Origin: Clostridia bacterium
GTDB taxonomy: Bacteria; Bacillota; Clostridia; Christensenellales; Pumilibacteraceae
DNA length: 49,699 nt
Direction: 5' to 3'
Assembly: GCA_017396125.1 (NCBI GenBank)
Contig: JAFQMX010000065.1
Span: forward strand, 1 to 49,699
Shown: positions 1-49,699 of the stretch, piece after piece
How positions within the stretch are numbered: position 1 is the first letter of the stretch
Layout: each line of letters begins with the position of its first letter
Translations under genes and position numbers: made by a program
Notes under the pieces: generated by a model
Told to the model about the DNA's origin: nothing
The model's input: the letters and a program-made list of their open reading frames with translations, nothing else
The model's database searches: none

Positions 1-117
1 GGGGGGTACACTTATACCACATTGTAATACTCGTATTTTTCACAAAAAAAATCGCCCTGCGGTCGAGTGATAAATGTGGATAAGTATTACTAAAAAAATT
101 TATAAGGAAGAAGAACC

Positions 118-2058
118 ATGAAAAAGAACAACAAAAAAGGTTTTACCATCGTAGAGCTTGTTGTCGTAATCGCAGTAATCGGAATTCTTGCAGCAGTGCT
201 TATTCCTACTTTTTCTAATATAATCGAAAAAGCAAATAAAAGCTCGGATATGCAGCTCGTAAGAAATCTCAATACCGCATTGACCTCTAACGTTGGCGAA
301 GAAAAAACAATGCAAGAAGCTTTGGACGTAGCAGACGAATTTGGCTACAACATCGCAAAAATCAATGCAAAAGCCTCTGAAGGCGAGATTCTTTGGGACA
401 GCGTAAACCAGTGCTTCGTTTACTTGGACGGAAAAGAGCTTAAATACGTTCCAGATACTAAGACAGTAGATGACGTTGATGAGTACAAACTCTGGCAGAT
501 TGCAAGCGACGTAAGCGACATTTACTCCACCTACTTGTACAAAGCAACCAAGACCGAGTTCACTACCAGCAAGGGTATTGACGTAGGTAGTGAAAAGGTA
601 AATTCTATTACTTATAATGGATCGACAGAACAAGAAGTAGTAATCCGCACCAATGGTGGAACACTTACTATTAACGCTCCAAATGATACAATTCACCACT
701 ATGGCAACGCATCGGAAGTAATTATCGAAGCAGTTGCAGGTGAATCATTCCATGAGTTTGGAAAAGCAGACTTTACTCAGATTAAAAAAGGTCGCTACGT
801 AATGGAAGAAACAGGCTCAACCAATGCACTTGTTGTTGTGGATACAGCAAATGTAGTTGTAGCTACAGACAATGCGAACAATATAGCAATAAAACACGAA
901 AACAAAACACAAGAACAAATTGAAGAAATTAAGACTGGCGCAACTCTTTTTGCAGGTGGTATAGGTACTGAAGCTGATCCATATCTTATTGCAGACGTAG
1001 AAGATCTCGTAAACATTACTACGACTTACGAGAAAGATTATACCTATTACAAAGTAGCAAACGGTGTTTCTGAAATTGATTGTGCGGAATTGCCAAGAGG
1101 CATAATTAAACTCAGAGGTTCTTTTGACGGTAATGGAGTTAAGTTTGTAAATCTTCCACATCACCTTTTCCGTACTGTAGGATATCAAAATCAAAATGAT
1201 GAAATAGTTTTGCAGAATTTTGATGCGACTTTCAATGCGACAAGTGACGCAGCAGTAGTACGTAACATTTTTAATAGTGGAAAAACTACTTTTAAAAACA
1301 TAAATGTTCATGGTTATATTGAGGGAAACTATAATATGGGAAGCTTCTATAATTATGGTACTGCAAACTTTGATGATTTAGGAGCTAGTTATACCGTAGA
1401 GTTTATTAACAGTAAATCTGATGCAACTCTAGTGTGTACTACAGGTAATACAATAGGTGGTATGCTTGGACATGGGTACGAAGGAAGTGGAAACACTTTG
1501 ACGATTAATATGGATGCAAATTCCAAATATACAGGAACTATGTATACAAACTCAGGACATGAAGTTATGGCTATGTGTAGTGTTCCTGCAAATTGCATGT
1601 TAAATGACGAAATAATGGGTTCTTATAAAAAGTATACTGGTAATGTAAAGAAGCTTGAAAAAATAGAGCCAACAAAAGAGAGTAATGGATATTATATCGC
1701 AAAGCATGATGAAGCAGCAACAATTAAGATTTCTATTAATGCACAGGTAACTAGCTATGATGAAAACGGAAATCAGATTACAAACAGTTCTGGAATTACG
1801 ATGATTCTTGGAACTAAGATGATTACTAAACTTTCGGATTCTACAAAAGTATTAGATTCAGTAAATTCTATTCAAATAATAAATGAACTTCTTGATGATG
1901 AAATCGGATATACATTAAAGGGTGGCGTTCTCAAGGCTTATGTAGGTGATAGAGATGCTCTCTCTGGAAGTGTAACATTATATGTAACTCAGTATGATGT
2001 AAATGGAAGCTTTTTAACTACGGGATCGATTAAACTTGGAGAAGTTGTAAAAGCATAA
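118..2058 (+). CDS. large surface protein with type IV prepilin N-terminus
   Basis: 646 residues. The N-terminus is a textbook class III prepilin signal: a lysine/asparagine-rich leader, then Gly-Phe-Thr-Ile-Val-Glu-Leu followed by about 20 hydrophobic residues (Glu5 of the mature protein is present). A prepilin peptidase would cut after Gly9. The rest is a beta-rich, Thr/Asn/Gly-rich exported domain without recognisable enzyme motifs, far longer than an ordinary 130-200 residue pilin, so it is more likely a minor pilin, adhesin or pseudopilin-anchored surface protein. The start is fixed by AAGGAAG at 104-110. It stands alone, with no pilus assembly genes in the window, so peptidase and secretion would be supplied elsewhere. 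The second half is visibly more AT-rich than the first. Family assignment of the N-terminus is firm; the function of the large domain is unknown. Confidence 0.85.
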   Translation: MKKNNKKGFTIVELVVVIAVIGILAAVLIPTFSNIIEKANKSSDMQLVRNLNTALTSNVGEEKTMQEALDVADEFGYNIAKINAKASEGEILWDSVNQCFVYLDGKELKYVPDTKTVDDVDEYKLWQIASDVSDIYSTYLYKATKTEFTTSKGIDVGSEKVNSITYNGSTEQEVVIRTNGGTLTINAPNDTIHHYGNASEVIIEAVAGESFHEFGKADFTQIKKGRYVMEETGSTNALVVVDTANVVVATDNANNIAIKHENKTQEQIEEIKTGATLFAGGIGTEADPYLIADVEDLVNITTTYEKDYTYYKVANGVSEIDCAELPRGIIKLRGSFDGNGVKFVNLPHHLFRTVGYQNQNDEIVLQNFDATFNATSDAAVVRNIFNSGKTTFKNINVHGYIEGNYNMGSFYNYGTANFDDLGASYTVEFINSKSDATLVCTTGNTIGGMLGHGYEGSGNTLTINMDANSKYTGTMYTNSGHEVMAMCSVPANCMLNDEIMGSYKKYTGNVKKLEKIEPTKESNGYYIAKHDEAATIKISINAQVTSYDENGNQITNSSGITMILGTKMITKLSDSTKVLDSVNSIQIINELLDDEIGYTLKGGVLKAYVGDRDALSGSVTLYVTQYDVNGSFLTTGSIKLGEVVKA

Positions 2059-2073
2059 TACAAAACTTAATCA

Positions 2074-2110
2074 AAAAAAGGGCTATTGAGAAATCGATAG
2101 CCTTTTTCTT
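2074..2110. terminator. bidirectional rho-independent terminator
   Basis: Inverted repeat GGCTAT (2081-2086) / ATAGCC (2097-2102) with an A tract before and a T tract after. It sits between the convergent pilin-like gene and spmB and can serve both strands. Confidence 0.8.
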
Positions 2111-2164
2111 ATTTCCGAAGTCAAGTACGGAGAAAAGTATGGGGAAAAGCATGGCACAAAGATG

Positions 2165-2671
2165 CTAGCAAATTCGCAAGACGGCGCAGCCGATTATGCA
2201 ACCAATTACGGTAGAAAAAACGGCAACGGGCAGGGCATACCCAAGTTTTTTTGTCTTGCATTTGGACAGATAAATTGTAGAAACATAAAAAATCGTTTCG
2301 GAAGAGCCGTAGATTACCGAGGCGCAGTTGCCAATATATGTGTCCGCGCCGTAGGTTGCAAATATATCGTCTAGCACGGCTAGAGACCCTGCACCCGAAA
2401 GCGGTCGGAGCAGCATAAGTTCGCTGAGCTCTGCAGGCAAGCCCATTAGCCGAAATATCGGCGCAGTCAGATTCGCCACAAACCCGCTTACCCCACTAAC
2501 CTTGAAAACTTCCACCGCCATCATTATTGTCAGTAGATAAGGAAAAACCTCTAACATCAGCGAAAGCGCCGACCTAGAACCCTCGACAAAATACGAATAA
2601 GGATCTTTTTTTCTGAAAAAAGCAGTGACGAGAACTGTCAAAAAAATAATAGGGATTACGTATTTACTCAT
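2165..2671 (-). CDS. spmB: spore maturation protein B
   Basis: 168 residues, a polytopic membrane protein of the SpmB/nucleoside-recognition (Gate) family. SpmA and SpmB are needed for normal dehydration of the spore core. Visible features are hydrophobic segments near residues 3-18, 37-52, 60-70 and 140-165, and the conserved stretch around RPLSGAGSLAVLDDIF followed by YGSSETIFYV, both typical of SpmB. The start chosen overlaps the spmA stop codon by 8 bases, which indicates translational coupling. An upstream in-frame Met would extend it by 55 residues inside spmA and is rejected. Length matches the family (about 175 residues). Confidence 0.92.
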   Translation of the reverse strand: MSKYVIPIIFLTVLVTAFFRKKDPYSYFVEGSRSALSLMLEVFPYLLTIMMAVEVFKVSGVSGFVANLTAPIFRLMGLPAELSELMLLRPLSGAGSLAVLDDIFATYGADTYIGNCASVIYGSSETIFYVSTIYLSKCKTKKLGYALPVAVFSTVIGCIIGCAVLRIC

Positions 2672-3350
2672 TTTTTTGCGCCCTACTTGTTTTAAGTTTT
2701 GTGCTATTGGTTGGCGATGCGTCGATAAATTGTGCATACGTGTTCGCTTTTTTGTGACATGAGCCCAAGTTTTTTCTATATCCAGTAGAATTTTTTGAGC
2801 CAAGCTTAGCAAAGATTTTACATAGAGCGACACCAATAAGCGTCGAGCATACCGTAGCCACGGTGCAGGCTAGCAGAAAAGCTGTAGGAAAAGCAGAGTG
2901 ATGCGCAATCCGCATGCTTATTACCGTGGACGGCAATAGCTGAAGGGAGGTCGATGAAATTATTATTAGCATCTTGACGTTGTCGTTGGCCCTTTCTTCG
3001 TTGTTGCCAAGTAGCTCGACGGCTTTGATGCCCATGGGCGTCGCCGCATTGCCAAGCCCAAGAAGATTTGCGGACATATTCATAGCGACGTATTTCTGCG
3101 CTTCGTCACTACTTCCCCCAAAGAGAAATCTAATGACGGGACGAAGCAGTCTAGAAATCAAATCCGCGATTCCTGTTTTTTCGAGTACAGCAAAAAAACC
3201 CAGCCAAAATCCGTACGTCGCAACCAGCGTCATCGCCAGTGTCAAAGCAGAATTAGAGCCAACTAGCATTGCTTCCACAGCCCCTGCCGGATTGACGAAA
3301 AGCAGGGTGGAAACCGACGAAATTAACATAATCAGCCAAATTTTGCTCAT
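2664..3350 (-). CDS. spmA: spore maturation protein A
   Basis: 228 residues, membrane protein of the SpmA family, partner of SpmB encoded just downstream. The diagnostic block LGLGNAATPMGIKAVELL is present near residue 95, and hydrophobic segments lie near residues 4-20, 36-55, 125-145 and 155-180. The family is normally about 195 residues; here a hydrophilic tail of about 40 residues (Lys, Asn, Ser, Thr-rich) follows the last membrane segment. AAAGGAAGT precedes the ATG. A sigma-E-like promoter lies upstream (3382-3412), consistent with mother-cell expression of spmAB in Bacillus. Confidence 0.93.
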   Translation of the reverse strand: MSKIWLIMLISSVSTLLFVNPAGAVEAMLVGSNSALTLAMTLVATYGFWLGFFAVLEKTGIADLISRLLRPVIRFLFGGSSDEAQKYVAMNMSANLLGLGNAATPMGIKAVELLGNNEERANDNVKMLIIISSTSLQLLPSTVISMRIAHHSAFPTAFLLACTVATVCSTLIGVALCKIFAKLGSKNSTGYRKNLGSCHKKANTYAQFIDASPTNSTKLKTSRAQKNE

Positions 3351-3381
3351 AATACTTCCTTTGCCTAAAACTCTTCTGCAT

Positions 3382-3412
3382 ATTTATATGCTAGCGCAAT
3401 GGAAACTTATGA
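3382..3412 (-). promoter_or_regulatory. candidate sigma-E promoter of spmAB
   Basis: On the minus strand TCATAAG (3412-3406), 15 bases, then CATATAAAT (3390-3382). This resembles the sigma-E consensus (KMATATT, 14-15 bases, CATACAHT). The Bacillus spmAB operon is under sigma-E control, so position and biology agree. Confidence 0.5.
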
Positions 3413-3441
3413 AAAAAGAAAAAAATTTTTTGAAAAAGCGT

Positions 3442-3461
3442 CAGTTAGTCTATACTAACTG
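3442..3461. promoter_or_regulatory. palindromic operator overlapping a -35 box
   Basis: Perfect 8-bp arms CAGTTAGT (3442-3449) and ACTAACTG (3454-3461) around 4 bases. The last base abuts the TTGACA at 3462, so a bound protein would block polymerase. The cognate regulator is unknown; the product of the downstream gene is one candidate. Confidence 0.6.
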
Positions 3462-3490
3462 TTGACAACGGAGAAAATTTGGTGTAGAAT
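3462..3490 (+). promoter_or_regulatory. sigma-A promoter
   Basis: TTGACA (3462-3467), 17-base spacer, TAGAAT (3485-3490). It reads toward the hydrogenase-system regulator and leaves a leader of about 210 bases. Confidence 0.75.
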
Positions 3491-3708
3491 ATAGTTGCCT
3501 AAATCGAAAGGGAAGCCTGACGGTAAAGGAAAGAGAAAATTCTTATCAAAAAAATGCGGGCAAAAACGCTGATGTACGATGCGAAAGCAGAGGCAAACGT
3601 GAAAAGCAAATTGGCGAGATAGAATTTATGCGAGCAGAGGCACGAAGTGTCTTGGTCTTTGGTGGTGCAGTAGACTCTCTTTTCCTTTTGGGCAAGGGAG
3701 ATTTTTTT

Positions 3709-3966
3709 ATGTCTGAACAACTCCAAGAAAAGAGATTGGCAGTAATAAGTATGTTTGTGGAGAATATCGAAGCGACAACAAAAGTCAACGCGCTTCTTCA
3801 CGAGTTTTCGCAGTTCGTGGTGGGCAGAATGGGTATTCCGTGCCGCAGCAAAGAGGTTTCGGTGATAAGCGTGGTTATGGACGCGCCCTCTTCGCAAATA
3901 AATTCGCTGTGTGGCAAGCTGGGCAGTATCGACGGAGTAAAGGCAAAGTCACTGTTTGGCGTATAA
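3709..3966 (+). CDS. iron-only hydrogenase system regulator, TM1266 family
   Basis: 85 residues. The protein matches the short TM1266 family (putative [FeFe]-hydrogenase-system regulator, a ferredoxin-like/ACT-like fold related to the NikR C-terminal domain). Family hallmarks seen are the opening RLAVISMFVEN, the central VVGRMGIP, and SVISVVMDAPSSQINSLCGKLGSIDGV. There is no DNA-binding domain, so it probably senses a ligand and acts through a partner. The start is set by GGGAG at 3696-3700; an upstream Met at 3628 lacks a ribosome site. These proteins usually sit near hydEFG or hydrogenase genes; here the next genes are an ABC uptake pair. The exact role of the family is not settled. Confidence 0.85.
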   Translation: MSEQLQEKRLAVISMFVENIEATTKVNALLHEFSQFVVGRMGIPCRSKEVSVISVVMDAPSSQINSLCGKLGSIDGVKAKSLFGV

Positions 3967-4139
3967 GATTTTTGGGGTTGTGGTAATTTTGATGAGGTAG
4001 CAGCGCCAGCGTCGCGAAAAACTGCATACGTACTCGCGATTTTGCGAAAATTATAATAAGAAAACTATATTAAAACGAAAATACTCAGCCGTTTTTGGCT
4101 GGTAAAGATACAAAAATTTAAAAAAGGAGAATTGGCATT

Positions 4140-5102
4140 ATGAAAAAACTGTTGGCTTTTGCATTGGCGTTATCGCTTGCGATTTTCGCTTTTGGATGTG
4201 GCGGAGGCGGTGGCGGAAAAGAATCCTATACCGTATTTATGCCGGACGGCGCGCCTGCACTTTCGATGGCTAGCGTTATGAGTAGCGGAGAGAAGATCGG
4301 CGGAAAGGAATTTGACTACAACGTCGTTAACGCTTCGACTATCGCAACCTACGTAACCAGCGGTGAGGCAGATTTTGCGATAATCCCAACCAACGCAGCA
4401 GTTAATCTTTATAACAAAAATCAGGCACAGTACAAAATGGTTTCGGTTAATACCTACGGAAACCTTTACATCAACGTAAGCGGAGCAACCTCGCTCGCTG
4501 ACCTCGTGGGCAAAACCGTTGTTAGTATCGGCAGAGGCCAAGTACCTTCGCTCGTGTTTATCGCTTGTCTTAATGCGGCGCAAATCGAGTACGTGGAGAG
4601 CGAAACCGCAGTAGAGGGTAAGGTTGCTATCCGTTATGCGTCGGACGGCCCTAACGCTATCGCTATGAGAAATGCCGGTCAGGCGGACGCAGCGGTTTTG
4701 GGTGAGCCTGCAGCGACCGGCTCGGTAAGCAAAATTGAGGGAAGCTCGCTTCTTAACCTGCAGGAAATTTACGGCAGTTACAACAACGGCGTGCAGGGAT
4801 TCCCACAGGCTTGCCTTATTGCAAAGAATGGAATTCCTGATTCGGTAATAAACGCGCTCGTTGCTAAGCTCGCTGGCAACGCTCAGTGGTGTGCCGAAAA
4901 TCCTGCCGACGCGCTTGAAGCAGTTAAGAACAATATGTACCAGGGCGCAGCGTCCTCGCTTGCCGCTCTCAACGCAACCATCGTGGGTAGATGCAACCTC
5001 GTTTGCAAGCCTGCATCAGAGGTTAAAGCAGAAGTAAACGCGTTTATGACCGCGCTTGGGGTTACTCCTCCTGCCGACGCGTTCTACTATGGCGCAAACT
5101 AA
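4140..5102 (+). CDS. ABC transporter solute-binding lipoprotein (SsuA/THI5-like)
   Basis: 320 residues. The signal peptide ends in the lipobox AFGCG, followed by a poly-glycine linker, so the protein is a membrane-anchored lipoprotein. The fold features are those of the NMT1/SsuA/TauA class of binding proteins: an opening PDGAPALSMA, VTSGEADFAIIPTNAAVNLY, and the DAAVLGEPAAT motif. Likely ligands of this class are sulfonates, pyrimidine precursors of thiamine or other small organics; the sequence does not decide which. The permease follows at 5269, and no ATPase gene accompanies them. AAGGAG at 4124-4129 precedes the ATG. Confidence 0.85.
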   Translation: MKKLLAFALALSLAIFAFGCGGGGGGKESYTVFMPDGAPALSMASVMSSGEKIGGKEFDYNVVNASTIATYVTSGEADFAIIPTNAAVNLYNKNQAQYKMVSVNTYGNLYINVSGATSLADLVGKTVVSIGRGQVPSLVFIACLNAAQIEYVESETAVEGKVAIRYASDGPNAIAMRNAGQADAAVLGEPAATGSVSKIEGSSLLNLQEIYGSYNNGVQGFPQACLIAKNGIPDSVINALVAKLAGNAQWCAENPADALEAVKNNMYQGAASSLAALNATIVGRCNLVCKPASEVKAEVNAFMTALGVTPPADAFYYGAN

Positions 5103-5268
5103 AAATAGCTACTGAGCAAAATAATATAAGAGGCTGAACAAAAAACGCGGTACGTATAGTGAATTTTTTGACACAGCCTACAAAATAATAGTAAGAAACG
5201 CTACAAACGACGCTAGGGCAGACAAGCAAAGACGGTAGAGCGGACAAATCGTAAAAAAGGAACCTTTT

Positions 5269-6021
5269 ATGAAAAAAAGATTGCTGATAAATTTAATATT
5301 TCCCTTTGTTTCGCTAGCGGTGCTGTTTGTGATATGGGGCGTGGCGGCAAGGACCACCGATTCGGAGCTTATTTTGCCGTCACCGCTTTCTTCGGCAAAG
5401 AGACTGGGCGAGGTGTTTGGCAGCAGAGAATTTTACGTCAGCTTTTGGTTTACGACAAAGCGAACCTTTATGGCGTTTGGAATTTCTTTCGTGTGCGCGT
5501 TTTTGACGGCAATGATAACGGCGGTTTTGCCATCGTCGGAGGGGTTGTTTAAGCCTATTCTTTATATAATCAGGTGCTTGCCGACCATGGCGGTGGTGTT
5601 GTTGTTTATTATTTGGACGGACTCCAATATTACGCCGGTGCTAGTAACCGTACTCGTATTGTTCCCGATGATTTACTCGTCGTTTGCGGTGTCGTTAAAG
5701 GCCGTGGACAAGGATTTGGTGGAAACGGCAAAGGTGTTTGGCGCAAGCAAGATGCAGATGATAAAAATCGTTTACGTTCCGCAGATTTTGCCGGCGCTCG
5801 TGGACGCGGTTGCGTCGGGCATAAGCCTAGGGCTTAAGGTCGTGGTTTCCGCTGAGGTACTGGCGCAGTCCTTTAATTCCATTGGCTGGCTGATGCAGGA
5901 ATCGAGATTTATGTTCGATACCGCAAAGCTCATGGCGCTCACGATTGCCGTCGTTGCGATTTGCATGGCGGTGGAAGCGATAATTAGAGGCTTGGGCAAA
6001 AGACTTTATAGCTGGAGATAG
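5269..6021 (+). CDS. ABC transporter permease (SsuC/TauC-like)
   Basis: 250 residues, about six membrane segments (first near residues 5-27). It belongs to the BPD_transp_1 superfamily. The EAA loop that contacts the ATPase is visible as ETAKVFGASKMQMIKIVYVP near residues 147-166. It pairs with the solute-binding lipoprotein 167 bases upstream; an AAAAGGAA ribosome site precedes the ATG. The usual third gene, an ATP-binding protein with Walker motifs, is absent both between the two genes and downstream, where a terminator follows. The pair must borrow an ATPase encoded elsewhere or be a remnant. Confidence 0.88.
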   Translation: MKKRLLINLIFPFVSLAVLFVIWGVAARTTDSELILPSPLSSAKRLGEVFGSREFYVSFWFTTKRTFMAFGISFVCAFLTAMITAVLPSSEGLFKPILYIIRCLPTMAVVLLFIIWTDSNITPVLVTVLVLFPMIYSSFAVSLKAVDKDLVETAKVFGASKMQMIKIVYVPQILPALVDAVASGISLGLKVVVSAEVLAQSFNSIGWLMQESRFMFDTAKLMALTIAVVAICMAVEAIIRGLGKRLYSWR

Positions 6022-6185
6022 GCTTTTTGGCTACGGAAAAAAGATGTTTTTTGGTGGGCGCTTGCTTGTGGACTAGGCAGGTGGGCAAAAGAAAAAGCAC
6101 GGTGGTCGCAAATTTGCCACACCGTACCAAAAGAATTATTACGAAAATTATTATAAATTATATTAGGATGCTTTTATAACGGCAA

Positions 6186-6220
6186 AGACGCGCTGCAGTT
6201 TCGTAGCGCGTTTTGTCTTT
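6186..6220 (+). terminator. rho-independent terminator of the ABC pair
   Basis: ACGCGCT (6188-6194) and AGCGCGT (6205-6211) form a 7-bp stem followed by TTTTGTCTTT. A second hairpin without a T tract (about 6099-6127) lies upstream. Confidence 0.7.
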
Positions 6221-6278
6221 GTATGATATGGCTGGTTTATAAAGCGATTAATTCAGCCCGGCGTTTTTTCTGAGGAAA

Positions 6279-6704
6279 TTAGGTTTGGTTAGCCTCTTTT
6301 TCGCGTCGAAAAATCAATAGTGACGGGGAATGGGAAAGCAGTTCGCTGCGCTCGAAGCACCCCTTTTCGCACACGATTTTTTGGACTCGCCTATCCTGCA
6401 AAACGAGGTCGCGGATTTTGCCCAAAGATTTACCGCTTTGATCGTAGGCAGGCAGGTTAATGGGGTTTTTGGTGCAAGGCGGAGGATTGACCGCGTAAAA
6501 GCGCTGGACGGTTACGGCCTCGCCGTGCAAGCTTTTTACGTCGCCCACGCTCAAAAAGGATTGATTCATTTCCTCGTCGGTGACGCACAAAAAAAGAGCG
6601 TCGACCAGCCCCTCGTCAAAGTAAATATTGCTTACCGTACCCACGATTTTCGCATCAAAGGTATCAATCAAAGGCTTGCCCAAAAGTTCGCTGACTTTGT
6701 ACAT
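6279..6704 (-). CDS. PRC-barrel domain protein
   Basis: 141 residues with two PRC-barrel-like halves: residues 1-70 (KVSELLGKPLIDTFDAKIVGTV, then DEGLVDALFL) and residues 78-130 (LPAYDQSGKSLGKIRDLVL). The PRC barrel is a small beta fold found in RimM, photosynthetic reaction centre subunit H and the YlmC/YmxH sporulation proteins, and usually mediates protein or RNA contacts. A GGAG site lies upstream of the ATG. Specific function unknown. It is convergent with the ABC pair. Confidence 0.75.
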   Translation of the reverse strand: MYKVSELLGKPLIDTFDAKIVGTVSNIYFDEGLVDALFLCVTDEEMNQSFLSVGDVKSLHGEAVTVQRFYAVNPPPCTKNPINLPAYDQSGKSLGKIRDLVLQDRRVQKIVCEKGCFERSELLSHSPSLLIFRREKEANQT

Positions 6705-6824
6705 ATTACGCTCCTTTTTGCTATCGCACCGCGCGTATCTTTCCCGCGCCGTCGCCTAATTCAATGTAGTTTATGAAATGGCGAGCCTAAATATGCCTAG
6801 CTTAGCACCAGCAATGCAAATTCG

Positions 6825-6853
6825 TTGACAAGACCATCTCAAAATGCTAAAAT
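6825..6853 (+). promoter_or_regulatory. sigma-A promoter of the DUF1858-pth operon
   Basis: TTGACA (6825-6830), 17 bases, TAAAAT (6848-6853). The expected transcript starts only a few bases before the AAGGAG site at about 6863-6868. Confidence 0.8.
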
Positions 6854-6876
6854 ACTTGCGTAAAGGAGATAAAACT

Positions 6877-7068
6877 ATGATTAACAAAGACATGACTATT
6901 TATGAAGCGTTGCAAGTAAAGCCTGGCTGTGAAGAAGTTCTTTTTAGCTTTGGCATGCACTGTCTCGGTTGCGCTATCGCAAGAGAAGAGACTTTGGCGG
7001 AAGCGGCTGCCGTTCATCAAATCGATATCGACGCGCTTATTGAGGCTCTCGAAAACTTCGGAGCGTAA
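6877..7068 (+). CDS. DUF1858 small redox protein
   Basis: 63 residues. It matches the DUF1858 / hybrid-cluster-protein-associated redox disulfide domain family: MTIYEAL near the N-terminus, then FSFGMHCLGCAIA with a CxxC pair, then EETLAEAA and a C-terminal helix. The fold resembles the ScdA/RIC N-terminal domain and suggests a thiol redox or metal-related role. The start follows AAGGAG; an upstream in-frame Met at 6844 lies within the promoter. Its stop codon overlaps the pth start by one base, so the two are translated from one mRNA. Confidence 0.85.
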   Translation: MINKDMTIYEALQVKPGCEEVLFSFGMHCLGCAIAREETLAEAAAVHQIDIDALIEALENFGA

Positions 7069-7601
7069 TGAAACTCGTCGTAGGATTGGGCAATTACGGG
7101 GACAAGTACGCCTACACCCATCACAATATGGGTTTTTTGGCCGTGGAGTGCCTCGCCGATAAACTGGGGATGAAGTTCAAAAAACGGGAGTGTGATTCGC
7201 TTATTGCGGAGGCATTTTTTGGCGGAGAAAGGCTGATTATTGCCAAACCCCTCACTTATATGAACCTTTCCGGCGTTGCGGTAAAGCAACTTTTGAAAAA
7301 GTACAAGGCCGAGCCGAGCGATATGGTTGTGATTTACGACGATATCGACATCGAGCGCGGAACTTTGCGCGTCAGGGCCAAGGGTAGCGCAGGTACGCAC
7401 AACGGCATGCGCAACATTATCGAAACTATTGCCACCGAAAATTTTGCCAGAGTGCGCGTGGGCATAGGAAAACCGCCTCCCTTCGTACCGCTGGCTGATT
7501 TCGTTTTGTCCGAAGTTCCGTCCGCGGACCGCAAGCATTTTTATGATTTGCTGGCGCAGGCTGCAGACGAAGCGCTAAAACTTACGGGCATAAAAGCTTG
7601 A
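7068..7601 (+). CDS. pth: peptidyl-tRNA hydrolase
   Basis: 177 residues. Pth releases tRNA from peptidyl-tRNA that drops off ribosomes. Catalytic and binding blocks are present: GLGNYG, YTHHNMGF (the catalytic His), PLTYMNLSG, and YDDIDIERGTLRVRAKGSAG with the conserved Asp and the glycine loop, followed by HNGMRNI. It is slightly shorter than the usual 185-195 residues at the C-terminus. It is translationally coupled to the DUF1858 gene (TAATG overlap). In many Bacillota pth lies directly upstream of mfd, as here. Confidence 0.96.
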   Translation: MKLVVGLGNYGDKYAYTHHNMGFLAVECLADKLGMKFKKRECDSLIAEAFFGGERLIIAKPLTYMNLSGVAVKQLLKKYKAEPSDMVVIYDDIDIERGTLRVRAKGSAGTHNGMRNIIETIATENFARVRVGIGKPPPFVPLADFVLSEVPSADRKHFYDLLAQAADEALKLTGIKA

Positions 7602-7605
7602 TAAA

Positions 7606-7638
7606 AAACCGCCTAAATTGATGGGGCGGTCTTTTTGT
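7606..7638 (+). terminator. rho-independent terminator after pth
   Basis: ACCGCC (7608-7613) pairs with GGCGGT (7625-7630), followed by CTTTTT. Confidence 0.8.
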
Positions 7639-7832
7639 CTAATTTTTACGGCACTGGAATTTTGGCGCAAAAATACGAAAAACAGGTAAAACCGTGCGGA
7701 TTTTGTGGGTAAAACGCGCTAATTGCGCAAAAACCAAGGTGATTCTACAAAAAATACCATCCTACTCCGAAAATAAAAATTGGAGTTTAACCGTATTATA
7801 GTTATGTTTATATAACCAAAAGGGGAGAAAAA

Positions 7833-10800
7833 TTGACGGATTTGGACAAAAGCCTGCGACCTAGCGCAAATCTAGCTAAGGCGCTGGAGGAAATTAATAA
7901 GGACAGAGCAGCCGTTTCGGTATTCGGAGCGGACTTTTCGGCTAGAGTGATAACCGCGTCTTTCGTGCAGCGGTTTGTTTACGTGTGCGCCGATTTCGTC
8001 ACCGCCACCAAAGCCTACGAAATTTTGTCCTCTATCCGCAGCGACTGCGTGTATTTGCCCGCTCGCGACGATGTTTTGACGTTTGTCGAAACGCGAGGCG
8101 GGGATTTGTACAAGAGACTGGGTGCGTTGGGAAAAATCGCGGCAAAAAAAGCCAACGTTGTGGTTACCACCGCCGCCGCCATGCTCCAGCTCTACCCAAA
8201 ATCCGAGCACTACGGCGCAGGGGTTGTGCACGTTAAAAAAGATGAGGACTACGACACCTACGCTCTTTCCGCTACGCTTGCTCGCTACGGCTACTCCAGA
8301 GTGGACAGGGTAGAGAGCGCAGGAGAATTTGCGGTGCGCGGAAGTATAATCGACGTATTTTCGCCGGGCGAAGATAACGCGCTACGTATAGAGTTTTTTG
8401 GTGACACGGTGGATTCGATAGCGGTTATCGACCCCGAAACCCAAACTTCAATAAAAAAACTAAAACAAGCAACGCTTATTCCTTGTACTGAAATTTTCTA
8501 CGACGACGGCGAAAAAATCGTGGTGGAGCTGGAAAAGAACGCGCCCAAGCTTTCGGGCGATGAAAAGGCAAGGCAAGAGGCGGTGCTGGACGCGGTAAAG
8601 ACAAGACTTTTAGGCGGAACTTTTGACAGTTCGCTGACCTTCGTTATGCCGCTTTTGGAGCATACGAGCCTGACCGACTTCGCCCAAATCGACACGGTAA
8701 TTTACGATGAGTCCAAGCGCATTTACGAGATGTGCGACATTTTGATAAAGGAGAATCAGTCGCGAGTCAGTACGCTGTTGCAAAAGGGCGAGGTAATGAA
8801 TTTCGCTATGCGTCAGCTCAATTTTGAGTACCTCAGCCACGCAAACCGCAAGCTCGCCTTTCATAAACTCACTTCGCAAAACCGAATTTTTTCACCGACG
8901 GCGGTGTTTGACCTCAACCAAAAGGAAATTCCGTCCTACAGCAGAAAGTTTGACCAGCTGGTGGACGATTGTAGGATTTGGAAGGGCAACGGCTACGATA
9001 TTACCGTTTTTGCCGGTGAAGAAAAGCTCGCGACCAGCCTGGAGAGAATGTTTGCCCAAGCCGGCGTGGGCGTGCGCGTCAGCCAAGAGAATTTGGCAAA
9101 GGGCGCAATTTTTCACGAGCAAAAAACCGTGCTTATCGGCAGGGGCGACCTTGTAATCAAGCAAGCCAAAAAAACTATCAAGCGCAGTAAAAAGGACGTG
9201 TTCACACTGCCTGAAGTGGGCGAATACGTCGTTCATGAAAAGCACGGTATAGGAATGTGCGAGGCGATTAAGTCGCTCAACCTCGACGGCAAAATGCGCG
9301 ACTACCTGATTATCGCGTACCGCGAGGGCGGAAAGCTGTACCTGCCGGTAGAAAATATGGACCGCTTGTCCAAATATGTTGCGGGTGACGCGCCCAAGCT
9401 TTCCAAAATCGGTGGAGACGATTTTGCCAAGGTCAAGCAAAAGGTCAAGGCGAATTTGCGCCAAATGGCTTTTGATTTGCTTACGCTGTACAGCGAGCGA
9501 AGCAGCGCCGAGGGATATAAGTACGATCCGCACACACAGGAAATGCTGGAATTTTACGCCGCTTTTCCGTACGTCGAAACGGACGACCAGCTTACCGCCA
9601 CCGACGACGGACTAAAGGATTTGGCAAACGGGAAAATTATGGACAGACTGCTTTGCGGTGACGTTGGCTACGGCAAAACCGAGGTTGCGATGCGAATCGC
9701 TTACAACGTCGTGCTAAACGGCAAGCAAGTCGCCTTTCTTTCGCCCACCACCATTTTGGCAAAACAGCACTACCACACTTTGGAAAAACGTATGGGCTCG
9801 TTTGGCGTAAACGTTCTTCCGCTTACGAGATTTCAAACTCCGTCCAAGCAGGCGGAGAATATCGCTATGATGGCGACGGGCAAGGCGGACATAATTTGCG
9901 GTACGCACCGAGTGCTGGGCAAAGACGTAAAGTTCAAGGATTTGGGACTGCTCGTTCTTGACGAAGAACAAAGGTTTGGAGTAGAGGACAAGGAAAAGAT
10001 TAAGCTACTGAAAAAGAACGTCAACGTTCTCACTCTTTCCGCAACGCCTATTCCGCGCACGCTCCATATGTCCATGACGGGAATACGCGATATGAGCGTG
10101 CTGGACACTCCGCCTATGGAGAGAATTCCCGTGCAAACCTTTGTTACCGAATTTTCTGAGGGACTGCTTTGCGACGCGGTAGAAAGAGAAATAAGCCGTG
10201 GCGGTCAGGTGTTTATAGTTTATAACAGAGTGGCTGATATCGACAGGTTTGCCGCCAGAGTTTCCGCGCTACTGCCCAACGTAAAAATTTCCGTCGGCCA
10301 CGGTCAAATGCAAGAAAATAAGCTCGAAGAAGTTATTGACGGTTTCGTTGAGGGCAAATCGGACATACTTATTGCGAGCACTATTATCGAAAACGGTATC
10401 GACATGCCGAGAGCCAACACTATGATAGTGGTGGATTCGGACAAGCTCGGACTGAGCCAGCTGTATCAGCTCAGGGGAAGAATAGGTCGAAGCAACAGGC
10501 TCGGATACGTGTTTTTTACCTACGACGGAAGCAAAATTTTGTCCGATGCCGCTTACAAGCGATTGGACGCAATTTCGCAGTTCACCGCGCTGGGCTCGGG
10601 ATTCAAAATCGCTATGCGTGACCTGGAAATCAGAGGCGCGGGCGACGTTTTGGGCAAGCAACAGCACGGCCATATGGAAAAGGTTGGTTACGATATGTAC
10701 TGCAAGCTTCTCAAGGAAACGGTGGACGAACTGCGCGAAAACAAGACCGCCGTGGAGAGAAGAGAGGTCAAGGTGTATACCGACGCAGACGCGTACGTGC

Positions 10801-11186
10801 CGGAGGGATTCGTGCCGGACAACCGCTCAAGGCTGGAACTTTATTCGCGAATATCCCGCCTCAGCTCCGTGCTGGAAACGGACGTTTTGCTCCACGACGT
10901 AAGAGATATTTACGGTTCCGTGCCGGTTGCGCTCAAAAACCTTGCGTACGTAGCGCTCGTCAAGAATTTGGCGACGAATATTTCGGCTTCGTCGGTAACC
11001 TTCAAGAAGCTGGAGGGCGTAATTACCTTTGATTTGGTCAAGGACGTAACCGAAAAAATAGTGAATGCGGTGTCGAGTTGTGGCTACGCTACACTGAAAA
11101 TGTCCTCAAAACCGCAAATCGTGATGAATAACGGCCTTACTGCACGCCGAGATATCATTAATTTTTTGGTTAATTGCAATAAATGA
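7833..11186 (+). CDS. mfd: transcription-repair coupling factor
   Basis: 1117 residues, full length. Mfd removes RNA polymerase stalled at DNA lesions and recruits UvrA. Domains in order: UvrB-homology region (residues 1-340), RNA-polymerase-interaction (CarD-like) domain near 455-520 (VGEYVVHEKHGIGM), the ATPase/translocase motors with GDVGYGKTE (about 608), the box DEEQ (about 710), SATPIPRTL, QLRGRIGRS (about 879), and the C-terminal TRCF domain that masks the UvrA-binding site. The start codon is TTG, supported by AGGGGAG at 7821-7827; there is no closer ATG. The 230-base gap after pth shows nothing else convincing. Confidence 0.97.
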   Translation: MTDLDKSLRPSANLAKALEEINKDRAAVSVFGADFSARVITASFVQRFVYVCADFVTATKAYEILSSIRSDCVYLPARDDVLTFVETRGGDLYKRLGALGKIAAKKANVVVTTAAAMLQLYPKSEHYGAGVVHVKKDEDYDTYALSATLARYGYSRVDRVESAGEFAVRGSIIDVFSPGEDNALRIEFFGDTVDSIAVIDPETQTSIKKLKQATLIPCTEIFYDDGEKIVVELEKNAPKLSGDEKARQEAVLDAVKTRLLGGTFDSSLTFVMPLLEHTSLTDFAQIDTVIYDESKRIYEMCDILIKENQSRVSTLLQKGEVMNFAMRQLNFEYLSHANRKLAFHKLTSQNRIFSPTAVFDLNQKEIPSYSRKFDQLVDDCRIWKGNGYDITVFAGEEKLATSLERMFAQAGVGVRVSQENLAKGAIFHEQKTVLIGRGDLVIKQAKKTIKRSKKDVFTLPEVGEYVVHEKHGIGMCEAIKSLNLDGKMRDYLIIAYREGGKLYLPVENMDRLSKYVAGDAPKLSKIGGDDFAKVKQKVKANLRQMAFDLLTLYSERSSAEGYKYDPHTQEMLEFYAAFPYVETDDQLTATDDGLKDLANGKIMDRLLCGDVGYGKTEVAMRIAYNVVLNGKQVAFLSPTTILAKQHYHTLEKRMGSFGVNVLPLTRFQTPSKQAENIAMMATGKADIICGTHRVLGKDVKFKDLGLLVLDEEQRFGVEDKEKIKLLKKNVNVLTLSATPIPRTLHMSMTGIRDMSVLDTPPMERIPVQTFVTEFSEGLLCDAVEREISRGGQVFIVYNRVADIDRFAARVSALLPNVKISVGHGQMQENKLEEVIDGFVEGKSDILIASTIIENGIDMPRANTMIVVDSDKLGLSQLYQLRGRIGRSNRLGYVFFTYDGSKILSDAAYKRLDAISQFTALGSGFKIAMRDLEIRGAGDVLGKQQHGHMEKVGYDMYCKLLKETVDELRENKTAVERREVKVYTDADAYVPEGFVPDNRSRLELYSRISRLSSVLETDVLLHDVRDIYGSVPVALKNLAYVALVKNLATNISASSVTFKKLEGVITFDLVKDVTEKIVNAVSSCGYATLKMSSKPQIVMNNGLTARRDIINFLVNCNK

Positions 11187-11197
11187 CGGACAAAAGG

Positions 11198-11226
11198 TTG
11201 CTTTTTTGCTTGCTATATTGTATAAT
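11198..11226 (+). promoter_or_regulatory. sigma-A promoter of the PrsA-like gene
   Basis: TTGCTT (11198-11203), 17 bases, TATAAT (11221-11226), about 57 bases before the ATG. Confidence 0.65.
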
Positions 11227-11282
11227 ATTTTGTACCTATTAGAAATTTAGCCACGGCTTTATAAATTTTAAACGAGGAAAAT

Positions 11283-13046
11283 ATGAAAAAACTTATTTGT
11301 ACACTTGTCAGTCTTATTATGAGCGTATCCATCTTGTCGGGATGTAACTTGTTCGTTCATAACTATGAAAGAGACTATATGCGAGTTATCGCTACTATCG
11401 AGCCTATTACCGAGTCGGGTACTAGGGCGGACGGAACCGAGTGGACTTACACTTCGGAGAAAAAGCAGATCCGCAAGACCACTCTCGTAAGCTACGTTAA
11501 TTCCCAGGGTATGACTAGTATCAACGCAGGTCTTTCGGTAGAAAATACCGTTAATAACCTTATGGATCAGATTGTGGAAATGGAACTTTTGCTTATCGAA
11601 GCCGATATTCGTTTGGAAGCAGGCGATATCGCTTGGGATATGGATGCCATCGACGAGATTAAGCATAGCGTTTATTCTTCGATTGACACCGATTTGTTTA
11701 CCATCTACAATCAGATTCTCGATGAGCGCGACGAGCAGCTTTTGACCGAGGCACAGACCAGCACTTCGGAAACTACCTATCCGCTCTTTGCTAACGATTA
11801 TCCTGAAACCGAAGAAAACGAAAAGGTTTATTATACCGGCGAGCTTGGACAGTATCACGACGAGTGGTATCTCGACACCTCTTGGTATATCGAGGACGAA
11901 GCCAAGTATGGCAACAGATATCCTGGATATCACGGCTCTATCAAGGAGAAGTCCTTGGGTAGAGAGGCTATGAAACGTCTTATTACTGTTTATACCAGCA
12001 ACGCGGATCTTCTTATTGATCTTACCGACGAGGAAAAAGAGCAGGTTAAGGCAGACGTTGCGCTTATCAAAAAGGTAGAAAAGGAACAGGGTGCGGAATT
12101 CGTTTATCCTATTCTTGGACGTACCACTCTCATCAAGAAGCTTTACGGCGACGGATTCATCAGAGAAAAGAAGGTAGCGATGCTTGAGGAAATGATTACC
12201 GAGGGCATCACCGCTAGCAAGGAAGAGGTTACCCAAAAGTATAACAGCAAGCTCGATTCCCAAAAGATGTCTTACGACACTAATATCGACGCTTATCACT
12301 CTGCAGTGACCGGCGACGACGGAGTTACCGTTTTGTACAACCCTGCCGACCACTATATTTATGTTAAGCACATTCTTCTTCCGTTCTCCGCAGAAAAGCA
12401 GGATGAACTCAAGGAGCTCGAAAAAACTCTCTCGCCTAGCGCTTACGAAAGAGCGCTTCAAGAAGCAGTAGAGCAGACCATTGTTTACGAGCATGTAAAT
12501 GGCGAGGACAATACCGCTAACCCTAAGACCGTTGAGCAGGTGTTCAACGAGGTTGTTGCGGCTATGAATCCACTCGCTGCAAACGCTAAGCAGGCAGAGC
12601 GCAAGTTCAACGAGCTTATTTACAAGTACAATACCGACCCGGGAATTTTTGCTAACGACCTCGGTTATGCCGTAAAGTACAAGCTTGATGCGGACGAAGA
12701 AGAAACCTATATGCAGGCTTTTGCTGACGGTGCAAGAGAGTTCCGTGACAACGGCTATTCTATCGGTGCGGTTCTCGACAACTACGTAATCACTCCGTAC
12801 GGCGTGCATATTATGTACTATGCAGGCAATACCTCCAAAAAGGTTGCAGGTCTCAGCGATTACCAGACCGCAGGTCAGTACAAGACCATTTATGATATTA
12901 TCGAGGCAGAGGTACTCGAAAGCAAAAAGGAATCCGCTATTACCAACTGGCAGGATACCCGTATCTATTATTATAAGAATACCGCTAACAAGGTTAACGT
13001 AAAAACCAAGATGGTAAAAGATTTGATCAAGGAAATCGGCGGTTAA
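11283..13046 (+). CDS. PrsA-like foldase lipoprotein (parvulin-type PPIase)
   Basis: 587 residues. The signal peptide ends in ILSGCN, a clear lipobox, so the protein is anchored outside the membrane. A long helical N-terminal part is followed by a parvulin-like domain between about residues 355 and 530: VKHILLPF, then FNELIYKYNTDPG, GYAVKYKL and VITPYGVHIMYY, the recurring signature of PpiC/PrsA proteins. Such foldases help exported proteins fold after translocation, which fits a genome with several large secreted proteins. It is about twice the size of Bacillus PrsA and has a large insert of about 100 residues in the parvulin region. GAGGAAA precedes the ATG. Foldase class is well supported; catalytic activity is not proven. 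Confidence 0.8.
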   Translation: MKKLICTLVSLIMSVSILSGCNLFVHNYERDYMRVIATIEPITESGTRADGTEWTYTSEKKQIRKTTLVSYVNSQGMTSINAGLSVENTVNNLMDQIVEMELLLIEADIRLEAGDIAWDMDAIDEIKHSVYSSIDTDLFTIYNQILDERDEQLLTEAQTSTSETTYPLFANDYPETEENEKVYYTGELGQYHDEWYLDTSWYIEDEAKYGNRYPGYHGSIKEKSLGREAMKRLITVYTSNADLLIDLTDEEKEQVKADVALIKKVEKEQGAEFVYPILGRTTLIKKLYGDGFIREKKVAMLEEMITEGITASKEEVTQKYNSKLDSQKMSYDTNIDAYHSAVTGDDGVTVLYNPADHYIYVKHILLPFSAEKQDELKELEKTLSPSAYERALQEAVEQTIVYEHVNGEDNTANPKTVEQVFNEVVAAMNPLAANAKQAERKFNELIYKYNTDPGIFANDLGYAVKYKLDADEEETYMQAFADGAREFRDNGYSIGAVLDNYVITPYGVHIMYYAGNTSKKVAGLSDYQTAGQYKTIYDIIEAEVLESKKESAITNWQDTRIYYYKNTANKVNVKTKMVKDLIKEIGG

Positions 13047-13094
13047 TGATTTTTTGATACGCATATAGAAATTTGTGACAAATCGATAATTATA

Positions 13095-13130
13095 ATACGG
13101 TGTGCAAACAAACGCGCACCGTATTTTTTT
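13095..13130 (+). terminator. rho-independent terminator
   Basis: An 11-bp stem (ATACGGTGTGC near 13096-13105, paired with GCGCACCGTAT near 13114-13123 with one G-U pair) is followed by seven T. Confidence 0.85.
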
Positions 13131-13155
13131 ACGCTTTTTGGGCGTAGATGAAGCG

Positions 13156-13244
13156 ATTTGCGTTGGGTGTAATTTCGGCTTTTTGTGATGAATAACTGTG
13201 CTTTGTGCGGTTGGTAGTACGGCTTTGTGCGGTGAGTAATTTCG
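13156..13244. repeat. degenerate 22-bp tandem repeat
   Basis: Three to four units of about 22 bases start at roughly 13156, 13179, 13201 and 13223. The last two share CTTTGTGCGG at identical phase; earlier units are diverged (for example CTTTTTGTGATG). It lies between a terminator and the next promoter, with no coding role visible. Confidence 0.45.
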
Positions 13245-13286
13245 ACGGAATGCGCCATAATTTATCCTTTTTTTGCGCAGCTTTAG

Positions 13287-13295
13287 TGGTATAAT
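13287..13295 (+). promoter_or_regulatory. extended -10 promoter
   Basis: TGG followed directly by TATAAT (13290-13295), the extended -10 pattern; the -35 region is poor. It is 19 bases before the start of the dehydrogenase-like gene. Confidence 0.55.
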
Positions 13296-13314
13296 TGGCG
13301 GTGGAGGATAGGGT

Positions 13315-14556
13315 ATGAAAATCAACGAATTAGTGGGGCAAACGTTGGAATGTCCCTGCGGTAAAATTCATGAGGTGCGCACGGTTATGGTGCGAGAGGG
13401 CAAGGGTGCAATTTCTTCGCTGGCGAGAGATATGTGTAGGCTTGCGCCCGAGGGTGCACAGGTTGCGCTCGTGTACGAGCCGAGATGCTTAAAAGAGGCT
13501 CGTGCGGTGGAAAAAGAGCTGTTTACGGCGGGTTACCTCGTGACTATGCTTACGCCGTCACGCCCGAGCGAGAGTGAAGAAAAGTACTTTTCCGCGGTGG
13601 TGGGAGTGGGCGAAAAGAGCCTTTGCGACTACGCAAAACTGTTCGCACAATCGCTACAAAAAAAGCTTTTACTCGTTCCGCTTACGCTGAACGGCTGCGC
13701 TTCTCCGCTTGCTACCGTGTGCGAAAAAGACGGGTACGTTGTGCAAAAATTATGTAATTCTCCGCACAGTGTGGTGGTGGATTACGGTCTTATTCCACCA
13801 AAATTCAATACGCTTGCCTGCGGTTTTGGCTGGGCTGTGTCTAGGCTTTTTTCGGCGGTGGATTATATTATCGTCGGCTGGCTAATGGGGGAGCGAACCT
13901 GCCGTGAAACTTATCGCAAGATAAAGCGTGAGGTGGCTATGCTGGTAGAAAAGGTTTCGGGGCTGGACCGACGCGACAAGAGTGTTGCGCAGGCGATTGC
14001 ATCGGCAGGAACGGTGATATCCTTGCTTGAGCAGGGCGTAGAGGGCGGAATTTACGGAGGCGAGGTTGCGGCGACGCTGTGCGCCGAGATGCTTGCAAGC
14101 CACGAGAGCAGGCGCGCGCAAAGCTACGGAGAGAGTGCGTTTTTGTACGCGACGGCACTGGTGGATTTGTACGCGGAAGGGTTATTTTTGAGTCAAAAGG
14201 CGTTTTTGCCACCGCCCGACAACAATCGCAGAGCGGATTTAATTGCGGAATATTTGGGTATAGCGTCCGCCGTCAGCGACAAATACCAAAAAAAGCCGTT
14301 AGATAATCTTGCGCTTATGAAATACCGCGCAAAAATTTACCGTGAAGAAATTTTATCCGAGCTTGCTGATGCAAAAAAGATATTTTCGATGGCTAAAAAA
14401 ACCTTTTTCCGTTTGTATGGCGACGACGGATTTAGCGTGGATAGGGAGCGGGAAGAGGGCGCGCTTTGCGTTGCGCTTGCGCCCGATGTGAGCGAGCAGG
14501 TTACTTGTCTGGATTATCTCAAAGCGTGCGGAGTGCTGGATGGATTTTTGTTTTGA
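13315..14556 (+). CDS. glycerol-1-phosphate dehydrogenase (EgsA/AraM) homologue lacking metal ligands
   Basis: 413 residues. The architecture follows the AraM/EgsA branch of iron-containing dehydrogenases, which make sn-glycerol-1-phosphate. It shows an N-terminal CPCGKIHEV, an NAD-fold half with VVGVGEKSLCDYAK, DYGLIPPKFNTLACGFG, and a helical C-terminal half. The residues that make the family an enzyme are replaced: the Asp of the family GD(L/I) motif aligns with Trp173, the His of SG(S/A)EH aligns with Val251 and the His of LHGE aligns with Tyr271; the glycine-rich NAD loop is also eroded (VGEKS). The frame is intact with good codon use, so a non-catalytic or altered role is likelier than decay. 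GGAGG precedes the ATG. Confidence 0.7.
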   Translation: MKINELVGQTLECPCGKIHEVRTVMVREGKGAISSLARDMCRLAPEGAQVALVYEPRCLKEARAVEKELFTAGYLVTMLTPSRPSESEEKYFSAVVGVGEKSLCDYAKLFAQSLQKKLLLVPLTLNGCASPLATVCEKDGYVVQKLCNSPHSVVVDYGLIPPKFNTLACGFGWAVSRLFSAVDYIIVGWLMGERTCRETYRKIKREVAMLVEKVSGLDRRDKSVAQAIASAGTVISLLEQGVEGGIYGGEVAATLCAEMLASHESRRAQSYGESAFLYATALVDLYAEGLFLSQKAFLPPPDNNRRADLIAEYLGIASAVSDKYQKKPLDNLALMKYRAKIYREEILSELADAKKIFSMAKKTFFRLYGDDGFSVDREREEGALCVALAPDVSEQVTCLDYLKACGVLDGFLF

Positions 14557-14692
14557 CGTTGTGACTGACAGTTTGGCTGGCACGCAGGAGAGAAATCGTC
14601 GCCCAAACCAACATTTTGTTCGAGATTTTGAGCAAAAAGTCGGGGGAATTTACAAAAAAATGACTGTTAGGTAAATTTTCTTTTGTAGGTTA

Positions 14693-14721
14693 TTGACATT
14701 TTCTTTCAGTAATGATAAAAT
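14693..14721 (+). promoter_or_regulatory. sigma-A promoter giving a leaderless rsmA mRNA
   Basis: TTGACA (14693-14698), 17 bases, TAAAAT (14716-14721). The rsmA ATG begins 7 bases after the -10 box, where transcription should start. Confidence 0.75.
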
Positions 14722-14728
14722 TTATCGT

Positions 14729-15577
14729 ATGGACAAAGTAGTGGACAAGTTGCTCGGTGACGGGTTTCGTTTCAGCAAGGGGCTGGGGCAAAACTTTATT
14801 ACCGACACCAATTTGCTTAATGCAATCGTAGCCGATTCGGGCGTTACCGACAGCGAGACGGTTGTGGAAGTGGGAGCAGGCGCAGGTACGCTTACCGAGG
14901 CTATTGCCCGCAAAGCAAAAAAGGTTGTGTCCATCGAAATCGACACTTCGCTAAAATCGCATCTGACCGAGAAATTTGCTAGCTACGACAACGTAACATT
15001 GGTTTTTGCGGATATCCTCAAGACTTCTCAGCAAAGATTACGGGAGCTGACGGATGGCGAGCCGTTCAGGGTAATCGCCAACGTTCCGTACTACATCACT
15101 TCGCCCATAATCTTCTATTTTTTGGACGGTGGACTGGACGTAACTTCGCTCAACCTTATGGTGCAAAAAGAGGTTGCCGAGCGCATAGTGAGTCGTGGCG
15201 GAAAAGATTACGGCGCGATTTCGGCTAATATTCAATGCCGAGCAAAGGTCAAAATTTTGCGCACCGTTAGTCGAAAATTGTTCACCCCACCGCCAAACGT
15301 GGACAGTGCGATTATCAATATCGAGCCGTGCTACCGAGATGACGTAAAGGACTATCAGCAGCTTTTTGCGCTGATAAAATGCGCGTTTTCCATGAGGCGA
15401 AAGACTCTTCTTAATTGCTTGGGTGGGGCGGGAATAGACAAGCTTCTTGCCGAGCAGTTGCTAGTCAAGGCAGGGCATTCGCCTAGCATCAGGGGCGAGG
15501 CGCTGACCGTGGAGCAGTTTATTGAATTGACCAACTCTATGGTAAAAGAAGGACTGCTGTTTGGTACCAAAGCGTAA
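14729..15577 (+). CDS. rsmA: 16S rRNA dimethyladenosine transferase
   Basis: 282 residues. RsmA (KsgA) dimethylates two adjacent adenines in the 3' terminal helix of 16S rRNA during small-subunit assembly. The family blocks are GLGQNFITD, the SAM loop VVEVGAGAGTLTEAIA, and the catalytic NVPYYITSP; PPPNVDSAII lies in the C-terminal part. The ATG at 14729 has no ribosome-binding site and sits 7 bases after a consensus -10 box, so the mRNA is probably leaderless. An upstream Met (14693) falls within the promoter and would add 12 residues with no family counterpart. Confidence 0.96.
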   Translation: MDKVVDKLLGDGFRFSKGLGQNFITDTNLLNAIVADSGVTDSETVVEVGAGAGTLTEAIARKAKKVVSIEIDTSLKSHLTEKFASYDNVTLVFADILKTSQQRLRELTDGEPFRVIANVPYYITSPIIFYFLDGGLDVTSLNLMVQKEVAERIVSRGGKDYGAISANIQCRAKVKILRTVSRKLFTPPPNVDSAIINIEPCYRDDVKDYQQLFALIKCAFSMRRKTLLNCLGGAGIDKLLAEQLLVKAGHSPSIRGEALTVEQFIELTNSMVKEGLLFGTKA

Positions 15578-15667
15578 GCTCGCAGTCGATTGCTTTGTGC
15601 CACAATTTGGCGCTACCAAAAATAGCGCTACGAAAACTAAAAATCAATTATGCCAATTACTTTTTTG

Positions 15668-15695
15668 ATGATCGAAAAAAAGTTATGCCGATCAT
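15668..15695. promoter_or_regulatory. inverted repeat upstream of pckA
   Basis: ATGATCG (15668-15674) and CGATCAT (15689-15695) are 7-bp arms separated by 14 bases, about 40 bases before the pckA start. It could be an operator or a leader hairpin; no T tract follows it. Confidence 0.4.
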
Positions 15696-15736
15696 AAGTG
15701 CAGGCGTTTTGAGATATATAATTATGGAGGAAAAAT

Positions 15737-17314
15737 ATGATTGAATTGAAAAAATACAGACACGCTATCGTGCCAAAGAACATTCACCGCAACCTTACCG
15801 TGCCTGTTCTCGTTGAAACCGCGCTCAAGACTGAGCCTTGCAAACTTACTGACACCGGCGCTTTGCTCGTAGAAACCGGAAAATACACCGGCCGTTCGCC
15901 AAAAGACCGTTTTATCGTTGACGAGCCAGGTGTAAGAGAAGATATCAACTGGGGCAAAGAAAACGTAAAGATTTCCGTAGAAAACTACGACAAGATTTTT
16001 GCTAAAATCGCTGCTTATCTTTCGGAAAGAGAAGTTTATGTATTTGACGGTTTTGCAGGCGCTGACGAAAAATACCGCACCCCTATCAGAGTTATCAACG
16101 AGTACGCTTCCCAGAACCTCTTTATGCGCAATATGCTTATCCGTCCTACCGACGCTGAGCTCGAAAACTTTGAAGAAGGCTTTGCAGTAATTTGCGCTCC
16201 TGGTCTCAAGCTCGACGCACAAGAGTGCGGAATCAACAGCGAAGCTGCTATCGTAATTAGCTTTACCGACAGAGTAGTTTTGGTTGCCGGATCTAAGTAC
16301 GCAGGCGAAATGAAGAAGTCCGTATTCAGTGTTATGAACTATCTCCTTCCTAAGAAGGGCGTTCTTGGAATGCACTGTTCGGCTAACATGGCTCTAGATG
16401 GCAGCGGAAACACCGCTTTGTTCTTCGGTCTTTCCGGAACCGGTAAAACCACCCTTTCCGCTGATCCAAAGCGCGGTCTTATCGGTGATGACGAGCACGG
16501 CTGGTCTGACGACGGTATCTTTAATATCGAGGGCGGCTGCTATGCTAAGTGTATTAACCTCAGCAAAGAGCACGAGCCGGAAATTTACGGCGCAATCAAG
16601 TTTGGTTCGGTTGTAGAAAACGTTGTCGTTAACGAAAACCGCGAGCCTGACTATACCGACAAATCCCTTACCGAAAATACCAGAGTTTCGTACCCTATCT
16701 ATTATATTCCTAACAAGGTTGAGCCAAGCGTTGGCGGACATCCTAACACCGTTATCTTCCTTACTGCAGACGCGTTTGGTGTTCTCCCACCGGTTGCAAG
16801 ACTTACCAAGGAGCAGGCTATGTACTACTTCGTATCCGGCTACACCTCCAAGGTTGCAGGAACCGAGAGAGGAATCGTAGATCCTGTTGCTACTTTCTCT
16901 ACCTGCTTTGGTTCTCCGTTCCTTCCGCTCAACTCCGCAGTTTACGCAGAGATGCTCGGTGAGAAAATCGAAAAGCACGGCGCAGAAGTTTACCTTATCA
17001 ACACCGGTTGGGTAGGCGGAAAGTACGGCGTTGGTAAGCGTATGAGTCTTCCTGGCACCCGCGCAATCGTTACCGCAGCGCTCAACGGCAGCCTTAAGAA
17101 CGCAGAGTTCGTAGTAGAGCCGTTCTTTGGTCTCGAAATCCCTAAGGCAGTAGAAGGCGTGGACAGCAATGTTCTCGACCCTAAGGCTATGTGGGCTGAC
17201 AAGGCAGAGTACGACGTTACCGCTAACAAGCTTGCTAAGCTCTTCGAAGAGAATTTCGCTAAATACGACAAGATGCCAGAAAGCATCAAGAACGCTGGTC
17301 CTAAAGCGAAATAA
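15737..17314 (+). CDS. pckA: phosphoenolpyruvate carboxykinase (ATP)
   Basis: 525 residues, standard length. It interconverts oxaloacetate + ATP with PEP + CO2 + ADP; in fermentative Clostridia it often runs toward oxaloacetate. Diagnostic regions: TGRSPKDRF near residue 54, the kinase P-loop [11 protein letters not shown] near residue 234 with the downstream GDDEHGW that carries the metal-binding Asp residues, and [24 protein letters not shown] (cited in part) near residue 355. GGAGG precedes the ATG. Codon use is that of a highly expressed gene. It is monocistronic, with a terminator downstream. Confidence 0.97.
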
Positions 17315-17340
17315 TAGGCGAAAATAACTAATAAATCGGC

Positions 17341-17372
17341 GGGGCGGAATATTTATCCGTCCCGTTTTTTCT
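17341..17372 (+). terminator. rho-independent terminator of pckA
   Basis: GGGGCGGA (17341-17348) pairs with TCCGTCCC (about 17356-17363, one G-U), followed by a T-rich tract. Confidence 0.85.
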
Positions 17373-17549
17373 TTTTCGCAAAAATATATCACATCAATAT
17401 CTGCGCCGAAAGGAGATTTTTGCCGTGCAAGTCTTTAGCAAAACTTTTCGTTAGGTGCAAAAATCAGACGCAAGTAGATCGGAAAATCTAGTTTTTTGGC
17501 AAAAAAAGGAATTTTAAGCAAAAAATTTTTAGTTTTGATATAAAAACAG

Positions 17550-17578
17550 TTTACAATCTAGCCCAAAATGAATATAAT
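17550..17578 (+). promoter_or_regulatory. sigma-A promoter of the zinc-ribbon gene
   Basis: TTTACA (17550-17555), 17 bases, TATAAT (17573-17578). Confidence 0.75.
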
Positions 17579-17585
17579 ATCAACG

Positions 17586-17609
17586 CATTGACAGTTATTT
17601 TCGTCAATG
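17586..17609. promoter_or_regulatory. hairpin or operator at the transcript start
   Basis: CATTGAC (17586-17592) and GTCAATG (17603-17609), perfect 7-bp arms, begin about 8 bases after the -10 box. It could stabilise the 5' end of the mRNA or bind a repressor. Confidence 0.45.
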
Positions 17610-17637
17610 AAATTTGCTTGATATATCGGAGTGCTTT

Positions 17638-18120
17638 ATGAGCGACATTAAAAGACCTGTTTACGTAATTTGCCCACGCTGTGAACTCAATTATATTGAG
17701 GAAAAAGACGAGTATTGCAACGTTTGCAAAGCCGAGCTCGGCCTTTTGGACAAGGGTATTCTTATTCCTGATGACGAGATGGAAACTGAAAAGCTTTGTC
17801 CTGTTTGCAAAGTCAATTATCTCAACGAGGATGAGGACATTTGCTTCCTTTGCCAAAAAGCCCGTGACGCTAAGGCTGCCGAGGCGAAAAAAGAGGATGA
17901 TTGGATGTATTCCGAAGATGATGGTGACGATATGGATGACGAAATGGAAATTTCGCTCGACCTTGTTGCCGAAGAGGAAGAAGACGCTGAGGCAGAGGCG
18001 GAAGAAAGCGGATACAAGGATCCTGACGATTTTGATTATGATGTTGATCCTAACGACTTTTTGGCTGATGACGAGGATGAAGAGGACGAGGACGACGAAG
18101 AGGACGACTACGACAAATAA
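17638..18120 (+). CDS. double zinc-ribbon protein with acidic tail
   Basis: 160 residues. Two CxxC...CxxC zinc ribbons: CPRCELNYIEEKDEYCNVC (residues 12-30) and CPVCKVNYLNEDEDICFLC (residues 50-68). From residue 85 on the protein is strongly acidic, mostly Asp and Glu, ending in a nearly uninterrupted acidic run. Such tails occur in RNA-polymerase-associated or nucleic-acid-mimicking proteins, but there is no match I can name. The start at 17638 follows GGAG at 17628-17631; a TTG at 17614 would add 8 residues and is less likely. Function unknown. Confidence 0.8.
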   Translation: MSDIKRPVYVICPRCELNYIEEKDEYCNVCKAELGLLDKGILIPDDEMETEKLCPVCKVNYLNEDEDICFLCQKARDAKAAEAKKEDDWMYSEDDGDDMDDEMEISLDLVAEEEEDAEAEAEESGYKDPDDFDYDVDPNDFLADDEDEEDEDDEEDDYDK

Positions 18121-18223
18121 TTTGGTGGCGGTACGTCGAGAATTTTTGCGATCGAATTTTGTTGCGTAGTGACAAAAGTTTTGCATCCCCAAAAAAAGGC
18201 ACAAAATTAGAATAAAAGATTGG

Positions 18224-18256
18224 AAAAACGGCAAATACCCTTGCCGTTTTTTTATT
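18224..18256 (+). terminator. rho-independent terminator
   Basis: AACGGCAA (18227-18234) and TTGCCGTT (18241-18248) form a perfect 8-bp stem followed by T residues. Confidence 0.85.
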
Positions 18257-18384
18257 AAGGCTTTGTCAAAAATTTTGCCGCAGATTTGTCGTGAGCGGAT
18301 ATTGCTTTTGCCGATCACTTGCTCCTTTTCGTAGCGAGAGGAATAAAGCGCGTAAATTTGGCAATAATCACTACGGAGGTTTTT

Positions 18385-18621
18385 ATGAGAAAAAGAACGA
18401 TGAGCTTGAGTGAGGCAAAGAGTAATATCGAGGGACTAAAAGGCAAATTGATAGAAATTAAGGTCAACAAAGGGCGCAAAAGAGTGGTCAAATACCTGGG
18501 CGAAGTGGTGGGCGTATACTCGTCGGTTTTTACGCTAAGGATAGACGGTGACGAGCTTATTGACAAGCTTTCGTGCAGTTACAGCGACGTGATTTGCGGG
18601 GACGTTGTGCTTAAGGAATAA
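18385..18621 (+). CDS. veg: Veg family protein
   Basis: 78 residues. Veg is a small conserved Bacillota protein that influences biofilm gene expression in Bacillus subtilis. The family pattern is visible: ...LSEAKSNIEGLKGKLIEIKVNKGRKR..., then GEVVGVYSSVFTLRI and CSYSDVICGDV. GGAGG at 18375-18379 fixes the ATG; the longer frame from 18319 is not supported. In clostridial genomes veg is often found just upstream of the DUF3794/LysM gene, as here. Confidence 0.92.
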   Translation: MRKRTMSLSEAKSNIEGLKGKLIEIKVNKGRKRVVKYLGEVVGVYSSVFTLRIDGDELIDKLSCSYSDVICGDVVLKE

Positions 18622-18830
18622 GCACGGCAGGCAAAAAACTTTAATGTTACGGCAGTTAACCACAAAAGAGCCGAGGTTAAATAAAAAACTATTTTGAGCA
18701 AAAAGCGTAGCATAGACCAAAAATTTATTTTTTTGGTAACGAATAAAATTTGTTGTCATAAACGGGCGGACAGGTCTATAAAATATAGTGTTATTTGGAC
18801 AAATTATATTTTTACGGGAGGCTGCTATTT

Positions 18831-20324
18831 ATGGCAATTGAACCTATATCCGAAGTCGTTGCGCTCTCTTGCAACAAAAGACTTTGCACCGCGCAGATTG
18901 CGGTGGAGGCTAACGCGCAGGTGCATAGCTCGTCCATCAAGCGAATTTTGGGCGTGACAGCTACTGTGTCCGCTGAGCCAACCGAAGTTTTTAGTCAGGA
19001 AGCGAGAGTTTCAGGACGCGTGAACTTTGGGGTTTTGTATATTACCGAGGCAGGAGAAACGCTCAGTTTGGAAAGAAGCGCGGATTTTTCGGACAAAATC
19101 AACGACGCGGCGATCGAGGCTGGCAAGCCGTATCTCGCCATTAAGGTCGTGGAGGCAAAGGCAACGGAATTTTCCGCCGAAGAAATAAAGCTTTTGGCGG
19201 TGCTGGAATTGACGCTGTTCGATTCTCGCGCACAGCGTACCAAGTATTTGGCGAGCGGTGGGGAAAATTTGTACACAAATGAGCAAACTATCGAGTACAC
19301 CTCGCTTGTTTCGGCGTTTGGTGACGAGTTCATAGCCGAAACCGAAGAGGATTTTGACTGCGACGAACTGCTTGGCTACGAAACCGCCACGGTTATCAAA
19401 AATTTTGATTCTCAGGTGGATATGGTGCGAGCAGGCGGCGAATTCGTTTTGCGTGCCTTGGGCAGAAAAAACGGCGAAATATTCCAAAAGGAAATCGTTT
19501 GTCCGTATCTCAACGAGTGTAGGGCGGACGGAACGAGAAACGGCAATTTGGTGGATGCAAGCGTCTGCGTTTCGTCTGTCGAAACTGCTCTCGAAGAGGG
19601 CAGGCTAAAGGTTTGCTTCCGCGCTCGTGCCCATGGCTTCGTCTTTGCTAAGGGGCAGGCGAGCTGTGTAACCGACGCTTTTTCGGTGGCGTGCGAGCTA
19701 AAAAAAGAGTGCCAGTCCGTAAAATATGCGGCGAGCAAGGGTGTTTTTTCGTTTGCCGATGAAATCGACGGAAGTATCACGCTAGGTGACGAAATGCCGA
19801 TTGCTGACAACATCGTTGCGGTTACGGGCACGACCGTTCAAATCGCCAGCGCCTACGCCCTGGAGGGCAGAGTTGTGGTAGACGGAGTTTTTGGCGCGAA
19901 TCTAATTTATTTTTCCTCCGAGTCCAACACTTTGAGTTCGGTGGTGGCGGAAATTCCGTTTTCGCTTACAAAATCTGCATCCGTTTGCGAGAGGGACGAG
20001 GTGGTTGCTAGTGCTAGCGTAGCCAGAATCAAGCCAAAGGTTAGGCGCGGAAACGAGCTTGCGATCCGCGCGGAAATTTCGGTTTTGGTCAGCGTTTGCG
20101 AAGGACGTAGTGTCGAAATTATTACTATGGTGACGGAGGGTGAGGAAATTAGCGTGCCGACCTCGGCTATTTCACTACATATTGCCCGCCAAAACGAAAG
20201 CTTGTGGGAGATTGCAAAGGCGCTTTGCACCACGCCTGAGCTTGTTTTAGTCCAAAATCCTCATCTCGAGCTGCCACTCAGGGGCGGAGAGAGAATAGTT
20301 GCGTACAGGCATCTGAAAAAGTAG
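18831..20324 (+). CDS. sipL: SipL-like spore coat morphogenesis protein (DUF3794/SPOCS + LysM)
   Basis: 497 residues. The layout matches clostridial SipL, which binds SpoIVA and anchors the coat on the forespore: an N-terminal DUF3794-like part with a repeated beta-rich SPOCS architecture (residues 1-150, 160-290, 300-430) and a C-terminal LysM domain (ISLHIARQNESLWEIAKALCTTPELVL, cited in parts, residues 445-495). Cysteines are frequent. GGGAGG at 18816-18821 fixes the start. A weak sigma-E-like pair (TCATAAA at 18756, CTATAAAAT at 18776, 13 bases apart) lies upstream. The order veg-sipL-ispE-spoIIR supports the assignment. Confidence 0.85.
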   Translation: MAIEPISEVVALSCNKRLCTAQIAVEANAQVHSSSIKRILGVTATVSAEPTEVFSQEARVSGRVNFGVLYITEAGETLSLERSADFSDKINDAAIEAGKPYLAIKVVEAKATEFSAEEIKLLAVLELTLFDSRAQRTKYLASGGENLYTNEQTIEYTSLVSAFGDEFIAETEEDFDCDELLGYETATVIKNFDSQVDMVRAGGEFVLRALGRKNGEIFQKEIVCPYLNECRADGTRNGNLVDASVCVSSVETALEEGRLKVCFRARAHGFVFAKGQASCVTDAFSVACELKKECQSVKYAASKGVFSFADEIDGSITLGDEMPIADNIVAVTGTTVQIASAYALEGRVVVDGVFGANLIYFSSESNTLSSVVAEIPFSLTKSASVCERDEVVASASVARIKPKVRRGNELAIRAEISVLVSVCEGRSVEIITMVTEGEEISVPTSAISLHIARQNESLWEIAKALCTTPELVLVQNPHLELPLRGGERIVAYRHLKK

Positions 20325-20441
20325 TGAGCAAAGACGCTTGTGTGCGAGGGGTTGAATTGAGCGGACTAATCGAGCTATTGATAATTAATAAAGCTAATGC
20401 TGGCTGACCTTCGCAGGCAATTGGTCCAAAATCTCAAACGA

Positions 20442-20470
20442 TTGACAACCGGAGCAAACTTTTATATAAT
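20442..20470 (+). promoter_or_regulatory. perfect sigma-A promoter giving a leaderless ispE mRNA
   Basis: TTGACA (20442-20447), 17 bases, TATAAT (20465-20470), both full consensus. The ispE ATG lies 6 bases after the -10 box. Confidence 0.8.
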
Positions 20471-20476
20471 AGCCGT

Positions 20477-21271
20477 ATGGAAATTAAGGCTTATGCAAAA
20501 ATCAATCTTTCGCTTAATATCGTAAGTTTGGGCAAAATGCACGCTCTCGACTCGGTAATGGCGCGCGTGGATTTGTTCGACAGCGTGACGATAAACCCGA
20601 GCCAAGAGTTTTGCGTACGCTACGATTTGGGCATCGAGGGTGGCGGTACGGTAGAAAAAGCGTACGGAATCATTGAACGTGATTGCAGTGACTTGGCGCA
20701 CCCCATAAGCGTTGATGTAAAAAAGGGTATTCCGATAGGCGCGGGCTTGGGCGGTAGTAGCGCCGATTCCGCTGCGGTAATGAGATATTTTGGGGTAACA
20801 AACAGCGAAATTGCGCTTAAAGCAGGCTCGGACGTGCCGTTTATGAGCGGTAGCGGAGCAGCGAGAGTGCAGGGCTTGGGCGAAAAAATTACTCCCGTCT
20901 TTTGTCCCGAAATGTACTTCGTTTTGCTTACGGGTGGATGCGTTTTGAGCCGAGATTCCTTCGTTAAGTTTGACGAAATTTACGGCGCACCGCACTCGCC
21001 GACCGACAACGGTAGGCTGATTGACGCTATGAAGGCTAGCGATTTTAGTGAGATAGGTAGACTCATTGGCAATGCCCTAAGCCAGCCGTCCATGCGACTA
21101 AATCCAAAAATTTCGGACGCGTATGAGCGTTTTCATGACCACAACCCGCTGGGAATCGTGATGACGGGTAGCGGAAGCGGAGTTATCGCGCTGTTTGATA
21201 GCCATCGCCGAGCTAGCGAGGTTGCGACAGCCGTGGGTGGCCGAGTAATTAAAACTTTGAAATCTGAATAA
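20477..21271 (+). CDS. ispE: 4-diphosphocytidyl-2-C-methyl-D-erythritol kinase
   Basis: 264 residues. IspE is the GHMP kinase of the methylerythritol-phosphate isoprenoid pathway. Seen: the N-terminal AYAKINLSLNI, the ATP-binding IPIGAGLGGSSADSAAV near residue 90, GSDVPFMSGSGAARVQGLGE, and the C-terminal GIVMTGSGSGVIALF. It is somewhat shorter than the usual 280-290 residues, and the typical GYHE after the N-terminal strand is replaced by MHALDS. There is no ribosome site; the ATG is 6 bases after a consensus -10 box, so a leaderless mRNA is expected. Confidence 0.93.
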   Translation: MEIKAYAKINLSLNIVSLGKMHALDSVMARVDLFDSVTINPSQEFCVRYDLGIEGGGTVEKAYGIIERDCSDLAHPISVDVKKGIPIGAGLGGSSADSAAVMRYFGVTNSEIALKAGSDVPFMSGSGAARVQGLGEKITPVFCPEMYFVLLTGGCVLSRDSFVKFDEIYGAPHSPTDNGRLIDAMKASDFSEIGRLIGNALSQPSMRLNPKISDAYERFHDHNPLGIVMTGSGSGVIALFDSHRRASEVATAVGGRVIKTLKSE

Positions 21272-21275
21272 AAAT

Positions 21276-21318
21276 AAAAGAGCAGGCACAAAAAAGTGGT
21301 TGCTCTTTTCTATTTGTT
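21276..21318 (+). terminator. rho-independent terminator after ispE
   Basis: AAAGAGCA (21277-21284) and TGCTCTTT (21301-21308), then a T-rich tract. Confidence 0.75.
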
Positions 21319-21439
21319 TTTAGTTTAGAGTTATAAGGCTAGGGCTTGCCGTTATGAATTTGCTACGCAAACGTTATGATATGCGTGCGCTTTTTTTGTA
21401 GATAGAAAAACGCAATACCAATAAAATAGAATTTGTTTG

Positions 21440-21467
21440 GTATAAAAAAACATTTTGTGGCAATAAT
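21440..21467 (+). promoter_or_regulatory. candidate sigma-F promoter of spoIIR
   Basis: GTATA (21440-21444), 14 bases, GGCAATAAT (21459-21467). This fits the sigma-F pattern GYATA ... GGNNANANT. spoIIR is a classical sigma-F target in Bacillus and Clostridium. Confidence 0.55.
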
Positions 21468-21497
21468 CCAATGCAGTGACGAAAAAGGATGGAGAAA

Positions 21498-22052
21498 ATG
21501 AAAAAGACGGTTTTGCAAAAAAATATTACATATCAAAAAATTTTTACGTGCATATTAGTGGCTATGCTTTGTATAATAGCGTGCGCTTGCGAAAATACTA
21601 ATGACAGCGAAAGGGATTTGATAAGGTTCCATATTCGCGCCAACAGTAATTCGTCCGCCGACCAAGCGGTAAAGCTGCAGGTGCGGGACGAAATCGTTGC
21701 ATTTTTGGAAGAGCAGGGGCTGGGCGATACTTCGGCACAGGCGTATGCCAGCCTAAAAAGACTTATGCCCTCGCTTAAGGCGATTGCGGACAGCACGCTT
21801 AGAAGCAACGGTTTTGGCTATACCAGCACGGTCAGCTTGGACAAAAGATATTTTCCGGCACGGGCCTACGGCGATGCGGTTATCGACAGCGGTTATTACG
21901 ACGCGCTGATAATCGAGCTGGGAAGCGGACAGGGCGACAATTGGTGGTGCGTGGTGTATCCACCGCTTTGCTATCTCGAGGCAAAGGCGGAAAAGGACGT
22001 GCGGTACAAATCGAAAATTGTGGAACTAATAAAGAGGTTTTGGAAAAAGTAG
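21498..22052 (+). CDS. spoIIR: stage II sporulation protein R
   Basis: 184 residues. SpoIIR is made in the forespore and exported into the intermembrane space, where it triggers SpoIIGA to process pro-sigma-E. The sequence has an N-terminal export signal and the family core: LIRFHIRANSNSSADQAVKLQVRD, cited in parts, then the hallmark GDNWWCVVYPPLCYLE near residue 145. AAAGGA at 21484-21489 suits the ATG at 21498 better than the ATG at 21489. It lies between ispE and sleB in the spore gene block and is preceded by a sigma-F-like promoter. Confidence 0.94.
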   Translation: MKKTVLQKNITYQKIFTCILVAMLCIIACACENTNDSERDLIRFHIRANSNSSADQAVKLQVRDEIVAFLEEQGLGDTSAQAYASLKRLMPSLKAIADSTLRSNGFGYTSTVSLDKRYFPARAYGDAVIDSGYYDALIIELGSGQGDNWWCVVYPPLCYLEAKAEKDVRYKSKIVELIKRFWKK

Positions 22053-22223
22053 CGGTAGCTTGCCAAAAAACCGTGCACGCAATGCGGCTAAAATGCCGAA
22101 GCAAGTAGTGGTAAATGGGAAGCAAAGCATGAGCGAAATTAATTTCGGTTACAAAAATCCGCCACCGTACCCACAAAATCTTGACAAAAATATAGCCTTT
22201 CGCGATAAAGCGGGAGGTTTTTT

Positions 22224-22892
22224 TTGAAGAATTATAAAAAAATTTGCGCTGTGCTCGTGGTTGTGGCGATAATTTTTTCGTTGGGACTAACGAGAGTGGA
22301 CAGCGCGTACGCAAAGTACATCGTAAAGGGCGACACTACGGCTAATATCAGGGCTGTTCAGCAAAGGTTGTACAATCTCGGTTACTACACTTACAAGGTG
22401 GACGGGATTTGGGGAAGCAGAACGACTGCCGCCGTAAAAAGATTTCAGCGCGACTACGGACTTACCGTGGACGGAATCGTGGGCAAATGGACGGAAAAGG
22501 CGTTGGGCCTTTCGCTTTCGGGCGGTGGCGGCTCGGTTTCGTCGTCCGACCTTAATCTTTTAGCGCGGTGCATTTACGGAGAGGCGCGGGGCGAGCCGTA
22601 CACGGGACAGGTTGCGATTGCCGCCGTCGTGCTCAACAGAGTAAAGTCGTCGAGCTTTCCTAACACCGTGGCGGGAGTTATTTACCAAAAAGGTGCGTTT
22701 ACCGCGGTCAGCGACGGGCAAATTAACCTTACGCCAAACTCCACCGCTTACCAGGCGGCACAGGACGCGCTAAACGGCTGGGACCCGACGGGCGGATGCT
22801 TGTATTATTACAATCCTGCCACCGCAACGAGCAAGTGGATTTGGTCGCTTACCGTTCATCTCAAAATCGGCAGACACAATTTTTGCAAATAA
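22224..22892 (+). CDS. sleB: spore cortex-lytic enzyme SleB
   Basis: 222 residues. SleB is a lytic transglycosylase that degrades spore cortex muramic-lactam peptidoglycan during germination. Order: signal peptide (residues 1-30, ending near VDSAYA), a peptidoglycan-binding domain (about 40-95, with NIRAVQQRLYNLGYYTYKVDG in parts and VDGIVGKWTEKAL), and the SleB/CwlJ hydrolase domain (about 108-222) with the catalytic Glu in IYGEARGE and VLNRVKSSSFPNTV. The start codon is TTG, 6 bases after GGGAGG. It is followed after 40 bases by ypeB, its usual partner. Confidence 0.95.
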   Translation: MKNYKKICAVLVVVAIIFSLGLTRVDSAYAKYIVKGDTTANIRAVQQRLYNLGYYTYKVDGIWGSRTTAAVKRFQRDYGLTVDGIVGKWTEKALGLSLSGGGGSVSSSDLNLLARCIYGEARGEPYTGQVAIAAVVLNRVKSSSFPNTVAGVIYQKGAFTAVSDGQINLTPNSTAYQAAQDALNGWDPTGGCLYYYNPATATSKWIWSLTVHLKIGRHNFCK

Positions 22893-22932
22893 GTAACGAC
22901 CAAGAGGCGACAAAAATTACAAGGAGAGAGGT

Positions 22933-24258
22933 ATGAAAGAAAGGGAAAGAAAATCGGTAGTGGGATTTTTGGCGGCTATATTCGGGCTGATGGTGCTTAG
23001 CACCGTGCTGATAGGTGGAATTATGCTGTCAGAAAAGCAAAATTCGAGCAACCGCGTGGCGCTGGAAAACCTTTACCGCAGTGGGTTTAGCGACTTTAAG
23101 ACCGGCGTGGACAATATGGAAATGAATTTGTCCAAGCTGCTCGTAACGACAGAGGATTGCGAAAACTGTGAGCTGGCGCACTCGGCGTATCTGAGCAGTC
23201 AAACGGCGATTTTGGGACTGAGCGTTTTGCCGATAGAATCGGAAACTTATCACAAAACTTCCAAGCTGATAAATCAGGTGGGGGATTTGTGTAACTGCTA
23301 CGGTCAGGCGCTGTCGCGTAAAGAAAACGCTGATGCGTATGCGGAAAATTTTGACAAGGTTTACCAAGCAACGAGCAAGCTTAAGACGGCTGTGGATGGA
23401 ATATCGGAGGATATGCTCAGGGCAGATTATCGCATAATCAACGGCAAGCTGGACGATTTTTCGCCACTTAATCTAAAGGACACCAAGCAAAACACCTTTG
23501 AATATCCCGAGATTATTTACGATGGACCGTTTTCGGACGCGACCGAAAAAAAGTGCTTTTTGGGGCTAATGAACATGAAAGAAATTGATATGGACGACGC
23601 GGTTAGGACTGTGAACGACCTGTTTGGCGAATACGGTATTTCTTCTGTAAAGGTGGTGGGCGAGAGCGATCAGCCCGACGCTTACGTTATTGAGGCGAAA
23701 ATGCGCGGACGCGACGTTTTTATTACCGTTTCCAAGCAAGGCGGTAAGGTCGTGGGGTACGACTCGGGATTTACCGTGCGCGTTTCTCGGCTCAGCGAGG
23801 AGGTTGCCAAGCAAAAAGCAATCGTTTACGCGCAAAACTTTGGCTACGGCGACATGACGCCTGTTTGGTACAACTCGTACGAAGGCGTTGCGTACGTTAA
23901 CCTTGCGCCAAAAATTGACGATATCGTGTACTACACCGATCTGGTCAAGGTCAAGGTGGGGCTGGACAACGGCAAGCTTATCGGCTTGGAGGCGATGGGG
24001 TACTGCGCGTGCCACCACGAGCGCCAGCCGAAATTCAACGTCAGCGAAAACACCGCCATTAACCAAGTTAGCAAAAAGCTGAGCATAAAAAACGTGCGCA
24101 AGGCGTTGATTCCACTGCGTGGAAAGGAGATTTTTTGCTACGAGGTGTACGCGAGCTACAACGATTTGGACTACCTCGTATATATCGACGCAGTAAGCGG
24201 TAAGCAGATAAACATCATGCGTGTAATAGACGATTACCAGGGCAAAATGGTTATTTGA
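22933..24258 (+). CDS. ypeB: germination protein YpeB
   Basis: 441 residues. YpeB and SleB stabilise each other in the spore, and both are needed for SleB-dependent cortex lysis. Visible: one N-terminal membrane segment (residues 8-30), a helical region of about 170 residues, then PepSY-type domains, for example residues 205-285 (EKKCFLGLMNMKEIDMDDA in part) and around 370-430 where PKFNVSENTAINQVSKKL starts another. AAGGAGAGAGG precedes the ATG. It forms an operon with sleB. Confidence 0.95.
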   Translation: MKERERKSVVGFLAAIFGLMVLSTVLIGGIMLSEKQNSSNRVALENLYRSGFSDFKTGVDNMEMNLSKLLVTTEDCENCELAHSAYLSSQTAILGLSVLPIESETYHKTSKLINQVGDLCNCYGQALSRKENADAYAENFDKVYQATSKLKTAVDGISEDMLRADYRIINGKLDDFSPLNLKDTKQNTFEYPEIIYDGPFSDATEKKCFLGLMNMKEIDMDDAVRTVNDLFGEYGISSVKVVGESDQPDAYVIEAKMRGRDVFITVSKQGGKVVGYDSGFTVRVSRLSEEVAKQKAIVYAQNFGYGDMTPVWYNSYEGVAYVNLAPKIDDIVYYTDLVKVKVGLDNGKLIGLEAMGYCACHHERQPKFNVSENTAINQVSKKLSIKNVRKALIPLRGKEIFCYEVYASYNDLDYLVYIDAVSGKQINIMRVIDDYQGKMVI

Positions 24259-24295
24259 CGGATAAAATCCAAAATTTGCTAGGTAAAAAAGACAA

Positions 24296-24338
24296 TAAAA
24301 AACAGCACGACTCGTAAAAAACACGTGCTGTTTTTTTG
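24296..24338. terminator. bidirectional terminator
   Basis: AACAGCACG (24301-24309) and CGTGCTGTT (24324-24332) with A tract before and T tract after, between convergent ypeB and the Mrr-like gene. Confidence 0.85.
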
Positions 24339-24356
24339 TTTTTGCGTCGCGAAAAA

Positions 24357-24965
24357 TCAGGTACGTTCGTGAATTTTTTTGACCATTTGCGACAAAGCGC
24401 GCTTGTCGATTAGCCTAACGCCACATTTTTTTGCAAGAGCAATAGCGGAGTTTGTGAAAATACTGTTGGTGACCACGACGGCACGGCTAAGGTGATAATA
24501 TTTTTTGCCTGCAGCCGCTTCCATAACCGCTTTGTTGGACACGGGCTTAAAGTAGCACTTGGCTTGGATGCCGATTTTTCTGAAGCATTTGGTGGCGATT
24601 ACGTCAATTCCTTGGTCACCGCTACCGCCCACGATTTTTACCTTGTAGCCGAGAGCGGCGTAGACGCCAGCAACGTACTGCTCGAACTGAGTTCCGCTCA
24701 TAAAAAATGTTTCGTCCACGTGAGGGAGAGAGGGAGCATCTTCTTGTGGCAAAACAAGATTTTCGGTGGAAATGGCTGAGGCTTGGGCGGTTTTTCTTGC
24801 TTTTTTCTTGCTGTTTTTTGCCCGATTTTTGCGGAATTTTGCCTCCGTCCACACGAAAAGGTCGAGAGCAAGCACCACTGCGGCAATCAGCCACAGCTTG
24901 CTTATCACTCCGCCCACCACCAGCGCGGTGATCCCCACTATCAAAATCAAATGCACCACTATCAT
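24357..24965 (-). CDS. membrane-anchored Mrr-like restriction endonuclease domain protein
   Basis: 202 residues from the ATG chosen here. Two N-terminal membrane segments (residues 2-22 and 25-42) are followed by a basic linker and an Mrr-type PD-(D/E)xK nuclease domain: FEQYVAGVYAALGYKVKIV, then GDQGIDVIA (catalytic Asp) and IGIQAKCY (the QxK variant), ending in a helical part. Such proteins are common orphan nucleases of unknown target. A longer frame starting at a GTG (25178) runs through the pdxK terminator; I prefer the ATG at 24965 because a promoter (24976-25004) sits just upstream. That leaves almost no leader and no ribosome site. Confidence 0.75.
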   Translation of the reverse strand: MIVVHLILIVGITALVVGGVISKLWLIAAVVLALDLFVWTEAKFRKNRAKNSKKKARKTAQASAISTENLVLPQEDAPSLPHVDETFFMSGTQFEQYVAGVYAALGYKVKIVGGSGDQGIDVIATKCFRKIGIQAKCYFKPVSNKAVMEAAAGKKYYHLSRAVVVTNSIFTNSAIALAKKCGVRLIDKRALSQMVKKIHERT

Positions 24966-24975
24966 ACCGGTTTTT

Positions 24976-25004
24976 AGTATATCACGAAAAACCGCTTTGG
25001 GCAA
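24976..25004 (-). promoter_or_regulatory. sigma-A promoter of the Mrr-like gene
   Basis: On the minus strand TTGCCC (25004-24999), 17 bases, TATACT (24981-24976), 10 bases before the ATG. Confidence 0.6.
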
Positions 25005-25166
25005 TAAATTGTGGGTCGGTGTGGCGAGGACTTTTTTGCCTCGCGCGGATTCGTTGCGAAAAAATAACTTTTGAAAAAACCGCCTTGCTTTTTTGAAGAC
25101 TTCGCTTATTGATAAACTACTAGCGCAAATTAGCAAACCCCTTGCTAAACTCGCAAAAAATTTTGC

Positions 25167-25199
25167 AAAAAAAATCACTCCCGATTCTTTCGAGAGTGA
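25167..25199 (-). terminator. rho-independent terminator of the pyridoxal kinase gene
   Basis: Minus strand TCACTC (25199-25194) and GAGTGA (25180-25175), followed by eight T (25174-25167). Confidence 0.8.
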
Positions 25200-25253
25200 C
25201 GTTTGGGGAAGTATTAAATGGATGGGTAAATATCCAATAGAGTTGGTGACAGC

Positions 25254-26087
25254 TTATGCCTTTAGTCTGCCGATAAGGTACGAAAGGTTTGGCTCAAACG
25301 CCGCGCCGTACCAGTGGTTGTCCAGCGCCGCGGTGTATTTTATGCACTCCACGGTAAAATCCGCCGCAATAGTAGCCGCTTCGTAAGCGGTTTTTCCGCT
25401 CATCAACGCGCCCACGAAAGCTGATGCGTAAACGTCGCCGGTACCATGAGAGCCTTTTGCCAATTTTTCGTGTTCGTAGTAGGAGTAAACTCCGTTTTCA
25501 AAAACTACTACGCCAGTGGTCTCAGGTTTGTAAGAAACGCCGGTGAGAACTATGTTTTTACAGCCTGCCTCGGCTAGTTTTGCGATGAGAAGGTTGATAT
25601 ACGCGCGGTCGTATTCGGTCTTGAATTCCACGTCGGTCATAAGGCACGCTTCGGTGATGTTTGGCAAAATATAGTCCGCTTCGGCGCACAGCGATAGCAT
25701 GGTCTTGGCAAAAGCAAGGTCGAATCCCGGATACATTTTGCCGTTGTCCGCCATGGCAGGGTCAACGATTTTTACGCAATTTTCGCTTGCGGTGCGAGCA
25801 AAAATATCTTTTACGTATTCGATTTGCTTTTCGCTACCGAGATAGCCGGTGTAAATGGAATCAAAGGTGATTTTTTGCTTTACCCAATGGTCGGTGATAG
25901 CAGGCATATCTTCGGTAAGGTCGCGGAAGGTGTAGCCGGTGAATCCTGCCGTGTGGGTAGAAAGAACTGCCGACGGAAGCACGCACGCCTCGATTCCGCA
26001 AGCCGAGATAACTGGCAAAGCCACGGTGAGCGAGCATTGTCCAAGACAGGAAATGTCTTGTATGGTCAAAATCTTTTTATACTGCAT
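25254..26087 (-). CDS. pdxY: pyridoxal/pyridoxamine kinase
   Basis: 277 residues of the ribokinase-like PdxK/PdxY family, which phosphorylates pyridoxal, pyridoxine or pyridoxamine to feed the PLP pool. Seen: ILTIQDISCLGQCSLTVALP at the N-terminus, VLPSAVLSTHTAGFTGYTF, YTGYLGS, VDPAMADNG, LPNITEACLM, and the catalytic KGSHGTGDVYASAFVGAL with the anion-hole GTGD. The ATG follows AAGGAG; 37 extra in-frame residues upstream have no ribosome site. It is divergent from a MocR/PdxR-type gene, the classical arrangement for vitamin B6 control. The exact substrate preference is not decided by sequence, so the symbol is provisional. Confidence 0.92.
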   Translation of the reverse strand: MQYKKILTIQDISCLGQCSLTVALPVISACGIEACVLPSAVLSTHTAGFTGYTFRDLTEDMPAITDHWVKQKITFDSIYTGYLGSEKQIEYVKDIFARTASENCVKIVDPAMADNGKMYPGFDLAFAKTMLSLCAEADYILPNITEACLMTDVEFKTEYDRAYINLLIAKLAEAGCKNIVLTGVSYKPETTGVVVFENGVYSYYEHEKLAKGSHGTGDVYASAFVGALMSGKTAYEAATIAADFTVECIKYTAALDNHWYGAAFEPNLSYLIGRLKA

Positions 26088-26239
26088 AATTACTCCTTTT
26101 TTAGTTGCCGTATTTTGGGGCGGTGAGCGCTTCCGTCTTTTTTGTTTGAGAATGACGAATATTTGTAACAACGAACCGCGCCTCAGTCTTTTTTGCAAAA
26201 TTTTCGTTTCGTAGTGGCAACTTGGTTTGTTCGCTTTAC

Positions 26240-26303
26240 AGTATAAGGCATTTGTGATATTATTAAAATAACCAGAATCAATAAATTTTATAATACCAGA
26301 TTC
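26240..26303. promoter_or_regulatory. PdxR-type control region: direct repeats and pdxY -10 box
   Basis: ACCAGAATC (26271-26279) and ACCAGATTC (26295-26303) are direct repeats 24 bases apart. A -10 box TATACT reading left lies at 26245-26240 with a poor -35. MocR-type activators (GabR, PdxR) bind such direct repeats (GabR half-site ATACCA; ATACCA also occurs here at 26293-26298) upstream of a weak -35. Confidence 0.55.
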
Positions 26304-26367
26304 GTTGCAAACGCTAGGCGCAAAGATACGAGGTTGCCGTAGCTAAAAAGAGAAAAGGTAGAGAATT

Positions 26368-27417
26368 ATGACGCAAAAAAAATATTACAAGCTTTACAGC
26401 GAGATTAGAACCCTGATTTTGTCGGGGGAATACAAGGCGGGCGACAAACTTCCCAGCAAGCGCGTTATGGCGGACAAAACGGGCTACAGCCAAATAACCG
26501 TTGCCACCGCCTACGATATTTTACAGTCCGAGGGGTATATTACCTCCCTCGAGCGCAGCGGATATTTCGTGTGCAAAATTGATAGCTTCGTTGGCGCTAG
26601 CAACACCGAGCAAAAGCCTTTTGACAAATTGTCCGATGTCAAGGTTTTTGCTGACGAGGATTTTGAGCATTCCGTTTGGCTAAAAACCGTGCGAAAGGTG
26701 GTGTCCGACGGTGACAAAAGGCTGTTTTGCAAAGCGCCCAACGAGGGGTGCGCGGTACTTCGCAACGCAATTTCCGACTACCTTTTGCGCTACCGCGGTA
26801 TGTGCGCCAACCCTAAAAATATTATTATAGGCTCGGGATCGGAGCAGTTGTACCAAAGCGTCGTCAAGATTTTGGGCAGGGACAAGGTTTTTGGCATCGA
26901 AAAGCCTTGTTACGCGCAGATAAAAGCAGTTTATGATAGCGAGGGAGTTAAAGTGCGCGAGCTTAGTATGGGCAAAAACGGGATTGAGTCTGCCGAAATC
27001 CAAAAGGGCGGATTTGACGTGCTTCACGTTACGCCGTTCAACAGCTACCCGTCGGGAATAACGGCGGACGTAGCGAAAAGATACGAATATCTCGCGTGGG
27101 CGGAGAAAAATTCCAGCTACGTGGTGGAGGACGATTTTGCCAGCGAATTTTTTATGCCGGGGCATCCGATTCAGTCGCTGTACGCGCTGGACAGTCGTTC
27201 GTCGGTAATTTACATCAACACTTTTTCCAAAAGCCTTTCGCCGTCGATGAGAGTGGGGTACATGATTTTGCCCGACAGCTTGCTGGACGCGTACGCAAAA
27301 AAGCAGGGAATTTTCTCGTGCTCGGTGCCCGTGCTCGATCAGTACGTGCTGGCGGAGTTTATTAACAGCGGTAATTTCGAAAGACACCTTAGCCGAGTAA
27401 GAAGAAAGATGAAGTAA
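26368..27417 (+). CDS. MocR/PdxR-type regulator, shortened at the C-terminus
   Basis: 349 residues. N-terminal GntR winged helix (residues 5-68: SGEYKAGDKLPSKRVMADKTGYS in parts, ITVATAYDILQSEGYI) and a fold-type I aminotransferase-like domain (residues 95-349) with the PLP lysine Lys288 in FSKSLSPSMRVGY. This is the MocR architecture; with pyridoxal kinase divergent at 26087 it is a probable PdxR. Family members are about 450-500 residues. This one stops at FERHLSRVRRKMK, exactly where the C-terminal small domain should begin, and the next bases already belong to the ygiQ promoter. The small domain is therefore missing rather than frameshifted. Confidence 0.85.
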   Translation: MTQKKYYKLYSEIRTLILSGEYKAGDKLPSKRVMADKTGYSQITVATAYDILQSEGYITSLERSGYFVCKIDSFVGASNTEQKPFDKLSDVKVFADEDFEHSVWLKTVRKVVSDGDKRLFCKAPNEGCAVLRNAISDYLLRYRGMCANPKNIIIGSGSEQLYQSVVKILGRDKVFGIEKPCYAQIKAVYDSEGVKVRELSMGKNGIESAEIQKGGFDVLHVTPFNSYPSGITADVAKRYEYLAWAEKNSSYVVEDDFASEFFMPGHPIQSLYALDSRSSVIYINTFSKSLSPSMRVGYMILPDSLLDAYAKKQGIFSCSVPVLDQYVLAEFINSGNFERHLSRVRRKMK

Positions 27418-27439
27418 TTTTCGCCCTTAAAACGGCGTA

Positions 27440-27468
27440 TTGACAAGCCAAAATCTCTTTGGTATAAT
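27440..27468 (+). promoter_or_regulatory. sigma-A promoter of ygiQ
   Basis: TTGACA (27440-27445), 17 bases, TATAAT (27463-27468), only 23 bases after the stop of the shortened regulator. Confidence 0.85.
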
Positions 27469-27514
27469 AGAAAAGAAGAATCTACAAAAAAGAATTAAAT
27501 TAGGAGCGTGCGGT

Positions 27515-29548
27515 ATGCCGTTTTTGCCGATAACAAGACAGGAAATGCTGGATAGGGGTTGGACACAGCCCGATTTTGTGCTGGTTACGGGCGATAGCTA
27601 CGTCGACCATCCGTCCTTTGGTACGGCGATTATCTCGCGCGTGCTGGAAAAGGCGGGGTACAAGGTTTGTATTTTGCCTCAGCCAAAGAGCGACGAGGAC
27701 TATAGACAGTTTGGTGAGCCAAGGCTGGCTTTTTTGGTCAACGGCGGAAATATCGATTCTATGGTTGCGCACTATACCGCCGCCAAAAAACCGCGTAGCG
27801 ACGACGCTTATACCGCGGGCGGAAGAGCAGGGGGCAGACCTGACCGCGCGACGATAGTTTATTGCAAGAATTTGCGAAGAATTTTTGGCGACGTTGCCAT
27901 TGCTATCGGCGGACTGGAGGCTTCGCTACGAAGATTTGCGCATTACGATTACTGGGACGACAAGGTGCGTCCGTCAATTTTGATAGACTCCACAGCGGAT
28001 TTGTTGATGTACGGTATGGGCGAAAAGCATATCGTGGAGATTGCAAACAGACTAAATAACGGTGAAAAGATTTGGGAAATAAAAGACGTTTTGGGTACTT
28101 GCTACGCAGTTAAAACTCACGATTACAAGCCTATGCCCGTGCGCGAATGTCCTACCTACGAGGCGGTCTCGGCGGACACCGAAAAGGGCAAAATAGACTA
28201 CGCCAAGTCTTGCCGTATTCAGCAAGAAGAGCACGACGCAACGCGCGGAAGGACGGTAATTCAAAGGCACGGTGACAAAATTTTGGTACAAAATCCGCCT
28301 ATGCCGCCCCTGAGTCAAGAGGAGATGGACGAGGTTTACGCCCTGCCGTTTATGCGCGATTATCATCCGTCATACGAGCAAAAGGGCGGAGTCCCGGGCA
28401 TAGAAGAAGTCAAATTTTCTATTATTCACAACCGCGGTTGTTACGGCGCGTGTAATTTTTGTTCGCTTGCCTATCATCAGGGGCGAAAAATCACCTGCCG
28501 TAGCCACGAGTCCGTCATTGCGGAGGCGAAGAAGATTACCGAGATGCCGGATTTTAAGGGGTATATTCACGACGTGGGCGGACCTACGGCTAATTTCCGC
28601 GCGCCGTCTTGCGTGGGACAGGAAACCAAGGGCATGTGCGCCGACAAAAAATGCCTTGCGCCGTCGGTTTGTCCTGCGGTGAAAGTGGATCACTCGGATT
28701 ATCTTTCGTTACTACGAAAGCTCCGCGCCCTTCCAAAAATAAAGAAGGTTTTTATCCGCTCGGGAATACGCTTCGACTACCTTATTGCCGACGAGGACGA
28801 AAGCTTTTTCCGTGAGCTCGTCGAGCATCACGTTAGCGGTCAGCTTAAGGTTGCGCCCGAGCATTGTAGCGAAAACGTGCTAAAACGCATGGGCAAGCCA
28901 CCTATCCGCGCGTACAACAGATTTAAAAAGAGATTTTACGAAATTACGGGCAAGCTGGGCAAAAAGCAGTTTCATGTGCCGTATCTTATGTCGTCGCACC
29001 CCGGTAGCACGATAGACGACGCGATAGAGCTTGCGCTGTTTTTGAAAAGTGAGGGATTGCACCCCGAGCAGGTTCAGGATTTTTACCCGACTCCGGGCAC
29101 GGTTTCGACCTGTATGTTCTACACTGGTCTCGATCCGTACACTATGGAAAAGGTTTACGTTCCGCGTAACGCAGAAGAAAAGGCTCAGCAACGCGCGCTA
29201 CTTCAGTATTTCCGTCCCGAAAACCGCCCCATCGTGCTTGCGGCCTTGCGCAAAGCCAAGAGGTTCGACCTTATCGGCTCGGGCAAAAATTGTTTGGTCG
29301 AGGGCGATGCTACGGCAAAACCGCAAGCAAAGGATAATGGCAAAAAGGGCGGATTTAAGGGACAGCAAAAGGGCGGTTTTAGCAAAGAAAAGGGCGCGTT
29401 TGCAAGAGAACAAAAGGGCGGAGAAAGAAATCAAAAATCTTACGCTCGACAGCCACGCGGTAACAAAAACTCGGGTATGGGTGGCGGAAATTTTGACCGC
29501 AGCCGCAAAAATTCATCGCAAAAGAGCAAGAGACAATTTGATGTATAA
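27515..29548 (+). CDS. YgiQ family radical SAM protein
   Basis: 677 residues, UPF0313/YgiQ family. N-terminal cobalamin-binding-like region starts FLPITRQEMLDRGW; the radical SAM cluster motif is C309-x3-C313-x2-C316 in RGCYGACNFCS. Family blocks RPDRATIVYCK, HDVGGPTANFRAP and FYPTPGTVSTCMFYTG are all present. The reaction is unknown. From about residue 610 the protein carries a Lys/Gly/Gln-rich disordered tail with repeated KGG motifs, typical of RNA-binding tails. AGGAG at 27502-27506 fixes the ATG; a TTG frame start at 27440 is inside the promoter. Confidence 0.93.
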   Translation: MPFLPITRQEMLDRGWTQPDFVLVTGDSYVDHPSFGTAIISRVLEKAGYKVCILPQPKSDEDYRQFGEPRLAFLVNGGNIDSMVAHYTAAKKPRSDDAYTAGGRAGGRPDRATIVYCKNLRRIFGDVAIAIGGLEASLRRFAHYDYWDDKVRPSILIDSTADLLMYGMGEKHIVEIANRLNNGEKIWEIKDVLGTCYAVKTHDYKPMPVRECPTYEAVSADTEKGKIDYAKSCRIQQEEHDATRGRTVIQRHGDKILVQNPPMPPLSQEEMDEVYALPFMRDYHPSYEQKGGVPGIEEVKFSIIHNRGCYGACNFCSLAYHQGRKITCRSHESVIAEAKKITEMPDFKGYIHDVGGPTANFRAPSCVGQETKGMCADKKCLAPSVCPAVKVDHSDYLSLLRKLRALPKIKKVFIRSGIRFDYLIADEDESFFRELVEHHVSGQLKVAPEHCSENVLKRMGKPPIRAYNRFKKRFYEITGKLGKKQFHVPYLMSSHPGSTIDDAIELALFLKSEGLHPEQVQDFYPTPGTVSTCMFYTGLDPYTMEKVYVPRNAEEKAQQRALLQYFRPENRPIVLAALRKAKRFDLIGSGKNCLVEGDATAKPQAKDNGKKGGFKGQQKGGFSKEKGAFAREQKGGERNQKSYARQPRGNKNSGMGGGNFDRSRKNSSQKSKRQFDV

Positions 29549-29577
29549 GCATTTTTGCACAAAAGGAGAGTTGTGTT

Positions 29578-30324
29578 ATGGTTAAAAAAGCAACGAAGAA
29601 AACGTCTAATAAAGTTTCGCCAAGCAAAAGCATTTTTGCGTGCTTTTTGGTGGACTTGTTTATTACGTTAATAGTGTGCGCAATTTACCTTGCGCTGCAT
29701 TTTTATTTGTGGGACGAAAAGTGGTGGGACGAGCATAAATTCAAGAGTCTTTTGTTTATCTCCTACCTTTCGTACGGACTCAACGGATTGTGGCGTTGCA
29801 ATTCCAGCATTTTATATGCGTTGCTTTATTTGTTGGGGTATTTTGCTGTGGTAATAGGTTGTGGCTTTGGAACGGGCAATTCCTATAGAGGACACCGCCG
29901 TGGACCCGTCGAAAAGCTCCAGCTGATATTCAGTATAGTTTTGTTTGCCGTGCTCGTTACTATAAGCGTGTGGTATTACAAAACCAAGGGCTACACGCCG
30001 GCATTTTGGTGGAATTGGTCGTTTTTGTGGACGTCCGTTTACGTAGCAAAATTCTTTTGCGTTATGGGTGGTGCTTGCCCAAAATGCAAAATATTGGGTG
30101 TAAAAAAGCTTGTGGGTAGCGACGAGAGAAAGGGAACGGCAACCGGCTACGTTGCTCCTGGCTACGAGACGGTTACCGCTGACATTAAGGACGAAAGTGG
30201 CAACAAGGTGGGCACAGTAGAGGCCAAGGTTCATCGCGACGGATATTCGTACGAGTACAATACGAAAACGGTAGTGCGTCATTATCATTGCGAAAACTGC
30301 GGGTACGATTTTAGTGAAAGTTAA
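29578..30324 (+). CDS. membrane protein with C-terminal zinc-ribbon-like pairs
   Basis: 248 residues. About four membrane segments near residues 18-42, 76-95, 116-136 and 146-165. The cytoplasmic C-terminal part begins with CPKC (about 170) and ends with CENCGYDF (about 238-245), two CxxC pairs that could form a split zinc ribbon around a beta-rich insert. No family recognised. AAGGAGAG precedes the ATG. It begins 29 bases after ygiQ and may be cotranscribed with it. Confidence 0.75.
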   Translation: MVKKATKKTSNKVSPSKSIFACFLVDLFITLIVCAIYLALHFYLWDEKWWDEHKFKSLLFISYLSYGLNGLWRCNSSILYALLYLLGYFAVVIGCGFGTGNSYRGHRRGPVEKLQLIFSIVLFAVLVTISVWYYKTKGYTPAFWWNWSFLWTSVYVAKFFCVMGGACPKCKILGVKKLVGSDERKGTATGYVAPGYETVTADIKDESGNKVGTVEAKVHRDGYSYEYNTKTVVRHYHCENCGYDFSES

Positions 30325-30493
30325 GAAATATCACGGCACGAGTGGTAGAAAATAAAAAATCAGGGGTAAAATTTGGTAAAACAGTGTGCAAAATTTCAAA
30401 GCAATGACGCTGTTTTGCTGGAAAAAATATCGCACAAAACCGTCTGCATCAAAAATAAAGACGATGCGATAAATAAAAAAAGAGGAATATAAA

Positions 30494-31348
30494 ATGGAAC
30501 AGTACAAAGACAGGGGATGGGCGTTTGTCTTTATTGCGCTGGTTTACGTGGTAGCCACGGCGATAGCTTTTTTGGTATATCGCGTAGTTTTCGCTGATGT
30601 GTGGGCTAAGGTTTTAGTAGCCGACGTTGTGGCGACGGTGGTAGTATTTTTGGGTAGTTTAACGATGAAAAACGCCTCGGTTTACGACGCATATTGGAGC
30701 GTTCAGCCCATAGTTATTTTTGTGGGGCTTGCGCTTGAATACGGAGTTAATTTCACCACCGCAACGCTTATTGTAGTAGTGTGCTTGTGGGGAATAAGGC
30801 TGACGGCAAATTGGGTTTATACCTTTAAGGGAATAAATTGGCAGGATTGGCGATATGCTATGCTGAAGAAAAAGACGAAAGCAGCGTACCCACTCATTAA
30901 TTTTTTGGGAATTCACCTTTTTCCAACCTTAGTGGTGTACTGTTGCGTATTGCCTATAATAATCGTTGTGACAAAAAAGCCACAGTTCAATTTTGGAGTT
31001 GCCGTGGGCGCGTTGATTTCGGTTTGCGCGTTTACGTGGCAGGGAATTGCTGACGTACAAATGCACAGGTTCAGAAAATTAAAAAAGAAAGGGTTTAACC
31101 GTAGCGGATTGTGGAAATATTCCAGACATCCTAATTATCTCGGTGAAATTTGTATGTGGTGGGGCATGGCTATAGCTTGCGTTTTCGCTTTGCCAAGAGT
31201 TTGGTGCTTGTGCTTTGGCGCGCTCGTCAATACGCTTATGTTTTTGTTTGTGAGCATTCCTATGGCGGACAAAAGGCAGTCGAGAAAGGCGGGATTTGAG
31301 CAGTACAAGTCGCAAACTCGTATGCTACTTCCGATAAAAAAAGGGTAA
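30494..31348 (+). CDS. DUF1295 / steroid 5-alpha-reductase-like membrane protein
   Basis: 284 residues with about seven membrane segments. The C-terminal region carries the family signature: ADVQMHRFRKLKKKGFNRSGLWKYSRHPNYLGEICMWWGM, cited here only by its parts ADVQMHRFR, GLWKYSRHPNYLGE and the following aromatic run. DUF1295 proteins are related to steroid reductases and isoprenylcysteine methyltransferases; bacterial substrates are mostly unknown. AGAGGAA precedes the ATG. A terminator follows. Confidence 0.88.
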   Translation: MEQYKDRGWAFVFIALVYVVATAIAFLVYRVVFADVWAKVLVADVVATVVVFLGSLTMKNASVYDAYWSVQPIVIFVGLALEYGVNFTTATLIVVVCLWGIRLTANWVYTFKGINWQDWRYAMLKKKTKAAYPLINFLGIHLFPTLVVYCCVLPIIIVVTKKPQFNFGVAVGALISVCAFTWQGIADVQMHRFRKLKKKGFNRSGLWKYSRHPNYLGEICMWWGMAIACVFALPRVWCLCFGALVNTLMFLFVSIPMADKRQSRKAGFEQYKSQTRMLLPIKKG

Positions 31349-31364
31349 AGGATAGGAAACGATA

Positions 31365-31402
31365 AAAACGGGGCGGCCGAAAAAAGCCGTCCCGTTTTGT
31401 TT
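31365..31402 (+). terminator. rho-independent terminator
   Basis: AACGGGGCGGC (about 31368-31378) pairs with GCCGTCCCGTT (about 31386-31396, one G-U), followed by T-rich sequence. Confidence 0.85.
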
Positions 31403-31432
31403 TGCAAGGATAGTATAAAAAATATCGAAAAA

Positions 31433-31636
31433 TCAATAATCCGTCAAGCCCAAAAGATAGTCTGCCGAAACGTCCAAAAATTTGCACAACAAATATAGCG
31501 TTTCGAGGGAAGGATAACTTTTGCCCGTCTTGTAATCATTTACGCATTGTTTGACTACGTTGATTGCCTTTGCTATTTCCACCTGAGTTTTTCCGCAGGT
31601 TTTGAGCACTTCATTAAATCGTTTTGTAAATTCCAT
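31433..31636 (-). CDS. small XRE-family repressor
   Basis: 67 residues, a single helix-turn-helix: GKTQVEIAKAINVVKQCVNDYKTGKSYPSLETLYLLC (in parts) with the usual C-terminal DVSADYLLGLTD. There is no dimerisation domain beyond this. The ATG at 31636 lies 6 bases after a TATACT box on the minus strand and has no ribosome site, so the mRNA looks leaderless; a longer frame from 31702 crosses the promoter. It is divergent from the unknown gene at 31717, and a palindrome covers both promoters, which suggests that it controls itself and that neighbour. Confidence 0.85.
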   Translation of the reverse strand: MEFTKRFNEVLKTCGKTQVEIAKAINVVKQCVNDYKTGKSYPSLETLYLLCKFLDVSADYLLGLTDY

Positions 31637-31642
31637 AATAAA

Positions 31643-31698
31643 AGTATAGCCAAAACAGTCAGTCTTTACTTGACCAACAGTTACAAACTGACTATAAT
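31643..31698. promoter_or_regulatory. divergent promoters with a shared operator
   Basis: Rightward: TTGACC (31670-31675), 17 bases, TATAAT (31693-31698). Leftward: TATACT (31648-31643). AGTCAGT (31657-31663) and ACTGACT (31687-31693) form an inverted repeat 37 bases long, with one arm next to each -10 box. Confidence 0.6.
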
Positions 31699-31716
31699 AC
31701 AAAGGGGAGGTGTAAT

Positions 31717-32181
31717 ATGATTATTAGAGAAGAATTTGCGTACGTTTATTATATGAAGGACAAGAAATCACTTTGCAAGATGGACAAGGTAGGCAAGTGG
31801 ACTTGTTCTTTTGAGTATGAAGAATACAATTTGGTGGAGTTGCTTGTTAAAATGGCAGTTGAGCAGGGTGTCGTCAATTACGCAAAGCACAGTAGCATTT
31901 GCGCCTTGTACCTCAAAAGAATACACAAAGAGATTAGGGGAAACAAAAAGGGTTATATTTGTTTCTATTTGGACTATTCTGATATTGCAGGTCACAAAAG
32001 AGTAATTGAATTTTTGATTAAGCAGGGGCTTATCAAAAAGGTTGGCGGTGTGTACGAAAATATAGTGTTTTCTCCCGACGATTCGGAGTGTTTTGACACA
32101 GAAATGCAAGAAGAAATGGATTGTTTGTTGCTTTGCGAAATGATAGATTTAAGGACGGGAGAGTGGAAAAGAGCAAAATAA
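31717..32181 (+). CDS. unknown protein under a divergent XRE repressor
   Basis: 154 residues, not recognised. It is rich in Lys and Glu, with a middle part (residues 85-120: KGYICFYLDYSDIAGHKRV, then FLIKQGLIKKVGGVYENI) that reads like a small winged-helix motif with a beta hairpin. No signal peptide or membrane segment. GGGGAGGTG precedes the ATG. Its promoter shares an operator with the XRE gene at 31636, so it is likely a repressed accessory gene. No partner toxin, nuclease or phage gene is adjacent. Confidence 0.65.
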   Translation: MIIREEFAYVYYMKDKKSLCKMDKVGKWTCSFEYEEYNLVELLVKMAVEQGVVNYAKHSSICALYLKRIHKEIRGNKKGYICFYLDYSDIAGHKRVIEFLIKQGLIKKVGGVYENIVFSPDDSECFDTEMQEEMDCLLLCEMIDLRTGEWKRAK

Positions 32182-32224
32182 ATTTTGATGAGAACGAAAA
32201 AATTGGAATGAAGGTCTGAATTTT

Positions 32225-32438
32225 ATGCTAGAGGGTCGAAGACCGAAAATATAGAGTTTAGAAAAAAGGACAGCAATTGACAGTAAAAAAGGAGTAAAAC
32301 CCCCAAAACCGTGATTTTTACGATACAGGGTCGAAGAGCGAAAAATATGGAGTTTGGAAAAAAGACAAATAAGCGCTAACAAAAAGTGAATAAAAAGCCT
32401 TTTTTGCATTGATTTAACGATACAGGGTCGAAGACCCT
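32225..32438. repeat. degenerate ~96-bp tandem repeat with GGGTC-GAA-GACCC hairpins
   Basis: Three copies begin near 32225, 32320 and 32417 (periods 95 and 97). Each carries GGGTCGAAGA followed by CC or GC; copies 1 and 2 continue with GAAAATATAGAG / GAAAAATATGGAG and GAAAAAAG. Copy 3 stops after a perfect GGGTC-GAA-GACCC hairpin that directly abuts the asnS -35 box. Confidence 0.7.
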
Positions 32439-32466
32439 TGACAAAAAATAGTAATTGGAGTATTAT
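32438..32466 (+). promoter_or_regulatory. sigma-A promoter of asnS
   Basis: TTGACA (32438-32443), 17 bases, TATTAT (32461-32466). Confidence 0.75.
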
Positions 32467-32504
32467 TAATTGACTCAATAAACAACTAATTTTCGGAGAA
32501 AATT

Positions 32505-33878
32505 ATGAAACATACCGACATAGTAAAGATTTTCAAAGACAAAGCTTTTGTTGGACAAAGCGTTACTGTTTGCGGTTGGGTGCGTACCTCGCGTGATTCC
32601 AAAAACGTTGCGTTCGTAGAGCTCAACGACGGAACTTCGCTCAAGCACCTGCAAATCGTAGTGGACAAAACCGTTTTTGCTGGTAGAAATGACTTTTTGC
32701 CACTCGGCACTGCGCTCAAGGTTGTGGGAACGGTGGTGGAATCCGCTAACAACGGCGTGGAAATTCAGGCAAGCGAAATCGTAGTTTTGGGTGATTGCCC
32801 AGCCGACTATCCGCTCCAAAAGAAGCGTCATACTATGGAGTATCTTCGTTCTATTCCGCATCTTCGCGTTCGTACCAACACATTCAACGCAATGCTCAGA
32901 GTTCGCTCGGTGCTTTCGGATGCAATTCATAGATATTTCCAAAACAACAATTACGTTTACGTGCATACCCCGATTATTACCGGTAGCGACTGCGAGGGTG
33001 CGGGCGAAATCTTCCACGTAACGATTCACGACTTTAACCACAAGTGCAAAACTGCCGAGGAGTATGCCGAAACCGACTTCTTTGGTAGAAAAGCGGGACT
33101 TACCGTTTCGGGACAGCTCGAGGGCGAGGTTGCCGCTATGGCAATGGGCAAAATTTACACCTTTGGACCTACCTTCCGTGCCGAAAACAGCAACACCACC
33201 CGTCACGCAGCGGAATTTTGGCAGATCGAGCCGGAGGTTGCATTTGCCGAGCTTCCTGACATTATCGAAATCGCCGAGGAGCTCATCAAGTTCATTATCG
33301 ACACCGTGCTCAAGGAGTGCCCTGACGAAATCAAATTCTTTGAGGACAGATTTGAGGCGGGACTCAGAGAAAAGCTCCAAAAGGTTGTGGACAGCAAGTT
33401 CCAGGTTCTTGACTACACCGACGCTATTGACATTTTGAAAAAGTCGGGCGTGGAATTCAAGTACCCTGTAGAATGGGGCTGCGATTTGCAAACCGAGCAC
33501 GAAAGATACATTACCGAAACCGTGTTCAACAAGCCTGTGTTCGTAATTAACTATCCAAAGGACATCAAGTCCTTCTACATGAAGCAAAACGCTGACGGCA
33601 AGACCGTTGCCGCAACCGACTTGCTTGTGCCAGGTATCGGCGAGATAATCGGCTGCAGCGAGAGAGAGGCGGACACCGAAAAGCTTTTGGAAGCAATGAG
33701 AGTGAGAGGTATGAACGAGGATGATTACGTAAGCTACCTTGCGCTTCGCAGATTCGGAACTGTTCCTCACAGCGGATTCGGTTTGGGGCTCGAGAGAATT
33801 CTCCTTTATATCACCGGACTTGGCAATATCCGTGACGTACAGCTTTTCCCTCGAACTGTGGGAGATCTCAAGGTATAA
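32505..33878 (+). CDS. asnS: asparaginyl-tRNA synthetase
   Basis: 457 residues, class II synthetase charging tRNA-Asn. N-terminal OB-fold anticodon-binding domain (residues 15-110: VTVCGWVRTSRDSKNVAFVELNDG in parts), then the catalytic domain with motif 1 (YVHTPIITGSDCEGAGEIF), motif 2 (FGPTFRAENSNTTRHAAEFW in parts) and motif 3 (GFGLGLERILLYITGLGNIRD in parts). The AENS...RH signature separates AsnRS from AspRS. CGGAG precedes the ATG. It is monocistronic, with a terminator downstream. Confidence 0.97.
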   Translation: MKHTDIVKIFKDKAFVGQSVTVCGWVRTSRDSKNVAFVELNDGTSLKHLQIVVDKTVFAGRNDFLPLGTALKVVGTVVESANNGVEIQASEIVVLGDCPADYPLQKKRHTMEYLRSIPHLRVRTNTFNAMLRVRSVLSDAIHRYFQNNNYVYVHTPIITGSDCEGAGEIFHVTIHDFNHKCKTAEEYAETDFFGRKAGLTVSGQLEGEVAAMAMGKIYTFGPTFRAENSNTTRHAAEFWQIEPEVAFAELPDIIEIAEELIKFIIDTVLKECPDEIKFFEDRFEAGLREKLQKVVDSKFQVLDYTDAIDILKKSGVEFKYPVEWGCDLQTEHERYITETVFNKPVFVINYPKDIKSFYMKQNADGKTVAATDLLVPGIGEIIGCSEREADTEKLLEAMRVRGMNEDDYVSYLALRRFGTVPHSGFGLGLERILLYITGLGNIRDVQLFPRTVGDLKV

Positions 33879-33952
33879 AAAAGCCACACCGTATCACATC
33901 TTTTGTACAATGTATAAGAAAAAGCAAAGTAGCGAATAAGAAAAAGAAAACT

Positions 33953-33988
33953 AAAAACACTTTCTTGAAAAAGAGAGTGTTTTTTTAT
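33953..33988 (+). terminator. rho-independent terminator of asnS
   Basis: AAACACTTTCTT and AAGAGAGTGTTT form a long stem around GAAA, followed by a T tract. Confidence 0.8.
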
Positions 33989-34061
33989 TGAGTCAGATAT
34001 GATGACTGAGTTTATAAACAGTTAAATTAATTGTATTAAATAAATTGATGGATATACTTGC

Positions 34062-35786
34062 TTACGAATGCTTGAACTGATATTCGTACAATCCTTTGTA
34101 GATGCCGTTGTTTTGCATAAGCTCGTCGTGCGTTCCCTTTTCTTCTACGCCGTTTTTTGTTAGTACCACAATGGTGTCGGCGTTTTTGACGGTGGAGAGT
34201 CGGTGAGCAACGACGATGGTCGTGCGACCTTTGCTCAAGCTTTCAAGAGCTGACTGAATCTGCATTTCGGTAAAGTTGTCGAGAGCAGAGGTTGCTTCGT
34301 CAAGAATAAGAATAGGTGGGTTTTTGAGAAAGGCACGGGCTATAGAAATACGTTGCTTTTGTCCGCCCGAAAGCTTTACGCCTCGCTCACCCACTTCTGT
34401 ATTGTAGCCGTCGGGGAGAGAACGGATAAATTCGTCTATGTTTGCCTTTTTTGCTGCTTCGACAATTTCTTCGTCGCTGGCGTTAAGATTACCGTAAGCA
34501 ATATTCTCTTTTACCGTTCCGCTAAATAAGAATACGTCTTGCTGAACTATTCCGATATTTTTTCGCAAATCTTCGCGTTTTAGGTGAGAAATATCTATTC
34601 CGTCAATAGTGATTTTGCCTTCGTCCAGTTCATAAAATCGCGGAATAAGATGGCAAATTGTGGTTTTGCCGCCGCCCGAAGGTCCCACGAGCGCGGTAGT
34701 TTGTCCTTTTTTGAAGGTGAGCGAAAGGTTTTTTAGTACGCCCGTATCTTCGGTGTCGTGCTTGTAAGCAAACGAAACGTTGTCAAAGGTTACGTCGCCG
34801 TCGAGAGCATCCACCGTGACGCAGTTTTCCGGTTCGGTTTCGGGCGCGATAGCCATAACCTCGGTAAATCTCACGAATCCTGTCATGCCTGCCTGAATTT
34901 GCTCGAAGATGTTGACTAGCGTGCGGATAGGGGTGAGTAGCATGGAAATGTACAAAAGAAACGCTGCAAACTCTCCGCCGTCGATTTTTCCGTGATAAAA
35001 GAACAGTCCGCAGGTGGCGAGAGTTACGAAATACATCAAATCGTTAAAGAATCCCATTCCGCTGAAAAATACACCCATGGATTTGTAAGCGCCTGCGCGC
35101 GCTTTTTTGAAGTTTTCGTTGTTGGCTTTAAATTTTTGGAATTCTTTTTTGGAGGCGGTGTAGGCTTTTGAAACGCGTATGCCCGAGATTGCTGACTCTA
35201 CGGTTGCATTGATAACGCCGGTTTCCTCGCGCATTTTTCTAAAGGAATCGCGCATATTTTTTCGCGCTTTTATGGCGAATATCAGCATAAACGGCAGTAC
35301 GGCAAACACTATGAGAGTAAGCGGAAGGTTTATCGTTGCCATAAGTATAAAAGCGGTTATTATGGATACAGTGGAGATAAATAAATCCTCCGGACCGTGA
35401 TGGGCAAGCTCGGAAATTTCGAATAGGTCGTTTATAATTCGAGACATTATTGTGCCCGTTTTGGTTTCGTCAAAATACGGGAACGGAAGCTTTTGGACGT
35501 GGCGGAAAAATTCCTCGCGCATATCGCCCTGGATGCGCACGCCCATTATGTGTCCCCAATACTGAATAAAGTAGTTGAGGAAAATCTTGGCGATATAGAT
35601 AGCGAGCAGCACGCCCAGCCAGATTCCCATAAGCTTAAGGTCGCGCTGTGGCACGTACACGTTGATTATGTTTTTTGTGATGTAGGGATAGAGCATATTT
35701 ATTACCGCCACCAAAAAAGCGCAAATCATGTCCGTAACGAACAGCTTGCGGTGCGGGCGGTAGTATTTTACAAATTTTTTAAGCAT
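34062..35786 (-). CDS. ABC exporter, fused permease-ATPase half-transporter
   Basis: 574 residues. N-terminal six-helix exporter domain (residues 15-300) and C-terminal ATPase (about 330-574) with Walker A GPSGGGKTT, Q-loop IVQQDVFLF, signature LSGGQKQR, Walker B ILILDEATS and the switch His in VAHRLST. It is an MsbA/LmrA-like multidrug or lipid exporter that works as a homodimer, or as a heterodimer with a gene elsewhere. The ATG at 35786 follows GGAG; 27 more in-frame residues upstream have no ribosome site. It is divergent from ssrA. Confidence 0.94.
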   Translation of the reverse strand: MLKKFVKYYRPHRKLFVTDMICAFLVAVINMLYPYITKNIINVYVPQRDLKLMGIWLGVLLAIYIAKIFLNYFIQYWGHIMGVRIQGDMREEFFRHVQKLPFPYFDETKTGTIMSRIINDLFEISELAHHGPEDLFISTVSIITAFILMATINLPLTLIVFAVLPFMLIFAIKARKNMRDSFRKMREETGVINATVESAISGIRVSKAYTASKKEFQKFKANNENFKKARAGAYKSMGVFFSGMGFFNDLMYFVTLATCGLFFYHGKIDGGEFAAFLLYISMLLTPIRTLVNIFEQIQAGMTGFVRFTEVMAIAPETEPENCVTVDALDGDVTFDNVSFAYKHDTEDTGVLKNLSLTFKKGQTTALVGPSGGGKTTICHLIPRFYELDEGKITIDGIDISHLKREDLRKNIGIVQQDVFLFSGTVKENIAYGNLNASDEEIVEAAKKANIDEFIRSLPDGYNTEVGERGVKLSGGQKQRISIARAFLKNPPILILDEATSALDNFTEMQIQSALESLSKGRTTIVVAHRLSTVKNADTIVVLTKNGVEEKGTHDELMQNNGIYKGLYEYQFKHS

Positions 35787-35904
35787 AAATTTATCTCCAA
35801 AAGAGGTTTCGGGTACATTATAAACATTTTGGTAAAATTCGTCAATAAAAACCGTTACATGCCACAAATTTGCGTTAAAATGAGCAAAAATTTTTTATTT
35901 AATC

Positions 35905-35933
35905 TTGACAAGCGGAAAAAATTATTATATAAT
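35905..35933 (+). promoter_or_regulatory. consensus sigma-A promoter of ssrA
   Basis: TTGACA (35905-35910), 17 bases, TATAAT (35928-35933), 24 bases before the mature tmRNA 5' end. Confidence 0.9.
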
Positions 35934-35957
35934 AGGGCACACTTGTTTGCATCCCGT

Positions 35958-36323
35958 GGGGGTGTACAGGTTTCGACGGTGCGTCCGACGGAATAAATAA
36001 AGCATATGGTAGTGCCGCTACCTTAAAAGGCAAAAAAAATAAACGCAAACACTCAAAAAACTGCAAGCCCAGCGCTTGCGTTCGCTGCTTAATTTAACCT
36101 AGCAGTCGTTGTGCGAGAGATTCTCTGCGCCTTTCGCTACAATGTCATTTTAGCAGGGGGACTCTGCAAGGCGACGGTAACGACCTTGTGGCGATCTAGT
36201 TACCATGCGCTGAGTAGGTTGGTTGTCTATCCACTCGGAGGCAAGACAAAAAGATAACTAAATATGTAGAAAATTATTTCATAAGCGTATCGGAAAGGAG
36301 TTCAATTCTCCTCACCTCCACCA
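35958..36323 (+). ncRNA. ssrA: transfer-messenger RNA
   Basis: About 366 bases. The 5' end GGGGGTG pairs with CACCTCC before the 3' ACCA (36320-36323); the tRNA-like 5' part has GGTTTCGACGG and the T arm GGAGTTCAATTCTCC. The resume codon is GCA at 36045 and the open frame ends with TAA at 36090-36092. It encodes the tag A-N-T-Q-K-T-A-S-P-A-L-A-F-A-A. tmRNA rescues stalled ribosomes with SmpB. CCA is encoded. The 3' end also serves as an integration site for the element that follows. Confidence 0.97.
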
Positions 36324-36327
36324 AAAA
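36311..36327 (+). repeat. attL-like direct repeat in the tmRNA 3' end
   Basis: CTCACCTCCACCAAAAA, identical to 37923-37939. It covers the last 13 bases of ssrA and 4 bases beyond. Confidence 0.75.
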
Positions 36328-36362
36328 CAACCTAAGTTGAATCATCAACTTAGGTTGTTTAT
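36326..36362 (+). terminator. rho-independent terminator of ssrA
   Basis: AACAACCTAAGTTGA and TCAACTTAGGTTGTT form a 15-bp stem with a short loop, ending in T-rich sequence. Confidence 0.85.
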
Positions 36363-36363
36363 T

Positions 36364-36518
36364 CAAGCCAAAAGGCTTGGTATGTAATCGCCGTAGGCGT
36401 ATGTAATCACAGTTTGCTGTGTGTGTAATTGCCGTAGACGTATCCGCTTCGGCTTGATTACATTCAATCTATTGATTCCATACTGCTTCGCAAATTACAT
36501 ACACAACTGTCGTTGTGA
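36364..36518. repeat. array of short hairpins separated by TATGTAAT words
   Basis: GTATGTAATC at 36380 and 36399, GTGTGTAATT at 36421, and reverse copies GATTACAT (about 36457) and ATTACATA (about 36494). Between them are tiny hairpins: CAAGCC-AAAA-GGCTTG, GCC-GTA-GGC, ACAG-TTTG-CTGT, CCG-CTT-CGG, TGC-TTC-GCA and ACAAC-TGTC-GTTGT. It directly precedes the four-helix-bundle gene. Confidence 0.65.
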
Positions 36519-36537
36519 TTTTTTATAAGGTAAAATT

Positions 36538-36894
36538 ATGAAAGAAAACTTACTAATGAAATATGCCGAACAGTTGGCAACGGAAATTGAATTACTTTGT
36601 CAATCGTTATCTAAAATTAAGGATTGTTCAAATACTGTTTTTCAAATTCGTAAATCTTCGTCTAGTGTTTTTGCGAACATCACGGAAGCGCAATATCCGC
36701 AAAGCTTGCCCGATATGCTTTCCAAATTAAAAATTGCGAGAAAAGAATGTTTTGAAACGGAAAGTTGGTTAAAACTGTTATTTAGTACAGGTAAAATATC
36801 TGAAGAAATATTTAAAGAAAAGCGTAATCTTTGCGGAAGAATCCGTAGAATATTAACTGCATCTTGTATAACGATTGAAAAGAAAATCAAGTAA
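36538..36894 (+). CDS. four-helix-bundle protein (S23 / 23S rRNA intervening-sequence family)
   Basis: 118 residues, almost entirely helical, with the family pattern ...YAEQLATEIELLCQSL..., then SSSSVFANITEA and ARKECFETESWLKLLF, then a final helix. These proteins were first seen encoded inside 23S rRNA intervening sequences and are common, often strain-variable, genes of unknown function in gut bacteria; a related fold (Avd) serves diversity-generating retroelements, but no reverse transcriptase is present here. AAGG precedes the ATG weakly. A strong bidirectional terminator follows. Confidence 0.88.
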   Translation: MKENLLMKYAEQLATEIELLCQSLSKIKDCSNTVFQIRKSSSSVFANITEAQYPQSLPDMLSKLKIARKECFETESWLKLLFSTGKISEEIFKEKRNLCGRIRRILTASCITIEKKIK

Positions 36895-36898
36895 AACT

Positions 36899-36938
36899 AA
36901 AAAATAACGAGCGTAGATTTTCTTCGCTCGTTATTTTT
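36899..36938. terminator. bidirectional terminator
   Basis: AAAATAACGAGCG (36901-36913) and CGCTCGTTATTTTT (36925-36938). It lies between the convergent four-helix-bundle and XRE genes and overlaps the end of the latter. Confidence 0.85.
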
Positions 36939-37131
36939 CTATCCCGAATAATAAATTTGGTTCTATCTCAAATTTTTCATATAAAACCAGGATACTATAG
37001 TATCCTGGTTTCTTTTTTCCTAACAGCCATTGGCTTACTGTAGTTTGGTTTATCCCCAAAATGTCGGCGAAAGCTTGCTGGGATAATCCCCTTTCTTGCA
37101 TAACTTGTTTAATTACATCAATATACCACAT
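36931..37131 (-). CDS. small XRE-family repressor of the ssrA insert
   Basis: 66 residues from the ATG chosen: a single helix-turn-helix (MQERGLSQQAFADILGINQTTVSQWLLGKKKPG, in parts) with short tail EIEPNLLFGIE. The ATG at 37131 is 6 bases after TATAAT on the minus strand (37143-37138) and has no ribosome site, suggesting a leaderless mRNA; an alternative ATG at 37149 would add 6 residues. Divergent from 37222, with a tandem 19-bp operator between. Confidence 0.82.
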   Translation of the reverse strand: MWYIDVIKQVMQERGLSQQAFADILGINQTTVSQWLLGKKKPGYYSILVLYEKFEIEPNLLFGIEK

Positions 37132-37152
37132 GTAAAAATTATAAGTCATTTT

Positions 37153-37193
37153 AGGTCAAAAGTCTTGATATAGGTCAAAAGACCTGATATAAT
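37153..37193. promoter_or_regulatory. tandem 19-bp operator over a sigma-A promoter
   Basis: AGGTCAAAAGTCTTGATAT (37153-37171) is followed without a gap by AGGTCAAAAGACCTGATAT (37172-37190). The second contains the palindrome AGGTC-AAAA-GACCT. The rightward promoter TTGATA (37165-37170), 17 bases, TATAAT (37188-37193) is embedded, so binding would block it. Confidence 0.75.
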
Positions 37194-37221
37194 ATGAGTA
37201 TAAATATTTAAGGAGGGGGTT

Positions 37222-37410
37222 ATGACTTGGATTTACAACAAAAAGCAACACACTTTGCATATAAAAGGCTATTGTGCAATGCAAGGTAACCCGAAAAATG
37301 ATTGCAATTGGGAGGAACTACAATCTGAAAATGCGGCTTTAGAAATAGATGGAGTTGCGGTACATAAGTGTAAAGTATGTCAAAAAAGATTAGAAAAGAA
37401 TAATAAATAA
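37222..37410 (+). CDS. small cysteine/histidine-containing protein, unknown
   Basis: 62 residues, not recognised. Four cysteines (two near residues 19-28, then KCKVC at about 50-54) and two histidines suggest a small metal-binding fold. It has no signal peptide. AAGGAGGGGG lies just upstream. It is the first gene under the tandem-operator promoter and is probably cotranscribed with the zinc-ribbon gene 39 bases downstream. Confidence 0.65.
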   Translation: MTWIYNKKQHTLHIKGYCAMQGNPKNDCNWEELQSENAALEIDGVAVHKCKVCQKRLEKNNK

Positions 37411-37449
37411 ACAAATATAAATAAAATAAATTGTACAAAGGAGTTAAAA

Positions 37450-37857
37450 ATGGCTATTATACAATGCCCTGAATGTGGGAAAGAAGTTTCAAGTATGGCA
37501 AAAAATTGTCCTAATTGTGGTTTTCCAATTAAAGTGGCAGCAACAAGCAATATCGTAACAATTCGAATGGCTATGATAAAAGGAACTGTTGTTTTTGGTG
37601 CAAAGCAAAAAGTCGATATTACTGTTGGGTCAAAAATTGTATGGCAAGGTCATTCTGGCGAAATTGCAGAATTAACCATTGATAAGCCTACAGAGATACA
37701 AGTAAAATATTACACAAATGCAGCATATTTTGGGGGGCGCTGTTCGGGAATGGTCGACCCGAAAAAATATAAAAAATATAGCGTAACACCACATCAAGGA
37801 GCACTTTTTAAGACAAACTTAACCTTTCAACCTGTTGATGTATTTGATTCAGATTAA
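37450..37857 (+). CDS. zinc-ribbon protein with beta-rich C-terminal domain
   Basis: 135 residues. N-terminal zinc ribbon CPECGKEVSSMAKNCPNCGFPI (in parts, residues 5-24), followed by a beta-rich domain (residues 33-128: IVTIRMAMIKGTVVFG, VDITVGSKIVWQGHSGEIAEL) that reads like a small carbohydrate-binding or jelly-roll-like fold. The family is common in Bacillota as zinc-ribbon domain-containing protein of unknown function. AAAGGAG precedes the ATG. Last gene of the ssrA insert. Confidence 0.75.
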   Translation: MAIIQCPECGKEVSSMAKNCPNCGFPIKVAATSNIVTIRMAMIKGTVVFGAKQKVDITVGSKIVWQGHSGEIAELTIDKPTEIQVKYYTNAAYFGGRCSGMVDPKKYKKYSVTPHQGALFKTNLTFQPVDVFDSD

Positions 37858-37922
37858 GCTTTTTTATTTTATTATTATAATTTCACGGATAATGAAACTA
37901 AAGCGGTTCAACTCACGTTACA

Positions 37923-37939
37923 CTCACCTCCACCAAAAA
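37923..37939 (+). repeat. attR-like direct repeat of the tmRNA 3' end
   Basis: CTCACCTCCACCAAAAA, an exact copy of 36311-36327. TTCAA occurs a little further upstream as in the T arm, but the rest of the tRNA-like arm is not reproduced. Confidence 0.75.
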
Positions 37940-38057
37940 TCAACAAAAAAAGATCTTGGATTGAAAAGCAGTTCAGGGCTTTTTTTTGCATAAGAAACAC
38001 TAAAAAATGGAAAATGCAGTAGAAAAAAATGAACTTTTTTATATAGATACCGATTTT
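37934..38057. repeat. ~120-bp intergenic repeat, copy A
   Basis: Aligns with 41833-41953. Shared words include AAAAATyAACAAAAA, TTTTTTTGCA, AAAATGCArTAG, AAAAAAATGAA and ATAyAGATAyCG. Its terminator stem is decayed compared with copy B. Confidence 0.65.
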
Positions 38058-38229
38058 TCATTTTTATTTGCTATTTGTATTGCATTTTTTGATATAATTT
38101 GCTATAATAAATTGAACGGATAAAAATTTTTGCATCAAGCACTTTAACCAGCGTTGTTGAACTCGAATAAATAATGCTGGAGTGACATAAATTTATATAT
38201 TTTATATTGTTAAACAGGAGGTAAATTTT

Positions 38230-41200
38230 ATGAAAAAAAGGTTACTCTCTTTTGTGCTTGTAATATGTGTGACGATTTTGGGAGTTATGGGCTTAACTGC
38301 TTGTGGCGACGAGGAAACGCCTTCTCCTCCGCAAAAATTGCAAGCGCCTGTCGTTACGCTCACCGGCAACGTTGCAAATTGGGCGGCAGATTCATCTGCG
38401 GATAGATTTGAAATCAGCGTTGACGGAAATTTATCGTACGTAGAAAACACGGTTACGAGCAAAGCTTTGACAGACGGACAGACCTTAAAGGTTCGTGCCG
38501 TTGGCAACGGTATCACTTATTCCACAAGTGATTGGAGCAACAGTGTAACTTATACGGAGGGTGGTGGTTCTTCGTCGCAACCAACGAAACTCGCTGCACC
38601 TACCGTAACGATTTCAGCCACAGGTCTTGCGAGCTGGTCTACTGCTAATGCAAACAGTTACGTTTATAAGATTGACGGTGGTGCGGAAACACCTACAACG
38701 GCAACTTCCGTACAGCTTTCGGATGGACAAAGCATCGTTGTAAAGGCAGTTGGTGATGGAACTAATTACACCGACAGTGATTACAGCGCGTCTAAAACCT
38801 ACTCGGAAGGCGCTCCTTCGACAACGGGAGCTCCTACTTACTTGGGAATAATAGCGTCTAATGAAGAACCAACTGAAAACAAAGTTCCATCTGGCCTAGC
38901 AAGATCCTTTGATAGTGCAGAAAGAAATTCTTTTGAGCAAGCGTTGAAAAATTATTTTTCCAACAGCGACAATTTGCTTGGAGAAACGATACCTTCGCCA
39001 AGCAACTACGTAATATTCAGCTCGGCTGAAAGAACTGTATATATTCAGATTTGGCTGGACAATTCTGAGCAGAATACGATTTTGTCGCTGAAGCTTAACG
39101 GAACGAAATATCAATCGGGCGGAGCGTTGCAATCGTTTTTTGTTAAAAACGGCGATACCTATTTGAATTGTGTTTACGTAGCGTTGACGATTCCAGCGGG
39201 TACGTATAATGAAATTTCTTACGAGGTTACCGAAATAGAATACGTTGAAGGCACAAACGTTAACCAAGACGGCAAAGCTGTTTTGATTGACGAAGATAAC
39301 GATACGGTAAAGATAGGCTTGACGTATGAAAGCTACCCAACTGCTAGCTGCGGAGAGGTAGAGTTTGGTTGCCACAGCGCAAACGTTGTCATTACGGTGG
39401 AAGATGAAAGCGATTTAATTGCGACGAAAGGCTACTGGATGCGTGCTGTTGTGCTGGATGAAAACGGCGTGGTCTGCCAAGATAAGCTTGTTGGAAATAC
39501 CCAAAACAACGTTAGCTTTGAGGGGCTCACCGAAGAAAAAGAATACATCTTTGCAGTATTTTATTTGGGAGATAAACAAAACGGCGAAGGCGTAACTTAT
39601 AATATAGTTCATACCCAATCCTTTACAACCAACGCCGTTGTTACTGTTGAAGAATTTTTGCTTGGTGGAGAGTTGGTTGCTGAGAAAGGAAGGAACGGTG
39701 CAAAAATAACCGTTTGCGCCAATATTGCTTACGATGCAAACGCTTATTTTGACCGTTTGGAAATTTACGACGGACAAACGCTTGTTTTGACGGATGATGA
39801 ATTTGAAGGCTTTGCTGATTATAGCAACTTAAATTCCAAAACAGAATATACTGTGAAAATGTATTATTCCAGCGACGAGCATGGCTATACGGAGCGTGTT
39901 AAGGAAATAAGCATCACCACCCCTGCTTACGAGTTGCCGGATATTGACGCTTACGACTCGGATAAAAACGTGGTGGTTGGAAAACACGCAATATTTGGGT
40001 TTAGTATCGAAAGGTTTGTTGATTTGAAATACTACGACGTAATCGTGCGTGGATATATGCAAAATGATGCGTACTTTGCACCGTTTATCGTAGAGATGCT
40101 TGATAATCCTGATCTTTTGGTTACCTTGGAGCAACAGGCCAACGATCACTACGCACGCCCCGGCGGATACGTGTGGGAAGCACAATATTACATGGGCATC
40201 TATCTTGAATATTTTTATGCGTGGGAGCATAAGGAACGCGTTGGTTATGCGGATGACGAGTGGAGAGAAATTGCTTCTTCTACCAAGCAGTACGTTTATG
40301 AATTAAACGTAGCTAACGACGGTTTATTCGTAGCTAACGACGGAGATTTTGTTTACAATTACTACGCTGTTTTGCGAGACTATTTTGCTTACGAGGATTT
40401 GCGTTTTGAGATATATTTGAACGTTGACCTTGGTGATGGCAAAGGCGAAAGAGAGATTAATATGTACCATGCTAATCCTTATTTCCGTGAAGTTGGCGAC
40501 GATAACTATGGCTATAGCATAGAAGAGGACGAAGAGGTAAAAAACGGTTACGTGCTTACCGAAACGGATATGGATTATAAGACGCTTTACGTATACAAGC
40601 TTGCCTTGTATAAGGACAATGAATTTGTTTGCTACGTGCCATTTACTTCCACCGATACTACCAGCATAGATATGGATGCTTGGCTTGACGAATGGATCGA
40701 AAAGCTTAAATGTGAAACACCTGGCGCAGACGAGCAAGAGATGATTGCGCAGGTCGGGGCGCAAATCGTAAGAGAAATCTTTGATGAGCTGCTCTTTAAA
40801 GAAGATATGGGCAACGATATTGTCGTAGATGGCAACGGTGTTGTTGGTGGAGTCAGCGGAAACAAACTAGGTAATCAAACAGAGCGTGACTTGTTGACTG
40901 CTTTAAGCACCGCTTATTCCGACACGCTACTCAGACTTTTTCAAACCCAAACGCAGGATAATAAATCGCTTCAAGCCTTTATTAGAGAAAGTGAAAATTC
41001 AACTATAATTTGCGTATTGAACGATTTTAGAGATCAAATAGAAATCACAAATCAAAACGCTTATGCAATTTATTCCGCCATTGTCAGCGTATATAACAAT
41101 GTCTACGATCAGTTAAAGACCGGTTACGAAAATTATTGGCGTGAAAAATACGCAAACAAGGAAATTGTCGATCGTATTGAAGCAATCGAAAAGACCTCGT

Positions 41201-41817
41201 TTAAGTTCGTCGTAGGAACAGACGTTGCGCCTGCCGGAGAATACGAGCTACGCGTGCTTTGTCGTTCTATTCTTAAAAATTACGAGGGTGACGAGGCTGA
41301 CGAGCCTTCGTACCAATATATTCGCATAAAACGTGACCTTCAAGCGCCTACCAACGTAAAATTTTCGGAAGATTACAGATACTTGACTTGGGATGTCGTT
41401 GACGGCGCGGATGGATACGATATTTATATTAACGGCGAAAAACGATTTGATTCGTGGGACAATTCTTACGAGCACCGTGGTGAGATTAAAAACGGCGATG
41501 TAATTCAGGTTGTGGCAACTGGAAACGATGCCTATGACAGCGAGCTTTCTGCCAAACTCACTTACGTTCAACCAAAATTAAGCAAGCCTAACGTTACCGC
41601 TAACGGTGGTAGGGTTACCTGGGAGCGTGTTGAAAACGCCACCAAGTATGTTTATACGATCAACGGCCGTGAGTATGAAACCACTGAGACGACGATCTAC
41701 GTTAACACAAACGGCGCCGTGGTTAGCGTTAGGGCAGTTGATGAAAACGGAATATATCTTGATAGCGAATCGGCTACTGTTACGGTAACAGTGGGTGGTT
41801 CGGATAAGGAAAAATAA
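38230..41817 (+). CDS. large FN3/Ig-like surface lipoprotein
   Basis: 1195 residues. A signal peptide ends in the lipobox GLTACG, so it is lipid-anchored on the outside. Two beta-sandwich repeats follow (residues about 38-113 and 118-198, each with LxAPxVT..., xxDGQxxxVKAVGxG and a closing xYSEG/TYTEG). A long central part (200-1040) has no recognised domain, and two further FN3-like repeats end the protein (about 1040-1115 and 1118-1190; LTWDVVDGADGYDIYINGE). An exact 15-base unit duplicated in frame near 40308 and 40329 repeats VANDG. AGGAGG fixes the start. Likely an adhesin or polysaccharide-binding protein; function not shown. Confidence 0.8.
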   Translation: MKKRLLSFVLVICVTILGVMGLTACGDEETPSPPQKLQAPVVTLTGNVANWAADSSADRFEISVDGNLSYVENTVTSKALTDGQTLKVRAVGNGITYSTSDWSNSVTYTEGGGSSSQPTKLAAPTVTISATGLASWSTANANSYVYKIDGGAETPTTATSVQLSDGQSIVVKAVGDGTNYTDSDYSASKTYSEGAPSTTGAPTYLGIIASNEEPTENKVPSGLARSFDSAERNSFEQALKNYFSNSDNLLGETIPSPSNYVIFSSAERTVYIQIWLDNSEQNTILSLKLNGTKYQSGGALQSFFVKNGDTYLNCVYVALTIPAGTYNEISYEVTEIEYVEGTNVNQDGKAVLIDEDNDTVKIGLTYESYPTASCGEVEFGCHSANVVITVEDESDLIATKGYWMRAVVLDENGVVCQDKLVGNTQNNVSFEGLTEEKEYIFAVFYLGDKQNGEGVTYNIVHTQSFTTNAVVTVEEFLLGGELVAEKGRNGAKITVCANIAYDANAYFDRLEIYDGQTLVLTDDEFEGFADYSNLNSKTEYTVKMYYSSDEHGYTERVKEISITTPAYELPDIDAYDSDKNVVVGKHAIFGFSIERFVDLKYYDVIVRGYMQNDAYFAPFIVEMLDNPDLLVTLEQQANDHYARPGGYVWEAQYYMGIYLEYFYAWEHKERVGYADDEWREIASSTKQYVYELNVANDGLFVANDGDFVYNYYAVLRDYFAYEDLRFEIYLNVDLGDGKGEREINMYHANPYFREVGDDNYGYSIEEDEEVKNGYVLTETDMDYKTLYVYKLALYKDNEFVCYVPFTSTDTTSIDMDAWLDEWIEKLKCETPGADEQEMIAQVGAQIVREIFDELLFKEDMGNDIVVDGNGVVGGVSGNKLGNQTERDLLTALSTAYSDTLLRLFQTQTQDNKSLQAFIRESENSTIICVLNDFRDQIEITNQNAYAIYSAIVSVYNNVYDQLKTGYENYWREKYANKEIVDRIEAIEKTSFKFVVGTDVAPAGEYELRVLCRSILKNYEGDEADEPSYQYIRIKRDLQAPTNVKFSEDYRYLTWDVVDGADGYDIYINGEKRFDSWDNSYEHRGEIKNGDVIQVVATGNDAYDSELSAKLTYVQPKLSKPNVTANGGRVTWERVENATKYVYTINGREYETTETTIYVNTNGAVVSVRAVDENGIYLDSESATVTVTVGGSDKEK

Positions 41818-41832
41818 TCCGTTTATCTTTAC

Positions 41833-41953
41833 TAAAAATTAACAAAAAGACCCAGGACTGAGAGCAATCCCGGGTCTTTTTTTGCACAGAAATGTAATAA
41901 ATTTGAAAAATGCAATAGAAAAAAATGAATTTTTGTATACAGATATCGTTTTT
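41833..41953. repeat. ~120-bp intergenic repeat, copy B, containing a terminator
   Basis: Homologous to 37934-38057. It includes a strong rho-independent terminator, AAAAAGACCC (about 41846-41855) with GGGTCTTTTT (about 41872-41881), for the lipoprotein gene. Confidence 0.7.
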
Positions 41954-42057
41954 TGAGCGCATAATTCTTGATTAATGAAAGTAATTGTGTTAAAATATAT
42001 AAAATTGTATATTATAAGGTTGCCAAAAAACGGAATTTACAAAAGGAGGGCGCGGAG

Positions 42058-42690
42058 ATGAAAGATAAAAAAACAAAAAATATAAGACCGTCTTTTAATT
42101 TTATGGACCTTGCGCTCGTTCTTCTTTGTGCTGTGCTTGTTATGGGGCGACTTATGGGTGGACTTTACGCTGCGTATACCACAAAAAACGACAGCGGCGA
42201 CTCCGCGCGAGTTATCAAATTTGGAGATATTACGCTTACCGAATCGCCAACTAGTCAATTGGTGGTTATACCGGGTGTTGATATCAAAAAGAGCGCAAAA
42301 ATTACTTTTGACGGAAGCGAATCGGCTACCTACGTGTTCGTGGAAATTGCGCTTGTAGGGGCCTGGACCTTTGACAGCACGAACAAAATTTTTTCCATTG
42401 AGCGAGCGGATTCCACGGCGCTTATGTCGTGGACGGTTAGTGGCGATTGGGATTACGTCACGGGAACTGGTAGCGACAAAAAGTATGCGTTTTATAAGCA
42501 CCTTACTCCAAACACTTCGCTGATTGATGTGGAGATTATTGATGGCTGTAAAGTTCAGATTAGTGAAGAAGTTACTAAAACCGAGTTGGATACACTATGT
42601 AGCGCAAGCATTTCCATAACCGCTACCGTGGTGCAGAGTATAGGTTTTGAGAGCGTCGGGCAGGCGTGGAGCTCGGTTTCGGGGAGCTGA
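42058..42690 (+). CDS. TasA/camelysin-like exported protein (SipW-type signal)
   Basis: 210 residues. The N-terminus has a basic start, the hydrophobic stretch DLALVLLCAVLVMGRLMGGLYAAYTTKN (residues 17-44, cited in part) and the downstream VIKFGDITLTE, as in SipW-dependent TasA/camelysin proteins, whose members form matrix fibres. The mature part is beta-rich without cysteine pairs. The ATG follows AAGGAGG; 30 upstream in-frame residues are not used. First gene of a three-gene surface locus. No sipW-like signal peptidase is in the window. Confidence 0.7.
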   Translation: MKDKKTKNIRPSFNFMDLALVLLCAVLVMGRLMGGLYAAYTTKNDSGDSARVIKFGDITLTESPTSQLVVIPGVDIKKSAKITFDGSESATYVFVEIALVGAWTFDSTNKIFSIERADSTALMSWTVSGDWDYVTGTGSDKKYAFYKHLTPNTSLIDVEIIDGCKVQISEEVTKTELDTLCSASISITATVVQSIGFESVGQAWSSVSGS

Positions 42691-42701
42691 GGTGACGGAC
42701 T

Positions 42702-43217
42702 ATGAAAAATAAGCGCATTATATTAATTATTATGATTTGCATGTTTATGCTTGCGATAGTTTCATCTCCTGTCGTGGCGTACATGATAAAGCGGGTGGGG
42801 ACGACGACCAACACGTTTGTTCCTGCTGCGGTAGAGTGTCAGCTTAATGAGGAATTTACGAATAACGAAAAAACTAGCATTACGGTTACTAACCGAGGTA
42901 ACATAGACGCATATATTCGCGTGCGTCTCGTTACGTATATGACAGATGAAGATGGAAACGTTACTACGGCAACCCCGCCTAGTGTAAATTTTACTTTGGA
43001 TGACAGCTGGATTAAGGACGAAGATAGCAACACCTATTATTACAAAGACGCTGTTGTGCCTAATGGTGAAACAGGCAACCTACTAAAGACAAAAATTAGT
43101 TTGGAAGAGGGGCAGGTGGTAGTAGTGCTTGCCGAAGCGATTCAGGCAAATCCGAGCAGTGCAGTAGCAGGTGCTTGGGGCGTAACGATAGCGGATGGAA
43201 AAATCACCGCGGCATAA
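42702..43217 (+). CDS. second TasA-like small exported protein
   Basis: 171 residues. N-terminal hydrophobic signal (residues 5-27) ending near SSPVVAYM, then a beta-rich domain with ITVTNRGNIDAYIRVRLVTYMTD, cited in part, the pattern TNxGNIDAYIRV typical of SipW-type/camelysin-like exported proteins. Its ribosome site (GAGGTGA) overlaps the stop codon of the upstream gene, so the two are coupled. Probably a co-subunit or accessory of the preceding protein. Confidence 0.7.
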   Translation: MKNKRIILIIMICMFMLAIVSSPVVAYMIKRVGTTTNTFVPAAVECQLNEEFTNNEKTSITVTNRGNIDAYIRVRLVTYMTDEDGNVTTATPPSVNFTLDDSWIKDEDSNTYYYKDAVVPNGETGNLLKTKISLEEGQVVVVLAEAIQANPSSAVAGAWGVTIADGKITAA

Positions 43218-43342
43218 AAAATCGCGGACGTATAGTGAAATTATTAACAAAATTATTTTGCAAGCACGAAACCGCCGAGGTTAGCACGATATTAGATTGA
43301 GTTTATTGGTTGCAATTTGCGCCAATTAAGGAGGTGCACGAG

Positions 43343-46300
43343 ATGAAAAAGAAAATAATACCGCTATTTTGGGCGGTGTTTATGATAATGCTGCTTATTC
43401 CGGCAAATATTTTAGTTTTTGCGCAAGGAGAAGACACGACTGCACCCGAGATTGAGTCTGCAATTGGAAAAGTGGTGCAGATGAACGAATCCTCCTTGGG
43501 AAGCGCATATTTTTATGGAACTGTTACCGAAACTACTGCAAACGGCGGAAGCTTTAGATACTATGACAACCCTAATGCAGTACCTAGTTGCTTTATCGTA
43601 GTGGACGTAGTTTACAATAGAAATTATGATCAATACTACTACAAACTTGCTACCGTAGACGGCTCTACCAACGAGCAGTTACAAAAAACGCCGTGGCTAA
43701 AGGCAATTCTTTGTACAGTAATCGGTGACGCACCGCAAATGCTCGTGGGTGCGACGGCTAATTTTAAAACGGCGACTACAATTTTTTACGAAAACGTTAC
43801 CGAAAGCGGAGCAAGCGGCAGCTTTGGAGTTGCATCGCTACCCGAAAAAGTAGTAATCATCGCCGAACAGACCGTTAACGGCGAAAAATATTATCAAGTT
43901 GCCTTGTCGGACGGCTCGTCGGACGAGAACTTTGACAAGCTCCCCTGGATAAAAGCGAGTGACGTTAATATAATCGATATGCCAAGCGAGGAGGGGGTTA
44001 TTGAAGGACAGGTGACCGTGGTGCAAAACGGCAATACTGCCAATGAAATAATGCTGGCGCCTGGCGAAAAACAATACGTATTTACGGAGTTTGGTGCGGC
44101 AGTCAGCGATGTGGCGCAATACCAGTGGCAGATGAAAGTCGTGGGCAACGGCTGGGCGGACGTCAAGGATTACGTATACCCGTATGCGATAATTTCGGAC
44201 GCGCTCATCCAAAACGCGCTGGACGCAGACGGCAAAGCGTACGTGCGTTGTATGGTGACTGACGGGGACAAAAGGTTTGTGACTCCAGAGATGGCAGTTA
44301 CGCTCACGTCCAACGCTGTGTCGGTAAACGGTTACGTTTCGTCTGCAAAAAGCGTAACGGCTAGATCCATTTCAGATATGCAAAATCGAGCAGGAGACGA
44401 CTTGTCGGGTGCATTTCATATAACCATACAGTACAAATTCTTGCACGATAATGCGGTGGACACAGCGCTCAACGATTCTACCGCAGCCAACACTTTTACC
44501 ATAACGCTTGGCTCGGGAATGTCGTTTAGCGAATCGATAGTAAGTCCGCCTGTTTTGGGCTACAAGCCGTACGTTGATTATGAGTCGGGCAATGATGAGG
44601 GTAAAATTACCTACGCTGGGCACACGCTTATTCCTGCGGACGAGGTTAAGTTCAATAATCAGTCCGATCCGATTGACGTAATCGTGTATTACGTACCGCA
44701 AAACGTGACCTTCCGCGTAAAGCATTTCAAGCAAAATCTACAAGACGACGAGTATACGGAGTGGAAGACAGAATTTAGACAAGGTTTGTCTGACACGGCG
44801 GTAAACGAAAATCTTGAGCAAGATGAAGAAAGTCTTGCACTTAGCGAGGTGGGATTCAGCGCGCTGTACTACGACAAAGACACTATTATTACCAACGACG
44901 GCAATACGGTGGTGGAAATTTATTACGACCGAATTTATTATTTGGTAAAATACGAGCTTGGTGGCGGATACGGCGTTATGCCAAACTACGTGCGCTACGG
45001 CACCAGCGTAATGCTTGGCACTCCGACTCGCCCTGGTTATACTTTTGACAGCTGGAAACTGACTTCGGTAAAAGACACTACCGACGGCGAGGAGCTTTTG
45101 ACCGATGCGAATCTCACTAGCACCTATCAGGGCTACAACGTGACTGCGGCAAACTCGCAGGTTACGGTGGGACACAACCTCGTTTACACAGCGCAGTGGA
45201 CGAAACAAACGGTAAAATACACGATAATTTATTGGCTAGAAAATACCGATAGCACGGACGCTAGCAAAAAAGAAAATTACAGCATTTGGCATATGGTGGA
45301 AGAAACGGGTAGCGTTGGCAATAACACTATTGCAGGTAGTGATAACATAAAAAACAACTTAACTGGAAGTTCTTTGACGGCAGTAGAACAGGATTACTAT
45401 TTCATTTCTTACAATGCTGGTTTGACGGACACTACTGCAAAACAGATAGCAGGTGACGGCACTACTACCGTAAATATTTATTATAGCCGAAACGAGTACA
45501 CACTCCGTTTTTACTATGCACTATATAATGACAATAAATGGTATGTTGCTGGTATGACCGATTATTTTGGTGGTAAAGCAAATAACACTATAGCTAATGA
45601 AAACAATAGGCATGATGAGAAAAACTTGCTTGATAATTTAGGAAAATGGGGACAGGTTTCTGCTCAGCCGACACTCAAAAATGATAAAGGTTATACGTTT
45701 GGAACGTTAACTTCGGGCAGTAATACGTATCATTATCTTTCTTTTAAGGCAAAATACGGTGCGGATATTGCAGCCAAATGGCCTATCGACGTTTTTAATT
45801 CCGTGACAGGTAATGAAAGTACACCAAATAATAGTTGGTCAGGTACAGAAGTATTGATGAGTGCTTGGACGGGTGAGTGGAACGTAAAATATCAGCACGA
45901 TAACACTAACCAAACTATAAAAGGTAAATACGAGGTGTTGGACAGTAGTTTGATGTGGCGTCCAAATGAGGGTGGTTGGAATAATGCTACCTATAATGAT
46001 AAAACTATATCCTTCCTTTCATTTTGGGAAAATGCAATTAACGAGACTTGGAACCACCCTGAATTATATCGTTACAAAATTTGGTTGCCTGTTATGGGGC
46101 AAGAGAGCAGTTATCCATCTGGTACGCAGTTTGTTACACACAATGGAGCAAGGTATTATTTGGCAGACAAGTATGACACTTGCGACAACTCGTCTGTTGG
46201 TGAGCAAACGCAACCTTCATTGACGGGTTATACAAAAAATGGATACGTTGAAATTCCTCAAAGTTCTAGTGATAGTAGAGATATATTTAGTTTAAACTAT

Positions 46301-48502
46301 GGAACAAACAATAATCAATCGCGTAATACCGATTACATAACCCAAGCCGACTACAATGAAATAAAAAACAATGCGACTTATAAAAATCAATACAAAAGAG
46401 CATACGTAGTAAATTATTTCTATACCCGTAACAACAATTCGTTTATTATGGACGATAACGCAGGTCGTTCGACTACGCATACCGTACCGTACGGCACGAG
46501 CTTGAGCAGTTACCAAGTAGACCCTACTTATCCTAGCTCTTTCGAGGCGGGAAATTACACTTTTAGTGGTTGGTATCAGGACAAGGCCTGCACGGTTGCC
46601 TTTGATTTCGGTATCACTATGCCGGACAAAAACGTTATGGCTTACGCCAAATGGACGCCAACTGTTTGGAGCGTAACGGTGTATATGAGCGAGGAAGAAA
46701 AGGACGCGGATAAGACACCTCTCTTATACAACGACGCAGTTGACTTTGGCTCGATGATTGCCGAGCCTGACTATGCTGCGGTACAGCAGAGCAACCCTAC
46801 GTACAAGGACCTTATTTTTGCGGGTTGGTACTATGAGGACGGCGGAAGCGAAGAGCGTTTTGACTTCAACACCATGGCGATTAAGCACGACTACGTTATC
46901 TACGCCAAGTGGACCTCGCATATTCCTGTAGAGTACGTGGTGCGCTACGTTGCAAAAATAGACGGTACGGAAACTGAGATTGCGGAGCAAACCAAGGGTG
47001 TTTCGCTGGCAGGCGTAAGCAAATCGTTTATCGCCAAGCCGAGCAGCGAGCTTTATGACGAGTACAGAACCGACAAGCTGTATTTGCCGACGGTGCGCTC
47101 GCAAACCAAGGAAATGAGCACTAACTCTAGCGAAAACGTAATTACTTTCGAGTATGCGATACCTACAGAGCTAAGGTATACCATCAAGCATACCTTCCAT
47201 TCGGATGACGCGGAATTTGTTGCCTTGGTGGGCAGTAACACCTACGAGCTCAGTTGGAATTATCCGGTTCAGACTAGCGGTTCGGGTGTTAGTGGTACGG
47301 TTACCGTCAAGTTTGATACGGACCTTGAGAGCAAAGTAAAAACAGATAAGGGCGCTGAGCTTTGGGAGGAAATCGTTGATCTTTCGCCTGACTTTTACCA
47401 AAAAGAGCTTATACTGACCATGGATTCTGCCGAAAATGTGGTGGAGTTTAATTGGGAGGACCGTGGCGTAGTATTCGTTTATCAGGTAATTCACAAATTC
47501 CAAAATCTCGATGGCTCTTATTCGGATACGTACTATGACTTTTTTGGCTCGTACGGTGATGGTGATACAGCAGTTATTACCGCTACGCCAATCGAACGAG
47601 TGGGCTTTGAGTTTGATGATACTTCAGAACAAACTAAGACGTTTAGTAAAGGTAGTTTGGAACCAAAAATCATCGAGCTGTACTACAAACGTCAAATGAT
47701 GTCGTACAAGGTTAAGTACGTTTACGCCCCTATCGAAGAGACGATAGAGTGTGAAGCAGTGCCTTACGAAACGGTGGTTACTGCAGAAGCTAAAACGATT
47801 GACGGTTACGCCGTTTCGGGTGCTAGCACGCAGAACGTAAGCATTACTTACGACGGACAAATTATCGTCTTTAATTACGTCGTTCAGCAGGTAATTTATA
47901 ACTATCAGGTTGTGGGCGGTGTCGGCGGTAATGTCGACAAAGTTCAGGAACGTATAAACGTTACGGCGACCGCGGTGGGCTCTGTGCCTATTGCTTGGAC
48001 GGGATATATCTTTGCGGGCTGGTATACCGATGAGGCGTGCACACAAGAATTTGAAGTTGATATTTCTTGGTGGCAGCCTAACGCCGGCTATAGACTCATT
48101 CCGCAGCCAACTACCGCGGACGCCAACAAAACGTATTATTTCTACGCTAAGTTCGTTCCGACCAAGCTCGTTATAGATAATGACGATTCTATGACGCTCG
48201 AAAATGATAATCAAGCCTTCGTCTACAAGGTGCAATATTCTTATGGCGGCAATAACTACGTTATCGAGGCTGTCGTTGTGGGCAAGGGCAAGATAACTAT
48301 CGTTGGTATTCCTGTCGGCGCGACTGTTACCGTTACTCCTATCGGCCACTGGGCTTGGAGATATACCTCGACTAGCGACTCTTTTTCGGGAACTATTTCC
48401 GGCGACCCTAGCGGAATTACCATTACCGTGACTTACAACGCTCCTAACGATCAGTGGCTGACGGACGTGAATAATGCCGTCAACGCATATACGTCAACTT
48501 AG
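43343..48502 (+). CDS. giant secreted InlB-repeat protein
   Basis: 1719 residues. Signal peptide (residues 1-28, ending in FAQG). Two SH3-like repeats (about 35-130 and 133-215). Several InlB B-repeat (Listeria-Bacteroides) units with the GYTFDSWK / FSGWYQDKACT / FAGWYYEDGG / FAGWYTDEACT theme near residues 533-616, 1043-1106, 1116-1190 and 1517-1606. MucBP-like units lie between 1196 and 1516 (VVRYVAKIDG, YQVIHKFQNLDGSY, YKVKYVY). There is no LPXTG motif, terminal membrane segment or S-layer domain at the C-terminus, so surface attachment, if any, is through partners. AAGGAGGTG at 43328-43336 is a perfect ribosome site. It follows the two TasA-like genes. Confidence 0.85.
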   Translation: MKKKIIPLFWAVFMIMLLIPANILVFAQGEDTTAPEIESAIGKVVQMNESSLGSAYFYGTVTETTANGGSFRYYDNPNAVPSCFIVVDVVYNRNYDQYYYKLATVDGSTNEQLQKTPWLKAILCTVIGDAPQMLVGATANFKTATTIFYENVTESGASGSFGVASLPEKVVIIAEQTVNGEKYYQVALSDGSSDENFDKLPWIKASDVNIIDMPSEEGVIEGQVTVVQNGNTANEIMLAPGEKQYVFTEFGAAVSDVAQYQWQMKVVGNGWADVKDYVYPYAIISDALIQNALDADGKAYVRCMVTDGDKRFVTPEMAVTLTSNAVSVNGYVSSAKSVTARSISDMQNRAGDDLSGAFHITIQYKFLHDNAVDTALNDSTAANTFTITLGSGMSFSESIVSPPVLGYKPYVDYESGNDEGKITYAGHTLIPADEVKFNNQSDPIDVIVYYVPQNVTFRVKHFKQNLQDDEYTEWKTEFRQGLSDTAVNENLEQDEESLALSEVGFSALYYDKDTIITNDGNTVVEIYYDRIYYLVKYELGGGYGVMPNYVRYGTSVMLGTPTRPGYTFDSWKLTSVKDTTDGEELLTDANLTSTYQGYNVTAANSQVTVGHNLVYTAQWTKQTVKYTIIYWLENTDSTDASKKENYSIWHMVEETGSVGNNTIAGSDNIKNNLTGSSLTAVEQDYYFISYNAGLTDTTAKQIAGDGTTTVNIYYSRNEYTLRFYYALYNDNKWYVAGMTDYFGGKANNTIANENNRHDEKNLLDNLGKWGQVSAQPTLKNDKGYTFGTLTSGSNTYHYLSFKAKYGADIAAKWPIDVFNSVTGNESTPNNSWSGTEVLMSAWTGEWNVKYQHDNTNQTIKGKYEVLDSSLMWRPNEGGWNNATYNDKTISFLSFWENAINETWNHPELYRYKIWLPVMGQESSYPSGTQFVTHNGARYYLADKYDTCDNSSVGEQTQPSLTGYTKNGYVEIPQSSSDSRDIFSLNYGTNNNQSRNTDYITQADYNEIKNNATYKNQYKRAYVVNYFYTRNNNSFIMDDNAGRSTTHTVPYGTSLSSYQVDPTYPSSFEAGNYTFSGWYQDKACTVAFDFGITMPDKNVMAYAKWTPTVWSVTVYMSEEEKDADKTPLLYNDAVDFGSMIAEPDYAAVQQSNPTYKDLIFAGWYYEDGGSEERFDFNTMAIKHDYVIYAKWTSHIPVEYVVRYVAKIDGTETEIAEQTKGVSLAGVSKSFIAKPSSELYDEYRTDKLYLPTVRSQTKEMSTNSSENVITFEYAIPTELRYTIKHTFHSDDAEFVALVGSNTYELSWNYPVQTSGSGVSGTVTVKFDTDLESKVKTDKGAELWEEIVDLSPDFYQKELILTMDSAENVVEFNWEDRGVVFVYQVIHKFQNLDGSYSDTYYDFFGSYGDGDTAVITATPIERVGFEFDDTSEQTKTFSKGSLEPKIIELYYKRQMMSYKVKYVYAPIEETIECEAVPYETVVTAEAKTIDGYAVSGASTQNVSITYDGQIIVFNYVVQQVIYNYQVVGGVGGNVDKVQERINVTATAVGSVPIAWTGYIFAGWYTDEACTQEFEVDISWWQPNAGYRLIPQPTTADANKTYYFYAKFVPTKLVIDNDDSMTLENDNQAFVYKVQYSYGGNNYVIEAVVVGKGKITIVGIPVGATVTVTPIGHWAWRYTSTSDSFSGTISGDPSGITITVTYNAPNDQWLTDVNNAVNAYTST

Positions 48503-48528
48503 GTTTTGCAAACAACTTAATTAACATT

Positions 48529-48566
48529 AGGTCTCCCGTGGCAACCGTCACAGGAGACTTTTTTTG
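48529..48566 (+). terminator. rho-independent terminator of the surface locus
   Basis: GTCTCC (48531-48536) and GGAGAC (48553-48558) with inner pairing CGTG/CACA, followed by seven T. Confidence 0.85.
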
Positions 48567-48655
48567 CGCTAGCGAGATTTTTGTCGTTTTTTGACAAAAA
48601 TTTTTGAGGGGCGAAAATTTCCGCGAAAAAGTTTTAGAAAATTTTGCAAAAGTGC

Positions 48656-48684
48656 TTGACAACAAAAAAGATTTAGTATATACT
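48656..48684 (+). promoter_or_regulatory. sigma-A promoter of rubrerythrin
   Basis: TTGACA (48656-48661), 17 bases, TATACT (48679-48684). Confidence 0.85.
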
Positions 48685-48710
48685 ACAAATAGTAATCATT
48701 ACTATTTGTA
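48684..48710. promoter_or_regulatory. PerR/Fur-type operator, perfect 27-bp palindrome
   Basis: TACAAATAGTAAT (48684-48696), one central base, ATTACTATTTGTA (48698-48710). The core TAGTAAT-C-ATTACTA is a 7-1-7 repeat like the PerR box TTATAAT-N-ATTATAA. It starts at the last base of the -10 box and covers the transcription start. Confidence 0.75.
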
Positions 48711-48759
48711 TATGATTTATAAAAATATAGCAATAATTTAGTTTAGAGGAGAGATAATT

Positions 48760-49293
48760 ATGGAACTTAAGGGCAGCAAGACCGAAAAGAATCTTTGGAC
48801 GGCGTTTGCGGGCGAGTCGCAGGCGAGAAATAAGTACACTTACTTTGCGTCCGTTGCAAAAAAAGAGGGCTACGAGCAGATTGCGGAAATATTCCAAAAA
48901 ACTGCTGACAACGAAAAGGAACACGCTAAGCTTTGGTTCAAGGCGTTGGGCGAGCTCGGCGACACCGCTACCAACCTTTTGCACGCGGCAGAGGGCGAAA
49001 ACTACGAGTGGACCGATATGTACGCGACCTTTGCTAAAGAGGCGGAGGAAGAGGGCTTTAAGGAGCTTGCGGCTAAGTTCCGTATGGTTGCTATGATTGA
49101 CAAATCCCTCGAGGACAGATATCGGGCGTGGCTCAACAACGTTGATATGAAGGCTGTGTTTGAAAAAGCAGGCGAGACTATGTGGGAGTGCCGTAACTGC
49201 GGTCATCTCGTTATGGGCAAAAAAGCACCGCAGATTTGCCCTGTTTGTGCGCATCCACAGGCTTACTTTGAGGTAAGAAAAGAGAATTATTAA
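48760..49293 (+). CDS. rbr: rubrerythrin with an altered diiron site
   Basis: 177 residues. Rubrerythrin is a cytoplasmic peroxide reductase of anaerobes. N-terminal four-helix diiron domain with Glu19 ([10 protein letters not shown]), Glu52 and His55 (NEKEH), Glu80 and Glu83 (GENYEW); C-terminal rubredoxin domain with Cys144, Cys147, Cys160 and Cys163. The last helix normally carries E-x-x-H; here the aligned residues are Asp114 and Leu117 ([10 protein letters not shown]). So one carboxylate is shortened and the histidine is missing. The ATG follows a GGAGAG site. A PerR-like palindrome covers its promoter, fitting peroxide induction. Confidence 0.92.
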
Positions 49294-49335
49294 GCGTTAA
49301 CTTTACTCCTAGATTGATATTGTGCTTTTGCATAA

Positions 49336-49370
49336 AAAGAACGGGCTCAAGGTTTTGGGTCCGTTTTTTT
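49336..49370 (+). terminator. rho-independent terminator of rubrerythrin
   Basis: ACGGGCTC and GGGTCCGT (about 49341-49363, two G-U pairs) around a short loop, followed by seven T. Confidence 0.75.
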
Positions 49371-49458
49371 GGTTTTTTTGAAAAATTGTAAAAAACAAGA
49401 GGGGTTTTACCCCCCCCGTGCAATAAAGTGTAAAAAAAGTTAAATTTTTAAAAACCTC

Positions 49459-49486
49459 TTGACAAATAAATAATATATGGTATAAT
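49459..49486 (+). promoter_or_regulatory. sigma-A promoter
   Basis: TTGACA (49459-49464), 16 bases, TATAAT (49481-49486), before the last gene. Confidence 0.75.
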
Positions 49487-49521
49487 TATAAATGTATAAT
49501 GTATACTGCAGGAGGAATATT

Positions 49522-49699
49522 ATGCGAAAAAAGTTATTGGTTTGTATTATTGCCGTCGTGTGCTTTTGCGTTACTTGCATGGTGGCGTGCACTGAGCCAC
49601 ATGAGCATGATTATACTACGGCAACCGTTGACGCGACTTGTACCGAAAACGGAAAAATAACTTATACCTGCGAATGCGGTGAGAGTTATGAAGATGAGA
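49522..49699 (+). CDS. lipoprotein, truncated by the window end
   Basis: The first 59 codons are visible. The signal peptide ends in the lipobox MVACT, then a His/Thr-rich stretch and a short motif of the form ATCTENGKITYTCECG. That Cys-Gly motif is the start of a repeat common in Bacillota surface proteins, where CTExGxxTYTCxxCG units recur. GGAGGA precedes the ATG. The rest lies outside the window, so the full domain content cannot be judged. Confidence 0.75.
   Translation, partial: MRKKLLVCIIAVVCFCVTCMVACTEPHEHDYTTATVDATCTENGKITYTCECGESYEDE

Follow-up and report, generated by a model that had tools for sequence, protein, structure and literature searches.

What is the 1.6-kb segment that lies directly behind an intact tmRNA gene (ssrA), ends in a second copy of the ssrA 3′ end and encodes no integrase? 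It lies in a window of 49,699 nt, by which we mean the whole stretch of DNA that was analysed (contig JAFQMX010000065.1, assembly GCA_017396125.1, Clostridia bacterium; Christensenellales; Pumilibacteraceae). The host genome (G000) is a MAG of 1.11 Mb in 66 contigs that is 67.6% complete. A search of the genus returned only this genome, and the genus is represented by one genome in the comparison set. For comparison, we read up to 20 kb at each of 87 distinct tmRNA loci obtained from family, order and IVP searches, the window included. With the neighbouring ABC transporter as query against genome contigs, relatives were matched, and in none of these did ssrA lie beside the transporter.

The segment behind ssrA

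The last 13 bases of ssrA (two of the T stem, seven of the acceptor, the discriminator A and CCA) and the four A that follow form a 17-bp sequence, CTCACCTCCACCAAAAA, which occurs a second time at a spacing of 1,612 bp. The exact copy of the tmRNA end had already been reported in the sequence-only reading, and we found it to be both exact and unique to this locus: the 1.11-Mb MAG contains exactly two copies, both of them here, and none of the reversed control. When up to three mismatches were allowed, there was one further site, at position 35701 (0.12 expected), and no shuffle had three sites. The features of the locus are as follows (coordinates, strand, description).

35958..36323, plus strand: intact ssrA (tmRNA) gene (ARAGORN, tag ANTQKTASPALAFAA; Rfam RF00023, 148 bits)
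36311..36327, plus strand: left copy of the 17-bp repeat, attL-like, ssrA end plus AAAA (exact match to CTCACCTCCACCAAAAA)
36325..36360, plus strand: perfect 16-bp hairpin directly 3′ of ssrA, terminator-like, without a T-run (fold z −9.0)
36362..36530, plus strand: palindromic leader of the IVP module with repeated GTATGTAATC units (fold z −3.6 for 36380-36520)
36538..36894, plus strand: IVP gene, four-helix-bundle protein of 118 aa, 23S_rRNA_IVP family (PF05635, 2.4e-19; TIGR02436, 1.4e-19; PDB 2RLD, 7e-11)
36900..36938, no strand: inverted repeat between the convergent IVP and XRE genes, a possible two-way terminator (18-nt arms, 94% complementary)
36931..37149, minus strand: XRE-type regulator of 72 aa (HTH_3, 2.8e-9)
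37152..37193, no strand: twin AGGTCAAAAGNCYTGATA repeats overlapping a promoter-like TTGATA-17-TATAAT, putative XRE operator (promoter scan 11 of 12)
37222..37410, plus strand: small Cys-containing protein of 62 aa (ORF call; no family match)
37450..37857, plus strand: 135-aa protein with an N-terminal zinc ribbon (PF13248, 1.9e-6; phrog_6586, function unknown, 9e-9)
37923..37939, plus strand: right copy of the 17-bp repeat, attR-like (exact match to CTCACCTCCACCAAAAA)
37944..37988, plus strand: hairpin with a T-run 3′ of the right copy, probable displaced ssrA terminator (fold dG −16.1, z −4.3)

The T-run hairpin, which the sequence-only reading had not mentioned, starts five bases past the right repeat, and terminator-like hairpins thus stand behind both copies, as would be expected if an insertion had displaced the original ssrA terminator. 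The GC content falls from 0.42-0.45 outside (~43%) to about 0.30-0.34 inside the segment (~31%). The right end of the segment folds no better than its shuffles (z −0.61), and its similarity to other right arms does not exceed that of shuffles.

All four ORFs look intact and are the small accessory genes that had been described, and none of the ORFs between the repeats is an integrase, again as claimed. The last two genes diverge from the XRE gene and have the promoter-like site ahead of them. The twin AGGTCAAAAGNCYTGATA repeats at this site (37152-37189) are, judging from their sequence, the probable XRE operator, and a similar motif is found upstream of XRE relatives. These relatives (58-82% identical) are stand-alone genes at unrelated loci in five other genomes and are therefore uninformative on cassette movement. 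The XRE coding sequence also contains a perfect 28-base palindrome, AAACCAGGATACTATAGTATCCTGGTTT, at 36984-37011, which shows no conservation across the five relatives that we read. When the zinc-ribbon protein was searched against viral and phage sequences, matches were confined to its N-terminal ribbon. A role of these genes in defence was considered and set aside, since PADLOC returned only generic HTH and weak zinc-ribbon matches.

Related ssrA loci and their recombinases

We found an additional ssrA 3′ end downstream at 19 of the 87 tmRNA loci, the window among them, and the reversed core at one; at one of the 19 (L166), the second end is actually that of a tRNA-Ala gene sharing this end. 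Within the family, second ssrA ends occur in G035 (+226), G010 (+365), G024 (+175) and G034 (+204 and +3567), and G010 and G034 have a right arm of ~60 bp in common. Across the family, the genes that follow ssrA vary, and a second copy is missing from most loci. Between the ssrA-end copies of relatives in the family and order, we detected no tyrosine integrase.

Movement is seen in two sister species of one genus, G132 and G151, in which the flanks behind ssrA are orthologous (92% over 3.3 kb). The order is ssrA-A-B-flank in G132 and ssrA-B-A-C-B′-flank in G151. The two versions of unit A are 96% identical. The B unit of G132 matches the first B of G151 without a difference over 149 nt (100%), and the flank-side B′ is 90% identical. 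Since the flank is shared but the order of the units is not, segments bounded at the CCA of an ssrA copy must have moved, been gained or been lost. Integrase-less ssrA cassettes thus do move in this pair.

At ~150 bp, the units have no room for a recombinase gene. Each contains a terminator-like hairpin, the T arm in inverted orientation, more hairpins and a direct copy of the ssrA end. Tandem units of this size with a CAGTCCRGTGGACTG-like hairpin are found at L160 and L161, and also at L145, L147, L153, L167, L180, L128 and L122. At L153 (14940-15140), a unit of the same design lies behind a tRNA-Leu gene, and both of its arms match tRNA-Leu, not ssrA. Rfam contained no known family for the ~150-bp units and IVP leaders that we checked. 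The inverted T-arm/hairpin right end of these order-wide units is absent from the window element, whose right arm does not resemble the hairpin arms found in relatives, and for this reason we do not place it in the same family.

A profile search for PF00589 and PF07508 recombinases gave no match in the MAG, which is 67.6% complete. PF00589 proteins, Xer included, are present in 69 of 74 family genomes and missing from G000, probably because of the incompleteness of the MAG. The near-universal tyrosine recombinase of the family (~360 aa) looks, by our reading, like a housekeeping protein of the Xer type. Other recombinases do adjoin ssrA. In G004, a member of the same family (L193, 434-2092), and in G037 of another family (L159), a large serine recombinase has its C-terminus encoded antisense by the ssrA 3′ end, an arrangement also described for DsiB (dsiB) of Dehalococcoides (PMC3146451), and a tyrosine integrase gene lies next to ssrA in G104. 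These three cases indicate that ssrA is a used target in these bacteria, and a recombinase acting in trans on the window element is plausible. Among the loci with duplicated ssrA ends, one carries a recombinase, a large serine recombinase in the 9.85-kb ssrA element of G264. The final ~55 bases on the right side of this element are similar to those that close a 179-bp unit in G347 of the same genus. The statement that elements at ssrA usually carry their integrase was too strong, as 15 of 31 Dehalococcoides ssrA islands have no integration module (PMC3146451).

The elements with integrases in G004, G037, G104 and G264 (9.85 kb) are what one would look for if the segment were a deletion product, in which a larger integrase-bearing ssrA island lost its integrase and most of its cargo, so that 1.6 kb with both att copies stayed behind as a fixed remnant. 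That the window's right arm does not resemble the active-looking arms fits this too. We nevertheless consider such an origin unlikely, though it deserves serious weight: all four ORFs look intact, the ~150-bp units move though they cannot encode an integrase, and the same compact plan recurs, free of integrases, at other RNA genes, as described below.

IVP genes behind tRNA and tmRNA genes

The first gene of the segment had been recognized correctly as encoding a four-helix-bundle protein, but its recurrence as a module in the trailers of tRNA and tmRNA genes had been missed. We collected PF05635 genes at two levels: 57 distinct ones in the family and in a few relatives of the order, and 73 class-wide. 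Of these 130, 38 lie 150-410 bp behind a complete tRNA or tmRNA gene on the same strand, compared with four of 419 control ORFs at other loci; the IVP loci were picked by protein score and not by neighbourhood, and related genomes among them are not fully independent. The linkage is seen in both sets, in 18 of the 57 and 20 of the 73, and none of the 73 class-wide genes has a tRNA or tmRNA gene on the opposite strand at this position. The linked RNA genes differ (Ala, Val, Met, Leu, Glu, Ser, Thr, Pro, Arg, Tyr, Cys, Gln, His and tmRNA). The gap between RNA gene and IVP gene holds a hairpin and a palindromic leader; examples of IVP loci, from L207-L256 and L257-L326, are L218, L222, L271, L317 and L325. 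In several loci, for instance L314 and L325, the tRNA terminator arm partly recurs within the leader. An IVP gene is also found at ssrA in G095 and G015; in G010 and G075, ssrA is followed by an IVP-type leader with the gene absent.

In an alignment of 132 IVP sequences, the polar residues Q31, S38, N42, E45, E68 and T107 (numbered by the aligned segment) are nearly invariant, which suggests, from sequence conservation, a conserved binding or catalytic site. Our literature search, in which subscription papers were not covered, returned no paper that ties IVP genes to tRNA trailers; this recurrent home behind tRNA and tmRNA genes is unreported in the literature searched and is the most novel part of the analysis.

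At three more loci, the plan is that of the window: RNA gene, hairpin, leader, IVP gene, cargo, copy of the RNA-gene end, hairpin. The RNA gene is tmRNA at L271 (end copy at +1476), tRNA-Ser at L317 (+1030) and tRNA-Leu at L325 (+1791). We read the cargo of L271 as having a GIY-YIG-like motif and that of L325 as an AraC-type regulator. The L325 cassette ends in a sequence related to that of the tRNA-Leu unit at L153 (alignment score 116, shuffles ≤79). A tandem arrangement is found at L203 (574-4733; G034:C57), where segments end in copies of the tRNA-Asn end and degenerate tRNA-Asn copies are also present; one segment carries an IVP gene and another an ORF that we read as glycosidase-like.

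A distal copy of the end was found at three of 35 tRNA-linked IVP loci when up to 20 kb was read (control, 0). At this frequency, the module and the duplication that flanks it need not belong together, and the IVP module may have arrived on its own. This bears on a further explanation, by which two unrelated events produced the locus: the ssrA trailer took up an IVP module, as tRNA trailers do, the second ssrA end was left by an older and different ssrA element, and the XRE and zinc-ribbon genes are leftovers between the two. The lack of a distal copy at most tRNA-linked IVP loci, the leaders without a gene behind ssrA in G010 and G075 and the XRE gene standing alone in five other genomes would all fit. 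We judge it improbable, however, because IVP gene, cargo and distal end copy occur together at three other loci, within 1.0-1.8 kb, which suggests one unit. A chance repeat or an assembly artefact, for which one could cite the fragmentation of the MAG into 66 contigs and the contigs of several relatives that stop at ssrA, is very hard to credit for 17 exact bases where none are expected, with a terminator-like hairpin right behind the copy and the same design in independent assemblies.

A probable integrase-less cassette and its known counterparts

The explanation that we favour, with moderate confidence, is that 36328-37939 is an integrase-less cassette joined to the ssrA 3′ end, with the recombinase supplied from elsewhere. 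Its parts would be the IVP module (hairpin, leader and gene), the XRE-controlled pair of Cys-containing and zinc-ribbon genes, the duplicate ssrA end and the displaced terminator. A recombinase encoded at another locus would have inserted it site-specifically at the ssrA 3′ end and left ssrA intact, with the two repeats as attL and attR. We infer that the window copy was inserted as a unit, can still be moved and depends on a recombinase in trans. The proposal of an element inserted at ssrA is partly supported, a bounded insertion without an integrase being the best reading in view of the second copies in relatives and the permuted sister pair.

Several observations speak for this cassette: the exact, MAG-unique repeat, both hairpins, the drop in GC content, the second ends at 19 of 87 loci compared with one for the reversed core, and the permuted units. 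The three IVP cassettes of the same plan, the linkage of 38/130 versus 4/419 and the use of ssrA by recombinases in relatives add to these. Against it stand the missing PF00589 and PF07508 proteins in a partial MAG, a right arm without fold or similarity, the many tRNA-linked IVP loci that have no distal copy and the lack of an exact empty site among the relatives, the host genus being represented by this genome alone.

Seen in this way, the window element would be an example of a class of very small mobile cassettes that has so far escaped notice. Insertions without an integrase at tRNA and tmRNA ends are easily overlooked because searches for islands usually begin from the integrase, and if the class is general, it would be a hidden route of gene gain in gut Clostridia. 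For the IVP family, whose function is unknown and which has been met mainly in intervening sequences of 23S rRNA, the home in tRNA trailers is a testable clue, and it makes the old proposal of mobile intervening sequences (IVSs) testable. More tentatively, the IVP gene and its palindromic leader could be a mobile module that in Clostridia normally resides in tRNA and tmRNA 3′ trailers. There, with or without cargo, such modules could form integrase-less cassettes bounded by copies of the RNA-gene end and build up into integron-like arrays, and the IVSs of 23S rRNA could be of the same kind, housed in a different stable RNA.

Among known systems, the 23S rRNA IVSs with an IVP/S23 ORF (PMC4990558) share PF05635, palindromic flanks and the association with a stable RNA. 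In the window, by contrast, the element lies behind tmRNA and not inside 23S rRNA, has extra genes and duplicates the RNA 3′ end; it has the IVP ORF and inverted repeats of an IVS, but the palindrome is upstream of the ORF and does not enclose it. Integron cassettes resemble the units of the relatives in being small, tandem, permuted and devoid of an integrase of their own, and the relatives' units end in hairpin-rich sequence. In the window element, a tRNA/tmRNA 3′ end serves as boundary, neither integron integrase nor attI was identified and the end is not hairpin-rich. As in an integrative element at ssrA, direct 3′-end repeats form both bounds and ssrA is intact; an integrase was found neither in the element nor, for PF00589 and PF07508, in the 67.6%-complete MAG. 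The Dehalococcoides ssrA islands (PMC3146451) are likewise flanked by ssrA and by direct repeats of the ssrA 3′ end, are often tandem, carry accessory cargo and in many cases are free of an integrase. Most of them are far larger and have rdhA cargo, whereas the unit in the window is 1.6 kb long, begins with an IVP module and resides in a member of the Clostridia. CIMEs (the term as used in PMC3146451) similarly have att-like copies at both ends and no genes for integration or transfer. CIME status requires att sites that still function, and the element is best described as a CIME-like ssrA cassette that combines a tRNA/tmRNA-trailer IVP module with an XRE-controlled gene pair.
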